DNA of 49,318 bases from a virus: IMG/VR virus record IMGVR_UViG_3300026519_000490, positions 1 through 49,318 of that record; one strand, 5' to 3'. Of the stretch, positions 1 through 49,318 are shown piece by piece. Under the pieces are notes generated by a model that was given only the letters and a program-made list of their open reading frames with translations, made no database searches and was not told the DNA's origin. The translations under genes and the position numbers were made by a program. The stretch's first letter is position 1; each line of letters opens with the position of its first letter.

Positions 1-288
1 GCCTGCAACACAAGAAATGTCAACAGAGTATTTTGTGTTGTATTGTTCTGTTACCCCCGCCGAGGTAAGGAACTCAATAGTAAGATCGTCGTAATCGCCT
101 CCCATAAGTTTCAATACTCTTTCTGTATAAAGTGTCTCTGCTTCGTTCATTCCTATTAGACACACCCCTAAGCTCAGGCTCTCGAAGCCGCTTCTACCAA
201 ATTCATTCGCGCATGGGGCGGTTGCACTGCAACCGCCTATTGCTATCATCACATACACAACCATTGAAAACATCTTCTTGTTCATCAT
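1..288 (-). CDS. Putative lipoprotein, 3' end outside window
   Basis: Ninety-six codons are visible from ATG at 288 (a second ATG at 285) and the frame runs off the left edge. The N-terminus MMNKKMFSMVVYVMIAIGGC is a typical lipoprotein signal: short basic start, hydrophobic stretch and an IGGC lipobox with Cys at residue 20. The mature part that is visible has further cysteines (SATAPCANEF, GVCLIG, DISCVAG). The ATG overlaps the TGA of the upstream gene (ATGATGA), so translation is probably coupled. The family is not recognised. In a phage this could be a surface-exclusion lipoprotein or an outer spanin, but nothing seen here decides this. Confidence 0.6.
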   Translation of the reverse strand, partial: MMNKKMFSMVVYVMIAIGGCSATAPCANEFGRSGFESLSLGVCLIGMNEAETLYTERVLKLMGGDYDDLTIEFLTSAGVTEQYNTKYSVDISCVAG

Positions 289-506
289 TTCACCAAAGCT
301 AAAAGACGTTCGGGTATTCTACAAGAACGCTTATTTTTCTGAAAAAAAACTTCATATGCAATTAGCTTGGCGTGTGGGAGTTCGAAAGGACCTCCGACGA
401 TACAGCCCAAGCCATGCACATAATCTTCCTCACTCTGCTTATATCTATCGTACTTCATTTTATTTTTTTCGAACTTATAATCAACTAGACTACCCATTTT
501 TAACAT
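285..506 (-). CDS. Small conserved-type phage protein, SH3-like (inferred)
   Basis: A 73-aa protein with an AAGGAAG ribosome binding site 5 nt before the ATG at 506. The core reads GLGCIVGGPFELPHAKLIAY followed by EVFFQKNKRSCRIPERLL. The pattern G-x-L-V near the start, then GxGxIV, then a segment ending in x-V-x-(F/W) is shared loosely with the next two upstream genes, suggesting three related small beta-barrel (KOW/SH3-like) proteins in tandem. The start overlaps the end of the upstream gene. Function is unknown. Confidence 0.6.
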   Translation of the reverse strand: MLKMGSLVDYKFEKNKMKYDRYKQSEEDYVHGLGCIVGGPFELPHAKLIAYEVFFQKNKRSCRIPERLLALVK

Positions 507-684
507 TATACTTCCTTATTTTTCTCACCGGACAGCCAGATCCGCTTTTATATTCTTTTTCTATCTTTAAAGATTGCCAATGCACGGTAATTGTATTGGG
601 ACTAAGTCCAGTTACTACCCCAAGATCACAAGTCCATCCATTTTCAACAAATTTAACCAATTCACCAATAACAAAGATATTCAT
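490..684 (-). CDS. Small SH3/KOW-like protein
   Basis: A 64-aa protein starting at ATG 684 (a GTG at 687 is the alternative), overlapping the upstream stop as TGATG. The core IGELVKFVENGWTCDLGVVT followed by ITVHWQ resembles the beta-strand order of small SH3/KOW-like barrels. It is the middle member of a tandem trio of similar small proteins. The fold is inferred from the pattern only, and the function is unknown. Confidence 0.6.
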   Translation of the reverse strand: MNIFVIGELVKFVENGWTCDLGVVTGLSPNTITVHWQSLKIEKEYKSGSGCPVRKIRKYNVKNG

Positions 685-911
685 CACTCATTTACTCCCC
701 AAAGCTTCCTTAGATAAAAGTAGTCTAACGTGAACGCTTTATTGTATTTTTGAAAAAAGCAGGTGCATTTACATCCATCTGTCGAAATAATTATACCTAA
801 ATCTTCCATTAGAAACGGGAACAAGATCTCGATATCTTGTGAAATCTCAACTGAAACGAGTTCACCGATCTTAAAATTATTTTTCGCAGCTAGCGTTTCT
901 TTTTCGTTCAT
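684..911 (-). CDS. Small SH3/KOW-like protein, probably leaderless mRNA
   Basis: A 75-aa protein whose core (FKIGELVSVEI, then MEDLGIIISTDGCKCTCFFQ) repeats the theme of the two downstream genes. The only sensible start is ATG 911. It lies 5 nt after the -10 box of a near-perfect sigma-70 promoter, so the transcript should begin at or next to the ATG and no Shine-Dalgarno sequence is available. It is the first gene of a short operon reaching to the left edge. Function is unknown. Confidence 0.6.
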   Translation of the reverse strand: MNEKETLAAKNNFKIGELVSVEISQDIEILFPFLMEDLGIIISTDGCKCTCFFQKYNKAFTLDYFYLRKLWGVNE

Positions 912-916
912 AGCCG

Positions 917-945
917 ATAATAACAGAGTTTTGTGTTTCTGTCAA
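917..945 (-). promoter_or_regulatory. Sigma-70 promoter
   Basis: On the minus strand, TTGACA (945-940), a 17-nt spacer and TATTAT (922-917). The predicted start of transcription is about 910-911, which is the first base of the downstream ATG. The -35 box directly follows the T-run of the preceding terminator. Confidence 0.75.
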
Positions 946-950
946 TATAT

Positions 951-976
951 AAAAAAGAAACCCCTCAAGCGAGGGG
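951..976 (-). terminator. Rho-independent terminator
   Basis: On the minus strand, stem CCCCTCGCTTGAGGGG (six-base arms with a short loop) followed by TTTCTTTTTT. It ends the unit containing the 186-aa gene and the tiny frame after it. Confidence 0.85.
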
Positions 977-981
977 CGAAT

Positions 982-1047
982 TTACTTCTCTGTTCCATTT
1001 AATCTCTTTATTGCTAAACATATCCTACATTTACACCTTTCCCTCAT
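982..1047 (-). CDS. Possible 21-aa cysteine-containing peptide
   Basis: The ATG at 1047 overlaps the TGA of the upstream gene in the ATGA arrangement seen at many junctions here. The frame encodes a basic 21-aa peptide beginning MRERCKCRICLAIKRLNG, with a C-x-C-x2-C cluster, and stops 6 nt before the terminator stem. The coupling and codon content favour a real gene. The length makes this uncertain. Confidence 0.4.
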   Translation of the reverse strand: MRERCKCRICLAIKRLNGTEK

Positions 1048-1604
1048 GAGCGAGTAATATCCAGAACACCCGACATAGATTCCTCTACTTCATCACTTAC
1101 TTCCTCATCAAGCTGCTCCAAGGTGGCTTTCATAACCGCCATTATGATGGGGAGCATCTGCTTTGATGGTAGTCCGGACTTCTCTTGCAGCCTTTGCGAG
1201 ATCTTTACGGATAATTCTTTCCCCTTGCTAAAATTCATCAATTGGGTGAGATTGTTATTCCATATAGTATGCATCTTCAAGGCAGCAAGTCCCTCGTCAG
1301 TTGCTTGACCATTTACTAAATATTTTCCTTGTTTGTCGGATGCGATATCAAGCTGTTTGTCACCAGTCTCAATAGGGCGTCTCGATTTATCAACGATGGC
1401 ATCTTTATTGATTATAGACGTTTCATCATTATCTTGGTTAATGTATCTTTTAGTGGTTTCATTATCAGGTGTCACCCTTCTTTCTCTCTTAGTTGGCTCC
1501 TCAGCCTCCAAAAGATGTATATTTTCTAAGCCACGGTAACTCCTAACTCTTTCTGAAAATAACGCCTTTCTTATCTCTTCTCGTATCTCTCTTAAATGTG
1601 ACAT
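1044..1604 (-). CDS. Unknown protein under a start-codon hairpin
   Basis: A 186-aa charged protein with no recognised domain. It starts with a basic amphipathic helix (SHLREIREEIRKALFSE), has a polar middle and ends acidic (LEQLDEEVSDEVEE). A GGAGGGG ribosome binding site lies 5 nt before ATG 1604. Both the last part of this site and the ATG lie in the 3' arm of a perfect 18-bp inverted repeat, and an ACTATTTA element like those before the structural genes lies in the loop. This suggests a late, possibly virion-associated protein whose translation is blocked on read-through mRNA. The role is inferred from control signals only. Confidence 0.75.
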   Translation of the reverse strand: MSHLREIREEIRKALFSERVRSYRGLENIHLLEAEEPTKRERRVTPDNETTKRYINQDNDETSIINKDAIVDKSRRPIETGDKQLDIASDKQGKYLVNGQATDEGLAALKMHTIWNNNLTQLMNFSKGKELSVKISQRLQEKSGLPSKQMLPIIMAVMKATLEQLDEEVSDEVEESMSGVLDITRS

Positions 1605-1664
1605 TTAGACCCCTCCGACTCTGTGTGTTCTAAATAGTGCCTGAAAGGGTCTAAATGTCACATT
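1595..1664 (-). repeat. Perfect 18-bp inverted repeat around the start of the 1604 gene
   Basis: The arms are 1595-1612 (AATGTGACATTTAGACCC on the plus strand) and 1647-1664 (its exact reverse complement), separated by 34 nt. In mRNA the stem would bury the ATG at 1604-1602 and part of the GGAGGGG site. Each arm is itself nearly palindromic (AATGT-G-ACATT), so the arms could also be protein-binding sites. The upstream arm includes the stop codon of the M15 peptidase gene. Confidence 0.85.
1631..1638 (-). promoter_or_regulatory. Candidate late promoter element (ACTATTTA)
   Basis: The minus strand reads ACTATTTA, ending 27 nt before ATG 1604. The same octamer or ACTAATTA precedes the sheath, tube, neck and other structural genes. 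Here it sits in the loop of the inverted repeat. Confidence 0.45.
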
Positions 1665-2233
1665 AACTTAAAGGCATAATGCCACGGCTCATTGGGAACG
1701 TTATTGAAGAAGCCGTAAAGAGGGGCATTACTCTGAAGCCACCACGATAGCCTTGTTGGGCACCTAACTCCACCTTTTACTTTTTTGCAATATCTGTTTG
1801 AATAGAATTTTTTATTTATCTTTCCGTTTGGTATTATTAAAGTTGTGCCAGATAAGTCAATTGCTAAGCCTAACTGGTGCGCACTCTTCCCAGCTACGGC
1901 AGCGATCGCCCCCAATTTTCTACGAAGAGCTTGCTGTTCCTTGCTAGTCCGAAAGGCAGAGTTTACCTGAAGCGTGAAACCAGCTTTTTTAGCCTTTTTG
2001 GCTAATTTGACGAACTGTATAGCAGCGGTCTTTTCCAGCTTAAAGAAACCACCATCCTTCCGCCTGAATGGAATCGTAGTGATGTTTATAAATCGTCGTT
2101 CCCCTTTGAAATATATTTCGACAGGTTCATCATAATTAATATCGTAATCCATGCTTGTCTTCAGATAGCAGGAATCATTATTCGCCGAGTTTGTGCTCAG
2201 GAGTAATGCTAAAATTATCTCTCTTGTAGCCAT
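1658..2233 (-). CDS. M15B D-Ala-D-Ala carboxypeptidase (VanY-like)
   Basis: Predicted zinc peptidase that cleaves peptidoglycan stem peptides. The family motifs are in order: SAFRTSKEQQAL, then GKSAHQLGLAIDL (zinc His and Asp in SxHxxGxAxD) and the terminal EPWHYAF (catalytic Glu and third zinc ligand). I choose ATG 2233 because AGGGGG lies 9 nt before it; the frame is open upstream but overlaps the previous gene. From 2233 the N-terminus MATREIILALLLSTNSA is a short, weak signal-peptide-like stretch, giving 191 aa. It follows the MopE/VWA lipoprotein by 13 nt. It may be a second lysis enzyme besides the amidase, or a virion or periplasmic cell-wall enzyme. Confidence 0.85.
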   Translation of the reverse strand: MATREIILALLLSTNSANNDSCYLKTSMDYDINYDEPVEIYFKGERRFINITTIPFRRKDGGFFKLEKTAAIQFVKLAKKAKKAGFTLQVNSAFRTSKEQQALRRKLGAIAAVAGKSAHQLGLAIDLSGTTLIIPNGKINKKFYSNRYCKKVKGGVRCPTRLSWWLQSNAPLYGFFNNVPNEPWHYAFKLM

Positions 2234-2246
2234 TTTATTTGTCCCC

Positions 2247-4079
2247 CTATCTAAGACATATATCTGTAAAAACATCCTTTAGTTTTCTCGTGTACTCGAA
2301 TGGGTTTGGCGGTTCTAGGGGGATCAGCCTTCTTGGTTCAAAAAAAGTTGGTTGATCCCACATCCCGAAAAAATTAGGATGAGTAAAAACAAAAAGCTCA
2401 AATCTATCACCAGCAACACATTCTCCGACCATACACCTCGCGGTGCTTATGGCAACATCATCCTCGTCATTGCCGACCCATGTCTGTGGAGCTTCATCTG
2501 TCATCAAGACCAGATATGGATATGCATCGCCCCTCCATTCAATGCCAAGAGGGTTGGTTTCAAGCGATAAATCATGGATAACATCATAGCTTGGCTCCTC
2601 TGGGGGATACTCGCACACAACAGAGTTAAGGCTCAAGAGAAACTCATCAACGCCAACAATGTTTGTTATCAAAGTGTATGGTGTGTTAGGTCCATTCTGA
2701 TCAATGATATAAGGAAAAATAACTAATGAAAATTTATGATCTGAACGCCTCAGATCATCAACATAGGCACCTAGTCCTTGCGCGATTGCTACGACATAAT
2801 CGCACATAGAGTTCGAGCCATCGATTGCAAAAACCATATCCACTTTCTCGTGAAGATTTAAGCCCTCGTCAATTTCACCATCGCAATCATTATCAATACC
2901 ATCACACACCTCTTCCGACGGTTCTATTGCTCCGATACAATCGGACCACAGCCCTACCTCGCATACTTGCGAACCAAGCCGACACAACCCAAACGATTCG
3001 CCACTTCCACAACTCCTCTCTATGTTATCAATATTCCCATCACAATCATCATCATAATTGTTGCAGATTTCTTGACTGTTTCCGACGTACAAACAATCAC
3101 CCCATTCTCCATCTGAGTTACACTCTTCTATACCAGTGCCGCACCCCAGGTAATCCCCTGATACCCTGTCGATAGTATCTCCTGTACATATCCTGAAGTC
3201 TCCCGCAAAGCACAGGCAGCCCTCGTCCACCTCTCCGTCGCAGTCATTGTCTAAGCCGTCGCAAATTTCTAATGATGGGGTCGGTGCGGTGCACCCACTC
3301 CACCCGCCGTTGGAGCAATACTCAACGCCTATGCCACATGCCGTACTGCACTCCTTTACTAGTCCATCATCTATTGCACCATTACAATCATTATCGAGCC
3401 CGTCGCAAGCTTCCGGCACCGGAATAATAGCCCCAAAGCAATACATTTCACCATTGATACAATAATTGATCCCGGCGGTACAAGTTCCCATCTCCCACAG
3501 ATTGCATAACTTTCCATTATCTGCGATGTCCTCATCGATCTGACCATTACAATTGTTGTCTCTGCCGTCACACACTTCAGGTGCCACTAGTGACTGCTGA
3601 GGGTTGAAGTCGTTACAATCATTGCATTTCATGACGCCATCTTTATCGTTATCTGTTAATTCAGATGCTGGTATAACCCCATCGCAGTTGTCGTCTACAC
3701 CATTACACCTCTCGTTCGATAGAGGATTGATCTCTATATCTCCGTCGTCACAATCGCCGCCACATACGGTGAAGCCATCGCGATCTTCGTCAAAGCCATT
3801 GTCTACTTCGCCATTGCAATCGTTGTCCTGCCCATCGCAAATCTCTGGGGCGGCTACGACGTAATCATAGCAGAACACCCTAAAATCATCATCACATCTA
3901 GTCTCCCCGAGGTGGCAGTTACCAAGAAAAATTTGCTCCGACAGGGCATCTTCCCCCAGGATTAGACCGCCGTCAACAACATAACAAGGCTGAGAAATAG
4001 GACAGACTTTGAAAACTTCTTCACTACAACTACAGCCAAGCGGCATTACTAGAAACAGAAACAACATTAAAAACTTCAT
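2247..4079 (-). CDS. Lipoprotein with seven MopE-type repeats and a VWA domain
   Basis: A 610-aa protein. ATG 4079 is chosen because GGAG precedes it and because it opens a clean lipoprotein signal, MKFLMLFLFLVMPLGC. Residues of about 55-410 carry seven cysteine/aspartate repeats of the form (E)(I/V)CDGxDNDC(N/D)GxID, matching the putative metal-binding repeat of MopE-like proteins. From about residue 412 a von Willebrand factor A domain follows (VDMVFAIDGSNSMCDYV), with an intact DxSxS metal-ion adhesion site. Known family members are surface or secreted proteins of myxobacteria-like bacteria. A phage copy may be acquired from the host and could act at the cell surface in adhesion, exclusion or Ca binding. 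No homologous phage role is known to me. Confidence 0.85.
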   Translation of the reverse strand: MKFLMLFLFLVMPLGCSCSEEVFKVCPISQPCYVVDGGLILGEDALSEQIFLGNCHLGETRCDDDFRVFCYDYVVAAPEICDGQDNDCNGEVDNGFDEDRDGFTVCGGDCDDGDIEINPLSNERCNGVDDNCDGVIPASELTDNDKDGVMKCNDCNDFNPQQSLVAPEVCDGRDNNCNGQIDEDIADNGKLCNLWEMGTCTAGINYCINGEMYCFGAIIPVPEACDGLDNDCNGAIDDGLVKECSTACGIGVEYCSNGGWSGCTAPTPSLEICDGLDNDCDGEVDEGCLCFAGDFRICTGDTIDRVSGDYLGCGTGIEECNSDGEWGDCLYVGNSQEICNNYDDDCDGNIDNIERSCGSGESFGLCRLGSQVCEVGLWSDCIGAIEPSEEVCDGIDNDCDGEIDEGLNLHEKVDMVFAIDGSNSMCDYVVAIAQGLGAYVDDLRRSDHKFSLVIFPYIIDQNGPNTPYTLITNIVGVDEFLLSLNSVVCEYPPEEPSYDVIHDLSLETNPLGIEWRGDAYPYLVLMTDEAPQTWVGNDEDDVAISTARCMVGECVAGDRFELFVFTHPNFFGMWDQPTFFEPRRLIPLEPPNPFEYTRKLKDVFTDICLR

Positions 4080-4108
4080 TACTTCTCCGTCCTTGTTATT
4101 TAAAAAGT

Positions 4109-4369
4109 TCATCTGTCCGCCCCACAGCCAACAGCACATGAGCTTCCAGCGTGAGATGTCGCGGACAACGCCCTAGCCTCCCCAAGGTTGCAAGGTCTCG
4201 AGCATCCCGTGGTGCTGTGGGCACAGCGCCTAACCCAACAATCTCCAAAAGCGCAGGCGTGCTTCGCTAAGTTCCTTGGAGGACTTTTTTTATATTTGAG
4301 CACAAATAACACCACCTCTACTATAATTAAGCCTGCTGTTAAGAGCAATAACCAAAAAAATAATATCAT
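4109..4369 (-). CDS. Possible membrane protein with Cys-rich tail
   Basis: The frame starts at ATG 4369 with AGGGA 6 nt upstream. It encodes one N-terminal membrane helix (ILFFWLLLLTAGLIIVEVVL) and a basic segment, then a cysteine-rich tail (CAFGDCWVRRCAH and similar). The tail lies entirely in a GC-rich island unlike its surroundings, so the frame may be fortuitous over a structured RNA or inserted DNA. If real, a small membrane protein next to cell-wall genes could be a lysis accessory. The family is not recognised. Confidence 0.4.
   Translation of the reverse strand: MILFFWLLLLTAGLIIVEVVLFVLKYKKSPPRNLAKHACAFGDCWVRRCAHSTTGCSRPCNLGEARALSATSHAGSSCAVGCGADR
4130..4280. other. GC-rich island, possible structured RNA or insertion
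   Basis: Roughly 60% G+C by hand count over 4141-4260, while flanking DNA is visibly A/T-rich. It contains self-complementary pieces such as GCTGTG-CC-CACAGC and a TTGCAA palindrome, but no tRNA cloverleaf could be drawn. Confidence 0.4.
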
Positions 4370-4399
4370 TAAATATCCCTAATATCGATAAGTTTATCC

Positions 4400-4735
4400 C
4401 TAGACAATAGATGGCGAACTAGTATACTTGAACGTAACAACACCACTGAGGCGCAAAATTTCTTTTTTTATACGCAAAAGATTGACAGTTACCGATTTCT
4501 TCGTCAATGGATTAGTATCGATCTTGATCGTTACATGGGATGCCTCCAAGGCAGCAGTTTGCTTTGTACTTTCTCCTGGCGTCACAATTGTGACGCCTTC
4601 CAGAGCACGTATATCCGATAAGATATCGCCCTTTGTTCTTCCGTTACTGATTCTGACAACTAATGCGCACTCAATACTGTAAATATCCGAACCACGCTCG
4701 ACAAATTCGTTTAAAGACTTAAAAAATTCTCTCAT
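4400..4735 (-). CDS. Unknown protein, alternating alpha/beta pattern
   Basis: A 111-aa protein. After a helix (FFKSLNEFVERG) come strands and helices in the order beta-alpha-beta-beta-alpha-beta: ALVVRIS, GDILSDIRALEGVTIVTP, HVTIKIDTNPL, LLRIKKEILRLSGVVTFKY. This looks like a ferredoxin-like fold as in other small conserved phage proteins, but no function is known. The ATG at 4735 overlaps the TAA of the upstream gene. Confidence 0.65.
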   Translation of the reverse strand: MREFFKSLNEFVERGSDIYSIECALVVRISNGRTKGDILSDIRALEGVTIVTPGESTKQTAALEASHVTIKIDTNPLTKKSVTVNLLRIKKEILRLSGVVTFKYTSSPSIV

Positions 4736-5199
4736 TACTTCCCCTTATGTTGTTTGACTTGAGCCTTCAAGCTGCTTACATCTTGTGTGACAAGACCTTC
4801 ATTCCAAAAGTTTTTGTTTCGGCGCTCATCGATTATAAGTTCTGCTATGAGCACATCTCGAGTCCCGACCTTTTCTCTCACTGCGTAACCGTCCTTCCAT
4901 TTAGAAGGGACGGGTTTTAGGGTGCCGTACTTCGAGCGGGGCTTCCGTTTCTGGTATTTTTTTCGTGGTGGTGGTCGTGATAAAAATTCAGTACAAGCAT
5001 CTAGTAATTCACTCTCGCTAAAACCTTCGCTATAATACTTGTTATAATCTACCTTTAAATAAACCAAGACAACCCACTTGCTAGAACCAAACCCAGCAAA
5101 AGTATAGCTACTTTGTGAATACCTTCCGCTTCTCAGGTTCTTGCTATTACTGTAATTTGATTCCGTTATAAGAGTCAATTCACATTTAAAATCCTGCAT
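4735..5199 (-). CDS. Unknown basic protein
   Basis: A 154-aa protein with a strong AGGAGGG ribosome binding site before ATG 5199. A beta-rich N-terminal half (SSKWVVLVYLKVDY) is followed by a very basic linker (RPPPRKKYQKRKPRSKYG) and a C-terminal segment with ELIIDERRNKNFWNEG. The basic linker could bind nucleic acid. No family recognised. Confidence 0.65.
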   Translation of the reverse strand: MQDFKCELTLITESNYSNSKNLRSGRYSQSSYTFAGFGSSKWVVLVYLKVDYNKYYSEGFSESELLDACTEFLSRPPPRKKYQKRKPRSKYGTLKPVPSKWKDGYAVREKVGTRDVLIAELIIDERRNKNFWNEGLVTQDVSSLKAQVKQHKGK

Positions 5200-5213
5200 T
5201 TCGCCCTCCTCTC

Positions 5214-5465
5214 TTAGCCTTTAAGCAGGCTTTTACTCACCTTTAAAACGTCACGTAATATTTCCCTTGGTAGCCCTTCAATGATAAAAGTTTCACGCTT
5301 GTTAGTAGTAACCTTTGTGTAATTCTTACTGCCACCAGTCTCTGCGATTATCGCCCCAAACCGATGAACTACCATTTCATCTATGCTATCCGGGTTTAGG
5401 TGACGTTCTCTACTTTTTATCACTCCATCATGTTCGTATATTTCTTTAACTATTAAAAGCATCAT
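5214..5465 (-). CDS. Unknown small protein
   Basis: An 83-aa protein starting at ATG 5465 (GAGGTAA just upstream), overlapping the end of the previous gene by 20 nt. It begins with strands (MLLIVKEIYEHDGVIKSRER) and ends with a helix (PREILRDVLKVSKSLLKG). Function is unknown. It belongs to a run of four small unknown genes downstream of groEL. Confidence 0.6.
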   Translation of the reverse strand: MMLLIVKEIYEHDGVIKSRERHLNPDSIDEMVVHRFGAIIAETGGSKNYTKVTTNKRETFIIEGLPREILRDVLKVSKSLLKG

Positions 5466-5733
5466 TTACCTCGTTATTATTCAGGCTGTTCAATGTTTTG
5501 ATCTCTAAAAGCTGCCTGTCAGCCAACGCTAAAAGGTCCATTGCTATGGCAATATCACCCTCGCTTGCAGCACCGTCCTTCAAAATACCTATTACCTCTG
5601 TCAGTTGTTCGATCGCCCGAGCTATTACTTCTCGCTTAACACTCGGAATATCGGTACGCAAATAGGCGTGCGTAATCTGTAAAAATTTAGAGCCTTCTTC
5701 CCTTGTTGTTCTTTCTTCTTCGACCATAATCAT
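5446..5733 (-). CDS. Unknown small helical protein
   Basis: A 95-aa, mostly helical acidic protein (VKREVIARAIEQLTEVIGIL, then AIAMDLLALADRQLLEIKTL). ATG 5733 or ATG 5727 (third codon) could be used; the GGAG site fits the latter better in spacing. It follows groEL by about 80 nt, a gap in which I see no clear promoter or terminator. Confidence 0.6.
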   Translation of the reverse strand: MIMVEEERTTREEGSKFLQITHAYLRTDIPSVKREVIARAIEQLTEVIGILKDGAASEGDIAIAMDLLALADRQLLEIKTLNSLNNNEVNDAFNS

Positions 5734-5814
5734 TCTCCGTCACTGTATAAGATATTGCCCCATTTTGTCTGTCGTGATGCACAGGTCAAGTAGACCTCGG
5801 CGCGCTTGGCTAAC

Positions 5815-7392
5815 TCATGCACTGGTTTCCTCCACTATTGCATGAGATGTAGTTATGAGGGTACCTATGACCGAGATTGCATTCTGTAACGCAATACGTG
5901 TCACTTTAACCGGGTCAATGATGCCATCTTCAAGCATGTCCACAAATTTGCCAGTCACAATATTAAAGCCCTTTTCCGCACTACGGCTGTTGACGATCTT
6001 TTCTACAATTAAATCAGGCTTACCGTCTGCATTGGCGACCATTTGCCTCAATGGTGCCTCGCATGCCTTTTGAACTATCGCTACACCATGTTGCCTGATA
6101 GGGCTTGTCTGTAACCCCACCAGAGCCTTCCTGGCATTGAGTAACGCCACACCACCACCAGCGACAATACCTTCTTCTTGTGCCGATAAGACTGCCGCAA
6201 GCGCGTCTTCTATTCTGTGTTTGGTTTCGATCATTTCGATCTCAGTATTACCACCAACATGTATCAAAGCCACACCAGACGCTAACCTTGTTATACGTTC
6301 CTGCAACTTTTCACACTTATGCAGATCATCTGTTTGCCTGATATCACTTTTCAAGCTATCGATGCGTACTGAAAGCTCTTCAGGTTCAAATGCACCGCCA
6401 ATAATCGTTGTCATAAACTTATTCGATTCAATTGTCTCACAAGTACCGAAGTCACTTAATTTAATCTGCCCAATATCATTATCCGTCGTGCGAGTCATGA
6501 AAGTTGCTCCGACTGCGCACGCAAGATCCTCTAAGCAAGCCTGACGCTCCGAACCAAAAGCGGGAGCCTTAATAGCAACAACTTTTAAAATTCCCTTTGT
6601 GGAATTGACGATCAAACTTGCGAGAGCCTGCTCAGCAATATCTTCAGCAATAATTACCAATGGGCGCTTTTCTCTTGCTGCGATCTCTAACGCCGGCATT
6701 AATGTCGCGACAAGTGTGAGCTTTTCATCTGTAACTAGCAGAAGCGGTTTCTCATACTTCAGACTCCCTGTACGCTCATTATCAGCGAAAATAGATGCGG
6801 CTAAGCCACTTCGAAATGTAAATCCCTCCAAGAAGCTAAGCTCTGTTTTTACTTGACGCCCTTCTTTAACAAGGATGGCACCATCCTTTCCCACTACATC
6901 AATCGCCTCGGCGATGACACCACCAATAAGTTCGTCATTGTTGGCTGAAATTGTAGCTATTTGCCTTAATTCTTCTAACTTACTAATAGGCTTGGCAGAT
7001 TGTCTCAAAGCACTCACTAGGGCAGCCAAAGCCTCATCCATGCCCCGCTTTAACTCTACCGGCGCAGCTCCGGCGGCTAGGTATGGCTGTGCCGCCGTGA
7101 ACAAGGCGCGTGCCAAAACGATTGAAGTGGTTGTCCCATCTCCGGCGTGCGTATTAGTCTCCTCAGCGGCTTGCTTCACCGCCGCCACACACGCATTCTC
7201 GAAGCAATCATCGAGTTCAACGAATCTACTAACAGTTACCCCGTCCTTAGTTATGATAGGGTTCTTTCCGTGTTGTTGCAAGATTACGTTCCTGCCGCAC
7301 GGTCCCATCGTTGCCGCAACATTGTCAGCTAACTTGTTTATACCACTCACTATTTTACTAGTGAGTTCCGATTTATCTAAAAAATACTTCAT
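5815..7392 (-). CDS. groEL: GroEL-type chaperonin (60 kDa)
   Basis: A 525-aa homologue of the ring chaperonin that folds proteins in an ATP-driven cage. Visible signatures are ADNVAATMGPCGRNVI, TKDGVTVSR, the ATP-binding GDGTTTSIVLA at about residue 84 and EEGIVAGGGVALLNARKAL near 400. It lacks the Gly-Gly-Met tail of bacterial GroEL and ends THAIVEETSA-like with a short polar tail (SHAIVEETSA). ATG 7392 is preferred because AAGGGA lies 4-5 nt before it; ATG 7404 would add four residues. A phage GroEL usually serves capsid folding. The likely co-chaperonin is the separate GroES-like gene at 20003-20269. Confidence 0.95.
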   Translation of the reverse strand: MKYFLDKSELTSKIVSGINKLADNVAATMGPCGRNVILQQHGKNPIITKDGVTVSRFVELDDCFENACVAAVKQAAEETNTHAGDGTTTSIVLARALFTAAQPYLAAGAAPVELKRGMDEALAALVSALRQSAKPISKLEELRQIATISANNDELIGGVIAEAIDVVGKDGAILVKEGRQVKTELSFLEGFTFRSGLAASIFADNERTGSLKYEKPLLLVTDEKLTLVATLMPALEIAAREKRPLVIIAEDIAEQALASLIVNSTKGILKVVAIKAPAFGSERQACLEDLACAVGATFMTRTTDNDIGQIKLSDFGTCETIESNKFMTTIIGGAFEPEELSVRIDSLKSDIRQTDDLHKCEKLQERITRLASGVALIHVGGNTEIEMIETKHRIEDALAAVLSAQEEGIVAGGGVALLNARKALVGLQTSPIRQHGVAIVQKACEAPLRQMVANADGKPDLIVEKIVNSRSAEKGFNIVTGKFVDMLEDGIIDPVKVTRIALQNAISVIGTLITTSHAIVEETSA

Positions 7393-7426
7393 ACTTCCCT
7401 TCATTCCCTAGGGGCTTGCGCCCTGT

Positions 7427-8431
7427 TTATGGTTTTATTAAAAATTCAATAACCTCTTTTAGATCAGCTTCCCTGTCAAGGTCTTTCTCTGATTCGCGAA
7501 TAGATAATTTAATCGCCACAACGAACCTATGCGCTCCATTTCGTCCCATCGCTGGCTTGATCCTGAACCTGACATACGACGAGGTACCCTCCTCAAAGAA
7601 AAGCGGAAATCCCTCAAGTCCGCATTCTTTCAACAAAAACACACCCCTGCCTCTTATCTGAATTAAGTGTTCGCCCTTGTCCTGATAATAGCATGCGGCT
7701 TTCTTAAAGTCAAGTGACTTTTTGAGTTCTTTTCTTTCCCCGAACCACCTTTCAGAGAGGCGATCCTTCGTAGAGCCCGTACCGTTGTGTGCTCTTAGCC
7801 CAACTATTAAATTATTCTTTACTTGAAACACCTCGCTGAGCGGGTGTTCGAAGGTGCCTTTCGAGTTAAGCTGGGGAGATAAAGAATCGAATATATCAGC
7901 GAACAACTTCGCGTTCTTCAGGTACCCTTTTGTCAAAAGAGGTTCCCATTTACCTCTGGTAATGTCGTATCCTAGAGAAAACTGACCGTAATCTGCACTA
8001 CATGTTGTTTTGAGTTCTATGTTCATTTTTTTACCGTTAGGGCTGATAATCTGTAAATCTGAACCGTGCTCAAACCCGGCGGTCTTAACTACTAACTTGT
8101 GATGAGCGTATTTTTGTCGAATTTCCTGTGCCATAGACATCTCATATTCAGCCCCAATGGAGGCTGCCCTCCCGGTACTACTATCAGGTTTAATTACTAG
8201 TATCGAAATACCGTTCCTGTCTTTCTTCTTGAGCTGCCCTAAAGAACTGCCTCTTGTCGGATCGTGGGCATAGCCTTTATCTTCAAAGATTGTTCTCATT
8301 TTTGTCATCGTTTCACAGCGTTCGACTTCTGGAACCAAAACCTTTACTATATTTCCTTTCACTACTGTTTTATATTTTAACCCCTTAATGACACGTAAGG
8401 CATCATCAAGGTTACGATTGCGGGATACTAT
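7427..8431 (-). CDS. PD-(D/E)XK-like protein with unusual start
   Basis: About 334 aa if read from AUA 8431, 311 from GTG 8362. The segment GSDLQIISPNGKKMNIELKT has an Asp, then Glu-x-Lys, in the spacing of PD-(D/E)XK nucleases, so a DNA-cleaving role is possible but inferred. Upstream of the GTG the frame stays open and protein-like (VSRNRNLDDALRVIKGLKYK). It is preceded by AAGAGG 6 nt before an ATA codon, with no ATG, GTG or TTG in the right place. The true start is thus uncertain. The gene lies between the amidase and groEL. Confidence 0.6.
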   Translation of the reverse strand: MVSRNRNLDDALRVIKGLKYKTVVKGNIVKVLVPEVERCETMTKMRTIFEDKGYAHDPTRGSSLGQLKKKDRNGISILVIKPDSSTGRAASIGAEYEMSMAQEIRQKYAHHKLVVKTAGFEHGSDLQIISPNGKKMNIELKTTCSADYGQFSLGYDITRGKWEPLLTKGYLKNAKLFADIFDSLSPQLNSKGTFEHPLSEVFQVKNNLIVGLRAHNGTGSTKDRLSERWFGERKELKKSLDFKKAACYYQDKGEHLIQIRGRGVFLLKECGLEGFPLFFEEGTSSYVRFRIKPAMGRNGAHRFVVAIKLSIRESEKDLDREADLKEVIEFLIKP

Positions 8432-8481
8432 TTTACACCTCTTTCTTAGAAATCCCTTTCTATTTTAGATAATTGATAATA

Positions 8482-9243
8482 TTATTTTTGCACCTCTCTC
8501 ACAATTTTGTCCAGCGGCAAGTTGCCAGGATCTCTTTTGTTTGTTGTCAGGTGGTAATGCCCAACTACGCCTTCGAATGTTCCATTGGCTACCCTTTTGT
8601 CGACCCCTCTCCGCAGCCGCCCTTCCTCGTCCAGCGGAGCTTGCATTTTTATGCCAGTCGTGCTTAGAGCCTCGGTCAGCCTCTTGAGAGCTTCAATTTG
8701 CACTGGGTAAAATCCAAGGTAAGGCTTTATCAATTTATTGTGAATCTTATCTCCATAAATAACTTCTCGTTCTTCTTCACCGCGCTCCCTGTTTCTCTTA
8801 TTATATCGAAGCAGAACAGGATTAGAGATCTCGACACCAATGGATTGTGTATTTATTCCGGCAGCATGCCAAGCGATATCTTTGGTATCTAAAAGTTGAT
8901 AAATGGTGCCATCATTGTCGATTCCGAAGTGCACTGATAAGCCCCTTTCTTTAGTCACCTTGATCATCTGCTTCGTGTTGAGGCAGGCATCCCAATGAAC
9001 GACAAACATCTTTGGAGTCCGATGGTTCCTGCGATAGTAATTGGTTGTCTTATATCCTGGTCCCCCATCATCAAACCTAATGACCTTGTCCCACATTATT
9101 TCTACTTCTTCTTCGTTACAAACAATATAATTTTTCTTCTCATGCCTTGCAAGCGTTGTGGTGAACTCATTGGTATTTACAGTTAGATCTCCCTCATCAG
9201 CCTCTAATGTTTCCCTGAAGAGGTTTTTAATCCACTTTAGCAT
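8482..9243 (-). CDS. N-acetylmuramoyl-L-alanine amidase (endolysin)
   Basis: A 253-aa type 2 amidase that cuts between muramic acid and the stem peptide. Zinc and active-site motifs are FVVHWDACLN (first His), IAWHAAGINTQSIGVEISNP and VGHYHLTTNKRDPG (second zinc His, Lys and Asp-Pro-Gly typical of T7-lysozyme-like amidases). The N-terminal 75 residues are extra to the core fold; there is no signal peptide, so export would need a holin. AGGAGGG directly precedes ATG 9243. The ClpP gene lies 8 nt upstream. Confidence 0.9.
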   Translation of the reverse strand: MLKWIKNLFRETLEADEGDLTVNTNEFTTTLARHEKKNYIVCNEEEVEIMWDKVIRFDDGGPGYKTTNYYRRNHRTPKMFVVHWDACLNTKQMIKVTKERGLSVHFGIDNDGTIYQLLDTKDIAWHAAGINTQSIGVEISNPVLLRYNKRNRERGEEEREVIYGDKIHNKLIKPYLGFYPVQIEALKRLTEALSTTGIKMQAPLDEEGRLRRGVDKRVANGTFEGVVGHYHLTTNKRDPGNLPLDKIVREVQK

Positions 9244-9251
9244 ACTCCCTC

Positions 9252-9905
9252 CTATAATAGAATGTCCGCAATACCATATTCGATAGCCTCTTCAGCAGAC
9301 AAATAGACGTTCACTTTTGCTTCTAACATCTTGGCTAGGGTTTCAATGGTCATTTTCGTCTCGTGTGCCAGAGCTGCAAAATATCTTTCTTCAGTGAGCA
9401 TAATTTCTTCTAGCTCATTTTTTACCTCATGGGAAGCGCCCTGCATGCCAGCCTGTACTGAATGAATCATCACTCTACAGTTCTTGCCAATCCTGCGATT
9501 GCCTTTTGTGCCAGCTGCCATCAACAGCACGCCAGCGGACATTATATTGCCCACCCCCATTGTGTTGATATCACAATCTTCCTTGATCATCGTCATGACA
9601 TCGTAAAGAGCAAACATATCAGAAGCGGAGCCGCCCGTCGTGTTGATCACTAGCTCAATTGGCTGTAAAATATCGACAAAGTCGAGGAAAATCTCGGCTT
9701 CGTTATCTTTTTCTAGGATTTCTCTCTCTTCTTCGGTCAGTTCTCTTGCGACTTGCTTGAAGCGAGTTTCGTGCAACGATAACAAACTAAACAGAGCTTC
9801 TTCGGATTTCTCTTCGTCAATGACGCCATAAATCCCTACGGCGCGGAAATCTTTATTTTTAGCTAAAAATTCTTTTGATGCTTCTTTTTTTTCTTTTTTC
9901 GACAT
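9252..9905 (-). CDS. clpP: ClpP-like serine protease
   Basis: A 217-aa member of the ClpP/crotonase fold. IELVINTTGGSASDMFALYD corresponds to the first strand and loop, GNIMSAGVLLMAAG contains the nucleophile Ser, and RVMIHSVQAG the catalytic His. The usual catalytic Asp before the (S)AEEAxxYG helix appears to be Asn (KVNVYLSAEEAIEYG). In tailed phages ClpP-like proteins often act as prohead proteases; a capsid role or regulatory proteolysis are both possible. An AAAGGA site precedes ATG 9905. Confidence 0.88.
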   Translation of the reverse strand: MSKKEKKEASKEFLAKNKDFRAVGIYGVIDEEKSEEALFSLLSLHETRFKQVARELTEEEREILEKDNEAEIFLDFVDILQPIELVINTTGGSASDMFALYDVMTMIKEDCDINTMGVGNIMSAGVLLMAAGTKGNRRIGKNCRVMIHSVQAGMQGASHEVKNELEEIMLTEERYFAALAHETKMTIETLAKMLEAKVNVYLSAEEAIEYGIADILL

Positions 9906-9915
9906 TTATGTTCCT

Positions 9916-10383
9916 TTAGTTATTAGTTTTCATCGGGCATGTTGCGCGATTATGCCCACTCCTACCGCAGGAGCCACACTTGCGCACACCCTCTTTTCTT
10001 ACCTTCTCTTTGCAACCCTTCATACTACTTGTAGTTTTTTTCTTTTTGCCTTTAATGTTCGAGACTTTTTTCACTTTTCTGTTTAGCCCGGTTTTAAGCT
10101 TTTTTGTATTGCCATCGGCATCAAGTTCTTCGAGCTTAAATTTGTCAAAAGTTTTTGCCCACTTTTTCCACTCACGTGTATTAGTAAAATCACGTAGGAA
10201 AAGTAAAATCATCTCTCCTGTGTTAGGGTTGTATCCATTACCGGCTGCTCTCCAATCCATGAGTTCAAGTGATACTAGGCGGGCTTGGCTGGCAGTAGCC
10301 ATGCCGTTCACCTGCATCCTATATAAACATTTGCTTTTGTCAGCTTCATCCTTAATCAACCAAGCTTTTGCATTTATCTTCAT
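9916..10383 (-). CDS. CCHC zinc-knuckle protein
   Basis: A 155-aa protein read from ATG 10383, where GAGGTGA lies at good spacing; two ATGs further upstream lack such a site. The N-terminal 90 residues are a mixed alpha/beta domain (AWLIKDEADKSKCLYRMQV, MDWRAAGNGYNPNTGEMILL). A lysine-rich linker follows, then a single zinc knuckle KCGSCGRSGHNRATCP (C-x2-C-x4-H-x4-C). Zinc knuckles bind single-stranded RNA or DNA, so a nucleic-acid role is likely. It has its own sigma-70 promoter. Confidence 0.7.
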   Translation of the reverse strand: MKINAKAWLIKDEADKSKCLYRMQVNGMATASQARLVSLELMDWRAAGNGYNPNTGEMILLFLRDFTNTREWKKWAKTFDKFKLEELDADGNTKKLKTGLNRKVKKVSNIKGKKKKTTSSMKGCKEKVRKEGVRKCGSCGRSGHNRATCPMKTNN

Positions 10384-10403
10384 TTCTTCACCTCTCATCA
10401 ATT

Positions 10404-10432
10404 ACTATACCATCATTTTCGTTTGCTGTCAA
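10404..10432 (-). promoter_or_regulatory. Sigma-70 promoter
   Basis: Minus strand TTGACA (10432-10427), 17-nt spacer, TATAGT (10409-10404), giving a leader of about 13 nt that contains the GAGGTGA site of the zinc-knuckle gene. The -35 box overlaps the tail of the preceding terminator. Confidence 0.8.
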
Positions 10433-10457
10433 TAAAGAAAGAGCCCTTGCGGGCTCT
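10431..10457 (-). terminator. Rho-independent terminator
   Basis: Minus strand stem AGAGCCC-GCAA-GGGCTCT followed by TTCTTTATT. It ends the hexapeptide-repeat gene. The core stem is the same as in the terminator after the tail sheath gene. Confidence 0.85.
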
Positions 10458-10486
10458 TCTTCGATTTCTTCCCCTCTTTATGAGAA

Positions 10487-11215
10487 CTATTTCTTTGTCT
10501 TTGCTTTTGTTTTTAGCAGTTTTTTAGCCACTCTTTTCGTGATGTTAGTAATAGCCTCCTGGAGTGCAACATCATCTGAGGTCACCCCTTCTTCTTCTTC
10601 GAGGGCAATTGCACCACGCTTTTCTAATTCGCTTACTAGTGCCTCAGTAGCAATACCCTCAAATTCGTCTTCATCATCCATAGGAACTTCAGCATCCATA
10701 GGAACTTCAGCATCCATAGGAACTTCAGCATCCATAGGAACTTCATCGTCCATAGGAACTTCATCATCCATAGGAACTTCATCATCCATAGGAACTTCAT
10801 CACCCATTGGTGCTTCCTCTCCATCAAAAGCCACCGGAATCTCTAATGCAGTCGCTACGGCTGAGATTACCTTTCTAAATAACTCTTCTTCGTGACCTCC
10901 ACCCGCCTCTGCTCCATCATCCATAGGAACTTCATCATCCATAGGAACTTCATCATCCATAGGAACTTCATCAACCATAGGGGCTTCATCACCCATAGGG
11001 GCTTCGCTCCCAAACTCTCCACCTGACTCAAATTCCTCTTCCTCTTGTTCTTCTTCGCCAAAATTCTCTGCGACAGGCTTTCCTGCTTCACGGTGCCTTT
11101 CGGAGTTTCTTTCTTTGATGATAGTTTTCTTAACAAAGTCATCGGTTAGCGACTTAGTGCCTGCCAATTTCATGAATTGTCGCACTGCGCTCTCTTTAAT
11201 TATTTTTTTTCTCAT
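10487..11215 (-). CDS. Acidic hexapeptide-repeat protein, probably structural
   Basis: A 242-aa protein. The N-terminal part (KIIKESAVRQFMKLAGTKSL) resembles the start of a class of small virion or prohead proteins of marine myophages. The body contains two arrays of the hexapeptide VPMDDE (with APMGDE, APMVDE and VPMDAE variants): five units, a 38-residue spacer with a helix, then eight units. It ends in a basic tail (KRVAKKLLKTKAKTKK). The charge layout, acidic middle with basic ends, would suit a scaffold or core protein. An ACTATTTA element lies 31 nt upstream, suggesting late expression. Function is inferred. Confidence 0.7.
   Translation of the reverse strand: MRKKIIKESAVRQFMKLAGTKSLTDDFVKKTIIKERNSERHREAGKPVAENFGEEEQEEEEFESGGEFGSEAPMGDEAPMVDEVPMDDEVPMDDEVPMDDGAEAGGGHEEELFRKVISAVATALEIPVAFDGEEAPMGDEVPMDDEVPMDDEVPMDDEVPMDAEVPMDAEVPMDAEVPMDDEDEFEGIATEALVSELEKRGAIALEEEEGVTSDDVALQEAITNITKRVAKKLLKTKAKTKK
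10672..10816 (-). repeat. 18-bp tandem repeat array (8 units)
   Basis: In-frame tandem copies of an 18-bp unit (plus-strand core CATAGGAACTTCATCATC) encoding VPMDDE, VPMDAE and an edge APMGDE. Copies are nearly identical at DNA level, pointing to recent expansion by slippage or recombination. Confidence 0.9.
10916..11007 (-). repeat. 18-bp tandem repeat array (5 units)
   Basis: The second array of the same unit in the same gene, encoding APMGDE, APMVDE and three VPMDD(E/G) units. It is separated from the first by unique sequence. Confidence 0.9.
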
Positions 11216-11245
11216 TTTAATACTCCTCAGTAAAGAAATCTAGGT

Positions 11246-11253
11246 TAAATAGT
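11246..11253 (-). promoter_or_regulatory. Candidate late promoter element (ACTATTTA)
   Basis: Minus strand ACTATTTA, 31 nt before ATG 11215 of the acidic repeat protein. It is one of seven exact ACTA(A/T)TTA copies found before late-type genes. Confidence 0.4.
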
Positions 11254-11276
11254 TTTTTAGATCCTAAAAAGTCGCC

Positions 11277-11711
11277 TTATCGTTGTTTTTCGCCTGTATG
11301 GCTCACCAACCCTATCACTGTTGCCTGCTCACTTCTGAAGATCTTTTGCTCACTACTGATTTCTTCTAGGAGCCTTGTTTGCAATTCTGAATTTTTTGCA
11401 ATTATTATCATTGCTTTTGAGGTATCCCTCATTGTTTCCTCGAGGGACTTTTTGACATACCAGATCTTCACGCCATCCTGATCCGATAAGTCATGCCAAT
11501 CATATAAAATGTCCAACTTCTTCAGCATTGGTTCAAAAATATCATCCTTCATTTTAGTGTTAGCACTTTTAATGTCGTTGACGCTCTTCTCGACCGCTTT
11601 CAGTCTTGTTTCTGAATTTTGTAGATTCTTCTGTCTAAGCCAACCGAATATTTCTTTTATTGCAGCTAGTAATATGACGACAAATAGTCCAAGAACTGTG
11701 ATGTTTTCCAT
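11277..11711 (-). CDS. Membrane protein with coiled coil (holin-like candidate)
   Basis: A 144-aa protein with one N-terminal membrane helix (ITVLGLFVVILLAAIKEIFG) and then long helices with coiled-coil character. The segment DGVKIWYVKKSLEETMRD and a following LLEEI helix resemble small membrane proteins found near lysis or neck genes in other myophages. It could be a holin or Rz-like protein for the amidase at 8482-9243, but the evidence is only topology. A near-match CCTAATTA lies 30 nt upstream. Confidence 0.55.
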   Translation of the reverse strand: MENITVLGLFVVILLAAIKEIFGWLRQKNLQNSETRLKAVEKSVNDIKSANTKMKDDIFEPMLKKLDILYDWHDLSDQDGVKIWYVKKSLEETMRDTSKAMIIIAKNSELQTRLLEEISSEQKIFRSEQATVIGLVSHTGEKQR

Positions 11712-11740
11712 TTATTTTACCCCTTCGTTTCTTAATGCCT

Positions 11741-11748
11741 TAATTAGG
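11741..11748 (-). promoter_or_regulatory. Weak match to the late element (CCTAATTA)
   Basis: It differs by one base from ACTAATTA and lies 30 nt before ATG 11711, a distance like the exact copies. It falls just after the stop of the upstream gene. Confidence 0.2.
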
Positions 11749-11751
11749 ATT

Positions 11752-12009
11752 TTACTCTGGCAAAATACACATCAATTCTTCTTTATTACAACGTATGCTC
11801 AATTTTACCAAGGCGCTATTTTGGATCTGTTGAATCCTGACGTGACTAACCCCTATACGTTTAGCTACCTCTACCAGTCCCATTTCCCCTAGTTCCTCTA
11901 TTGCTATCAAAGAGCAATTGTTGTCACCCTTGTAGTTGACCCAAAATTTACAATCACTTATCGGGCAATCTACCTCCTTTTCTTTACAAATTTTTGAACA
12001 CTTTTTCAT
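11752..12009 (-). CDS. Sigma-70 region 4-like regulator with Cys cluster
   Basis: An 85-aa protein. The N-terminal half has CSKICKEKEVDCPISDCKFW, a likely zinc-binding cluster. The C-terminal half, LIAIEELGEMGLVEVAKRIG followed by VSHVRIQQIQNSALVKL, is a helix-turn-helix like sigma region 4, which contacts -35 DNA. It may be a phage transcription regulator or a small sigma-like factor for the ACTA(A/T)TTA late class; that link is inference. The start overlaps the stop of the upstream gene (ATGA). Confidence 0.7.
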   Translation of the reverse strand: MKKCSKICKEKEVDCPISDCKFWVNYKGDNNCSLIAIEELGEMGLVEVAKRIGVSHVRIQQIQNSALVKLSIRCNKEELMCILPE

Positions 12010-12362
12010 AGGTCGCTTTCTTCTTCAAGGAAATCGTAAATATCCTCAATGTCGTCCTGGTCTAGCGCAAAAAGTCTTGAGATCTTCTCCTCTTCTTCTT
12101 TTTCCTTGATCATTATATCCTCCAATCGGTTGCTTTTGTTTTTTTTAGTTTTCCTATGCGCCAACATGAATTCTTCTATGAGTGGATCTTGTTCTAGGTA
12201 CCCACGTATGATTGCCCTAAAAAATTCAGCTCTGGATAATCTTTCATGGCGCAGCTTTATTGTAAGCCGTGCTATTTCCCCGTCTGTAGTTTCCACTAAA
12301 ACCGCCCTGTCATTAGCATAAAAATGCATCATCCCTTTAATCGTTCCGTAACGGCTTACCAT
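12006..12362 (-). CDS. Ribbon-helix-helix-like phage protein
   Basis: A 118-aa protein. The segment EIARLTIKLRHERLSRAEFF followed by RAIIRGYLEQDP has the strand-helix-helix pattern of RHH DNA-binding proteins, with a charged coiled tail (EKEEEEKISRLF) and an acidic end. Similar proteins are found in T4-like marine phages next to small zinc proteins. Start is ATG 12362, overlapping the previous gene; ATG 12332 (with AAAGGG almost adjacent) is an alternative. A regulatory role is inferred. Confidence 0.6.
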   Translation of the reverse strand: MVSRYGTIKGMMHFYANDRAVLVETTDGEIARLTIKLRHERLSRAEFFRAIIRGYLEQDPLIEEFMLAHRKTKKNKSNRLEDIMIKEKEEEEKISRLFALDQDDIEDIYDFLEEESDL

Positions 12363-12612
12363 CTCCCACTCTCTCCTTGAAGTCTTTGATGGTCTCTATA
12401 GCCTTCTCCCAGCAATCGGGGCAGTACGTAGAGACCTTTTCCCCGTTCACGACAACGCGCCACGTGCTAACCTCCTTAATATCTGTTTTGTCAAAAATTT
12501 TAAGGCACGTAAGACACTCGTCCCCTAGTTCATCAAACAACCTCATTTTTTGCTTCATATCTTTCTCGGCTGTCTTCCTATTATTCAACATTGGACCTCT
12601 AATTTTTTTCAT
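12337..12612 (-). CDS. Zinc-ribbon protein
   Basis: A 91-aa protein with ECLTCLKIFD and later VSTYCPDCWE, two C-x2-C knuckles that together form a zinc ribbon. A basic helix NRKTAEKDMKQKMRLFDELG precedes them. The type recurs in marine T4-like phages without known function. Its ATG overlaps the stop of the methyltransferase remnant (ATGA). Grouped with the RHH-like and sigma-4-like genes it may be part of transcription control. Confidence 0.65.
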   Translation of the reverse strand: MKKIRGPMLNNRKTAEKDMKQKMRLFDELGDECLTCLKIFDKTDIKEVSTWRVVVNGEKVSTYCPDCWEKAIETIKDFKERVGDGKPLRND

Positions 12613-13069
12613 TCTCTCTCCAACTTTTCGCAGGTTAATTCGCCAGTTCTTTTCCCATCAAATTCAACAACTAGTGAAGGAAATGGTGCACTATTCTTTT
12701 GACTGCCAAACTTCAGCCTACCTTTAACAAAGTAAATCTTTGAAGCCTGCATTATAAAATCATGAAAGTATCGTGTATCTGTGCGGCTAGGAATTAAAAG
12801 AATAACCTTAGTATTCTCTTTCAGTCCCTCATGGAAGCATTTTTCGACCCACCTTTTGTTATCCGAATAGGGCGGGTTGACAAAAACTGTATGCCCTCCC
12901 CAGTCTTTCGTTAAACCGTCATCACTTTCTGTGAAATAGTGTCTACATTTTGCACTAGTTTTCGAGGCACACGGGTCTAATTCTTATCTAACATATCATA
13001 AAACTTCTGAGGGGTATCCCACTCATCACTTTCACTCGAGAACATCAGTCCAGTCGTCTCTTTGATCAT
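12609..13069 (-). pseudogene. Dam-type DNA N6-adenine methyltransferase, frameshifted
   Basis: From ATG 13069 the frame reads GLMFSSESDEWDTPQKFYDM then LDKN and stops at TAG 12979-12977. A second frame begins at the same point with LDPCASKTSAKCRHYFTE and continues through the catalytic VFVNPPYSDNKRWVEKC and LIPSRTDTRYFHDF to a TGA at 12611-12609. The two halves together match phage Dam-type methyltransferases, which transfer methyl from AdoMet to adenine. Only about five residues (the usual E-F-x-F-T between LDK and LDPCA) are missing, so a small out-of-frame deletion is likely. Both ends keep the ATGA couplings to neighbours, so the break is recent or an assembly error. Confidence 0.8.
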
Positions 13070-13560
13070 TTTTCCCCCGTGCTGCCAAAGCCATCATTCC
13101 CACGGCGACTAATTGTAAGTTGTCGGTCATATAGCTCACACTCGTCAATCAGAGCTGAGTCGAAGTGGATAACCGGTATCAGGACTAGTTGTGCTATTTT
13201 ATCTCCTGGACTGATCATCTGAGGAGAATTAGAGATATTATGCATGATCACTGAAATCTCCCCAGCATATCCGGAATCAACAACGCCGCCGCCTACGATC
13301 AAATCCTTCTTACTTGACATACTCGACCTATTTTTCACCTCAAGCATGTAACCGTGTGGTATCTCAAACTTCAGCCCTGTTCTCAGTTTAGAATTTCGAC
13401 CAGGCTGGATTACTATTGTTCCCTTGAGCATATTCTTTAGCGGATCCATCTCTCCGCTACCTACATCTGGGCAGAAAAAGATATCAGCTCCGGCGTCGCT
13501 AGGGTTAGCTCTGATGGGCATATGCGCATTGTTGTGGACCTTTGCAAATCTAAGAATCAT
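13066..13560 (-). CDS. dut: dUTPase (trimeric type)
   Basis: A 164-aa enzyme hydrolysing dUTP to dUMP and pyrophosphate, keeping uracil out of DNA and feeding ThyX. All five motifs are present: SDAGADI, NRSSMSSK (usually GRSS), GGVVDSGYAGEI, GDKIAQLVLIP and the C-terminal RGNDGFGSTG. Start ATG 13560 follows a perfect AAGGAGG at good spacing; a longer upstream reading exists only because the frame is open through the preceding small gene. Its stop overlaps the methyltransferase start. Confidence 0.95.
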   Translation of the reverse strand: MILRFAKVHNNAHMPIRANPSDAGADIFFCPDVGSGEMDPLKNMLKGTIVIQPGRNSKLRTGLKFEIPHGYMLEVKNRSSMSSKKDLIVGGGVVDSGYAGEISVIMHNISNSPQMISPGDKIAQLVLIPVIHFDSALIDECELYDRQLTISRRGNDGFGSTGEK

Positions 13561-13706
13561 CACGAACCTCCTTTTTCTTCTTCTCTTTCGATTATTTCTA
13601 TCTCCGAGTCTACCGTCAGTCTGAAGCTGGTACACTTTGTATTCCATTCTTGGGTGTCTACGGTTATCTTTGTAGTCCCGTCGTCCTCTAATTTAAACTC
13701 AATCAT
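13560..13706 (-). CDS. Small unknown acidic protein
   Basis: A 48-aa frame starting at ATG 13706 with AAGGAG 5 nt before it, and ending in the TGA of TGATG that starts dut. The protein begins MIEFKLEDDGTTKITVDTQE and ends EIEIIEREEEKGGS, a beta-strand pattern. A GAAGCC/GGCTTC hairpin lies just upstream of its ribosome binding site. Good translation signals on both sides make it likely real; function unknown. Confidence 0.6.
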   Translation of the reverse strand: MIEFKLEDDGTTKITVDTQEWNTKCTSFRLTVDSEIEIIEREEEKGGS

Positions 13707-13757
13707 CTCTTCTCCTTGAAGCCTTAACGGCTTCTCACTGGGTGTACTTCACTTATC

Positions 13758-16700
13758 CTACCCTAAAAGCTTTAAATTAAGCCTAATAGAGCGTGTACTG
13801 AATCCCCATTGCTCGCTATAGTCTAGCTTTGCCATATAAGGACGATTCAGTCTCACCAAATCTTTCTCTTTGTCATACCCCCAACACTTAATCTTTGTAA
13901 CTGTGTTTGTATCATCGATTACTTCTAGGATAGCGTAATCATTTCCTTTAGCCGTCTTTTTGATTGTGATAGCCTTGGGGATAAACCAGGCTACCTCTAT
14001 TGCCGGGTCATAGAGTGCGAGAGGCGGTACCCTGTGTTCTTTTAATCGTTCTTTGGTGGTTTTTCCCAACACCATTCCGATTGGATATTCTCCCGTCAAT
14101 TGAATCTGGTTTAAGATCTTTTCTTCTCGAGAGAACTCTCCCTCCGGGGCATACAGCTTTATATTTGCTTCGAGTTGTTCTCTATTGCGCGGTCTGTCCA
14201 CAGCAACACAAGACCAAAAATGTTTAGCTCCTGTGAAACGATCATCTATAAGACTAGCAAGCGCGCCTGATCGACACAAGACATCGAGATTCTTTTTGTT
14301 CAGCTTGGCGTATGATACTCTCTCATGAAAGAGGAGTGATTCGACATCGTTAAAGGGGCGATAATTTATTATTTCCCTGATGGCAGTACTTCCAACGCCC
14401 TTTATCGCATTAAGCGGCTGGATGAGCGTTTCGCCATCGATTCCCCACTCTGCGCCAGATTTATTTATTTCGACCTCCCTTATAGAGAACCCTAATTTTT
14501 TAACAATATTATTAGCCTCTTCTTTCTTTGTTTCCCCCTGGGCATCCAAAAATGCCGCCAGCCATTCTGCTGGATAATATGCTAAGAGCCATGCACACTG
14601 GAAGCTCACTATCGAATATGAGACTGCATGGGATGCATTGAAGCCATAGCCCGCCCATAGTTCACAACTACGATATAGTTCAGTTGCATCCTTCCTTGAG
14701 ATGCCCTTTTCAATACACCCTTCCAGAAATTTAGGCTTTATCTCAGCCAAAACCTTATCTGCTTTGCCAGTTCCCTTCTTCGTCAGCACCTTTCTAAAGA
14801 CATTACCGTCATTCAAAGTTATGCCTTTGCCTAATTTGTGTGCCAAAAGAGCAATTTGTTCTTGGAAGACTAAAAATCCATATGTCTCTTCGGTCACTTC
14901 TTTGTGAAGTGGGTGCAAGTATTTCACAGAAGCAGGATCGGCTCTAGCTGCCACATATAATTTATCTACATTCATCGATAGCGCAGCTGGACGAAAAATC
15001 GACGTAACTGCTGAAATATCGATAATACTTCTTGGCTTTACTTTTTTGCAAAAATTCTGCGCACCAGAGCCTGTAAATTGGAATATCCCCCCCCATTTAC
15101 CTTCATGAAACACATCCTCATAGACTTTTTGATCGCCTAAATCGATAACATCCGGGTGCAATTTTTCGTCGTAAAACTTTCGAATATCATTAAAAGTAGG
15201 CGAGCGCACATCAAGATGCCTCTTCAGGATGCGACGTACTGCACCGTTAATCATCTCCAATGTTGTTAGCCCAAGAATATCAAACTTAATGAACCCCATC
15301 GGCTCCAAGTGCCTGACATTCTGCCCTTCGCTCCACGGAGTCTGTCTAACTCCTTTTCCGCTAACTAGCGGCATATATTTATTTAACTCTTCGCCAATAA
15401 CACACCCTCCTGCGTGCTTAGACTGGCTCTTAATCGAGCCGTGGAGAGAGTTGATGTAACGCTCGACGTGCGGGTATTCTTCTAAGAAAGCACGCAATGT
15501 GTCGCTATACTTTTTCACTTCATCAAAAGTCGGGGTATAGATTCCCGCTTTTATACCGTTAGCCTTCTTGGCAGCGGGGGTAGCCTCGGCAATCATTTTT
15601 CCGGTCACCACATTAACTTCGGTAAAGGGTATATTATATAACTTTGAAATGTCTTTCAGTAAAGATTTTAATTGTAGGGTATTCCAGTTAGTGATCGGAA
15701 CCACTCTATTGGAACCCCAATCCTCTATCAATAAATCCTTCAATTCAGCCGGGTTTGCGACATCGAAATCTATGTCCGGCATATCAGTGGCATCTGCTCG
15801 CAGAAAACGTTCAAATTGTAGATTATACTTAATTGGGTCAACTTGAGTAATGCCTAGTGCATACGAAACAATGCTCCCGGCTGCGGAACCACGCCCTGGA
15901 GCAGTCAGCTGGACTTTGACCGCCTTCTCTGCGACTGCATTCATCGTCAAGAAGTATTTTGCAAAATTAAGCTTTTTGATGACGCTTAGTTCATATTTGA
16001 CGCGCTCAGAGTATGCCCTGGTTACACGGTATATATTCTCCTTCTTGTTCTTGATGCGGAATACTTTTCTTAGCCCAATTTCAACCAATTCCGATAATGT
16101 CTCATCGGCAGTTTTACCTTCTGGCACAACAAAATCTGGCAACCTGATAGTTGTATCTGGTGTAAAATTTTCGATAATATTGTGAGCTATTTCGTGAGTC
16201 AATTCAATAGATTTCAGGATCAACTCATCATCATATTCAGCGCCCACTTCTTTTGAATACTCTTTATATGCTGACCACATTTGATCGCCATTTTTTGGGT
16301 ATAATTCATAACCAACTTCCTCCACACTCTTCGGAATATCATCGATATTAATATCTTTTCCGCCCATCCAGCCCAATTTTCTGTAAACCAAGCGCGAGCG
16401 CCATGATTCTGGGTCAGGATAATGACTGTCCGCTGTCGAAATCAGCTGTAAGTCAAATTCTTTGGCGATTTTGATTATTAGAGAGTTGACATCATGCTGC
16501 TCTGGAATGGAATTCCATTGCAGTTCTGCATACCATCTCTTGCCGAAGATAGTAACCATTCTCTTAGTTGTTTCCCGCATTGCGTCTAAGACAGCCTCAT
16601 CGCCCTCATCCTTATGCCTCCAGTAAGCCTGTGAATATTCTCCTCCGAGGCATGCCGATGTCGCAATTATACCTTCGCTGTGCTTCTCTAACAGATCGTA

Positions 16701-17246
16701 ATCTATGCGCGGGAATCTATAAAAATTATCTTCTGTGTATGACTGTGAGATAATTTGAAAGAGGTTATTCAATCCTTCTTGGTTTTGAGCTAACAAGATC
16801 ATGTGTGCCCTGCGATTCACTATGTTCTTGTTCTTCTTTTTGGTGTCCTCCTCATCCTCGATTGACAGCCCAGAAGTTCCCTCATCCTTCTTTTTCCTTC
16901 CCTTTTTGGCTTTGTTAGCGATCGCAATTTTTTCTTTCTCGCTCTTCCAACTCTTCAAATCAGGATGGAAGTAAGCCTCAACACCATATATTGCCTTGAA
17001 ATCCTTTCCCGCCTCTTTCATTTTTTTAGCATGCAAGACCTGTTCAACTAAGCCATTCATTGAGCCGTGGTCTGTGAGCGCCAAAGCATCGCATCCGTTT
17101 GCATATGCAAAATCCATATGTTCCGAGGGATACCCCAGACCATCAAATACAGAATAGACCGAGTGGGCATGTAACCCTACAAACTTAATTTTTGATTTAA
17201 CTTGCTCACTCTGCCCCATGGCTCCACTTTCTTTATTTTTTTTCAT
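13758..17246 (-). CDS. dnaE: DNA polymerase III alpha subunit (DnaE type)
   Basis: A 1162-aa family C replicative polymerase. The N-terminal PHP domain shows GLHAHSVYSVFDG, ALTDHGSMNG and AIYGVEAYFHP. The catalytic palm has DMPDIDFDVA near residue 489, with two of the metal-binding aspartates. Later come GRGSAAGSIVSYALG, QSKHAGGCVIG and FQEQIALLAHKLG, all typical of bacterial DnaE. An insertion rich in Lys and Glu splits the PHP region (about residues 115-150). Start ATG 17246 follows AGGGAAAG; a TTG at 17285 is less likely. No clamp, clamp loader or primase is seen in the window. Confidence 0.95.
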   Translation of the reverse strand: MKKNKESGAMGQSEQVKSKIKFVGLHAHSVYSVFDGLGYPSEHMDFAYANGCDALALTDHGSMNGLVEQVLHAKKMKEAGKDFKAIYGVEAYFHPDLKSWKSEKEKIAIANKAKKGRKKKDEGTSGLSIEDEEDTKKKNKNIVNRRAHMILLAQNQEGLNNLFQIISQSYTEDNFYRFPRIDYDLLEKHSEGIIATSACLGGEYSQAYWRHKDEGDEAVLDAMRETTKRMVTIFGKRWYAELQWNSIPEQHDVNSLIIKIAKEFDLQLISTADSHYPDPESWRSRLVYRKLGWMGGKDINIDDIPKSVEEVGYELYPKNGDQMWSAYKEYSKEVGAEYDDELILKSIELTHEIAHNIIENFTPDTTIRLPDFVVPEGKTADETLSELVEIGLRKVFRIKNKKENIYRVTRAYSERVKYELSVIKKLNFAKYFLTMNAVAEKAVKVQLTAPGRGSAAGSIVSYALGITQVDPIKYNLQFERFLRADATDMPDIDFDVANPAELKDLLIEDWGSNRVVPITNWNTLQLKSLLKDISKLYNIPFTEVNVVTGKMIAEATPAAKKANGIKAGIYTPTFDEVKKYSDTLRAFLEEYPHVERYINSLHGSIKSQSKHAGGCVIGEELNKYMPLVSGKGVRQTPWSEGQNVRHLEPMGFIKFDILGLTTLEMINGAVRRILKRHLDVRSPTFNDIRKFYDEKLHPDVIDLGDQKVYEDVFHEGKWGGIFQFTGSGAQNFCKKVKPRSIIDISAVTSIFRPAALSMNVDKLYVAARADPASVKYLHPLHKEVTEETYGFLVFQEQIALLAHKLGKGITLNDGNVFRKVLTKKGTGKADKVLAEIKPKFLEGCIEKGISRKDATELYRSCELWAGYGFNASHAVSYSIVSFQCAWLLAYYPAEWLAAFLDAQGETKKEEANNIVKKLGFSIREVEINKSGAEWGIDGETLIQPLNAIKGVGSTAIREIINYRPFNDVESLLFHERVSYAKLNKKNLDVLCRSGALASLIDDRFTGAKHFWSCVAVDRPRNREQLEANIKLYAPEGEFSREEKILNQIQLTGEYPIGMVLGKTTKERLKEHRVPPLALYDPAIEVAWFIPKAITIKKTAKGNDYAILEVIDDTNTVTKIKCWGYDKEKDLVRLNRPYMAKLDYSEQWGFSTRSIRLNLKLLG

Positions 17247-17299
17247 TACTTCTTTCCCTGTGCCAAAAAAGGCGCTTACCAACAAAGTGTTTCGAGCAT

Positions 17300-17614
17300 T
17301 TAATTACGGTTGCACTCAGCCCATCGAAAAGTCAATCGCTGATTAAGACCATTATCTACGATGATCATAAACTGCGGACCATAGACATCTTTAAATCTTT
17401 GGGGTAGGGTGGTGAAAAGCTTTTTGCGCATGTCCATGCACTCATAAACCACTTTTCTTTCACCGAGCGAAGCGGCATCACGGATGTACAATCCTATCAT
17501 CTTGACACTGAGAGCGAGAAATTCGTTCTCTTCCTCGGTAATCTCCCTTTCTTCATCGCCAGTCGCAAGATCGACACTCTGTGAGAGTGCTTTCATTTCT
17601 TCAAAAAAACTCAT
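17300..17614 (-). CDS. Unknown helical protein
   Basis: A 104-aa protein, mostly helical and acidic at the start (EITEEENEFLALSVKMIGLY), with VVYECMDMRKKLFTTLPQRF further on. The ATG overlaps the stop of the upstream gene (ATGA). It sits directly before the polymerase III gene. No family recognised. Confidence 0.6.
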   Translation of the reverse strand: MSFFEEMKALSQSVDLATGDEEREITEEENEFLALSVKMIGLYIRDAASLGERKVVYECMDMRKKLFTTLPQRFKDVYGPQFMIIVDNGLNQRLTFRWAECNRN

Positions 17615-18558
17615 TCTTCTTCCTCTTCTTCACGCCCGACTTTATCTTCATCGTGCCCGATCTTATTGAATTCGTGATATTTAAAATTGTGCGGTCTTTT
17701 TACTGACTTACGAAAGTCAGAGCCTATGTACTCACAATAACCCTCCCAGTTAGACAGATCATAATAATCTTCAATTTCCAGGATGTTACCTTCCTCTATC
17801 ATAGCAGAACCAAAGACATCTGTCAAGCTGAAATGACGGGCTGACCACCTTCTTTCTAGCGGAATCTTATCACCCTTCAGTGTTCTATCTTCTTCGCTCC
17901 AGAATGCGTTTTCCCATTGCCCAGTTCCCTTTGCGCGCAAACCACGTCGGAAAGCAGCAAAGCCGACCGCATCAATAGTGAATCCTAGAAATTTTCCATC
18001 TACAACTGTCTTGCCTTTGTGGGAAAGGTAGAAGACTTTATCGGAAGAGATTTTGCTACGGCTGAAGTATACATCTTTCACAGGGTAGATGCCGTATGGA
18101 AAAGAAATATAATATTTCCTTGGTGCAACCCACTTACTTAACAACATTGAGATATGATATGCACGTTGAATTCCATATAATACACTCCAAGATAGACAGT
18201 CTCTTCTGTCTCTGTCTTTGGGGTGGATCGGAATGTAATAAATCGGTATTTCTATCTGTTCTTCGGTGGCAAATCGAATGAATTTATGACGCCAAAGACT
18301 TGCTGGATCGATCACCCAGTCCCCTAGGCGATGCCTAAGAAGCGGCTGCATCTCTTTGTGGCAAATGATCCAAATGGTCTCGCAACCCGCCTGAGCGCAC
18401 TCTTCAACAGCCCTTTCCACTGCTAGGAAGTTCTTTGCGACGGGCATCATAGAGTCGTGCCACGGCATATTAAAATCTAGTTTTGCGCCGCCGACCGGCA
18501 CTATTCCCGCTAAGTGAAAGGCGTGTGATGTTGTTCTTCCTATGGGCATAATTCGCAC
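17611..18558 (-). CDS. Conserved phage protein, nucleotidyltransferase-like N-terminus (inferred)
   Basis: A 315-aa protein. The start GIVPVGGAKLDFNMPWHDSM followed by NFLAVERAVEECAQAGCETI resembles the front of sugar nucleotidyltransferase or GT-A folds (P-x-GG-x-K-L, then helix and strand), but the classic GxGxR loop is changed to VGGAKLDF. Later parts contain IEIPIYYIPIHPKDR and FLGFTIDAVGFAAFRRG. Similar proteins occur in marine T4-like phages next to a Rossmann-like partner, as here. It ends with a run of eight acidic residues. The substrate is unknown. Confidence 0.6.
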   Translation of the reverse strand: MRIMPIGRTTSHAFHLAGIVPVGGAKLDFNMPWHDSMMPVAKNFLAVERAVEECAQAGCETIWIICHKEMQPLLRHRLGDWVIDPASLWRHKFIRFATEEQIEIPIYYIPIHPKDRDRRDCLSWSVLYGIQRAYHISMLLSKWVAPRKYYISFPYGIYPVKDVYFSRSKISSDKVFYLSHKGKTVVDGKFLGFTIDAVGFAAFRRGLRAKGTGQWENAFWSEEDRTLKGDKIPLERRWSARHFSLTDVFGSAMIEEGNILEIEDYYDLSNWEGYCEYIGSDFRKSVKRPHNFKYHEFNKIGHDEDKVGREEEEEE

Positions 18559-19340
18559 CCCTCAAGTGGATCTCCCACAACTTTAAATAACTTTGCGAGG
18601 CGATAGTCTAGCGTTGGAGCGCCGCTTTTTAGTTCAAGGAGCTGCGAAGCTTCATCATCGATATACAATGGTCGCTTTATGCGCCTCAAGTGCTCTAGTC
18701 TGACCGGCAACCACTTCTGCCGACCTTTTTCGTCCTTCCCATTTTTCATTCCGCGTATCCCCTTCGCCTTCATCGCATCAACAGCTGCAAACGTGGTTAT
18801 TAGTTCAGTGTTATCATCTTTATAATCTTTTCCTTCACTCAGTAACGATACCGCTACAACCATATTCTTATGCTTGGTTTTCTCACTATCGTCATAGAAT
18901 AATAGTTTTTTAAGTCCTTCTTCTCTCGTTTCACCTATCCTGATTATATAATGTTCGTGCTTCCTTCCCTTTATTACATAAAACCAATCAAGGACTTCCA
19001 ATACCGTTACACCTTTCTTCTTCTTTATTTCGGGTATTATCTCGACTATTGTATCGGCATGCACATCATATCTAGCGTTACCACTCGTTAGGACTGAAAT
19101 TTTCTCCCCTTCATAATATACGTTTGTTATTTTATCGCCAAAAGGCATTAGCCCAGCCATGGAAAGGCAAAACGCAAATCTTTTCCAGAGGATAGCTGTT
19201 TCTATTCCCCCTATTTTGTCAAAAAAGTAATATTCTGGTCTTTTCGCCACTAATATAGGAACGCCATTGTAGTATGCACGTGCCAAGGCTGAAAGCGTAC
19301 TACCGATGATCACTTTTTCATATTTGCGTGTCTTCTTCAT
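18540..19340 (-). CDS. Rossmann-like conserved phage protein
   Basis: A 266-aa protein. It opens with YEKVIIGSTLSALARAYYNG then VPILVAKRP, a strand-glycine-helix-strand pattern as in FAD or NAD binding oxidoreductases, though the GxGxxG loop is degenerate (GSTLSA). It overlaps the 315-aa gene by 19 nt and is overlapped by thyX upstream, so the three are co-translated. Enzyme activity is not shown. Confidence 0.55.
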   Translation of the reverse strand: MKKTRKYEKVIIGSTLSALARAYYNGVPILVAKRPEYYFFDKIGGIETAILWKRFAFCLSMAGLMPFGDKITNVYYEGEKISVLTSGNARYDVHADTIVEIIPEIKKKKGVTVLEVLDWFYVIKGRKHEHYIIRIGETREEGLKKLLFYDDSEKTKHKNMVVAVSLLSEGKDYKDDNTELITTFAAVDAMKAKGIRGMKNGKDEKGRQKWLPVRLEHLRRIKRPLYIDDEASQLLELKSGAPTLDYRLAKLFKVVGDPLEGCELCP

Positions 19341-19978
19341 TACGGCAAGAATCCCGCCTGTCGCATTGAATCGATCGTGAGTTTAAAAACTCCCAGAGAA
19401 TCGACCTGCGACAACATTGCAGCAGCAACCTCCCTTATTTCTAGTTGAGCATGTGAACTGTTTCTTAGCTTCTGGAAGTGAGCAAAGCTTCGCCAGTTGA
19501 ACATTATATCGCTCGTTATCTGGATGCCGTATGGCAAATAAAATCTTGCGGACTCCTTTGCCCTCTTACGCGGAACCCCTCTTTTAACCAGCTCTTCTAG
19601 ACGAGTATGATATTTTGCATAAGACTCAAGAATATGTGCCTCCAAATCTGCTCTCTCACTGCTAGTCCAATCGCCCGGTAAATAGAATTTATCCTCGATG
19701 AACTCTTTATATCGTGCTGACTCAGCATTCATCGAAACCCCGATTCGATGTTTAAGTAGATGGATATGAGTCGCTATATCTGTTGTAATAAGAAAATGTA
19801 AACTTGACTTCTCGAAGGGAGTATGATGCCCATCATTAGCCAGGCTATTCAACATTTTATTAACTCTTGCCTTTTTCTCCTCTGAAAGTTCACGCGAAGT
19901 ACTCGTCCAAGCCGAAAGACCGTGGATCAAGTCACTCCCATAATAGCCTATCATTTCTACTTTATTTTTCATCTTCAC
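19340..19978 (-). CDS. thyX: Flavin-dependent thymidylate synthase
   Basis: A 212-aa enzyme making dTMP from dUMP with FAD and methylene-tetrahydrofolate. The ThyX signature appears as LLKHRIGVSMNAESARYKEF: Lys replaces the first Arg, and the Arg-to-Ser spacing is one residue longer than the textbook RHRx7S. The second conserved block, FAHFQKLRNSSHAQLEIREV, is intact. It works with dUTPase and the ribonucleotide reductase of this window to supply dTTP. It overlaps the next gene by one base. Confidence 0.95.
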   Translation of the reverse strand: MKMKNKVEMIGYYGSDLIHGLSAWTSTSRELSEEKKARVNKMLNSLANDGHHTPFEKSSLHFLITTDIATHIHLLKHRIGVSMNAESARYKEFIEDKFYLPGDWTSSERADLEAHILESYAKYHTRLEELVKRGVPRKRAKESARFYLPYGIQITSDIMFNWRSFAHFQKLRNSSHAQLEIREVAAAMLSQVDSLGVFKLTIDSMRQAGFLP

Positions 19979-20002
19979 TCCTTCGCTCTTTTTTCAAAAT
20001 CA

Positions 20003-20269
20003 TTATCTTCTATCTCGGAAGGAACACACTACATAATTTTCTTGAGCTAAGAAAATTTCCTGTTTGCCCAAGGTGTAGCGTTCGATCATGTTCGGCGGCA
20101 CAACTACACGCTCACCGATATTTATATCTGCCGTAACATCAGAGGAGATAGATATTACTTGATAGACGAAACCCAACTCCTCCGGTAAGCCACTATAGAA
20201 GGCACCATCAGTCTTCTTCTCCTCGACTGGTTCTAATAATAATCGTCTGTTTTTTGGGGTTATTTCCAT
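20003..20269 (-). CDS. GroES-like co-chaperonin
   Basis: An 88-aa protein matching the GroES layout: ITPKNRRLLLEPVEEKKTDG at the start (compare the GroES opening with L-x-DR-V-L-V-x-x-x-E-E), a short mobile-loop region (AFYSGLPEE), INIGERVVVPPNM and the closing EIFLAQENYVVCSF (compare EE-L-L-I-M-R-E-x-D-I-L-A). The mobile loop is short and unusual. It lies about 12.6 kb from groEL in transcript order, not in the usual groES-groEL operon. A 32-bp palindrome stands 18 nt upstream of the start. Confidence 0.7.
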   Translation of the reverse strand: MEITPKNRRLLLEPVEEKKTDGAFYSGLPEELGFVYQVISISSDVTADINIGERVVVPPNMIERYTLGKQEIFLAQENYVVCSFRDRR

Positions 20270-20286
20270 TATTTATCCTTGTTACG

Positions 20287-20318
20287 ACAACAACAAGCCC
20301 TATAGGGCTTGTTGTTGT
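20287..20318 (-). terminator. 32-bp perfect palindrome, terminator or attenuator
   Basis: The left half is ACAACAACAAGCCCTA and the right half is its exact reverse complement. It lies between the 87-aa gene and the GroES-like gene. The downstream side is GTT-rich rather than a pure T-run, so termination may be partial, and no new promoter is seen before the GroES-like gene. Confidence 0.65.
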
Positions 20319-20330
20319 GTTTGTTTCCAC

Positions 20331-20594
20331 TTACATATGGTTTGTTTTCAAGACATTAAATGTCTCTACAATATCTTCGATACACTCGTCATTCTTTAGC
20401 ATGCGAAGTGCCTTTGCAACCAAAGTCATCTCTTCTTTGGATAACCAATTTTCATCCTTGTAGTGTTCTTTGAGCGCAGATTTGTGTTCACGATATGGCT
20501 GGATTGCTTCATCAATTGCTGTCAGAGCTTTAGCAAATTCTACCATTCGTTCTTCTTTGGTCTTTTCTGTGTTATCATTGTCTAAATCGTTCAT
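20331..20594 (-). CDS. Unknown small helical protein
   Basis: An 87-aa protein from ATG 20594 (GGAG 6 nt upstream; the frame is open further but runs into the promoter). It is highly charged and helical: MVEFAKALTAIDEAIQPYRE, then DENWLSKEEMTLVAKALRML. It resembles small conserved proteins of marine myophages without known function. It is the first gene behind a strong sigma-70 promoter. Confidence 0.65.
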   Translation of the reverse strand: MNDLDNDNTEKTKEERMVEFAKALTAIDEAIQPYREHKSALKEHYKDENWLSKEEMTLVAKALRMLKNDECIEDIVETFNVLKTNHM

Positions 20595-20636
20595 CTCTAC
20601 TCCAGTTTTGGGCTTTTGCCTTGTGGTGATGAAATT

Positions 20637-20665
20637 ACTATAACACGTTTCTATCCTCACGTCAA
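20637..20665 (-). promoter_or_regulatory. Sigma-70 promoter
   Basis: Minus strand TTGACG (20665-20660), 17-nt spacer, TATAGT (20642-20637). It starts just after the ribonucleotide reductase stop and drives the unit beginning with the 87-aa gene, probably including the GroES-like gene and thyX. Confidence 0.8.
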
Positions 20666-20681
20666 GCATGAAGGTTTAAGA

Positions 20682-22613
20682 TTATTTAATCGGGCAAAGA
20701 CCGCCAGCACAACCAATTTGGTCTCCGGAGATATCATTTTCGGAGATCTGTAAGTCCGTGATGGGAGCAGTTGAGGCACTCATCTTTTCGTATTCTTCCT
20801 TTGTGATTTCCTCGAGCGGTGCCTGAACAAAGCCATGCTCACTATGCAACAAAAACGACAGAGATTTTATATTCTTATTGTAGTTCACTGCTAGCCACTC
20901 TCTAATCTCAGATAATTCTTCCCTAGCATAATAAACAGTAACCGAAACTGCGTTATCCGACCACTCTTCCTGAAGTCTTTTTACGATCTCGAGCTGTTGT
21001 ATTGCACTAATATCTTTTGAGAACGTTGCGTGACTTGGTAATTTACACGGAAATTCAACAACATAGGTGGTGCGATTTTCGGTGCCATCAAAATTCTTCA
21101 CATATTCAATTTTGTATCCGTTCTTACGACAAACATCTATTAATTTACTGTCGGACGAAATTCTAACTCTACGAATGTGAAATTCAGAAAATCCTGGGTG
21201 CCCGCCTGGAGTCACGCCAGCAAGCAAGCTTAAAGTTCCAGAAGGCTTGACCGTTGTCAGTTTTATACTTACTGGAAAATTATTTGCAGCACTATATTCT
21301 ACGTCAAAAACCCTTAACGCCTCGTAGGTCTCGCTTAGCCATCCTTTCTGCTCCTCGGAAGACATACAATAACCAGTTATCCCGATCCCCATACGCATGT
21401 TGGCGTGGACAATCTTTTCAGTAGATGGTTGGTGACACTTCAGTGCCAAACTATGCTTGTTGATCCGATAAAGATATTTAGATACTCTTAACAACTCCTC
21501 TTTAGAGCCGATATTAGGCAAGAATATTTCAGCTAAACAGCAGGTTTCTCGATCAGCAAGAAATTGCTCCCCACAAGGATTAACCCCTTCTACCTCTGAG
21601 TCAAGGTACTGTGTCTCGCCAGCCCTGCCGGTCTTTCTTGCGTTTGCTATATTGATCAAGCCATATGGTTCACCGTTCCCTCGGTATCCTTCCCAAAATT
21701 GTTCTGGTAGTTTCGAGAAATCGTCACACACCACGGTATTATTAGAGTTAGCTCGCCAATTGGGGATGTTACCGAGATCCCAACGTTTAGCATTCAGGAA
21801 CTCAAAATCATCCATATCTCCAATAGCAATCTGAGCTGAACGTCGGATTCCACCTGCTACAACGATTTCCCCAATGATATTCATCACATCAAGACAATCG
21901 ATTGGGCGCGCCCGCTTGCCTCTCCTACCCTGTAACACCTTACATATGTTTTCGATGCCTGCTACCAGGATTTCTGGTCCGCTAGCAGTGCCGCCGAATC
22001 CTATAATAGGGGTGCCAGCGCCTCTTACGCACATCGTAGAGTAACTAAACCCTTTACCAGATAAAAAATAAGCTTTTAAAACTTTTCCAAGTAATTTAAC
22101 CCACCCTTGACGTGTATCAGGGACGATGAAATCTGCATCTGCGCCAGCTACGCGCTTAATAACCACCTTCTTCTTAGGCAGCTTAGGAAGTTGATAAACA
22201 TGCTCTCGCTGGATATTGAACCCGACGCCCGACCCCAGCATCAAGGCGTCCATTGCCCACACGAAAGGCTCGATGGGGTGGTTTACTACTGTAAATGAGC
22301 AGTTTTGTAGGCTGAAAAGTCCAAGCTTATCGACTGTCTTAGTGCCCAACTGCCATAAAAATCTACCTGCCACACTTCCTTTTAGTTCTAAAAAGATATC
22401 CCGCAACTCATCTTCTTCTTTCTTCGTGAAACCTACTCCTAATTGCTTATCACATCCCCTTAGCACTCTTTCAATTGTATCTGCAAATTCTTCGGTCTCT
22501 TCTTCTCCCTCTTTGAGACGACGCGCGTATGTTCTCTTGTAGACGATATACCCAATTTCTCCCCACGGCGTTACTTTAGCTCCTTTATTTAAAAAATCCT
22601 TCATTCCTTTCAT
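20682..22613 (-). CDS. nrdJ: Class II (B12-dependent) ribonucleotide reductase
   Basis: A 643-aa enzyme reducing ribonucleotides to deoxyribonucleotides with adenosylcobalamin, so it needs B12 from the host but no oxygen and no second subunit. Landmarks are FSLQNCSFTVV (redox Cys), VEGVNPCGEQFLADRETCCL (active-site Cys near residue 347), TTVKPSGTLSLLAGVTPGGH and the C-terminal shuttle GCAGGLCPIK. Length suits the monomeric class. It overlaps the helicase stop (ATGA) and heads the nucleotide part of the replication block. Confidence 0.95.
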   Translation of the reverse strand: MKGMKDFLNKGAKVTPWGEIGYIVYKRTYARRLKEGEEETEEFADTIERVLRGCDKQLGVGFTKKEEDELRDIFLELKGSVAGRFLWQLGTKTVDKLGLFSLQNCSFTVVNHPIEPFVWAMDALMLGSGVGFNIQREHVYQLPKLPKKKVVIKRVAGADADFIVPDTRQGWVKLLGKVLKAYFLSGKGFSYSTMCVRGAGTPIIGFGGTASGPEILVAGIENICKVLQGRRGKRARPIDCLDVMNIIGEIVVAGGIRRSAQIAIGDMDDFEFLNAKRWDLGNIPNWRANSNNTVVCDDFSKLPEQFWEGYRGNGEPYGLINIANARKTGRAGETQYLDSEVEGVNPCGEQFLADRETCCLAEIFLPNIGSKEELLRVSKYLYRINKHSLALKCHQPSTEKIVHANMRMGIGITGYCMSSEEQKGWLSETYEALRVFDVEYSAANNFPVSIKLTTVKPSGTLSLLAGVTPGGHPGFSEFHIRRVRISSDSKLIDVCRKNGYKIEYVKNFDGTENRTTYVVEFPCKLPSHATFSKDISAIQQLEIVKRLQEEWSDNAVSVTVYYAREELSEIREWLAVNYNKNIKSLSFLLHSEHGFVQAPLEEITKEEYEKMSASTAPITDLQISENDISGDQIGCAGGLCPIK

Positions 22614-24004
22614 AATTTTTTCTCCTTTTTGTTTTTCTCTTCCATATAAGCTTTATATTTTTCATCTAGGCGCAGTTTCTGCTTCTTAACGCCATTTTGT
22701 TGTATTTCTTCTAGGGAATCATCCGATGGTTCGAAGACTTCTATATCCACCCGGCTCGTGTCCATCCGAATCGGGCACACTATCCCATCCGCACCATTTC
22801 TATTTTTAGCTATAAAGATGCGCCCACTGTCGCATTGTTTATCTGCAACTGTGCGAGATAGCGAAAAAATAAAGTCGGCTACAAAGCACTTGTTGAAAGC
22901 TTCGCTAATTGATTCCATTGTGACAACTTCCGCATTGAGACCAGATCTATTTGTCTGGCTACAGGTCCATGTAGGGCAAGAAAATTCCCCCGCAAGCCCC
23001 CTCATCTCTTCGTAGATACTTTCTAATTCATTGCGCTTTTCTCTCTCATGTCTTGTAGGCTTTAGGAGATCCCCGTAGTCAATAATAATTAAATCAACCT
23101 CAAACCCTCTCTGGATTACTTTTGTCAAGTGGCTCCTGATAGTCATGACGCTAGCAGATTTCGTGGGATACTCTTTGATCAGTAACTGCCCCTTGATTTC
23201 TTTTATTTGTTCAAAAACTTCATCCTTCAAGTCGTTCAGGGAGTTTAATGGGAAGCCGGTAAGACAAGAATCATACCTCTTCCCGACAACTGTATCCTGA
23301 AGTTCTAGCGTGTAATGTACAATATTCTTGCCTGCCTTTAGCGCAGCTGCGCCGAGGTGAACCATCGCCATGCTCTTGCCGCTTCCAGTTGGGGCAATTA
23401 CTACTCCAAGCTCTCCCTTTCCTAGCCCGCCTTGGATAAAACCATCAATAACTTCCCACCCTGTAGATACCGGATTTCTCGCCCGTAGCACGTATCGCGA
23501 TTCAAAGTGTTTTATAAACTCATAGCCCTGCTCATTATCAGTCCCCAATTTAAGTGCTTTTCCTATCACTTCCTGAATTTCATCGAAAGAAGACTTCTCC
23601 ATCAGCTGGACGCTCTTTAACATTGCTTCTTTGAGGGTCTGTTTCTTGCAAAAGTCAATAGATTTTTCCTTGACATATTCTTCGTTCACTTCCTTCAGTT
23701 TATTCGATAAAATTCTGGCATAAAAATCACGCACCTGCTTTTGAATAGTGGGTTTTAGGATTTCAATTTCTGAACGTAGAACTGATTCAAAAGTAGCACG
23801 ACTGGGGTATCTGCTAAATTCTTCTTTATAAGAATAGATTAGTTTTGTGAATTCTTGTAGATATTTTAGTTCGAAAAAACTACTCTTTAAAACTTCACCG
23901 ACCTGATCGGCAAACATGGAGTCGTCCAAAATTAGCTGAGCAAGCGTCTCCTGGAAAGGTTTGCCAAATTTTGCAAGGGAAATATCGCTGTTTTTTTCAT
24001 TCAT
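22610..24004 (-). CDS. Replicative DNA helicase, DnaB/gp41 type
   Basis: A 464-aa hexameric helicase of the RecA-like DnaB family. The N-terminal helical domain (LAQLILDDSMFADQVGEVLK) is followed by Walker A GVVIAPTGSGKSMAMVHLG near residue 206, Walker B VDLIIIDYGDLL near 305 and SQTNRSGLN. Family members unwind DNA ahead of the polymerase 5' to 3'. It overlaps the exonuclease gene upstream and the reductase gene downstream, indicating one operon. Confidence 0.93.
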   Translation of the reverse strand: MNEKNSDISLAKFGKPFQETLAQLILDDSMFADQVGEVLKSSFFELKYLQEFTKLIYSYKEEFSRYPSRATFESVLRSEIEILKPTIQKQVRDFYARILSNKLKEVNEEYVKEKSIDFCKKQTLKEAMLKSVQLMEKSSFDEIQEVIGKALKLGTDNEQGYEFIKHFESRYVLRARNPVSTGWEVIDGFIQGGLGKGELGVVIAPTGSGKSMAMVHLGAAALKAGKNIVHYTLELQDTVVGKRYDSCLTGFPLNSLNDLKDEVFEQIKEIKGQLLIKEYPTKSASVMTIRSHLTKVIQRGFEVDLIIIDYGDLLKPTRHEREKRNELESIYEEMRGLAGEFSCPTWTCSQTNRSGLNAEVVTMESISEAFNKCFVADFIFSLSRTVADKQCDSGRIFIAKNRNGADGIVCPIRMDTSRVDIEVFEPSDDSLEEIQQNGVKKQKLRLDEKYKAYMEEKNKKEKKL

Positions 24005-24974
24005 ATGAATACCCCCTGATCATTTTATAAAAATTAATAAACATATTGTTAAAATTTATCTCCCCGAACCCCTCTTTGATCATGCCCAAGACAAATTTAG
24101 TCTGATTGAAGGCAGGTTTGAAGTTTTCGAATACCTCCTCCACCTTTTCTGACCCTACTTTGCCAACGAGAGGCTCTTTCAGTTGCATCATTTTATAATT
24201 TTTCTCAACTATAGCTCTACTTTCGACCAGCACCTCGTGGGCTTTATATTTTTTCTCAAGTGTTTCGATATACTTGACAAGGTCATCATAAGAATAACTC
24301 CTTTCTTCCTTGAGTATCGGAAAGCGTTTAGCGACTGTCGGGAGCCCTAAACCCTGGACTCCTGGAAGGTTATCAGAAGAGTCGCCCGTCATCGCCCTTG
24401 CAAGAGCGAAATTATTAGGATGAATTTCAAACTTCTCTAATATGCTCTTTTTGCTCAAAACTTCCTTTTGGATCGGGCGGAGCATCACTGTACTCTCGTT
24501 CAACAATTGATAAAAATCTTTGTCGCTTGAAACTATAATTTTTTCATAATCGTCAAATCTCTTATGCTGACAAGTGTATGCAATTAAGTCATCCGCCTCG
24601 ACTCCCTCGATGAGGAGTTGCACAATGGGTGTCTGATTTAAAATTTCAAACAGCTTGAGAAGTTGCCAGTCTTTATTGGCTGCCTCCTCCTGCTCGCTCA
24701 ACGCTCTGATATTACGATTAAGGCGTAAAGGGCTCCTGCCAGCCTTGTAATCGCCTACAATAGCTTTTCTAGCTAAAGAACCGCCCGGGGCATCCCACGC
24801 AACCACTATCTCATCAGGGCTAGTCTCGCGCATGATCTTCTGCAAAGTTCTGAGGAAAGTCAGCGTGCCCCCACACGGATCACCATTCGCAGAAATCGCT
24901 GGTGATACTATATAGCCGCGTATAAATTGATTAAGACCATCTAAAATCAATAACCTCTTACATTTCTTCTCCAT
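23997..24974 (-). CDS. 5'-3' exonuclease / RNase H (FEN family)
   Basis: A 325-aa flap or RNA-primer nuclease like T4 Rnh and the N-terminal domain of Pol I. Metal-binding motifs appear in order: LILDGLNQFIRG, VVAWDAPGG, IEGVEADDLIAY, IIVSSDKDFYQLL and the helix-three-turn-helix region GDSSDNLPGVQGLGLPTV. It probably removes RNA primers in lagging-strand synthesis. It sits between uvsX and the helicase, with a 7-nt overlap to the latter. Confidence 0.93.
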   Translation of the reverse strand: MEKKCKRLLILDGLNQFIRGYIVSPAISANGDPCGGTLTFLRTLQKIMRETSPDEIVVAWDAPGGSLARKAIVGDYKAGRSPLRLNRNIRALSEQEEAANKDWQLLKLFEILNQTPIVQLLIEGVEADDLIAYTCQHKRFDDYEKIIVSSDKDFYQLLNESTVMLRPIQKEVLSKKSILEKFEIHPNNFALARAMTGDSSDNLPGVQGLGLPTVAKRFPILKEERSYSYDDLVKYIETLEKKYKAHEVLVESRAIVEKNYKMMQLKEPLVGKVGSEKVEEVFENFKPAFNQTKFVLGMIKEGFGEINFNNMFINFYKMIRGYSYE

Positions 24975-25000
24975 TCAACACCTCTCTTATATTTTTTTGC

Positions 25001-26164
25001 TCAATCAGACTGCACTTCCTCCCCCACGCCATCATTGAAGAAATCTTCAGCCTTGCCGAGCCTCTTATCAAACTTGAGAATAATTTCCTCTTCGACGATT
25101 TCATCTACACGCTTTGCAAATTTAGGATCTGCCCTCATCAGAGAGACAAATTGTTTATCACCCGACCACTTTGCCAGTTCGGAACCATCCTTATTCAACA
25201 ATTTGCTCCAGGAGCCACCAACATAAAATTCTGAACCTTTGATGGCGAGCAGAAGTGATTCTTCATTGAGGATCCCCACCTCGTCACCCCAGAGGATCTT
25301 AAATTCAGCAAATCTGTCTTGCGTCCCAAAACGAGATTTAACCAAACTAGCCTTAACATAAGAGCCAACTCTGAAGCCATTATCGTCAAACACATTTTGT
25401 TTGTTTGAAGTCGAACCTGTAAGCCAAATCCTTAGTGAGGTTGCGTAAACCGGTGTTTTGCCGCCTGGTGTAATATATTTCTGGGTCATTTTAGCATATT
25501 TAGCTCCCCCTTGTACTTTGGATAACTCGTCGATATTTGACTTTAGTTGATTCAAAAGCAAAACCGTGCCCCCATTATCACTCAAGGGGTTGATTAGCTT
25601 TGAAAAAGCCTTCGCTAAGACTCGTGCTTTCACCCCTACGCTAGAGTTGGGGTTCATATCGCCGACAACATCTGATTTAGTCGGAGCCATCGCTACAGAA
25701 TCCAATATGAAGAGAAATTTCATCTCTTTAATCTGAACGAACTGTTCAATTATCTCTAAAAATGTTTCAAGACTTTCGGGAACCATCAACTGCATCTTGG
25801 AAATGTCAATTCCTGCTGCTTCCAAGAATTCTGTATTGATAGCTCGTTCAAAATCAGCGTAAACCGGTACAATCCCCATCTCGATGGCGTTCTTGGCTAT
25901 CTGGATCGCCATATAACTTTTACCAGTACTGGATAAGCCAGCTAGTTCAGTTACACGTCCAACAGGAATGCCTGCCCGTTTACCTCTACAGATAGCAGCA
26001 TCCAGCCAGCTTGAGCCGGTCGGAATCCATTCAGTTACATCTGCCAAATTCTCGCCGGCTTCTAAATCTGTCGAAATCTTGGAGCCGGCTACTTTATCAG
26101 CCATTCTCCTTAGAGCCGACATATCTATTTTACCAGGTGCTACTTTTTCTTTACGTTTTTTCAT
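25001..26164 (-). CDS. uvsX: RecA/UvsX-like recombinase
   Basis: A 387-aa strand-exchange ATPase. Walker A is ELAGLSSTGKSYMAIQIAKN near residue 78, Walker B MKFLFILDSVAMAPT near 157 and the catalytic or DNA-binding loop area GGTVLLLNQLKSNI. It ends in an acidic tail. As in T4 it likely pairs with the gp32-like SSB encoded just upstream. A 32-bp palindrome with a T-tail lies between them, 12 nt before the ATG, so uvsX expression must pass an attenuator-like hairpin. Confidence 0.93.
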   Translation of the reverse strand: MKKRKEKVAPGKIDMSALRRMADKVAGSKISTDLEAGENLADVTEWIPTGSSWLDAAICRGKRAGIPVGRVTELAGLSSTGKSYMAIQIAKNAIEMGIVPVYADFERAINTEFLEAAGIDISKMQLMVPESLETFLEIIEQFVQIKEMKFLFILDSVAMAPTKSDVVGDMNPNSSVGVKARVLAKAFSKLINPLSDNGGTVLLLNQLKSNIDELSKVQGGAKYAKMTQKYITPGGKTPVYATSLRIWLTGSTSNKQNVFDDNGFRVGSYVKASLVKSRFGTQDRFAEFKILWGDEVGILNEESLLLAIKGSEFYVGGSWSKLLNKDGSELAKWSGDKQFVSLMRADPKFAKRVDEIVEEEIILKFDKRLGKAEDFFNDGVGEEVQSD

Positions 26165-26176
26165 TTCTCTCCCTCA

Positions 26177-26208
26177 AAAAGGAAAGGGCTTTAAAGCCCT
26201 TTCCTTTT
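26177..26208 (-). terminator. 32-bp perfect palindrome with T-tail
   Basis: The left half is AAAAGGAAAGGGCTTT and the right half its exact reverse complement. On the minus strand the stem ends in CCTTTTT, fitting a terminator after the SSB gene. The symmetric A/T tails would allow function in both directions. No promoter is visible between it and uvsX. Confidence 0.75.
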
Positions 26209-26226
26209 AATGTTTGATTTAGCTCG

Positions 26227-26964
26227 CTAGCTGGCTAAATCTTTAAAGGCATCATCAACACTACTAGCTCCGCTGTCTGCTGGAGGCTCTAAGACTGGTG
26301 ACTCACCGTTATCTTCTTCTACACTCAAATGTCCATCGAGCTTAGCTTGAACTTCCTCTGTTGACACTCTTTCATATAGTTCCTCAAAATTAGGCACAGA
26401 GTCTAACAGTTCAGTGCAATCATCGGAATCATCACCACAAAGTGGGCTGCTTTTGCGGCGTGGTGTAATATCGGTTGATGGATATTGCGCCCCAGCCTGC
26501 TTCCCATAGGTCAAGGTCAAGTCGACTCCCTCCTCGGTATCGGTGATGTCGCCAAAATCAGGATTCAAAATTAGCCCTAACAGCGTCTCATAAACTGTCT
26601 TCGAATAGCCCCAAATCTTAACTCCCCCGTCTTCTTCACCGCGAACAATCACTGGTGAAAAGAAACGCTGTTTTGCCGAGATATCCTTTGCCATCTTTAC
26701 TGATTCGTCATCACCTTCACGATACAATGAGTATGAGAAGTTGCATACTGGGCATTCGTCGCCAAAGTTCCGCTTAGGGCACATGAAGCCGGTTTCACCT
26801 ACGTTGTAGTGAAAGTGGAAGCTCTTAAAGGGGTCCCCATCTTCAGTTGGGACGATTCGGATGTCCTGCTTGCCATCTTTCGGCTTCCAGAATTTTCCGC
26901 CTTTTCCACGTTGTTTTGATTCAACGAGCTTTTGTTTCATTTTTTTAAGATCTAATTTAGCCAT
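26227..26964 (-). CDS. gp32-like single-stranded DNA-binding protein
   Basis: A 245-aa protein with the gp32 layout: a basic N-terminus for cooperative binding (DLKKMKQKLVESKQRGKGGK), a zinc module with GFMCPKRNFGDECPVCNFSY near residues 60-75 and an acidic C-terminal tail ending VDDAFKDLAS that usually recruits replication partners. AGGAAAG precedes ATG 26964. It protects ssDNA and organises the helicase, polymerase and UvsX. Confidence 0.9.
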   Translation of the reverse strand: MAKLDLKKMKQKLVESKQRGKGGKFWKPKDGKQDIRIVPTEDGDPFKSFHFHYNVGETGFMCPKRNFGDECPVCNFSYSLYREGDDESVKMAKDISAKQRFFSPVIVRGEEDGGVKIWGYSKTVYETLLGLILNPDFGDITDTEEGVDLTLTYGKQAGAQYPSTDITPRRKSSPLCGDDSDDCTELLDSVPNFEELYERVSTEEVQAKLDGHLSVEEDNGESPVLEPPADSGASSVDDAFKDLAS

Positions 26965-26992
26965 TTTGCTTTCCTGTGTTTTTGTTTAGTTA

Positions 26993-27016
26993 TATCGCTC
27001 TCTAATTTCAGAGCGA
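26993..27016 (-). other. Intergenic hairpin
   Basis: Minus strand ATCGCTCT-GAAATTAG-AGAGCGAT, an 8-bp stem that overlaps the end of the 85-aa gene. No T-run follows, so it may protect or separate transcripts rather than terminate. Confidence 0.5.
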
Positions 27017-27265
27017 TGCGTTGGTAAGGAAGGTTTCTTCAGATAGCTCCTCTACAGCTAATTCACCTTTCACGGTGTTGTGGTTGAAAATACGGAAGTT
27101 TGCACTCTCAACATCCCAGACTGTTTCCAATCCTTTTTTCACAAACGGTGCCGTGGGGCGACGAATACGTTCCAAGATTGCTTGGGGCAAATCTATCACT
27201 TTTACAAACTTCATTGTGCGTGATGTTCCATCTTTCTTAACGAATGTTCCTTTAAATAATCTCAT
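27008..27265 (-). CDS. Conserved small phage protein, SH3-like (inferred)
   Basis: An 85-aa protein from ATG 27265 with GAGGA 5 nt upstream; the longer open frame crosses the promoter and is not used. It reads LFKGTFVKKDGTSRTMKFVK, then a helix and LETVWDVESANFRIFNHNTV, a beta-rich pattern seen in a small conserved protein of marine phages. Function is unknown. It is the first gene of a strong promoter, ahead of the SSB gene. Confidence 0.65.
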   Translation of the reverse strand: MRLFKGTFVKKDGTSRTMKFVKVIDLPQAILERIRRPTAPFVKKGLETVWDVESANFRIFNHNTVKGELAVEELSEETFLTNASL

Positions 27266-27289
27266 GATATCCTCTTTTTGTTTTTGTTT

Positions 27290-27318
27290 AGTATAACTCA
27301 TTTTTCTTAGCTTGTCAA
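27290..27318 (-). promoter_or_regulatory. Sigma-70 promoter
   Basis: Minus strand TTGACA (27318-27313), 17-nt spacer, TATACT (27295-27290), five to six matches in both boxes. It drives the 85-aa gene and then the SSB gene. It overlaps the last codons of the upstream 283-aa gene. Confidence 0.85.
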
Positions 27319-28166
27319 GACTTTTCCTCTCCTTGAATCTGCTTTGTATTAAAAAGGCAAAATACAAAATTATCTTCATATTCAGTAGGGAAGATGCCAA
27401 ATTTTACTTCGGCTGCTCCGTCGGAGCGGCTCCTCACTTGCGCCCTTATTTTTCCCAATAGATGCTTATCGCTGTTGAGCATCCCCTTGTTTATAGCGTA
27501 AAGATAGTACTTTTCAGAAGGTTTGTCAATAGAAAAAAACATTTTATCCTCCTTATCATCGATACTCGTTATTCCAATTGTGCTAATTCTGTTGGGCACC
27601 TGCGGCGCTGTGACGTGACCCATAACCGGCACCGAATTCATAAACACCTGTACCATATGATATGTTGAGGCGATAATTTCTGCTTGTTTTGTGCTATATT
27701 CCATAATAGACACATCTCCGCTTATGTCATCGATTAAGGGGATATCAACAAGAAACATTCTTTCTATCATACCAGATCTGGCGTATTGTTGCAAGACATT
27801 AAATGCGACTCTCTCTTGTAGAAATTCTGTTTCTGTCAGCAAGCCGCGCTCGCTCCTTAGGAACATACAACTTACCTTTTCTCCCTTTAGTTGCTCTATA
27901 ATTCGTAGTGAGGAGCCGCTGATCGCTTCTGAACCAGTACAAACGACCAGAACCTCCCCACGTATGTCGGAAAAAAAAGCGCCGAAATTTGGGGTATTCC
28001 TCTCGTATTCTTCGACACTATTTTCAAAGGAAATGTGCCTCACACTGTCGTTATCGTTATTGTTTCCCACAACAATGCTGTAAATTTTATATTGGGGATA
28101 TTGTCCAAACCCAGTGGAAACGCTGCTAGCCAAATCACCTAATGCAACTATATTCAAGTCTGTCAT
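27315..28166 (-). CDS. Conserved phage protein, possible tubulin/FtsZ-like fold
   Basis: A 283-aa protein with alternating strands and helices. It opens with LNIVALGDLASSVSTGFGQY followed by KIYSIVVG, a strand-loop-helix-strand as at a nucleotide-binding start. It then has EVLVVCTGSEAISGSSLRII, where FtsZ/tubulin carry the GGGTGTG loop, and a long central helix (AEIIASTYHMVQVFMNSVPV). The order fits a divergent tubulin-like GTPase, but the signature glycines are not conserved, so this is a hypothesis. It overlaps the polymerase stop (ATGA). Confidence 0.5.
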   Translation of the reverse strand: MTDLNIVALGDLASSVSTGFGQYPQYKIYSIVVGNNNDNDSVRHISFENSVEEYERNTPNFGAFFSDIRGEVLVVCTGSEAISGSSLRIIEQLKGEKVSCMFLRSERGLLTETEFLQERVAFNVLQQYARSGMIERMFLVDIPLIDDISGDVSIMEYSTKQAEIIASTYHMVQVFMNSVPVMGHVTAPQVPNRISTIGITSIDDKEDKMFFSIDKPSEKYYLYAINKGMLNSDKHLLGKIRAQVRSRSDGAAEVKFGIFPTEYEDNFVFCLFNTKQIQGEEKS

Positions 28167-29350
28167 ACCTCTACCTCAGTCATTTTATCAAGACCTTTGC
28201 CAATTTTTACCGAAGTTTTAAAATTTCCTAACTCTGTGAAGGAGAAAATATCCCTTACCTCTTTAATATTTGACTTCTCTTCATAAGAGAAGTCTAAGAT
28301 AATTGAATCATGTATAATGAAAGCAATGTGCGCTTTTTTACCTTTCAAAAAGTCATGCACCTTGATTGCTTGTCGTAAGACAAGGTCGCTAGTTGTACTC
28401 TGGATGATATAATTCAGTGAGTGATAACTATCGGCTTTTATTTTGCGATTAAAATAATTTGTTACTTCATAACCATCCCAGAACTTCTCTCTGATTTTTT
28501 TCGTATCATATAGTGAGTCGAACTTGGAATTATCCACAACAGTTGAGCCATAAAGCCATGCAAAGACATCCTTTTTCACAGCCTCTCGGCTAGCAGCGCC
28601 AGTTTGCTCCATGTTCCATTTGTGGATATCTCCTTCTGGCTGCTCAAGCTCGTTTAGTGCCAATAATGTCCTTAGCTCGGCTGCATTGTAATCAAACTCA
28701 ACAAACCAGCCTTTTGACGGCTTTACTATGGCACGGTATGCGGCATCCATCGTAAGAATGGGGAAGGTATTCGGGGCTGTAGTTAATCGCCCTGTCTTAG
28801 AACCAAACTGATTGTAATCTACGTTCTTTCTTACAGTCTCCAGTTTTTTCAGGAAGCCCCTAACGCGAGGTTTGTGGCGTTGCTTCGATAGAACGCCACT
28901 TTCTATTATTAAGCGCCTGCCCCGGATATCGCCTAAAAGCTCTTCTAGTTTTAGGCGATATCTATAATCACTCGGTTTCTTGAAGGTCTCAAAAACACTG
29001 TCGGTGATCTTGCACTTCATGTCAAAAAACTCTTTTAGAAATTGTACCGGCACCAGGTCATAAAAACATACTTCATTTAAATTTATCTTTGCTTCCGCAA
29101 AACTAGTAAGGTATGCTTGAAGTTTGCCCGTTAAGCGTTCCCATTCCTTGCTTAAGGAAGGTGGGCAAACTTCCTTCAAGGTCTGCCCAGTACAGTACAG
29201 CTGTGCGTACTCTATATCTTTTCCGCGTAGGTGCGGAAGGTATTTCCAAGTGCGGTCCAGGTTATCAGGAACCTTGCCGTGCATTAACAATTCACCTTTA
29301 AGATAAATTCCTATGCATTCTGATTTGTCGTCAAGGCTCATGAAAGTCAT
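28163..29350 (-). CDS. Family A DNA polymerase, compact
   Basis: About 395 aa from ATG 29350 (or 392 from ATG 29341). Motif A is WFVEFDYNAAELRTLLALNE near 220, motif B SREAVKKDVFAWLYGST near 260 and motif C AFIIHDSIILDF near 345, where HDS replaces the usual HDE. The fingers and palm are present, with FGSKTGRLTTAPNTFPIL before motif A. The N-terminal part is short and there is no proofreading exonuclease domain. ATG 29350 begins 5 nt after the -10 box, so the mRNA looks leaderless. It is the second DNA polymerase of the window; gap filling, repair or a main replicative role are all possible. Confidence 0.85.
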   Translation of the reverse strand: MTFMSLDDKSECIGIYLKGELLMHGKVPDNLDRTWKYLPHLRGKDIEYAQLYCTGQTLKEVCPPSLSKEWERLTGKLQAYLTSFAEAKINLNEVCFYDLVPVQFLKEFFDMKCKITDSVFETFKKPSDYRYRLKLEELLGDIRGRRLIIESGVLSKQRHKPRVRGFLKKLETVRKNVDYNQFGSKTGRLTTAPNTFPILTMDAAYRAIVKPSKGWFVEFDYNAAELRTLLALNELEQPEGDIHKWNMEQTGAASREAVKKDVFAWLYGSTVVDNSKFDSLYDTKKIREKFWDGYEVTNYFNRKIKADSYHSLNYIIQSTTSDLVLRQAIKVHDFLKGKKAHIAFIIHDSIILDFSYEEKSNIKEVRDIFSFTELGNFKTSVKIGKGLDKMTEVEV

Positions 29351-29355
29351 CGCCC

Positions 29356-29384
29356 ATTCTAACACATTATTCTTGAACGGTCAA
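29356..29384 (-). promoter_or_regulatory. Sigma-70 promoter
   Basis: Minus strand TTGACC (29384-29379), 17-nt spacer, TAGAAT (29361-29356). Predicted transcription start near 29349-29350, on the ATG of the polymerase gene. It lies over the 3' end of the preceding gene. Confidence 0.7.
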
Positions 29385-30599
29385 CCCTTTGGTTCGAAAA
29401 AAGTGAAAATTACGTTCTTTATTTTTTACCCCCGAAGGAGAACTGGTCTTTCTGCTGATATAATCAAGAGCTGTGTCTGTGTCCCTCCCCTCCTCGTAGT
29501 GAAGCACACGTTTTACAAAGATATCGAATTCAACTTGTGACCACCCTTTATTCTCTTCTCGCGCACGAATAAAAGAATAGAAACGCAACCAGTACCTAGT
29601 GTCTTCTTTTGTAGCCAGAGGCTGCTCCTCTTGGGCGACCCTCACTATCTCTTTGCTGCATACTTTCGATTTGCCATGTATGGTCTTCAATCTGGCGACA
29701 ACAATTGTTGGTTTCGCCGTCACATACGAGTTGTAAAATTCTATAATATAAGTTCTCAGAGAAGATAAATCTGAATAGTGAGCCTGAAAAAAATAACGCT
29801 CCATCACGTTCGTATTATCCACATCATAATTAGCTAAGTACTTAACTAAAGCCGGAGAACCGATATCCGCCACTATCCTCCATGGGGCATGTTTGTCTAT
29901 TTTGAACCCGAACTTTTGTGCGGCGTCCTTGAAGATAGGGAAATTTGCATCCTCCAAAAAATCTTCTACCTTGGGGGAGTCTTCTGAAAATAATGCCTCA
30001 GATAAATCGATCACCAAGCCAGAAACTAGTGGAGATGACTTCTTGGACAATATAAAACTTGATTTAGTTATCGGAATTAAAGGGGTCACTGAGTCTATAA
30101 ATTCTACAAAAACCTCCATAAAACTATCAAAGTCTGTAATCTTTTCATCTTTGCGAAAACTCACTAGATATGCCTTGAATTTAACAAATAACATCTCCAT
30201 CAGTTGGTGATATGCACCGTCTATCGACTGCCACCCCCTGGTCGGTTCCAGGGCAGTGTATGGGCTGCTTCTTTCGATAGCCCCTCGGCTGTCTAGCCAT
30301 AACATATAATCAGATAAGTCGTTATATGCATCAGCTACAAAATTAAGGACAAAAACATCTTCACGTAAATGTACCAAGTTCTCCTCGGAGACCTGTATTG
30401 CCCTGCCTGAGCTGTCTATCCTACCGTAATAAGGCTTTTTATACCAAAAATCGATTGGTTTGCTTGGGGAAAGTAGTGAAGAAGAGAATGAAAGCCTCTC
30501 GTATAATTTCCTTTGCAAGAAGACAGAACGAGCGTTCATGGTATTGCTGCCTTTCGGCAGTGCGTTGGTCGGTAATTCTTCTTTTTCCTTAATTGCCAT
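29367..30599 (-). CDS. Conserved phage protein, probably virion
   Basis: A 410-aa protein. The region IDFWYKKPYYGRIDSSGRAI then VFVLNFVADAYNDLSDYMLW, and the later FVKFKAYLVSF and FDSFMEVFVEF, match a family encoded next to baseplate genes in T4-like marine phages. It overlaps the 898-aa structural gene by 11 nt, so it closes the tail operon. Function is unknown; a baseplate or tail role is inferred from position. Confidence 0.6.
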   Translation of the reverse strand: MAIKEKEELPTNALPKGSNTMNARSVFLQRKLYERLSFSSSLLSPSKPIDFWYKKPYYGRIDSSGRAIQVSEENLVHLREDVFVLNFVADAYNDLSDYMLWLDSRGAIERSSPYTALEPTRGWQSIDGAYHQLMEMLFVKFKAYLVSFRKDEKITDFDSFMEVFVEFIDSVTPLIPITKSSFILSKKSSPLVSGLVIDLSEALFSEDSPKVEDFLEDANFPIFKDAAQKFGFKIDKHAPWRIVADIGSPALVKYLANYDVDNTNVMERYFFQAHYSDLSSLRTYIIEFYNSYVTAKPTIVVARLKTIHGKSKVCSKEIVRVAQEEQPLATKEDTRYWLRFYSFIRAREENKGWSQVEFDIFVKRVLHYEEGRDTDTALDYISRKTSSPSGVKNKERNFHFFRTKGLTVQE

Positions 30600-33285
30600 T
30601 GATAATTCTCACGTTGTTTGTAATGGTGACAGATTTCTTGTGCCTCACTTCGCTGGTATTAATGAGGCTCACTTCTTCATCGCCAACATTAAAGGTTCCA
30701 TCTCCCCTGGCAGTCCATCTCGTTTCTAAATTTGTGCCATAGATGCCTGATTCTATAGAACTCTCTATAGAAATGATATCAAAATAACCGCCGATGCCCA
30801 AATCTCTTAAGATCTTTGATCTCGCGACCAAAGAGCCTTTGCTACCTTTCTCGACGAATACTGTAGGAGTGATATGCACCTTGCCACCGACCTCAAATAG
30901 GTTGTTGCCCACCATGTTCAGATCAGCATTATACCTGTCTCTTAACACTTTAGCCGGTCCCATCTTATCGACTAGATTGCTCTGGATATTTGCTTCTCTT
31001 ATAAAGGGCAGATCTTCTCTCTTAAATTTAATATTCTTCGTTAAGCCACGTTCGTTCCCGAAGAATACGTGATATATCCCATTTTTGCTATCAGCTCCGG
31101 GATCTCCTACAAGATCGAATGGATTTTCCATTGTGCCATAAATGATTAGATAGTTTTGCAACTGTTTATCTTGAGACAACTTGTTTTTCTTTAGGATAAA
31201 TGGGAACTTTGCAAACTCAATGGCATCCATCCGCACACCGCCTTGTGAATTCTGAGAGTCAAAAGCAGCCTCCCTGACATCATTCTCTGGTACCGAGAAT
31301 GATTTATAGGTTATTCTCGCTTGTTGCTTTGGGGCAAACTCGGTACACTCGGTACTAAGTGCCCTTATCACGAGATCATTAATCACTGAATCCATGAATT
31401 TCTTGAAGGTCATATTCTCCAAGCCTTTATCTGCTATATTTTCATAGAACCAATTGGTAAAAATCTTAAATGAAATGGGGATGTCGGCTATATTAACACT
31501 CACTCTTTTCCCACGATATACCTTATCATAGCTATACTTATCATTTCTGAGCCCTTTTATCTTGGCTACAAGACCAGTGTCAACTAATTGCCCGTAGTCA
31601 TAAAATGTTAGTGGTCCAGTTATAATTCTTAGTTCCTTTTCCAGGAAGCCAGTGTTCTGTCCTGCTCCCGGCTTGTCGAACATGCCTTCCAAGACAATAT
31701 CGATAAGGTCGCCAAGGTAAAAGAATGTTACTAAGTAACTATCCTTATCGTAGGCTTGCCCTTCTTCAGTAAATTCAGAAATATTTTTTATAGCGGCTGT
31801 CGAAGCAATCAATCTCTCATCTGCCGTCAAACTAGCATTATTTTCGTTCGAATTTAAATATTCGGCATAACTTACAGATGCACCGATAGCACCTGCCCCA
31901 GTCAAGAGATTTCTCGCGCCATCTGGGTTAGTCGTCTCGTTCCTCATTCGTGTTTCCTGAGCCTCCCTGTTCGCTCTTTCAATATCACCTACCGCTAGCT
32001 TACCTCTCGATGCAGTTGTCTTGATTCTTATTTTTTTGTCGAAGAAGTCTTTAGGGGCACGCAAATATCTAAGTTGTTTTTTTTCATATAGCCCAGAAAT
32101 TATCCTCTTATAAGAGGCTTCTTTTGAAATACTCACCAGCTCTTCTAATTTTGTGCTTAGTTCCTCGACCTGTTTATCACTGATGGTTAATAAATCATCC
32201 TCCCCGAGTTCACCAACATTTACTCCGGCATCTTCTAAACGGGTTCGCTCTTTTGCACTCAAAGCTTCGAAGTGAGCCAGTATCTTGGCTAGCTTTCTCT
32301 TCTCGGTTATAGCCGCTGCGCTTTCAAATAATATGTTCGCGCCTTGCGGATCCGACATCATTATTTCCGAGTAAGAGATATAATTGATTTTTAACTCGAC
32401 GGTGCCATCATCCTGAAAATCTATTTCGTGATTCTTCAGTCCGAGATACATAACAATGTTGTTTTTCTCTATCTCTTCTAACAACTCTTGAGGTATCAAC
32501 CTCTTATATGTGCCACTTCTCAAAGCTGGTGCATGCCAACCAACAACAGCCTTGATCCTGAAATAGTCTTTATCATAAGTGAAGCTTCCCTCATTAAAAC
32601 CCGACCTGAATTTTTTCTGCGTGAGTATGAGGTCAGAGTAGGCGATGTCAACAACACTCTCTTTCGCCCCGAATTTGACTAATTTCGTATCCCTCGTTTC
32701 GAAAAGGTCTTCAATATTTTGCAAATGCAGAACAAGCTCTGCTCCGAATGTGAATTTGTTGGCTGGGTTCGTCCCTAGCGTTTTCCAGGTAAAACTCTTT
32801 AGCCCAACTCCTCCGCCTCGCCCTGCGCCTGTGTTCATTATATTAGCTATTTTATCTTCTCTGGCTATATCATCGAAAGGCAGTTCAATTGAAACAGACT
32901 TACCTGTCGTTGGATCTTTATACTCTTTATAGAGGCGAACCTTCGGAACCAAAGCACTAATTTGAGCCGATGACATTCCAAGAAGCAGCTCAGCTTTGTC
33001 AGATTTTTTGAACAGCAAATTTATCAACTCGAATGGTCTCTGGTGCTCTATAATACCAAACTGCTTATATCTCTTGGGGGCATTCAAGAAGCCCCTATTC
33101 GAAGCAACAATACTCTCCCAATTGAGCATTAAATAACATTGTTCTTGGAATCTTAGAGCTGACTGCCTCGCATCGCCCTCCAACTCTTTGTATTGGTTCT
33201 TCGCTAGTGTCTCTTCCTCAGGCTCACCAGTTACCTTTTCTACCAAGAAATCACCAATATCGCCTAACGTGTCTAAGAAGCCCAT
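30589..33285 (-). CDS. Large tail/baseplate structural protein
   Basis: An 898-aa protein between the LysM gp53-like gene and the 410-aa gene. It starts with an amphipathic helix (GFLDTLGDIGDFLVEKVTGE), has a middle region with helices (LAKILAHFEALSAKERTRLE) and a beta-rich C-terminal third. The end RHKKSVTITNNVRIINGN follows a TARGDGTFNVGDEEV stretch. Size and position suggest a baseplate or hub component. No specific family name can be given. Confidence 0.65.
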   Translation of the reverse strand: MGFLDTLGDIGDFLVEKVTGEPEEETLAKNQYKELEGDARQSALRFQEQCYLMLNWESIVASNRGFLNAPKRYKQFGIIEHQRPFELINLLFKKSDKAELLLGMSSAQISALVPKVRLYKEYKDPTTGKSVSIELPFDDIAREDKIANIMNTGAGRGGGVGLKSFTWKTLGTNPANKFTFGAELVLHLQNIEDLFETRDTKLVKFGAKESVVDIAYSDLILTQKKFRSGFNEGSFTYDKDYFRIKAVVGWHAPALRSGTYKRLIPQELLEEIEKNNIVMYLGLKNHEIDFQDDGTVELKINYISYSEIMMSDPQGANILFESAAAITEKRKLAKILAHFEALSAKERTRLEDAGVNVGELGEDDLLTISDKQVEELSTKLEELVSISKEASYKRIISGLYEKKQLRYLRAPKDFFDKKIRIKTTASRGKLAVGDIERANREAQETRMRNETTNPDGARNLLTGAGAIGASVSYAEYLNSNENNASLTADERLIASTAAIKNISEFTEEGQAYDKDSYLVTFFYLGDLIDIVLEGMFDKPGAGQNTGFLEKELRIITGPLTFYDYGQLVDTGLVAKIKGLRNDKYSYDKVYRGKRVSVNIADIPISFKIFTNWFYENIADKGLENMTFKKFMDSVINDLVIRALSTECTEFAPKQQARITYKSFSVPENDVREAAFDSQNSQGGVRMDAIEFAKFPFILKKNKLSQDKQLQNYLIIYGTMENPFDLVGDPGADSKNGIYHVFFGNERGLTKNIKFKREDLPFIREANIQSNLVDKMGPAKVLRDRYNADLNMVGNNLFEVGGKVHITPTVFVEKGSKGSLVARSKILRDLGIGGYFDIISIESSIESGIYGTNLETRWTARGDGTFNVGDEEVSLINTSEVRHKKSVTITNNVRIINGN

Positions 33286-33627
33286 TTATACCCCCAACAA
33301 AGATAATATTTTTTCTAATGGTTGCGGAATCAAAATTATATCATTTATCGCAACATCGGCTTCAGTTGGCTTCTTGTTAAACCATGCCAATACCCACCAT
33401 AATTCTGCATTTCCATAAAACTGCTCTGCAAGTTTCCAAAAGCGATCACCACGTTTCCAGAGTACTGATTCAGACTCTAATTCCGATAACTCTGTTGCGT
33501 CTGGGAAAGACATCTTAGGCGTAGAATAGTGCCTAATGCTCCTTACCCCCCGTTGCGTAAAATGGTCACTGTATAATTTTGATTTATTGAGTTTTATGGA
33601 ACGCTCGTCATACCTTGAATAAGTCAT
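33286..33627 (-). CDS. LysM protein, gp53-like baseplate wedge
   Basis: A 113-aa protein whose C-terminal half is a LysM fold: WKRGDRFWKLAEQFYGNAEL then WWVLAWFNKKP and IILIPQPLEKIL. This is the pattern of T4 gp53-type baseplate wedge proteins, where the LysM domain serves protein contacts rather than peptidoglycan binding. It starts in a TAATG overlap with the gene upstream and abuts the 898-aa gene. Confidence 0.8.
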   Translation of the reverse strand: MTYSRYDERSIKLNKSKLYSDHFTQRGVRSIRHYSTPKMSFPDATELSELESESVLWKRGDRFWKLAEQFYGNAELWWVLAWFNKKPTEADVAINDIILIPQPLEKILSLLGV

Positions 33628-34526
33628 TAGTTGCCTCTGTTTTTTGTGATGTCACGACTGTGGTACGGAAAGCCTCGAGAACGTTTATTACCGCCCTTGG
33701 TTTTCTTAGGGTTCCACCCAAGTGGACTAGTGTGAAGGACGGTGAACTCGCACGAGAATTTTATAGTTTGAGGAATTAGAACTCCTGCCCCGACATCATC
33801 GATTCCGGTGTGCCCAAAAAAGCCCTGTTCGATATCTGGCTCATAAGACAATCCAGACAACTTCCCGGTTAAGCCCGAGAGAGAGGCTCCACCTCTTATG
33901 CTTGCTTTGTCACTATTATCCATTATAAGGTTTGCAAATTTGAGTTTAAACAACGGGGGTGCCACCATAACACCGACTTGGCGCTGGGAGGTGCCCCCTT
34001 TCGAAGATAATATCTTTTTCGCCGCTGCTACCTCTAATGCTTTCTTACTGTCCTCTGTCCCACTCGAATCCAGTTCCACCCTGTCTACACCAGCAGCAAG
34101 ACCGATGTTTGCCGAAACTGTGTATTCTTCGTAAACAGGGTATAACATCGAAATAAATCGTTCTGCTTCACGCAAATTAAATCTTGCCTCCTCAACTGAC
34201 GCTGAAGGGACATCCCAGGCAAGTGATATAACACGCCCTGTCTTCTTAAAAGTAGAAATAGGATCCATTCTCCCAAAAGTCTCCATATCGCTCCAGTCAG
34301 AGGTATATTGGTCTTGGAAATTCGTTAGAAAGGCTTTAAAATGCACTGTTGCACCAGTTGCCACCGAATACCAATGAATGACATGACCTTTTGCAGTTGC
34401 CGTTGGGCGTTGAGTGCCAATATTGTCCGACATGTCTGAGAAGTGATGCCCGTAGCGAGATTTTCCTCGCTGATTTTGCTTCGGAACCGCCACGCTTTCT
34501 GTTTGTTCTTTCTTTGTACCTGACAT
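33627..34526 (-). CDS. Tube/baseplate structural protein
   Basis: A 299-aa protein directly downstream of the tape measure. The core VHFKAFLTNFQDQYTSDWSD then METFGRMDPISTFKKTGRVI and EARFNLREAERFISMLYPVY is the conserved pattern of a myophage protein at the tube/baseplate junction. The N- and C-termini are basic and disordered. A T4 gp48 or gp54 role is possible by position but not proven. Confidence 0.65.
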   Translation of the reverse strand: MSGTKKEQTESVAVPKQNQRGKSRYGHHFSDMSDNIGTQRPTATAKGHVIHWYSVATGATVHFKAFLTNFQDQYTSDWSDMETFGRMDPISTFKKTGRVISLAWDVPSASVEEARFNLREAERFISMLYPVYEEYTVSANIGLAAGVDRVELDSSGTEDSKKALEVAAAKKILSSKGGTSQRQVGVMVAPPLFKLKFANLIMDNSDKASIRGGASLSGLTGKLSGLSYEPDIEQGFFGHTGIDDVGAGVLIPQTIKFSCEFTVLHTSPLGWNPKKTKGGNKRSRGFPYHSRDITKNRGN

Positions 34527-34544
34527 CTTTTTGCTCCTAAAAAA

Positions 34545-36926
34545 TTATTCTAAAGGGCTTCTAACCGCCCTGCCTGCGATAACCCTCTCATTCGCCTTTA
34601 TCCTAGATCTTATTTCTGGATCCAAAACTCTTCCAATTTCTTTGCGGTCAATCACCAGTTTAATGTTGGGCTTTATTATTATTTGTGGAGGAGGCGCTTG
34701 CTCAGGTGCCCTTCTGTTCATGGAATTATTGAGCGATGCTTGTTTTGCGTTGGCACTCGACATCCTCTCTAGCCCGCTGGTCGCAGTTGCCATCTGGGAT
34801 GACGAGGTAGCACCAGCAGTAGCTGGTACAGCTCCAGCAAGGGCAGGCGCACCCACAAGATAAGAGAACGTCATAGCCTTTGTCAGAGGCATTCTTTCGA
34901 TACTTTCGACGATATTATTAATTTCATTTGCGATTTTACGATAACCAGCTACAGCACTGCTGAAGTCAACTCCGTGAAGAGTAGCATTGAAAGCACTCAT
35001 TGCCAAAAGCACGCCCACTACAAGGGGGGCTACAAGCGCAATAGCACCCATAGCCAAAATCGAAGTCGTGAAAGCACTAAGCGCGGCGGCTGATGCAAAG
35101 AGTTGTGAAGGGGACAACTTAGCAATCTCTGAAATTAGAGAGCCGACACCTTTTGCAGCTACCCAGACGCCTACGCCAATAAGAGCTATTCCGCCGCCAA
35201 TAAGAAGCATGGAAGCACCAAGAGATAAAAGACCTGGCGCAGTGGCGGTGGCAGCAGCACCCAGAGCCGACACACCGCCTGCGGCTGCTGTAGCGCCTGC
35301 TCCGGCGGCAGTGCCTCCCACTGCCAATGGTCCGAGCCCTACTGTGCCAAATAAGGCAGCTAATTTAGTTCCAACCACAAATAATGCAAACAGTCCGACA
35401 AGGGCAGGCATCAAGATGCCCCCAGTCATATCACTTAATTTCAAAATACCATCTAGGATAAATTTCATTCCCTCCACAAGCGGTCTCAAACTTACAGCAA
35501 ATCTTGACATAACCGACTGCAGCTGTGCAAAGATAGTCTGCACAGACTTTGCGTTAGCCGCCAGTTCTGCTTGTGATTTTGCTGCTTCTTTTTGTGCTTC
35601 TGTCATCCCAATCATTAGGGGATTGAAAATTGCAGCTGCCTGAGCCATGTCGTTAATTCCAGCGGCAGACGCGACTGCCATCTTCTCAAACTTATTCATC
35701 TCCGTCCACTGTCGACCAGATAACTTTATGGAATCTTGCACCATTTTCAATCTTTCATCTTCTGAAGCTGTTAGTAAATCTACACTATTGAGCAGATCTC
35801 CACCCAAGATAGCGTTAAGTTTACCAGCAGCATCAGCAGCTCCCTCAAAAGTGTTCATCTGTGAGGTGATGGCGATCAAGGCATCAATTGCTACACCGGT
35901 CTGTTTAGCATCAATTGCAAGTTCTTTGAAGACCTTGACCATGCTAGCTCCATGCTGAGCAAGCTGTGGAGCTGCCTTTGCAAACCCCTCAGCTATAGCA
36001 GCCGGTGGAAGTGCTAGGGCTTCTGCTGTTGCGAACAATTCGCGCTGCAATACTTCTGCTTCAGTCACAGTCATGCCCAGCGCCCGGGTTGCAACATTCA
36101 AGTTAGCGGCGGTTGTTGCTGCATCGACACCTAATTTATCGAGCATTGCAGTGGTCTTGGCTAACTGAGCAGCTGCATCGGAACTCAGGTTTGTAAAAGC
36201 TGTCATTCCGGTAAAAAGAGCTTGTACGGCATATGCCGAATCAGCTGTTGAGACACCAAACTGGCTATTGGAACGCTCCATCTCTACGATCATCTTATTA
36301 TACTTACCGGCGGCTCCGGTCACTTTATTAAATGATGCTAGCGCCTCTTCTTGGGCAGCTAAAAGCATTAGGCTCGATTGCACCATAGTGTCAATGCCAG
36401 CAGTAGCAATATTGATCGGGCTCACCTGCTTCTTCAGTGTAACGAGAGTGGCTGCCATCGAGATGCTAAATTTTTCACCAGAATTCACCAGCTTGAGCAT
36501 ATGCCCAGCCATAGTCTCCGCCTCACCTGTGATGCCAGTAAAGCGCGAAACTGCACTGCTCAGCTTGCTGACATATCCATCTAATGCACTAGATTGTTCC
36601 TGTACCAACTCGAGTATTTCTTCATTCTCACGGCGAATGTTCACAAACTCTTTGGCGGTAATCTTGCCTAATTCGAGTCTAGTCTTCGCTTCCCTTATGA
36701 GGACTTTTGCTATTTCTAATTCTTTTTGTTGGATTTCTTTGTGAACTCCTAACTGGCTGCCAATATCATTTTCGTATTTAAGGCGTTTTTCGATGATCTT
36801 CAGCTCTTCTGCTATCTCATCTTTGTTAGCCTCGATAATAGCTAACCTCTTTTCAGCAGATCTGTTGAGTTCTTCTGAAAGCTTAAGTGCTTGCGCAAGT
36901 ATTTTTGGGTCTAGTTCTTCGGTCAC
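34545..36926 (-). CDS. Tail tape measure protein
   Basis: A 793-aa protein with the classic layout: a coiled-coil N-terminus (ILAQALKLSEELNRSAEKRL), a central Ala-rich helical region with many Met and Thr, then strongly hydrophobic segments (ILMPALVGLFALFVVGTKLA and later stretches to about residue 690) and a charged end. The length of this protein sets tail length; a rule of about 1.5 angstrom per residue gives near 120 nm. The start is GTG 36926 with AAAGGG about 10 nt upstream. Position after the small tail genes fits. Confidence 0.9.
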   Translation of the reverse strand: MTEELDPKILAQALKLSEELNRSAEKRLAIIEANKDEIAEELKIIEKRLKYENDIGSQLGVHKEIQQKELEIAKVLIREAKTRLELGKITAKEFVNIRRENEEILELVQEQSSALDGYVSKLSSAVSRFTGITGEAETMAGHMLKLVNSGEKFSISMAATLVTLKKQVSPINIATAGIDTMVQSSLMLLAAQEEALASFNKVTGAAGKYNKMIVEMERSNSQFGVSTADSAYAVQALFTGMTAFTNLSSDAAAQLAKTTAMLDKLGVDAATTAANLNVATRALGMTVTEAEVLQRELFATAEALALPPAAIAEGFAKAAPQLAQHGASMVKVFKELAIDAKQTGVAIDALIAITSQMNTFEGAADAAGKLNAILGGDLLNSVDLLTASEDERLKMVQDSIKLSGRQWTEMNKFEKMAVASAAGINDMAQAAAIFNPLMIGMTEAQKEAAKSQAELAANAKSVQTIFAQLQSVMSRFAVSLRPLVEGMKFILDGILKLSDMTGGILMPALVGLFALFVVGTKLAALFGTVGLGPLAVGGTAAGAGATAAAGGVSALGAAATATAPGLLSLGASMLLIGGGIALIGVGVWVAAKGVGSLISEIAKLSPSQLFASAAALSAFTTSILAMGAIALVAPLVVGVLLAMSAFNATLHGVDFSSAVAGYRKIANEINNIVESIERMPLTKAMTFSYLVGAPALAGAVPATAGATSSSQMATATSGLERMSSANAKQASLNNSMNRRAPEQAPPPQIIIKPNIKLVIDRKEIGRVLDPEIRSRIKANERVIAGRAVRSPLE

Positions 36927-36944
36927 TATTCTTGTTTCCCTTTA

Positions 36945-37343
36945 TTAGTCACTAAAAGCCCACGGAATGCCCGTCGCTCTGGTGAATTTCGCAGTTGCTT
37001 TATCTAGTTCTGCCTTGCTTCGATAGGTCTTCGGATCATCTAACCCATATTCCGAAAAAGATTCGAGGTATCTCTTCTCTCTCGATAACGCTTTAGCGAA
37101 GCTGTCGATCTGTGAAGGTGTCCCCTTAATCTTAACAGGTAGTGAACTACCTCGGAACATTGCGCTCATTATGTCTTTAATCCAGGCGCCCATCATCCCG
37201 AGCAGACCCTCATCAAGATTGCCGGCTCTATAGCTGCCGAGGTCTAAAGTCATTGGCGGTATTTCGCTGTCTCCATCATACACCCCCAAACCGTCTGCGC
37301 CAATTGGTCCCTTTTGATAGCTTTCATTTTTTCTATATTTCAT
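36945..37343 (-). CDS. Small tail protein before the tape measure
   Basis: A 132-aa protein from ATG 37343 (GGAGAAG upstream). It has a Gly-rich region (GNLDEGLLGMMGAWIKDIMS) and a helical C-terminal part (GTPSQIDSFAKALSREKRYL, KATAKFTRATGIPWAF) found in conserved pre-tape-measure proteins of marine myophages. A terminator and an ACTATTTA element lie upstream, so it begins a new late unit with the tape measure. Role unknown, maybe tail assembly. Confidence 0.65.
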   Translation of the reverse strand: MKYRKNESYQKGPIGADGLGVYDGDSEIPPMTLDLGSYRAGNLDEGLLGMMGAWIKDIMSAMFRGSSLPVKIKGTPSQIDSFAKALSREKRYLESFSEYGLDDPKTYRSKAELDKATAKFTRATGIPWAFSD

Positions 37344-37361
37344 TTTGCTTCTCCACGAATG

Positions 37362-37369
37362 TAAATAGT
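37362..37369 (-). promoter_or_regulatory. Candidate late promoter element (ACTATTTA)
   Basis: Minus strand ACTATTTA, 18 nt before ATG 37343, immediately after the terminator. It would drive the tape-measure unit. Confidence 0.45.
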
Positions 37370-37402
37370 ACCATAAGAAAGAAGGAGGCACACGCCTCCT
37401 TC
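37370..37402 (-). terminator. Rho-independent terminator
   Basis: Minus strand stem GAAGGAGGC-GTGT-GCCTCCTTC (9 bp), followed by TTTCTTATGG. It begins 1 nt after the stop of the small downstream frame and ends next to the following late element. Confidence 0.8.
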
Positions 37403-37403
37403 C

Positions 37404-37571
37404 TTATTCTATCGCTTCTGCTTCTAGTTCTTTCTGGCGCACCAATTTCGCGAACATCCATTTCCGTAGTTTGATGTGAAGGTTGTAAACTTCCTGAAAT
37501 CCCCAATTGCCATGATACTTCAGGTAGAAAAATTGTTCATACACCTTCTCGATATAAGAATCACTTAGACC
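37404..37571 (-). CDS. Downstream tail-assembly frame without its own start (frameshift candidate)
   Basis: Fifty-five codons read GLSDSYIEKVYEQFFYLKYH then GNWGFQEVYNLHIKLRKWMF and end KELEAEAIE before TAA. This matches a small conserved protein that follows the gp26-like gene in T4-like marine phages. There is no ATG, GTG or TTG with a ribosome binding site in this frame. The frame is entered from the gp26-like gene at seven T residues (minus strand 37578-37572), by a +1 or -2 shift just before that gene's stop. It could be a programmed frameshift product or a sequencing indel. Confidence 0.6.
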   Translation of the reverse strand, partial: GLSDSYIEKVYEQFFYLKYHGNWGFQEVYNLHIKLRKWMFAKLVRQKELEAEAIE

Positions 37572-38343
37572 AAAAAAAGTCCGTACTAAACGGAACCTCC
37601 ATTTCGGTTTCGAGTTCGCACTCTCTACAGGTAAATTTTTGTTTCAATTCGACGCTTGGAACTAAGCTAGAATACACTTTGCGCAAAAATTTGGCGTCAA
37701 GAGCCATCATTGAATTGATGGCGTTTCCTAGCTTTTCATAATTTGCTTCATCATTTATAGAGACAATGAAAAGCTTCATCTGCTCAGTTATTGCATTCTC
37801 TGGCTGTTTATTTTTTTTTCTCATTGCTAGTGTATCCGCCAGTCTCCTCTCATCTTTGCCCGAGAGGAGACGGACTTCAACGTTCCATTTTGATTTAGGT
37901 AATTTAATTTTCCACGTTCCATTTTCTGTAACTGTGGCTAAAGTTGCATCACCCCCTTTAACGGTTTGCTGTTGTTCTAAATCAAAACTGAATTCTGTTT
38001 TCGCTTCACATGCCTGGCACACTACGCTTGTCTCATACTCACTACCATACCCTGTGATTCTTGCTGCGATCAATATTGCGTTCTTGTCGCCTATTAACAT
38101 ATCGTCTGTTGATACTTTCGGTTCCACTAATACGCTCTCAATCAGCCTGTTAATAGCTATCCCTTTTCTCAGTAAGCTCCTGTTTACTAGAATATCCTCC
38201 TCTTTTGCGGTCATATATTTAATTTCTATACTTTTTCTGCCGGCAAAGGGATGCCCATCTGGGTAATAATTTCCTCTGGAAGGCAAGTCAACCTGTTCGG
38301 TCGGCATTGGAAAAGAGAGCCCTTCCTCTTCATGTTCTGTCAT
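37561..38343 (-). CDS. gp26-like baseplate/tail-assembly protein
   Basis: A 260-aa protein. It begins with the family signature VDLPSRGNYYPDGHPFAGRK and KSIEIKYMTAKEEDILVNRS of T4-like baseplate hub/assembly proteins (gp26 type). Two C-x2-C pairs (VVCQACEA and FTCRECEL) likely bind zinc. Its last codons run over seven T residues just before TGA 37563-37561, where the next frame can be entered. Position between tube and tape measure is where tail assembly chaperones lie in many tailed phages. An ACTAATTA element lies 44 nt upstream. Confidence 0.8.
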   Translation of the reverse strand: MTEHEEEGLSFPMPTEQVDLPSRGNYYPDGHPFAGRKSIEIKYMTAKEEDILVNRSLLRKGIAINRLIESVLVEPKVSTDDMLIGDKNAILIAARITGYGSEYETSVVCQACEAKTEFSFDLEQQQTVKGGDATLATVTENGTWKIKLPKSKWNVEVRLLSGKDERRLADTLAMRKKNKQPENAITEQMKLFIVSINDEANYEKLGNAINSMMALDAKFLRKVYSSLVPSVELKQKFTCRECELETEMEVPFSTDFFWSK

Positions 38344-38386
38344 TTTGACCTCGTGAGATTATCATAATAATCTTGTAATACAGTGA

Positions 38387-38394
38387 TAATTAGT
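38387..38394 (-). promoter_or_regulatory. Candidate late promoter element (ACTAATTA)
   Basis: Minus strand ACTAATTA followed by TCACTGTATT, 44 nt before ATG 38343. A small AGATTAT/ATAATCT hairpin lies in the leader. Confidence 0.45.
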
Positions 38395-38397
38395 ACG

Positions 38398-39609
38398 CTA
38401 GGGGGTCTTTTTCCATATTAAGGCTAACTTTCCGCAATCCCATATTTTACCATACTTGTCGTTCTCTAGCTTCTCGTGCCTGTTATAAAGACTTCCCCTG
38501 TTATCATGATAAGAATAATCCGGCGGATGGTGAGCTAGAAAAACAAAGCCAGCTCTATCATATACCTCACTGTTTTCGTGCTTACATTCGACCCTAACTA
38601 CTACGCTAATTGGCTTAAACATCTTTATGAAATAGGATATTATCTTGTTGAGCGCGCCGTCAGTAGCCGTGTCAAGCTTTTCGCTGAATTTTTCAAGTGT
38701 CCACTCTGATTTGCCCGGGAAGCATCTACTGAATGTTGCTAAGCTTATCAATTCTCCTGTTTCGGCATGATATAAGCCAATATTAACCCCATGGATGTGT
38801 GTGACACCAAGCAAGTGGTTTTCTGTAAGAAACTCCTTAGCCTCGAGGGGTTGAGTTTCCCAGCAGGCGGTTCTCAACTTCCTTTTCGGTAGTACATTTA
38901 TCCTTCTCTTGATGAGTGATTTTACCACCTCTCGTTTATCTCTCCACTCGTTTTCTCGGATATGCACGATGCCGATCCCGAATTCTCTTTCGAAGAACGA
39001 ATCTTTATCCTTGTGGTAGTGTCTCCCTCTGCCTTGCTCCTCTGAATGCCAATAGATCCCATCATATTCTATCCCCACTCCATCATTCGGGCAATAAATA
39101 TCCAATTCATATCGTTTGTTGTTTTTTGAGAAATATTTGTTTCTCTCAACCGTCGTGTGTTCAGCGACAAATTCAGCCAATTGGGCTTCCCCTTTGCTTG
39201 TCTTCATTGTTTTGAGGGCACACTGAGGGCACCCCTGTCCGCATAAATGAGATCTGGGGAGTTGTTCATACCTACCATGTTTCTTACAGATTATGCTAAT
39301 TTTAACATTATTATTGATATAGTTGATGAGTTTATAGTCGTATGCTTTTCCGTGTCGTTCTCTTGCCTTCTTTTCGAACTCTTCGCTTGACATCCGATAA
39401 GCATTGCTGAATTTGGCATGGGTGCATTTGATACATCCATTCGAATAAAGGTGGCGGTTTGGTGTTTGCAAGAAATCACCATGCACTTCGCAGATTATCG
39501 TTACCTTTGTTATGGTATTGCTGTATTTTACTTTAGAATAATCATATCTTGCCCCATGAACATTTCTCGCTTTTGCGATAAATTCATCTGCCGAAATTGG
39601 TTTGCCCAT
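38398..39609 (-). CDS. EDxHD/Vsr-like homing endonuclease
   Basis: A 403-aa protein. Two N-terminal repeats of the type KARNVHGARYDYSKVKY, ICEVHGDFLQ, GCIKC are zinc-ribbon DNA-binding modules of free-standing homing enzymes. The nuclease domain follows: RYELDIYCPNDGVGIEYDGI, YWHSE, then YHKDKDSFF and GIVHIRENEWRDKREVV, the EDxHD arrangement related to Vsr nicking enzymes. The start is ATG 39609 (GGAGGG 7 nt upstream inside a hairpin). It is inserted between the tube and gp26-like genes. Confidence 0.85.
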   Translation of the reverse strand: MGKPISADEFIAKARNVHGARYDYSKVKYSNTITKVTIICEVHGDFLQTPNRHLYSNGCIKCTHAKFSNAYRMSSEEFEKKARERHGKAYDYKLINYINNNVKISIICKKHGRYEQLPRSHLCGQGCPQCALKTMKTSKGEAQLAEFVAEHTTVERNKYFSKNNKRYELDIYCPNDGVGIEYDGIYWHSEEQGRGRHYHKDKDSFFEREFGIGIVHIRENEWRDKREVVKSLIKRRINVLPKRKLRTACWETQPLEAKEFLTENHLLGVTHIHGVNIGLYHAETGELISLATFSRCFPGKSEWTLEKFSEKLDTATDGALNKIISYFIKMFKPISVVVRVECKHENSEVYDRAGFVFLAHHPPDYSYHDNRGSLYNRHEKLENDKYGKIWDCGKLALIWKKTP

Positions 39610-39633
39610 AAAAAAACCCTCCAAAGAGAGGGT
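39610..39633 (-). terminator. Hairpin with T7 run overlapping the ribosome site
   Basis: Minus strand ACCCTC-TCTTTG-GAGGGT with seven T residues, then ATG. It can end the tube transcript. The 3' arm contains the GGAGGG site of the endonuclease gene, so read-through mRNA would hide it. Confidence 0.75.
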
Positions 39634-39634
39634 C

Positions 39635-39663
39635 AGTATAACATTAGTAAAGATATTTTGTAA
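39635..39663 (-). promoter_or_regulatory. Probable promoter of the homing endonuclease
   Basis: Minus strand TATACT (39640-39635) with a weak TTACAA 17 nt upstream. Transcription would start near 39628, inside the 5' arm of the hairpin, giving mRNA without the blocking stem. Confidence 0.4.
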
Positions 39664-39664
39664 C

Positions 39665-40297
39665 TTAATTAAGCTTCCATCTTGTGTTTGCTTCGAGTCC
39701 TAGTGAGCCAATAACGTCATCTGCATCAGAATGACCAGAATTTGCTCCTGGTGCCGACTCTAATTCAGCCCAATCATACGTTATAACTATCTTAATCTCA
39801 CTCAAATCATCTGATTCATAATCAAGATCACCAAAGTCGACATCTGAAATCCATGCGTTCTTTAGTCGCCATGTCTCTAATTTACCGTCTGCGCTCTCGG
39901 GCAATCCTTCTGAGCCAAAATTGGTTGGATGGTTATCTCCCCACTGCTCGATGGTAATAGAACCAAGCATTGAAACGGCTGATGCTTTTGACATAGTCGT
40001 TACGTCGTTAGGAGTGCGTGGAATAATATAACCAGAACTCTCCAAGATAGAAGCCAGACCTTTGGCGGCGTCAGGGTTGGTCGGGTCGACAATAGTTATC
40101 TCGACGTCATTCCACTCTACTCTACCGGGATACTTGAATGTATGGTTGATATATTTGTGTTCCGCTTTGCTTACGGACATTTTTGGTTTAGTGGCTTTTT
40201 TGGCAACGAATGTCAAACCACCATCGAATCCGCCGAATCTTACAAGAAAGCGATACTTTCTTTTTGGTTCTAAAGTCTTATCTGTCCAAAATGCCAT
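39665..40297 (-). CDS. Tail tube protein (gp19-like)
   Basis: A 210-aa protein from ATG 40297 (GAGGG upstream; the open frame further up is not needed). AFWTDKTLEPKRKYRFLVRF at the start and KATKPKMSVSKAEHKYINHT then FKYPGRVEWNDVEITIVDP are typical of myophage tube subunits. ETWRLKNAWISDVDFGDLDY and IKIVITYDWAEL at the end are also typical. The protein builds the inner tube surrounded by the sheath. Confidence 0.9.
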   Translation of the reverse strand: MAFWTDKTLEPKRKYRFLVRFGGFDGGLTFVAKKATKPKMSVSKAEHKYINHTFKYPGRVEWNDVEITIVDPTNPDAAKGLASILESSGYIIPRTPNDVTTMSKASAVSMLGSITIEQWGDNHPTNFGSEGLPESADGKLETWRLKNAWISDVDFGDLDYESDDLSEIKIVITYDWAELESAPGANSGHSDADDVIGSLGLEANTRWKLN

Positions 40298-40325
40298 TTT
40301 AAAGCCCTCACGATATAATACGCTG

Positions 40326-40333
40326 TAAATAGT
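40326..40333 (-). promoter_or_regulatory. Candidate late promoter element (ACTATTTA)
   Basis: Minus strand ACTATTTA followed by CAGCGTATT, 29 nt before the tube ATG. It allows tube expression independently of the inserted endonuclease gene upstream. Confidence 0.45.
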
Positions 40334-40357
40334 GTTCACTCGATTAAACTGCCTACC

Positions 40358-41641
40358 TTATTTTTTAATATTATCAAAGTCGCTCTCCCACATTTCGACT
40401 ACGTTAAACCCTTGATTAATAAGCTCTTTTCGACGGTGAAGCCACTCTTCATACAGAGTAGTGTATTTCTTTTTATTGATAGGATTGATACCTTCCTTAT
40501 AGATCGTCGGATCTCCGTGCCAAAAACTACCCAAGAATTCATATACTGTATTTGTTTTTGGATCATAGCCATCAACCCTGTATTTGCCTACCTTAAATTG
40601 AGTTATCACCCCTTCAATTGAGAGTGAGTTTAGCCAAGCTATTTCCTTCTTTGAAATCCCAGCAGCTGAGCATCGAGGGCACCCGCAAGCTTGCAAAGTG
40701 TGGGTGCCTGGCGCTTGCATAAAGCTACCATGCTTTTCACACAAAATCTCTACCTTTGTTTTGCTGTTGATATAGTTTACCTTGGTATATGTATATTCGT
40801 CTCCATGTATCAACCTCGCATCTCTTATAAACTCTGCTTTCCCCTTAGCGAACTTTGTTCGCAATAGTGAATTGGCACACATTTTGCAGCCTTGCCCACT
40901 AAGGTGATTTGAGGCTTTCATTGAGAAACTTCCGTGCTCTGGGCAGATAATCGTAACCTTCTCAAGAGCTTTCTCATAGACTACATCAGCATATGAATAT
41001 TTATTACAATGAATTTTTGTGGCTTTCGCAATGAATTCTCCTGTATTCGACACTCTAGTACCGTTGTGCCCACACTTCGCACACCCCTTCTTACTCAAAT
41101 GATCGTTAGGATTCTGTAAGAACTCTCCATGTTTTTTGCATATTATTGTAACCTTTCTCCTGGCGCTAATATAATTTACTTTCGAATAATCATATTGTTT
41201 CCCGTGAATCTCTTCTGCTCGCGTGATAAATTGAAGTGTTGTTAGCACTTTTGATGGTGAACAGTCCATACAGCCACCGTTGTTCTGTAGATGTGCATAT
41301 GGCAGCTGATAGAATTTACCATGGAGAGCACATTTTATTATTATTTTTTCGCTCGATGAAAGATATACCATCAAAGAATAGTCAAACTTACCTCCATGCA
41401 CCCTTCTCGCTTTCTCTAGGAAAGAGGTTCGATTATTTTCCCTGTCCTCCTCTTGTTTACATTTACGGCACTTATTACCTTTAATATGGTTCAGCGGGAG
41501 CATAAAGAAGGTACCATGCTCATGACATAGGATCTCAATCTTCTTGTTTGCGCCATCATATTTTACTTCTGTGTAGTTATATTGTTCACCATGCACATTC
41601 CTGGCTCTCTCTATAAATTCCCCTGTTGTTAGTTTTTTCAT
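40358..41641 (-). CDS. Vsr-like homing endonuclease with zinc-ribbon repeats
   Basis: A 427-aa protein from ATG 41641. Five consecutive repeats (ARNVHGEQYNYTEVKYDG, ILCHEHGTFFMLP, KCRKC and so on) form DNA-binding zinc modules. The C-terminal nuclease domain has VGKYRVDGYDPKTNTVYEFL, GSFWHGDP, then YEEWLHRRKELINQGFNVVE and MWESDF. It is a mobile selfish gene lying between sheath and tube. The ATG is 6 nt after a TATGAT box, so its mRNA may lack a leader. Confidence 0.85.
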   Translation of the reverse strand: MKKLTTGEFIERARNVHGEQYNYTEVKYDGANKKIEILCHEHGTFFMLPLNHIKGNKCRKCKQEEDRENNRTSFLEKARRVHGGKFDYSLMVYLSSSEKIIIKCALHGKFYQLPYAHLQNNGGCMDCSPSKVLTTLQFITRAEEIHGKQYDYSKVNYISARRKVTIICKKHGEFLQNPNDHLSKKGCAKCGHNGTRVSNTGEFIAKATKIHCNKYSYADVVYEKALEKVTIICPEHGSFSMKASNHLSGQGCKMCANSLLRTKFAKGKAEFIRDARLIHGDEYTYTKVNYINSKTKVEILCEKHGSFMQAPGTHTLQACGCPRCSAAGISKKEIAWLNSLSIEGVITQFKVGKYRVDGYDPKTNTVYEFLGSFWHGDPTIYKEGINPINKKKYTTLYEEWLHRRKELINQGFNVVEMWESDFDNIKK

Positions 41642-41647
41642 ACAAAT

Positions 41648-41676
41648 ATCATAACATACTCTATTCAAAAAGTAAA
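41648..41676 (-). promoter_or_regulatory. Sigma-70-like promoter
   Basis: Minus strand TTTACT (41676-41671), 17-nt spacer, TATGAT (41653-41648). Predicted start at the ATG of the homing endonuclease. Confidence 0.5.
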
Positions 41677-41680
41677 GTGA

Positions 41681-41722
41681 GTTATTACACCTTAGTTATT
41701 ACACCTTAGTTATTACGCCTTT
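41681..41722. repeat. Three 14-bp direct repeats
   Basis: GTTATTACACCTTA at 41681-41694 and 41695-41708, and GTTATTACGCCTTT at 41709-41722. They lie upstream of the homing endonuclease promoter and downstream of the sheath terminator. They may be a protein-binding site or a footprint of insertion. Confidence 0.85.
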
Positions 41723-41740
41723 GCTTACGTCCCCGTTCAA

Positions 41741-41766
41741 ACAAAAAGAGCCCTTGCGGGCTCTTT
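41741..41766 (-). terminator. Rho-independent terminator after the sheath gene
   Basis: Minus strand stem AAAGAGCCC-GCAA-GGGCTCTTT followed by TTGTTTG. It shares its core with the terminator at 10431-10457. Confidence 0.85.
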
Positions 41767-41803
41767 CTTCATCTTTCATCTTTTAGTCATTGTTATCAGC
41801 TAC

Positions 41804-44683
41804 TTAGAGGTCTTCAAATGAGGCACCAGTCTTAGAGACGATGAAATCAAGGGCTATAAATTCTACCGACCTAGCAGGTTTCAAAAAGATTTTCGCGTAC
41901 ATTATATTCCGGTCAATTAGATCAGCCGTAGTAGTGGACTCGTCCAGCACCACCTTGAACTCAGACAAGCCAAACCTGCTTTGCACTGACTCTAGGAGAG
42001 GATTAACCTTACTCAAGAACCGCTCCCACGTAGTCTGCACATTCTGGTCGAAAATCAAACGCGAAGAAATACGTGAAATATCTTTTCTCAAAAATAGCAT
42101 AAGTCGTCGCACGTTAATACGATCTAAAGCAGATTGGGTAACTTGTAGGGTCTTTTGACCAAAGATAACTATACCTTCCTGCGGGAATGATGCTATTGGA
42201 TTAATGTTCACTTCATATAATGCATCTCTCTGCTTGTTGTTGAGTTTCTCTCTCACATCGGTTACTTGCAGCCCTGATGAGCCCTCAGTCAAGCCACCAC
42301 GATTGAACCCAGCCGGGGCAAACCACAATTCACTCTTTGCTGCCGATGAACCCATAGTTCCTAACGCCACCACCGAGGGAGGCATCCATACCGGCGAACC
42401 GGACTCGGGATCATTAATTTTAACCCAAGGGTAATATGTACAAGCATAGCTAGTATTCAATCCTCGGTCTTTCAGATTGCTTATAGTCGTTGCGGAACTG
42501 CCAAGTCGGTCAACTTCAGCTGAAGTGTTTTCATGTGCTGGTTGATAACCGCCATCAACATCGATAATTGCCAACGAATCAGCACGATTCTCCACTGTGT
42601 CAATTAAGTGATTTGTAATTCCATCAGCAGTGATACCAGGAATAGTCGCTAAATTCATATCAACTACTTCAGGATCTCTAATCGAATCGATAGCTTGTCG
42701 TAATGAATGCACGGCATAATTGCCTGTTTCTACTGCGCCACCGAGTGCTAGATAGCTATTTCGGAAAGGATCACGCTCTTTAATATCTAGCCCATCAAAG
42801 CCACCGAATAATGGCAACGTGAATCTATCATGTCCTCGTTGCAATATAGCTTTATAACCATCTGTCGAACCCGTCACACCAGCCGCAGTGGCTGTAACAG
42901 AAGTTCCAGCAACACGACTGCCAGATAGATAGAAACTCTTAGCGGTAGAACCGGCAACAGCCTTGACGTCATCAAGTGAGAATATAAATGAATATTCCGT
43001 ACTCGCGCCAACAATATGAGAGTCTACACCATCAGGTTTTGTACGTACCAGATCCCTAAAGTCTTCATCAAATTTACTAGCGCCAACCTTTTGGGTTGTA
43101 ATACCAAAATATGCATCCGAATCATCGAGAACGCCTGCATCAGAACTAGAGACTCTGAGCGTCATTTTGGGGAACTCGAGACTTGCGGAGAAATTTGTTG
43201 GTCCACCTACCACTGCGACCGTTCCAGCGGTAGCTGGAGCATGCGGAACAGAACCAGTTCCAACCATAAGTGCGGTGCTTGCAACTGCCGAGCCACTTAT
43301 CAAATCAATCGTCTTGAAGCGTGGCGCACCGAAAAAGCCAAAAGGAAGCATTTCTGGTTCAATACCACCCTGCTCAATAACAGTATTCAATTCAACGCGG
43401 ACATAAGTAGACTTATTATTGTAATCACCTAATTCTCTGTGACGTTTCTCACTCTTCGACCATGAGACGTACTTGTCTCCAATTCTATTAGCGATATAAT
43501 CACCAGAGTTAGGATCAAGATTGACATTCGTAAACATTTCCAAAACTTCCGGTCTACTGTCGGTATCATCTGCCTTTCTGATAGCCACGCTGAAAGTGCC
43601 AAAGCGGTTAAAGTCATTGTTAGATGCCTTTATATCCATTATGGAAATCTTGATATTATTTTGTTCCCACTCACCAGAGCCATCACCTTTGTTTACGACA
43701 AAACGAAATAACTTAGTCATATCGTTAGCATCAAAGTTTGCGGTTGCATTGCTTAAATCTTGACCGATTACCCAACCACTTTTAGCGGGCTGTGCTTCTA
43801 CGCCTTCAAAATCTGCATGACTAATTGTGCTGTTCTCTAACGCTACTAGGACGCCAAATGAACTACCAGCGGCAGAGCCACTATTTTCATCGACAGCAGT
43901 TTTCAGAAACCCTTCATGAGTCTCCCCAAGGAAATAAGTAGCTAATGAATCAGTTGGAGTAACAGAGCTATTCGTTAAAGTTGGATTAGTGTTGAAAACC
44001 TTTCTCACATACTTTGACGAGTTTGGATTAAAGTTGAACGTGGTGTTCTTTATCGTTGAGCCAACCTCATCTTCGATGATAGCCTGGAATTCAAAAGAAC
44101 TACCGATATTGGCTACAAAGTTTGCTGCGCCTTCGGTGCCCACTGTATTTCCACCGAAGTCATTACCCACTAGCCTCATTGCTCCCTTGTCGAGATACCA
44201 TATGGCTGCCAGAGCACCGGTAATATCAGATGCATAAGAAGAGGCAGATGGAACGATAAAGAGTCCATAAGCACCACCGTTAGAGGCTACCAGAACATCA
44301 GCAGCTGGATTTTCTGTTTTCCAGCCAGCTAGTTGATAACCAGTAGTTGTTGGTTCATCGCTCTGCGTCCCTAGAAGACGTACAACGGTTATTGGACCTG
44401 AGTTCTTTAAATATGCTTGTGCGGCATAAGCTGCATAAGTAGGTGAGGTTGTGTTACCATCTCTCCAGATATCACCAGTGCCACTACCTTTGACAGGTGA
44501 GCCAAATAATTGAACGTAGTCTGAAAAGCTGTCTACTTTTGTTGGTACCATGCCGGGACCACGTTGTGTACGACCGATTATAACAGGACCAATCGGACCA
44601 GCGGTGCGCGTGATTTGTGAACGATCTATTTCATCTACAAAAACGCCTGGTGATACAAAACGGAATTTCTTTGCTGTACTCAT
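41804..44683 (-). CDS. Tail sheath protein (gp18-like)
   Basis: A 959-aa contractile sheath subunit. The start RFVSPGVFVDEIDRSQITRT then GPVIIGRTQRGPGMVPTKVD and the C-terminal region (FGQKTLQVTQSALDRINVRR, FLRKDISRISSRLIFDQN, ESVQSRFGLSEFKVVLDES, MYAKIFLKPARSVEFIALDF) are typical of myophage sheaths. It is longer than T4 gp18 because of an inserted variable region of some 300 residues, probably surface domains. ATG 44683 follows GGGAGAA. An ACTAATTA element lies 60 nt upstream. Confidence 0.95.
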   Translation of the reverse strand: MSTAKKFRFVSPGVFVDEIDRSQITRTAGPIGPVIIGRTQRGPGMVPTKVDSFSDYVQLFGSPVKGSGTGDIWRDGNTTSPTYAAYAAQAYLKNSGPITVVRLLGTQSDEPTTTGYQLAGWKTENPAADVLVASNGGAYGLFIVPSASSYASDITGALAAIWYLDKGAMRLVGNDFGGNTVGTEGAANFVANIGSSFEFQAIIEDEVGSTIKNTTFNFNPNSSKYVRKVFNTNPTLTNSSVTPTDSLATYFLGETHEGFLKTAVDENSGSAAGSSFGVLVALENSTISHADFEGVEAQPAKSGWVIGQDLSNATANFDANDMTKLFRFVVNKGDGSGEWEQNNIKISIMDIKASNNDFNRFGTFSVAIRKADDTDSRPEVLEMFTNVNLDPNSGDYIANRIGDKYVSWSKSEKRHRELGDYNNKSTYVRVELNTVIEQGGIEPEMLPFGFFGAPRFKTIDLISGSAVASTALMVGTGSVPHAPATAGTVAVVGGPTNFSASLEFPKMTLRVSSSDAGVLDDSDAYFGITTQKVGASKFDEDFRDLVRTKPDGVDSHIVGASTEYSFIFSLDDVKAVAGSTAKSFYLSGSRVAGTSVTATAAGVTGSTDGYKAILQRGHDRFTLPLFGGFDGLDIKERDPFRNSYLALGGAVETGNYAVHSLRQAIDSIRDPEVVDMNLATIPGITADGITNHLIDTVENRADSLAIIDVDGGYQPAHENTSAEVDRLGSSATTISNLKDRGLNTSYACTYYPWVKINDPESGSPVWMPPSVVALGTMGSSAAKSELWFAPAGFNRGGLTEGSSGLQVTDVREKLNNKQRDALYEVNINPIASFPQEGIVIFGQKTLQVTQSALDRINVRRLMLFLRKDISRISSRLIFDQNVQTTWERFLSKVNPLLESVQSRFGLSEFKVVLDESTTTADLIDRNIMYAKIFLKPARSVEFIALDFIVSKTGASFEDL

Positions 44684-44742
44684 TTCTAGTTCTCCCAATA
44701 AAAATCCAGATTTGTGTTTGGACCAATGATTTAATTCTGGTA

Positions 44743-44750
44743 TAATTAGT
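44743..44750 (-). promoter_or_regulatory. Candidate late promoter element (ACTAATTA)
   Basis: Minus strand ACTAATTA followed by TACCAGAATT, 60 nt before the sheath ATG. It lies just after the stop of the gp15-like gene. Confidence 0.45.
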
Positions 44751-44768
44751 GCAGCATACTAGCAAAAC

Positions 44769-45617
44769 CTAGAACATCTTTTTAATATCCAAGTTTTTAA
44801 GGTCCCCTACCATCACCCTCTCTCTCATTATTTTGACCTCAACCTGGTTCTCTGTGATTACCACTTTTGGTTGAGTTTGGTTATCATTTTGACCAACCAA
44901 GTATCCTAGTACTTTAATTTCTACCTTCGTCTCGAAGAGGCGCTGTTCTTCTCCCAACTCTGAACCATTGTTATTGAGGGAGTATGATTGTTCTATAAAG
45001 CCCTCATATTTATGTCCGTCTTTCCGGATCATTATATTATTATTAGCGCCAGGTGCAGTCACGAATGACTGTACAATTTCGTTCATTTGTTGCTGATACT
45101 CTGTCTTTATATCAATACTGTAAGTGCTTTCCACATATACTGGGACAGGGATCGACATGGTCTGATAGACAGTTTTCCTACTTTCACCAGTAAAGTTTGG
45201 CTGCCCATTGTTGCGCTGGCTATCTGCATTAGCAAACTTACTTGTTTTCTCTTGATTTATCTTTCTGGCTATTTCTAACGTGCCGCCTCGGATATCTCCA
45301 GGAAATTGTCGATTCTTTGGCTGACTAGCCCAGTAAACCCCGCGATTGCCTGGATTCTTCTCAAACGAGGTGCGCTCTATTGTCATGACCGGCAGAATGA
45401 ACGTTCCCTGGAGATCTCTTAGACGTTTATCGCTCTTAACTTGATACGAACGTTCTGATGATACCCAAATCACCGGGACCTTAGACCACCCGCTGCTAGT
45501 AGTAGTAAATAAGTTCAACTCCTCTTCTACCCAATCAAATAACGCTTGATCAATTGTCTCAATAGTTGATGGATTGAAGGGGATTTCACTGTTTTCATAC
45601 GGCTTTTTGTTGGTCAT
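44769..45617 (-). CDS. Tail completion / sheath stabiliser (gp15-like)
   Basis: A 282-aa protein upstream of the sheath gene. YENSEIPFNPSTIETIDQAL then FDWVEEELNL and KVPVIWVSSERSYQVKSDKR, followed by FILPVMTIERTSFEKNP and VYVESTYSIDIKTEYQQQMN, match the protein of T4-like marine phages annotated as proximal sheath stabiliser. It probably caps the tail and joins it to the neck. AGGAG precedes ATG 45617. Confidence 0.8.
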   Translation of the reverse strand: MTNKKPYENSEIPFNPSTIETIDQALFDWVEEELNLFTTTSSGWSKVPVIWVSSERSYQVKSDKRLRDLQGTFILPVMTIERTSFEKNPGNRGVYWASQPKNRQFPGDIRGGTLEIARKINQEKTSKFANADSQRNNGQPNFTGESRKTVYQTMSIPVPVYVESTYSIDIKTEYQQQMNEIVQSFVTAPGANNNIMIRKDGHKYEGFIEQSYSLNNNGSELGEEQRLFETKVEIKVLGYLVGQNDNQTQPKVVITENQVEVKIMRERVMVGDLKNLDIKKMF

Positions 45618-45628
45618 CTTAACTCCTC

Positions 45629-46120
45629 TTAGCTAGCGTCAAAATTGCCTTTGCGGCTAACAACTGCAATTGCACTTATCTCAAAACGATGGTCTGGCTG
45701 CCCGAAAAGGGCTCTTGGTTCCCCTAACTTGACAATCTCATAGTGTCTATCTCCATATTGTACAAAATCCCCTTCCCTTACAAACAAATGCTGGTCTTCT
45801 GTCAATCTACGCTTGTGGAATCCAATTGCAATTCTGGAAGTCTTATCCACGCCATAATTGGTCATGGTTGTCTCGCTCCCTTCCCAGTTGACCAAAGCGA
45901 AAACTCTTATTGGGGCAAGGAAGCTCTTCTTGATAGCTTCGCCATAAAGAGGGTGAAAATCGGTATGTTCGAGGCTTATCGGGTAATATAAAACCGCTTG
46001 TCCTATCATTCTCTCGATTATTTCATCGTTTATCTGTTTGGTATAATCCCTCTCTTTTTTTCCTAGAAAAAGAGGGGCTGGTGGAGTTTGTGGCTGTATG
46101 TATTTATTATTAGACATCAT
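45629..46120 (-). CDS. Neck protein, gp14-like
   Basis: A 163-aa protein. Conserved segments LGKKERDYTKQINDEIIERM, IGQAVLYYPISLEHTDFHPL, YGEAIKKSFLAPIRVFALV and TNYGVDKTSRIAIGFHKRRL match neck proteins of T4-like phages (gp14 type), which connect the filled head to the tail. The ribosome site AAGGAGAATG uses the first or second Met of the doublet. Gene order gp13-like, gp14-like, gp15-like, sheath supports this. Confidence 0.8.
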   Translation of the reverse strand: MMSNNKYIQPQTPPAPLFLGKKERDYTKQINDEIIERMIGQAVLYYPISLEHTDFHPLYGEAIKKSFLAPIRVFALVNWEGSETTMTNYGVDKTSRIAIGFHKRRLTEDQHLFVREGDFVQYGDRHYEIVKLGEPRALFGQPDHRFEISAIAVVSRKGNFDAS

Positions 46121-46130
46121 TCATTCTCCT

Positions 46131-47456
46131 TTACCCTACAAATACAGCGGATGGTATCTTCTCTAAAATTCTTCCCGCTGAATCTACTAAGTCTGCGCGC
46201 TGACTGGAAAGCTCATTGTATGACACAGAGTCCAAGTACAACGTCAATTCTTCTCTGAGTTTACTCTTGGCTTCTTCAGCTGATGAGACCAATTCGGGTC
46301 CATTCAGGGTCACTGATTCCCCAGGAATAGGGACAGTTGAGAACTTCGATCTTACTTGCCCCAACATACCTTTCGCGATTTCTAATGCATACCTTCGAAT
46401 CCAATGCTTTCCAATCGCATTGATATTCTTAAAAGGTATATTAGTAAAAGGCAATGTATTGACGTTATTGACTCCCCCGATGCGTTGGTCGACACTTGTA
46501 GAGCCGGTCAAGTTCATTACGTTTGCGTCAAGACCGACATTCTCCCCAATCCCAGTAATTGTAAATTCGAACCACATATTCTGAACCTGTCCATAGGATG
46601 GTGCAGGGAAAAAACGTACTTTATTGTTTCTTAACTCATAGGAGAAGTGTGAGGTTCTCGTGTAAAGATTGTCTTCGTATGCAGCAGCCTGGAGTTTATT
46701 TTGCCAAGCCGGTATCACTTCGAAATTTGAACTATCCGAATATTGCCCATAATTAGAAAGGTTGCCGACTGTATTTAGACCGCCATAGTATCCGTAGAAA
46801 CGCCACATGGCACGTCTTGTCTTGTAGAATACTTTCCTGATTACAATGCGGTTATTGTTGACAAGTCCGGCATACGGAACGCCTCCTGCGGCAGAAGCCG
46901 ACACCACAACTGCCTGTAAATCGTAGTCTTGTTTATCAGTCTCTACGGTAATAGAAGCTGAGTAAACAGTCTGTTTTCCACCGACATTCGCCTCTTGTGA
47001 AATTGCGTCACTTATATCCCTCACGGACGACATATCAAATTGAGCGTAACGAAGGGAGACAGAAGTGCTTATTGCCCCAGATATAGGATTGTTAATACTG
47101 GCAGATAGAGCAGAGCCGGAAATGTATTCACCATCGTGGTCAAAGGTGCCAGTCGGGGCTCCTAGCATATCGGATAATACGTTTTTAGCCTGGTGTAAAT
47201 TTATTAAATTAGAGTATTCCAGAACAGCTGTTTCATAGGAGGAATAGACGTTATTGGCAGTCAACTCTATGTCCAAGACATCACCGCCAAGACTACGATA
47301 AGTAAATGCAACCTGGTCAACTGCACCAGAGAGGAAGTTCGTATCATCGGCATAAATTCCGAATGGCAAACCAGCAGATACGGAACCATAGGACCCCAGT
47401 GAAGGCAATATGATGGCGCTAGTTTCGCTTGCTGGTGTTAAAATAGGAAGTGCCAT
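46131..47456 (-). CDS. Neck / head completion protein, gp13-like
   Basis: A 441-aa protein. The C-terminal part KHWIRRYALEIAKGMLGQVR then SKFSTVPIPGESVTLNGPEL and EAKSKLREELTLYLDSV is the conserved end of gp13-type neck proteins of marine T4-like phages. The middle has aromatic strands (RAMWRFYGYYGGLN, MWFEFTITGIGENVGLD). GAGGAG lies before ATG 47456 and an ACTAATTA element 25 nt before it, so this begins the late neck-sheath unit. Confidence 0.8.
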   Translation of the reverse strand: MALPILTPASETSAIILPSLGSYGSVSAGLPFGIYADDTNFLSGAVDQVAFTYRSLGGDVLDIELTANNVYSSYETAVLEYSNLINLHQAKNVLSDMLGAPTGTFDHDGEYISGSALSASINNPISGAISTSVSLRYAQFDMSSVRDISDAISQEANVGGKQTVYSASITVETDKQDYDLQAVVVSASAAGGVPYAGLVNNNRIVIRKVFYKTRRAMWRFYGYYGGLNTVGNLSNYGQYSDSSNFEVIPAWQNKLQAAAYEDNLYTRTSHFSYELRNNKVRFFPAPSYGQVQNMWFEFTITGIGENVGLDANVMNLTGSTSVDQRIGGVNNVNTLPFTNIPFKNINAIGKHWIRRYALEIAKGMLGQVRSKFSTVPIPGESVTLNGPELVSSAEEAKSKLREELTLYLDSVSYNELSSQRADLVDSAGRILEKIPSAVFVG

Positions 47457-47480
47457 GACTTTCTCCTCATAAATTCACTG

Positions 47481-47488
47481 TAATTAGT
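47481..47488 (-). promoter_or_regulatory. Candidate late promoter element (ACTAATTA)
   Basis: Minus strand ACTAATTA followed by CAGTGAATT, 25 nt before the gp13-like ATG and shortly after a terminator. Confidence 0.45.
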
Positions 47489-47506
47489 ATTCAGCAATTG
47501 TAATAC

Positions 47507-47531
47507 AAAAAAAAGGTCCCAATTGGAACCT
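47507..47531 (-). terminator. Rho-independent terminator
   Basis: Minus strand stem AGGTTCC-AATT-GGGACCT (one G-T pair) followed by eight T residues. It ends the homing endonuclease transcript before the neck unit. Confidence 0.9.
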
Positions 47532-47560
47532 CCTTTCTCTCTCGGCTTTTGTGATGGCGA

Positions 47561-49318
47561 TCAAAGTTTTAATAGGAAAACATTGTGCCCACAATCATGG
47601 ATCTGAGAAACCTTGGCGTTATTGGCAACTTGCTTCTCGGTCAGTCTAACCATATTATTTTCCGGCTTTGGCTGTTGTGCGCGGTATTTGAATCTGAAGT
47701 ATCGCACCTTTCCGTCTGTATAGAAGTATCCTGTGCTAGTAGGGGGTAGCTGCTCGAAGCCAGCCTTCTGATAAGCTCCACCTTCAGAGAATCGCCTATC
47801 TGCATATGTCAATATTTTTTCATAATTCTCTTGTCTTGCATATTCTAAAACTTTCTTAAAAATCTTTTGAAATCCACCAACCACAACTGTATTTAGAGAT
47901 GACGCAAACCTTGAAATTTCTAAAACATTATCGCCGTGCTTCTTCTGTATCGGCTTCTTCACCGACACGCATGAAACTAGCTCACCTTCAAAATATAGCC
48001 CAAAAGCTTTTTTATATCTTGTTTTACCTGCTATGTGAGTTTGATCAAAGAAGTTTCTGGATTCCTCAGAGGTTACTTCTTTTAATACACATTTGCGCGC
48101 AAATATGCGACGTGAAGTAACCCCTAAGCGATGGCGAATCATCGATTCAACAATACTTCTCTTGTCGCGCCATTCATCACTGAAGATATGGAACAATTGC
48201 ACACCCTTTGATGCACAAGCTTCGGTCTTTTCTTTGTGGTATTTCTTAGTAACAAAATCAAGCGTATGCCAATACAGACCATTGAATTCAACCGCGAAGT
48301 TCTTTGATGGCACATATACGTCTAATTCCTTTGGAGCAATCAGTGTTCGGTCTGAGGTCAGTACGTCTGGAGATATATTTTTAATAAAATCGGCAACCTC
48401 CTGTTCTGGTTTGGACGGTCCACTGCCAACACACTTGGGACACCCAGCATCGTTATTTATGTGATTGCCTGCTTTCTGAGTGAAGACACCATGTTCGGGG
48501 CACTTTATTTCGATTTTATTTAAAACATTCTCATAAACAGCTTCTGAATAATCATACGTTTTACCGTGCACCTTCTCAGCCTTCTCAATGAATTCTTCCC
48601 TCGACATGCTCAGTTTGTCCTTGACTGTCTGTAGACCGCACTCTTTACACCCTTGCTTACTGTGCACATGTGTGCTTGGTTTCATTTGAAACGTGCCATG
48701 TTCTCTACACGTAATTTGTGTCTTGGTCGTAACATTTTTATAGGTACTCTTGTCATAAATGTACTTGCTACCGTGAACGTCACGAGAAGATTCAATAAAG
48801 TCTTCGAATGTCTTTGGGGCATTCGGTGCGCATTTTGGGCATCCGTGTCCTCTACAGTGTTCTCTCCATTCTTGTCTGAATTCTCCATGTAGAGGACACC
48901 CCACTATCACTTTATCAGTGGTGCGAGTATAATTTACTCCCGAGTAATCATATTTGTCACCATGAAGTAGTCTTGCTTCATTGAGTTTTTTAATCTTATT
49001 CTTTGTCTCCTTGTTGAGTTCTCTTATAATAAAATCGGCAACCTCTTGTTCTGGCTTAGAGGATTGGGGGAAGCATTTTTTACATTGGCTGCCTCTCTCG
49101 TAAGCCTGTAAGGTCTTTCGAACTGGAGTGTTACAAACTCGACAAATAAAGTTTAAATGCTGGTGTTGTCGGGAAACATAATCGGAATAAGCAGTCGTGC
49201 ACTCAAATTCTCCTTCCCTCGATGAGACCCTCTCGCAGAACAGTTCCTCAGTCATAAGCGAAGACCTGTACATCTTATCTCTTGATGAGGGCGTATGCTT
49301 TTTACCATAGAAGTGGTT
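47561..49318 (-). CDS. EDxHD homing endonuclease with NUMOD3 motif, 5' end outside window
   Basis: At least 585 residues are visible. The frame has ATG codons at 49273 and 49255, but upstream it still reads NHFYGKKHTPSSRDKMYRSS, a NUMOD3-type DNA-binding helix, so the true start is beyond the right edge. Zinc-ribbon repeats follow (ARLLHGDKYDYSGVNY, GCPLHGEFRQ and three more sets). Then comes the EDxHD nuclease ELDVYVPSKNFAVEFNGLYW, KYHKEKTEACASKG and LFHIFSDEWRDKRSIVESMI, and a C-terminal domain that may act in maturation or DNA contact (GGFQKIFKKVLEYARQENYE). It is a selfish gene before the neck unit. Confidence 0.85.
   Translation of the reverse strand, partial: NHFYGKKHTPSSRDKMYRSSLMTEELFCERVSSREGEFECTTAYSDYVSRQHQHLNFICRVCNTPVRKTLQAYERGSQCKKCFPQSSKPEQEVADFIIRELNKETKNKIKKLNEARLLHGDKYDYSGVNYTRTTDKVIVGCPLHGEFRQEWREHCRGHGCPKCAPNAPKTFEDFIESSRDVHGSKYIYDKSTYKNVTTKTQITCREHGTFQMKPSTHVHSKQGCKECGLQTVKDKLSMSREEFIEKAEKVHGKTYDYSEAVYENVLNKIEIKCPEHGVFTQKAGNHINNDAGCPKCVGSGPSKPEQEVADFIKNISPDVLTSDRTLIAPKELDVYVPSKNFAVEFNGLYWHTLDFVTKKYHKEKTEACASKGVQLFHIFSDEWRDKRSIVESMIRHRLGVTSRRIFARKCVLKEVTSEESRNFFDQTHIAGKTRYKKAFGLYFEGELVSCVSVKKPIQKKHGDNVLEISRFASSLNTVVVGGFQKIFKKVLEYARQENYEKILTYADRRFSEGGAYQKAGFEQLPPTSTGYFYTDGKVRYFRFKYRAQQPKPENNMVRLTEKQVANNAKVSQIHDCGHNVFLLKL

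Follow-up and report, generated by a model that had tools for sequence, protein, structure and literature searches.

A putative late promoter inside a start-hiding hairpin in an uncultivated contractile-tailed phage

To our knowledge, the two-transcript switch of phage T4, in which a hairpin hides a gene start in long RNA and a late promoter yields RNA without the hiding strand, has been described so far in only a few cases, from T4 and related phages. At T4 gene e, the hairpin hides the start in the long early RNA, and late promoters in the region of the 5′ strand give RNA that lacks this strand; the hairpin cuts lysozyme synthesis about 100-fold, and some T4-like phages carry gene e without it (PMC3014915). 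The starts of endonuclease genes, namely I-TevI, I-TevII and segB of T4 and mobE of Aeh1, are masked in read-through RNA, and a late promoter located in the hairpin releases them (PMC2988022). T4 late promoters have just one box, lying one helical turn upstream of the transcription start, and an A+T-rich opening region, and the Aeh1-type late promoter found in the T4 family reads a/gCTAAATA, with a/gC at the first two positions (PMC2988020). In Bacillus subtilis, a large hairpin (20+ bp) has been proposed to block translation of read-through RNA of sigG, and it cannot form in the RNA made from the gene's own promoter (PMC5942855).

The record analysed here (the window) comprises 49,318 bases of a virus (IMGVR_UViG_3300026519_000490, positions 1–49,318), with the main genes on the minus strand. 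These include genes for UvsX, a gp32-like single-strand binding protein, tail tube, sheath and baseplate, as well as a chaperonin, a PolIII-type polymerase and ribonucleotide reductase. The identity of the tail tube to phage records is about 30% at best. Judging by its gene content, the source is a contractile-tailed phage with T4-family parts and without a close cultured relative.

The locus under study, the start of a 186-aa gene, is like T4 gene e in that the start would be hidden in the long RNA and freed by a late promoter that removes the 5′ strand, and also in that the gene can occur in a relative without the hairpin. It is unlike gene e in its promoter, which is ACTATTTA here and TATAAATA in T4, and in its product, which is lysozyme in T4 and a protein without known family here. 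The 186-aa gene also differs from the T4 and Aeh1 endonuclease genes in that it matches no endonuclease. An HNH endonuclease gene of the same clade appears to be a functional look-alike of I-TevI, I-TevII, segB and mobE, but it follows a phage tmRNA gene and has ACTATTTA as its putative promoter element. This element resembles the Aeh1 promoter in having one short box, no −35 element and an A+T-rich opening region, with AC at positions 1–2 and TA at positions 3–4 and 7–8; it departs from it at positions 5–6, which are TT and not AA. Unlike the 186-aa gene, sigG is a cellular sporulation gene that depends on other sigma factors, and the two share no common descent.

The hairpin at the start of the 186-aa gene

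The features of the locus are as follows.
1044–1604, minus strand: 186-aa gene under the hairpin, without known family and with one homologue (L003)
1658–2275, minus strand: VanY-like gene of the D-Ala-D-Ala carboxypeptidase family (Pfam PF02557, E 4e-13), upstream of the 186-aa gene on the same strand
1647–1664, minus strand: 5′ arm AATGTGACATTTAGACCC, which holds the TGA stop (1660–1658) of the VanY-like gene
1643–1646, minus strand: UUUC, 5′ half of the four-pair extension predicted by the RNA fold, with two G-U pairs
1631–1638, minus strand: ACTATTTA, putative late-promoter element in the hairpin loop, 26 nt before the ATG
1623–1625, minus strand: expected late transcription start, 6–8 nt after ACTATTTA, placed from the clade profile and T4 late promoters (PMC2988020)
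1613–1616, minus strand: GGAG, 3′ half of the predicted extension, which together with 1612–1610 makes up the GGAGGGG Shine-Dalgarno stretch (1616–1610)
1595–1612, minus strand: 3′ arm GGGTCTAAATGTCACATT, which holds the ATG (1604–1602) and codons 2–3
960–977, minus strand: intrinsic-terminator-like site just 3′ of the 186-aa gene
10404–10432, minus strand: sigma70-like promoter TTGACA-17-TATAGT with TG (consensus match), candidate source of early read-through RNA

The inverted repeat is perfect, as an earlier note on this DNA had described it: its arms of 18 nt are 100% complementary and lie 34 nt apart, the start codon is inside the 3′ arm, and the candidate promoter element occupies the loop. 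It is the only perfect inverted repeat in the window with 18-nt arms and a spacer of 3–150 nt, and first-order Markov simulations give a chance expectation of 0.0 for arms of at least 14 nt. The minus strand folds at −42.1 kcal/mol compared to −19.4 ± 3.1 for shuffles (z −7.4, 0/200). In the RNA, the 18 pairs are joined by four more between UUUC (1646–1643) and GGAG (1616–1613), two of them G-U, which gives a stem of 22 bp. The same note had placed only part of GGAGGGG in the stem; its pairing is borne out, but its extent was understated, since the four extra RNA pairs close the entire stretch. The stop codon of the VanY-like gene in the 5′ arm is a further feature that it did not contain. Each arm also includes an 11-bp palindrome, AATGTgACATT (1595–1605 and 1654–1664), which is probably a by-product of the arm sequence.

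A switch of the T4 type is characterized by a Shine-Dalgarno stretch and/or AUG paired in the 3′ arm in the long RNA, and by a late promoter located such that transcripts from it begin beyond the 5′ arm. The former is found here, and the latter is found at the level of sequence, with a putative start point. It had been expected that read-through RNA hides the ribosome site and that loop-initiated RNA does not, and folding of both transcript forms agrees with this: the Shine-Dalgarno stretch is predicted to be 0.9% unpaired in the read-through RNA versus 79–80% in RNA starting at 1627–1623. The AUG is still partly paired in the late form, in a weak alternative helix. When the stabilisation of the leader by RNA upstream of the expected start is measured (ddG), the window leader gives −26.9 kcal/mol. 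On the same measure, the T4 controls (T4 record L051) go in the same direction but are weaker, with −13.2 for the gene e hairpin and −14.4 for I-TevII, and T4 gene 49 gives no signal. Because gene 49 does not score, this simple measure misses some real cases.

Sequence matches around the locus fit early read-through, with sigma70-like sites upstream and a terminator just 3′ of the 186-aa gene. A terminator at 10459–10438 precedes the sigma70-like promoter at 10432–10404, and downstream of this promoter the best minus-strand terminator-like site in the terminator scan is 977–960. In G001, the genome that carries the homologue, a sigma70 consensus promoter (12/12, with TG) lies directly before a MopE-like gene that leads into the VanY and 186-aa genes. 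The corresponding 630-aa protein of the window (2247–4139), upstream of VanY, has six MopE-type metal-binding repeats, and the order is conserved in G001. The Rfam scan of the window gave no match. The 186-aa protein has no Pfam or PHROG family and no match in phage records or GTDB genomes, and its AlphaFold model is poor (pLDDT 51); for these reasons, no function is proposed for it.

ACTATTTA as a candidate late promoter

Besides the copy in the hairpin loop, the window contains three further copies of the element.
11246–11253, minus strand: ACTATTTA before a 242-aa gene, no such hairpin
37362–37369, minus strand: ACTATTTA before a start near 37346, no such hairpin
40326–40333, minus strand: ACTATTTA before the tail tube gene, no such hairpin

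All four copies are on the coding strand, and each lies 15–30 nt before a start. The count itself is close to what is expected (4 vs 2.5), and by this number alone ACTATTTA would not be called a promoter; that reading is overruled by strand, position and the relatives. The ratio of sense to antisense copies is 32:1 in a 193-kb contig (G005) and 15:0 and 9:0 in other relatives, with a balanced control for the reversed pattern, and over 80 related tail-tube loci (848 kb) there are 180 sense and 2 antisense copies (control 33:36). Without prior choice, ACTATTTA ranks first among the 8-mers enriched upstream of starts in three genome groups. The exact element precedes 31 of 43 tail-tube genes, and the exact element or a close variant precedes 41 of them. 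Its flanks have no −35 box, an A+T-rich and C-depleted stretch after the element, and purines 6–8 nt after it. The downstream flank of the element in the hairpin, GAACACACAG, contains more C than most members, which counts against the two-transcript switch.

The T4 consensus TATAAATA does not mark the late genes of the window, where its one occurrence is inside a gene. Tail-tube relatives in cultured phages (Phosso, XacN1) have no ACTATTTA before the tail-tube gene, and in literature searches for a phage late promoter of the sequence ACTATTTA or CTATTTA, nothing relevant was among the matches listed. A gp55-type sigma factor is encoded in the 193-kb relative (phrog_234, E 1.5e-7 and 1.1e-6), and searches of the window, G001 and further fragments gave none. 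Taken as sequence evidence, these patterns make ACTATTTA very probably a clade-wide late promoter; we infer its late timing from the genes downstream and from its kinship with T4-type late promoters.

Conservation and recurrence of start-hiding hairpins

IMG/VR yielded a single homologue of the 186-aa gene (L003 in G001, 51–54% identity), and searches with the 3′ arm and with the VanY protein gave no further samples. The gene order MopE-VanY-186 aa is kept in G001, with an exact ACTATTTA 24 nt before the ATG, and therefore conservation of the promoter is confirmed. The start of the homologue forms no hairpin. The earlier note had looked to conservation of both loop and stem, and here the loop element is kept at the same place but the stem is missing; it had also named arms that are not conserved beside a conserved gene as evidence against the switch, and this is the situation at the 186-aa gene. 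Because the sole homologue found keeps ACTATTTA but no hairpin, the switch at the 186-aa gene would be lineage-specific. Conservation of the stem is not strictly required of such a switch, several T4-like phages carrying gene e without one (PMC3014915).

Stabilisation of the leader was compared to shuffles at 57 promoter-bearing starts from ten genomes. Two outliers stand apart: the window has z −6.6, and a 175-aa HNH endonuclease gene in G005 has z −6.05; nearly all others are around 0. On average, promoter-bearing starts are no more structured than others (5.6 vs 5.4 paired bases), and the structure effect is confined to few genes. A further 180 sites added one gene, of 278 aa, with a 15-bp perfect stem (z −4.7).
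L140 3663–4525 (G010), minus strand: 278-aa gene whose start-hiding hairpin has ACTATTTA in its loop, on the strand opposite to its neighbours
The 278-aa gene has no Pfam, PHROG or phage-record match; by eye, the C-terminal part of its protein (IYRG, LSSWT, EQEVI) looks ADP-ribosyltransferase-like.

Conservation of the arms, looked for at the 186-aa gene, is seen at the HNH gene. Homologues with 90, 90 and 61% identity (the 61% form in two contigs) occupy the same position in three further phages, and the start hairpin with ACTATTTA in its loop is kept in all four phages, even where the protein is only 61% identical. Comparison of the 90% form with the 61% form shows five base pairs in which both partners differ but pairing persists (at −9, −8, −7, −6 and +3, with the A of ATG as 0); the other changes are one-sided. 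In G005, the HNH gene lies directly 3′ of the phage tmRNA gene and is followed by a copy of the tmRNA 3′ end. This arrangement of a one-piece tmRNA gene with the HNH gene directly behind it (L026 10056–11002 in G005, and L056–L059) is conserved in the four phages. Three of them repeat the tmRNA 3′ end (GATTC.CGCC.CCTCCA) beyond the HNH gene, which looks as though a mobile endonuclease gene had entered at the end of the tmRNA and rebuilt that end.

Among 1122 starts in the related phages, the four longest start-hiding stems all have ACTATTTA in the loop; the window's is the longest, and the HNH gene and the unrelated 278-aa gene belong to these four. Among 228 starts with the promoter, 6 have a stem scoring at least 11, compared to 3 among the 894 without it (Fisher p 0.003, with two HNH copies counted separately). 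The more distant G009 (IMGVR_UViG_3300017698_000036) has an enriched and strand-biased upstream element, (G/A)ATAATTA, and at L048 17387–17436 a 14-bp stem whose loop contains GATAATTA hides the AGGAGG site of a 216-aa gene. The recurrence of the arrangement in related viruses, at two or more unrelated genes, points to a real and reused timing switch of the T4 kind. It is moderately probable that this large uncultivated group of contractile-tailed phages has its own late promoter, ACTATTTA, and has built start-hiding hairpins repeatedly and independently around a late element, at the 186-aa, HNH and 278-aa genes and, with ATAATTA, at the 216-aa gene of a distant lineage.

Competing explanations and implications

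We consider it likely that the hairpin is a T4-type two-transcript switch that delays translation of the 186-aa gene. Early in infection, host-type polymerase starting at upstream promoters would transcribe the VanY-like gene and continue into the 186-aa gene, and in this RNA the 5′ arm would pair with the start region and hide the ribosome site. Later, a gp55-like sigma factor would bring the polymerase to ACTATTTA in the loop, and RNA starting at about 1625–1623, without the 5′ arm, would be translated. As the late promoter sits in the loop, late messages should lack the hiding half; we infer early read-through, late use of the 1625–1623 start and the resulting change in translation.

The main rival is translational coupling, in which a VanY ribosome ending at the TGA melts the stem, so that the 186-aa gene is expressed from the long RNA in proportion to VanY. 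The VanY stop is inside the 5′ arm, and when the arm is masked down to 1646 in folding, as a mimic of the terminating ribosome, the ribosome site is about 72% open. Nevertheless, the hairpins of the same type at the HNH genes come after tmRNA and not after a translated gene, so coupling cannot be their general purpose, and it would make a late promoter in the loop superfluous. Coupling is an unlikely account of the locus as a whole, but it may act together with the switch: since the 5′ arm holds the VanY stop, VanY ribosomes could open the stem, and the silence of the early RNA depends on how often VanY is translated. A stem of 22 bp is long enough for RNase III, and cutting of the long RNA could free the ribosome site or set mRNA stability independently of any late promoter; this is very unlikely, as it leaves unexplained why the longest start-hiding stems of the clade carry the late element in their loops.

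The perfect arms, and the lack of a hairpin in the homologue, would also fit a recent inverted duplication of the start region that has no regulatory role and has not yet decayed. The G-U pairs of the stem extension, the exact fit of the arms around the promoter, and the fact that the arrangement is seen again at unrelated genes, with compensatory changes, make this highly improbable. Finally, the 11-bp palindrome in each arm could suggest a device acting on DNA, either as paired operator sites for a DNA-binding protein or, for the stem, as a terminator of the VanY message. The palindrome is found exactly nowhere else in the window, its near matches are at chance level, and the homologue's gap does not contain it; the stem is not followed by a T-run and is not listed by the terminator scan. 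Both the operator and the terminator reading were rejected on these grounds, and such a device is extremely unlikely.

The two-transcript switch therefore remains the preferred reading. The earlier note had proposed that T4 logic evolved here with a different late promoter, and this is upheld in part, by the hairpin, the placement of the element, the promoter signature of the clade and the recurrence, but not by the homologue, which lacks the stem. It appears mostly right that a distant uncultivated clade follows the logic of T4 e and I-TevI, with a different late promoter and at other genes, and that this logic has arisen more than once. Its occurrence at unrelated genes, in a distant clade and with a different late promoter suggests that the switch evolves readily where late genes lie downstream of early ones. 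If true, a late promoter inside a hairpin would be a general timing device of phages, reached by convergence and recognisable from sequence alone. The signature, a late element in the loop and a start site in the 3′ arm, could flag genes of uncultivated phages that must not be made early, and ACTATTTA by itself would allow late genes to be assigned across many metagenomic phage contigs.

Two further observations concern other parts of the window. Three genes around the tail tube and sheath (38398–39624, 40358–41668 and 47561–49273) share an N-terminal pattern, ARNVHG.YDY..VKY ... HG.F, and appear to resemble free-standing endonuclease-like genes inserted among late genes. In addition, two perfect 16-bp palindromes without spacer lie in intergenic regions, at 20287–20318 before an 88-aa gene and at 26177–26208 before the UvsX gene, and are possibly terminators or processing sites.
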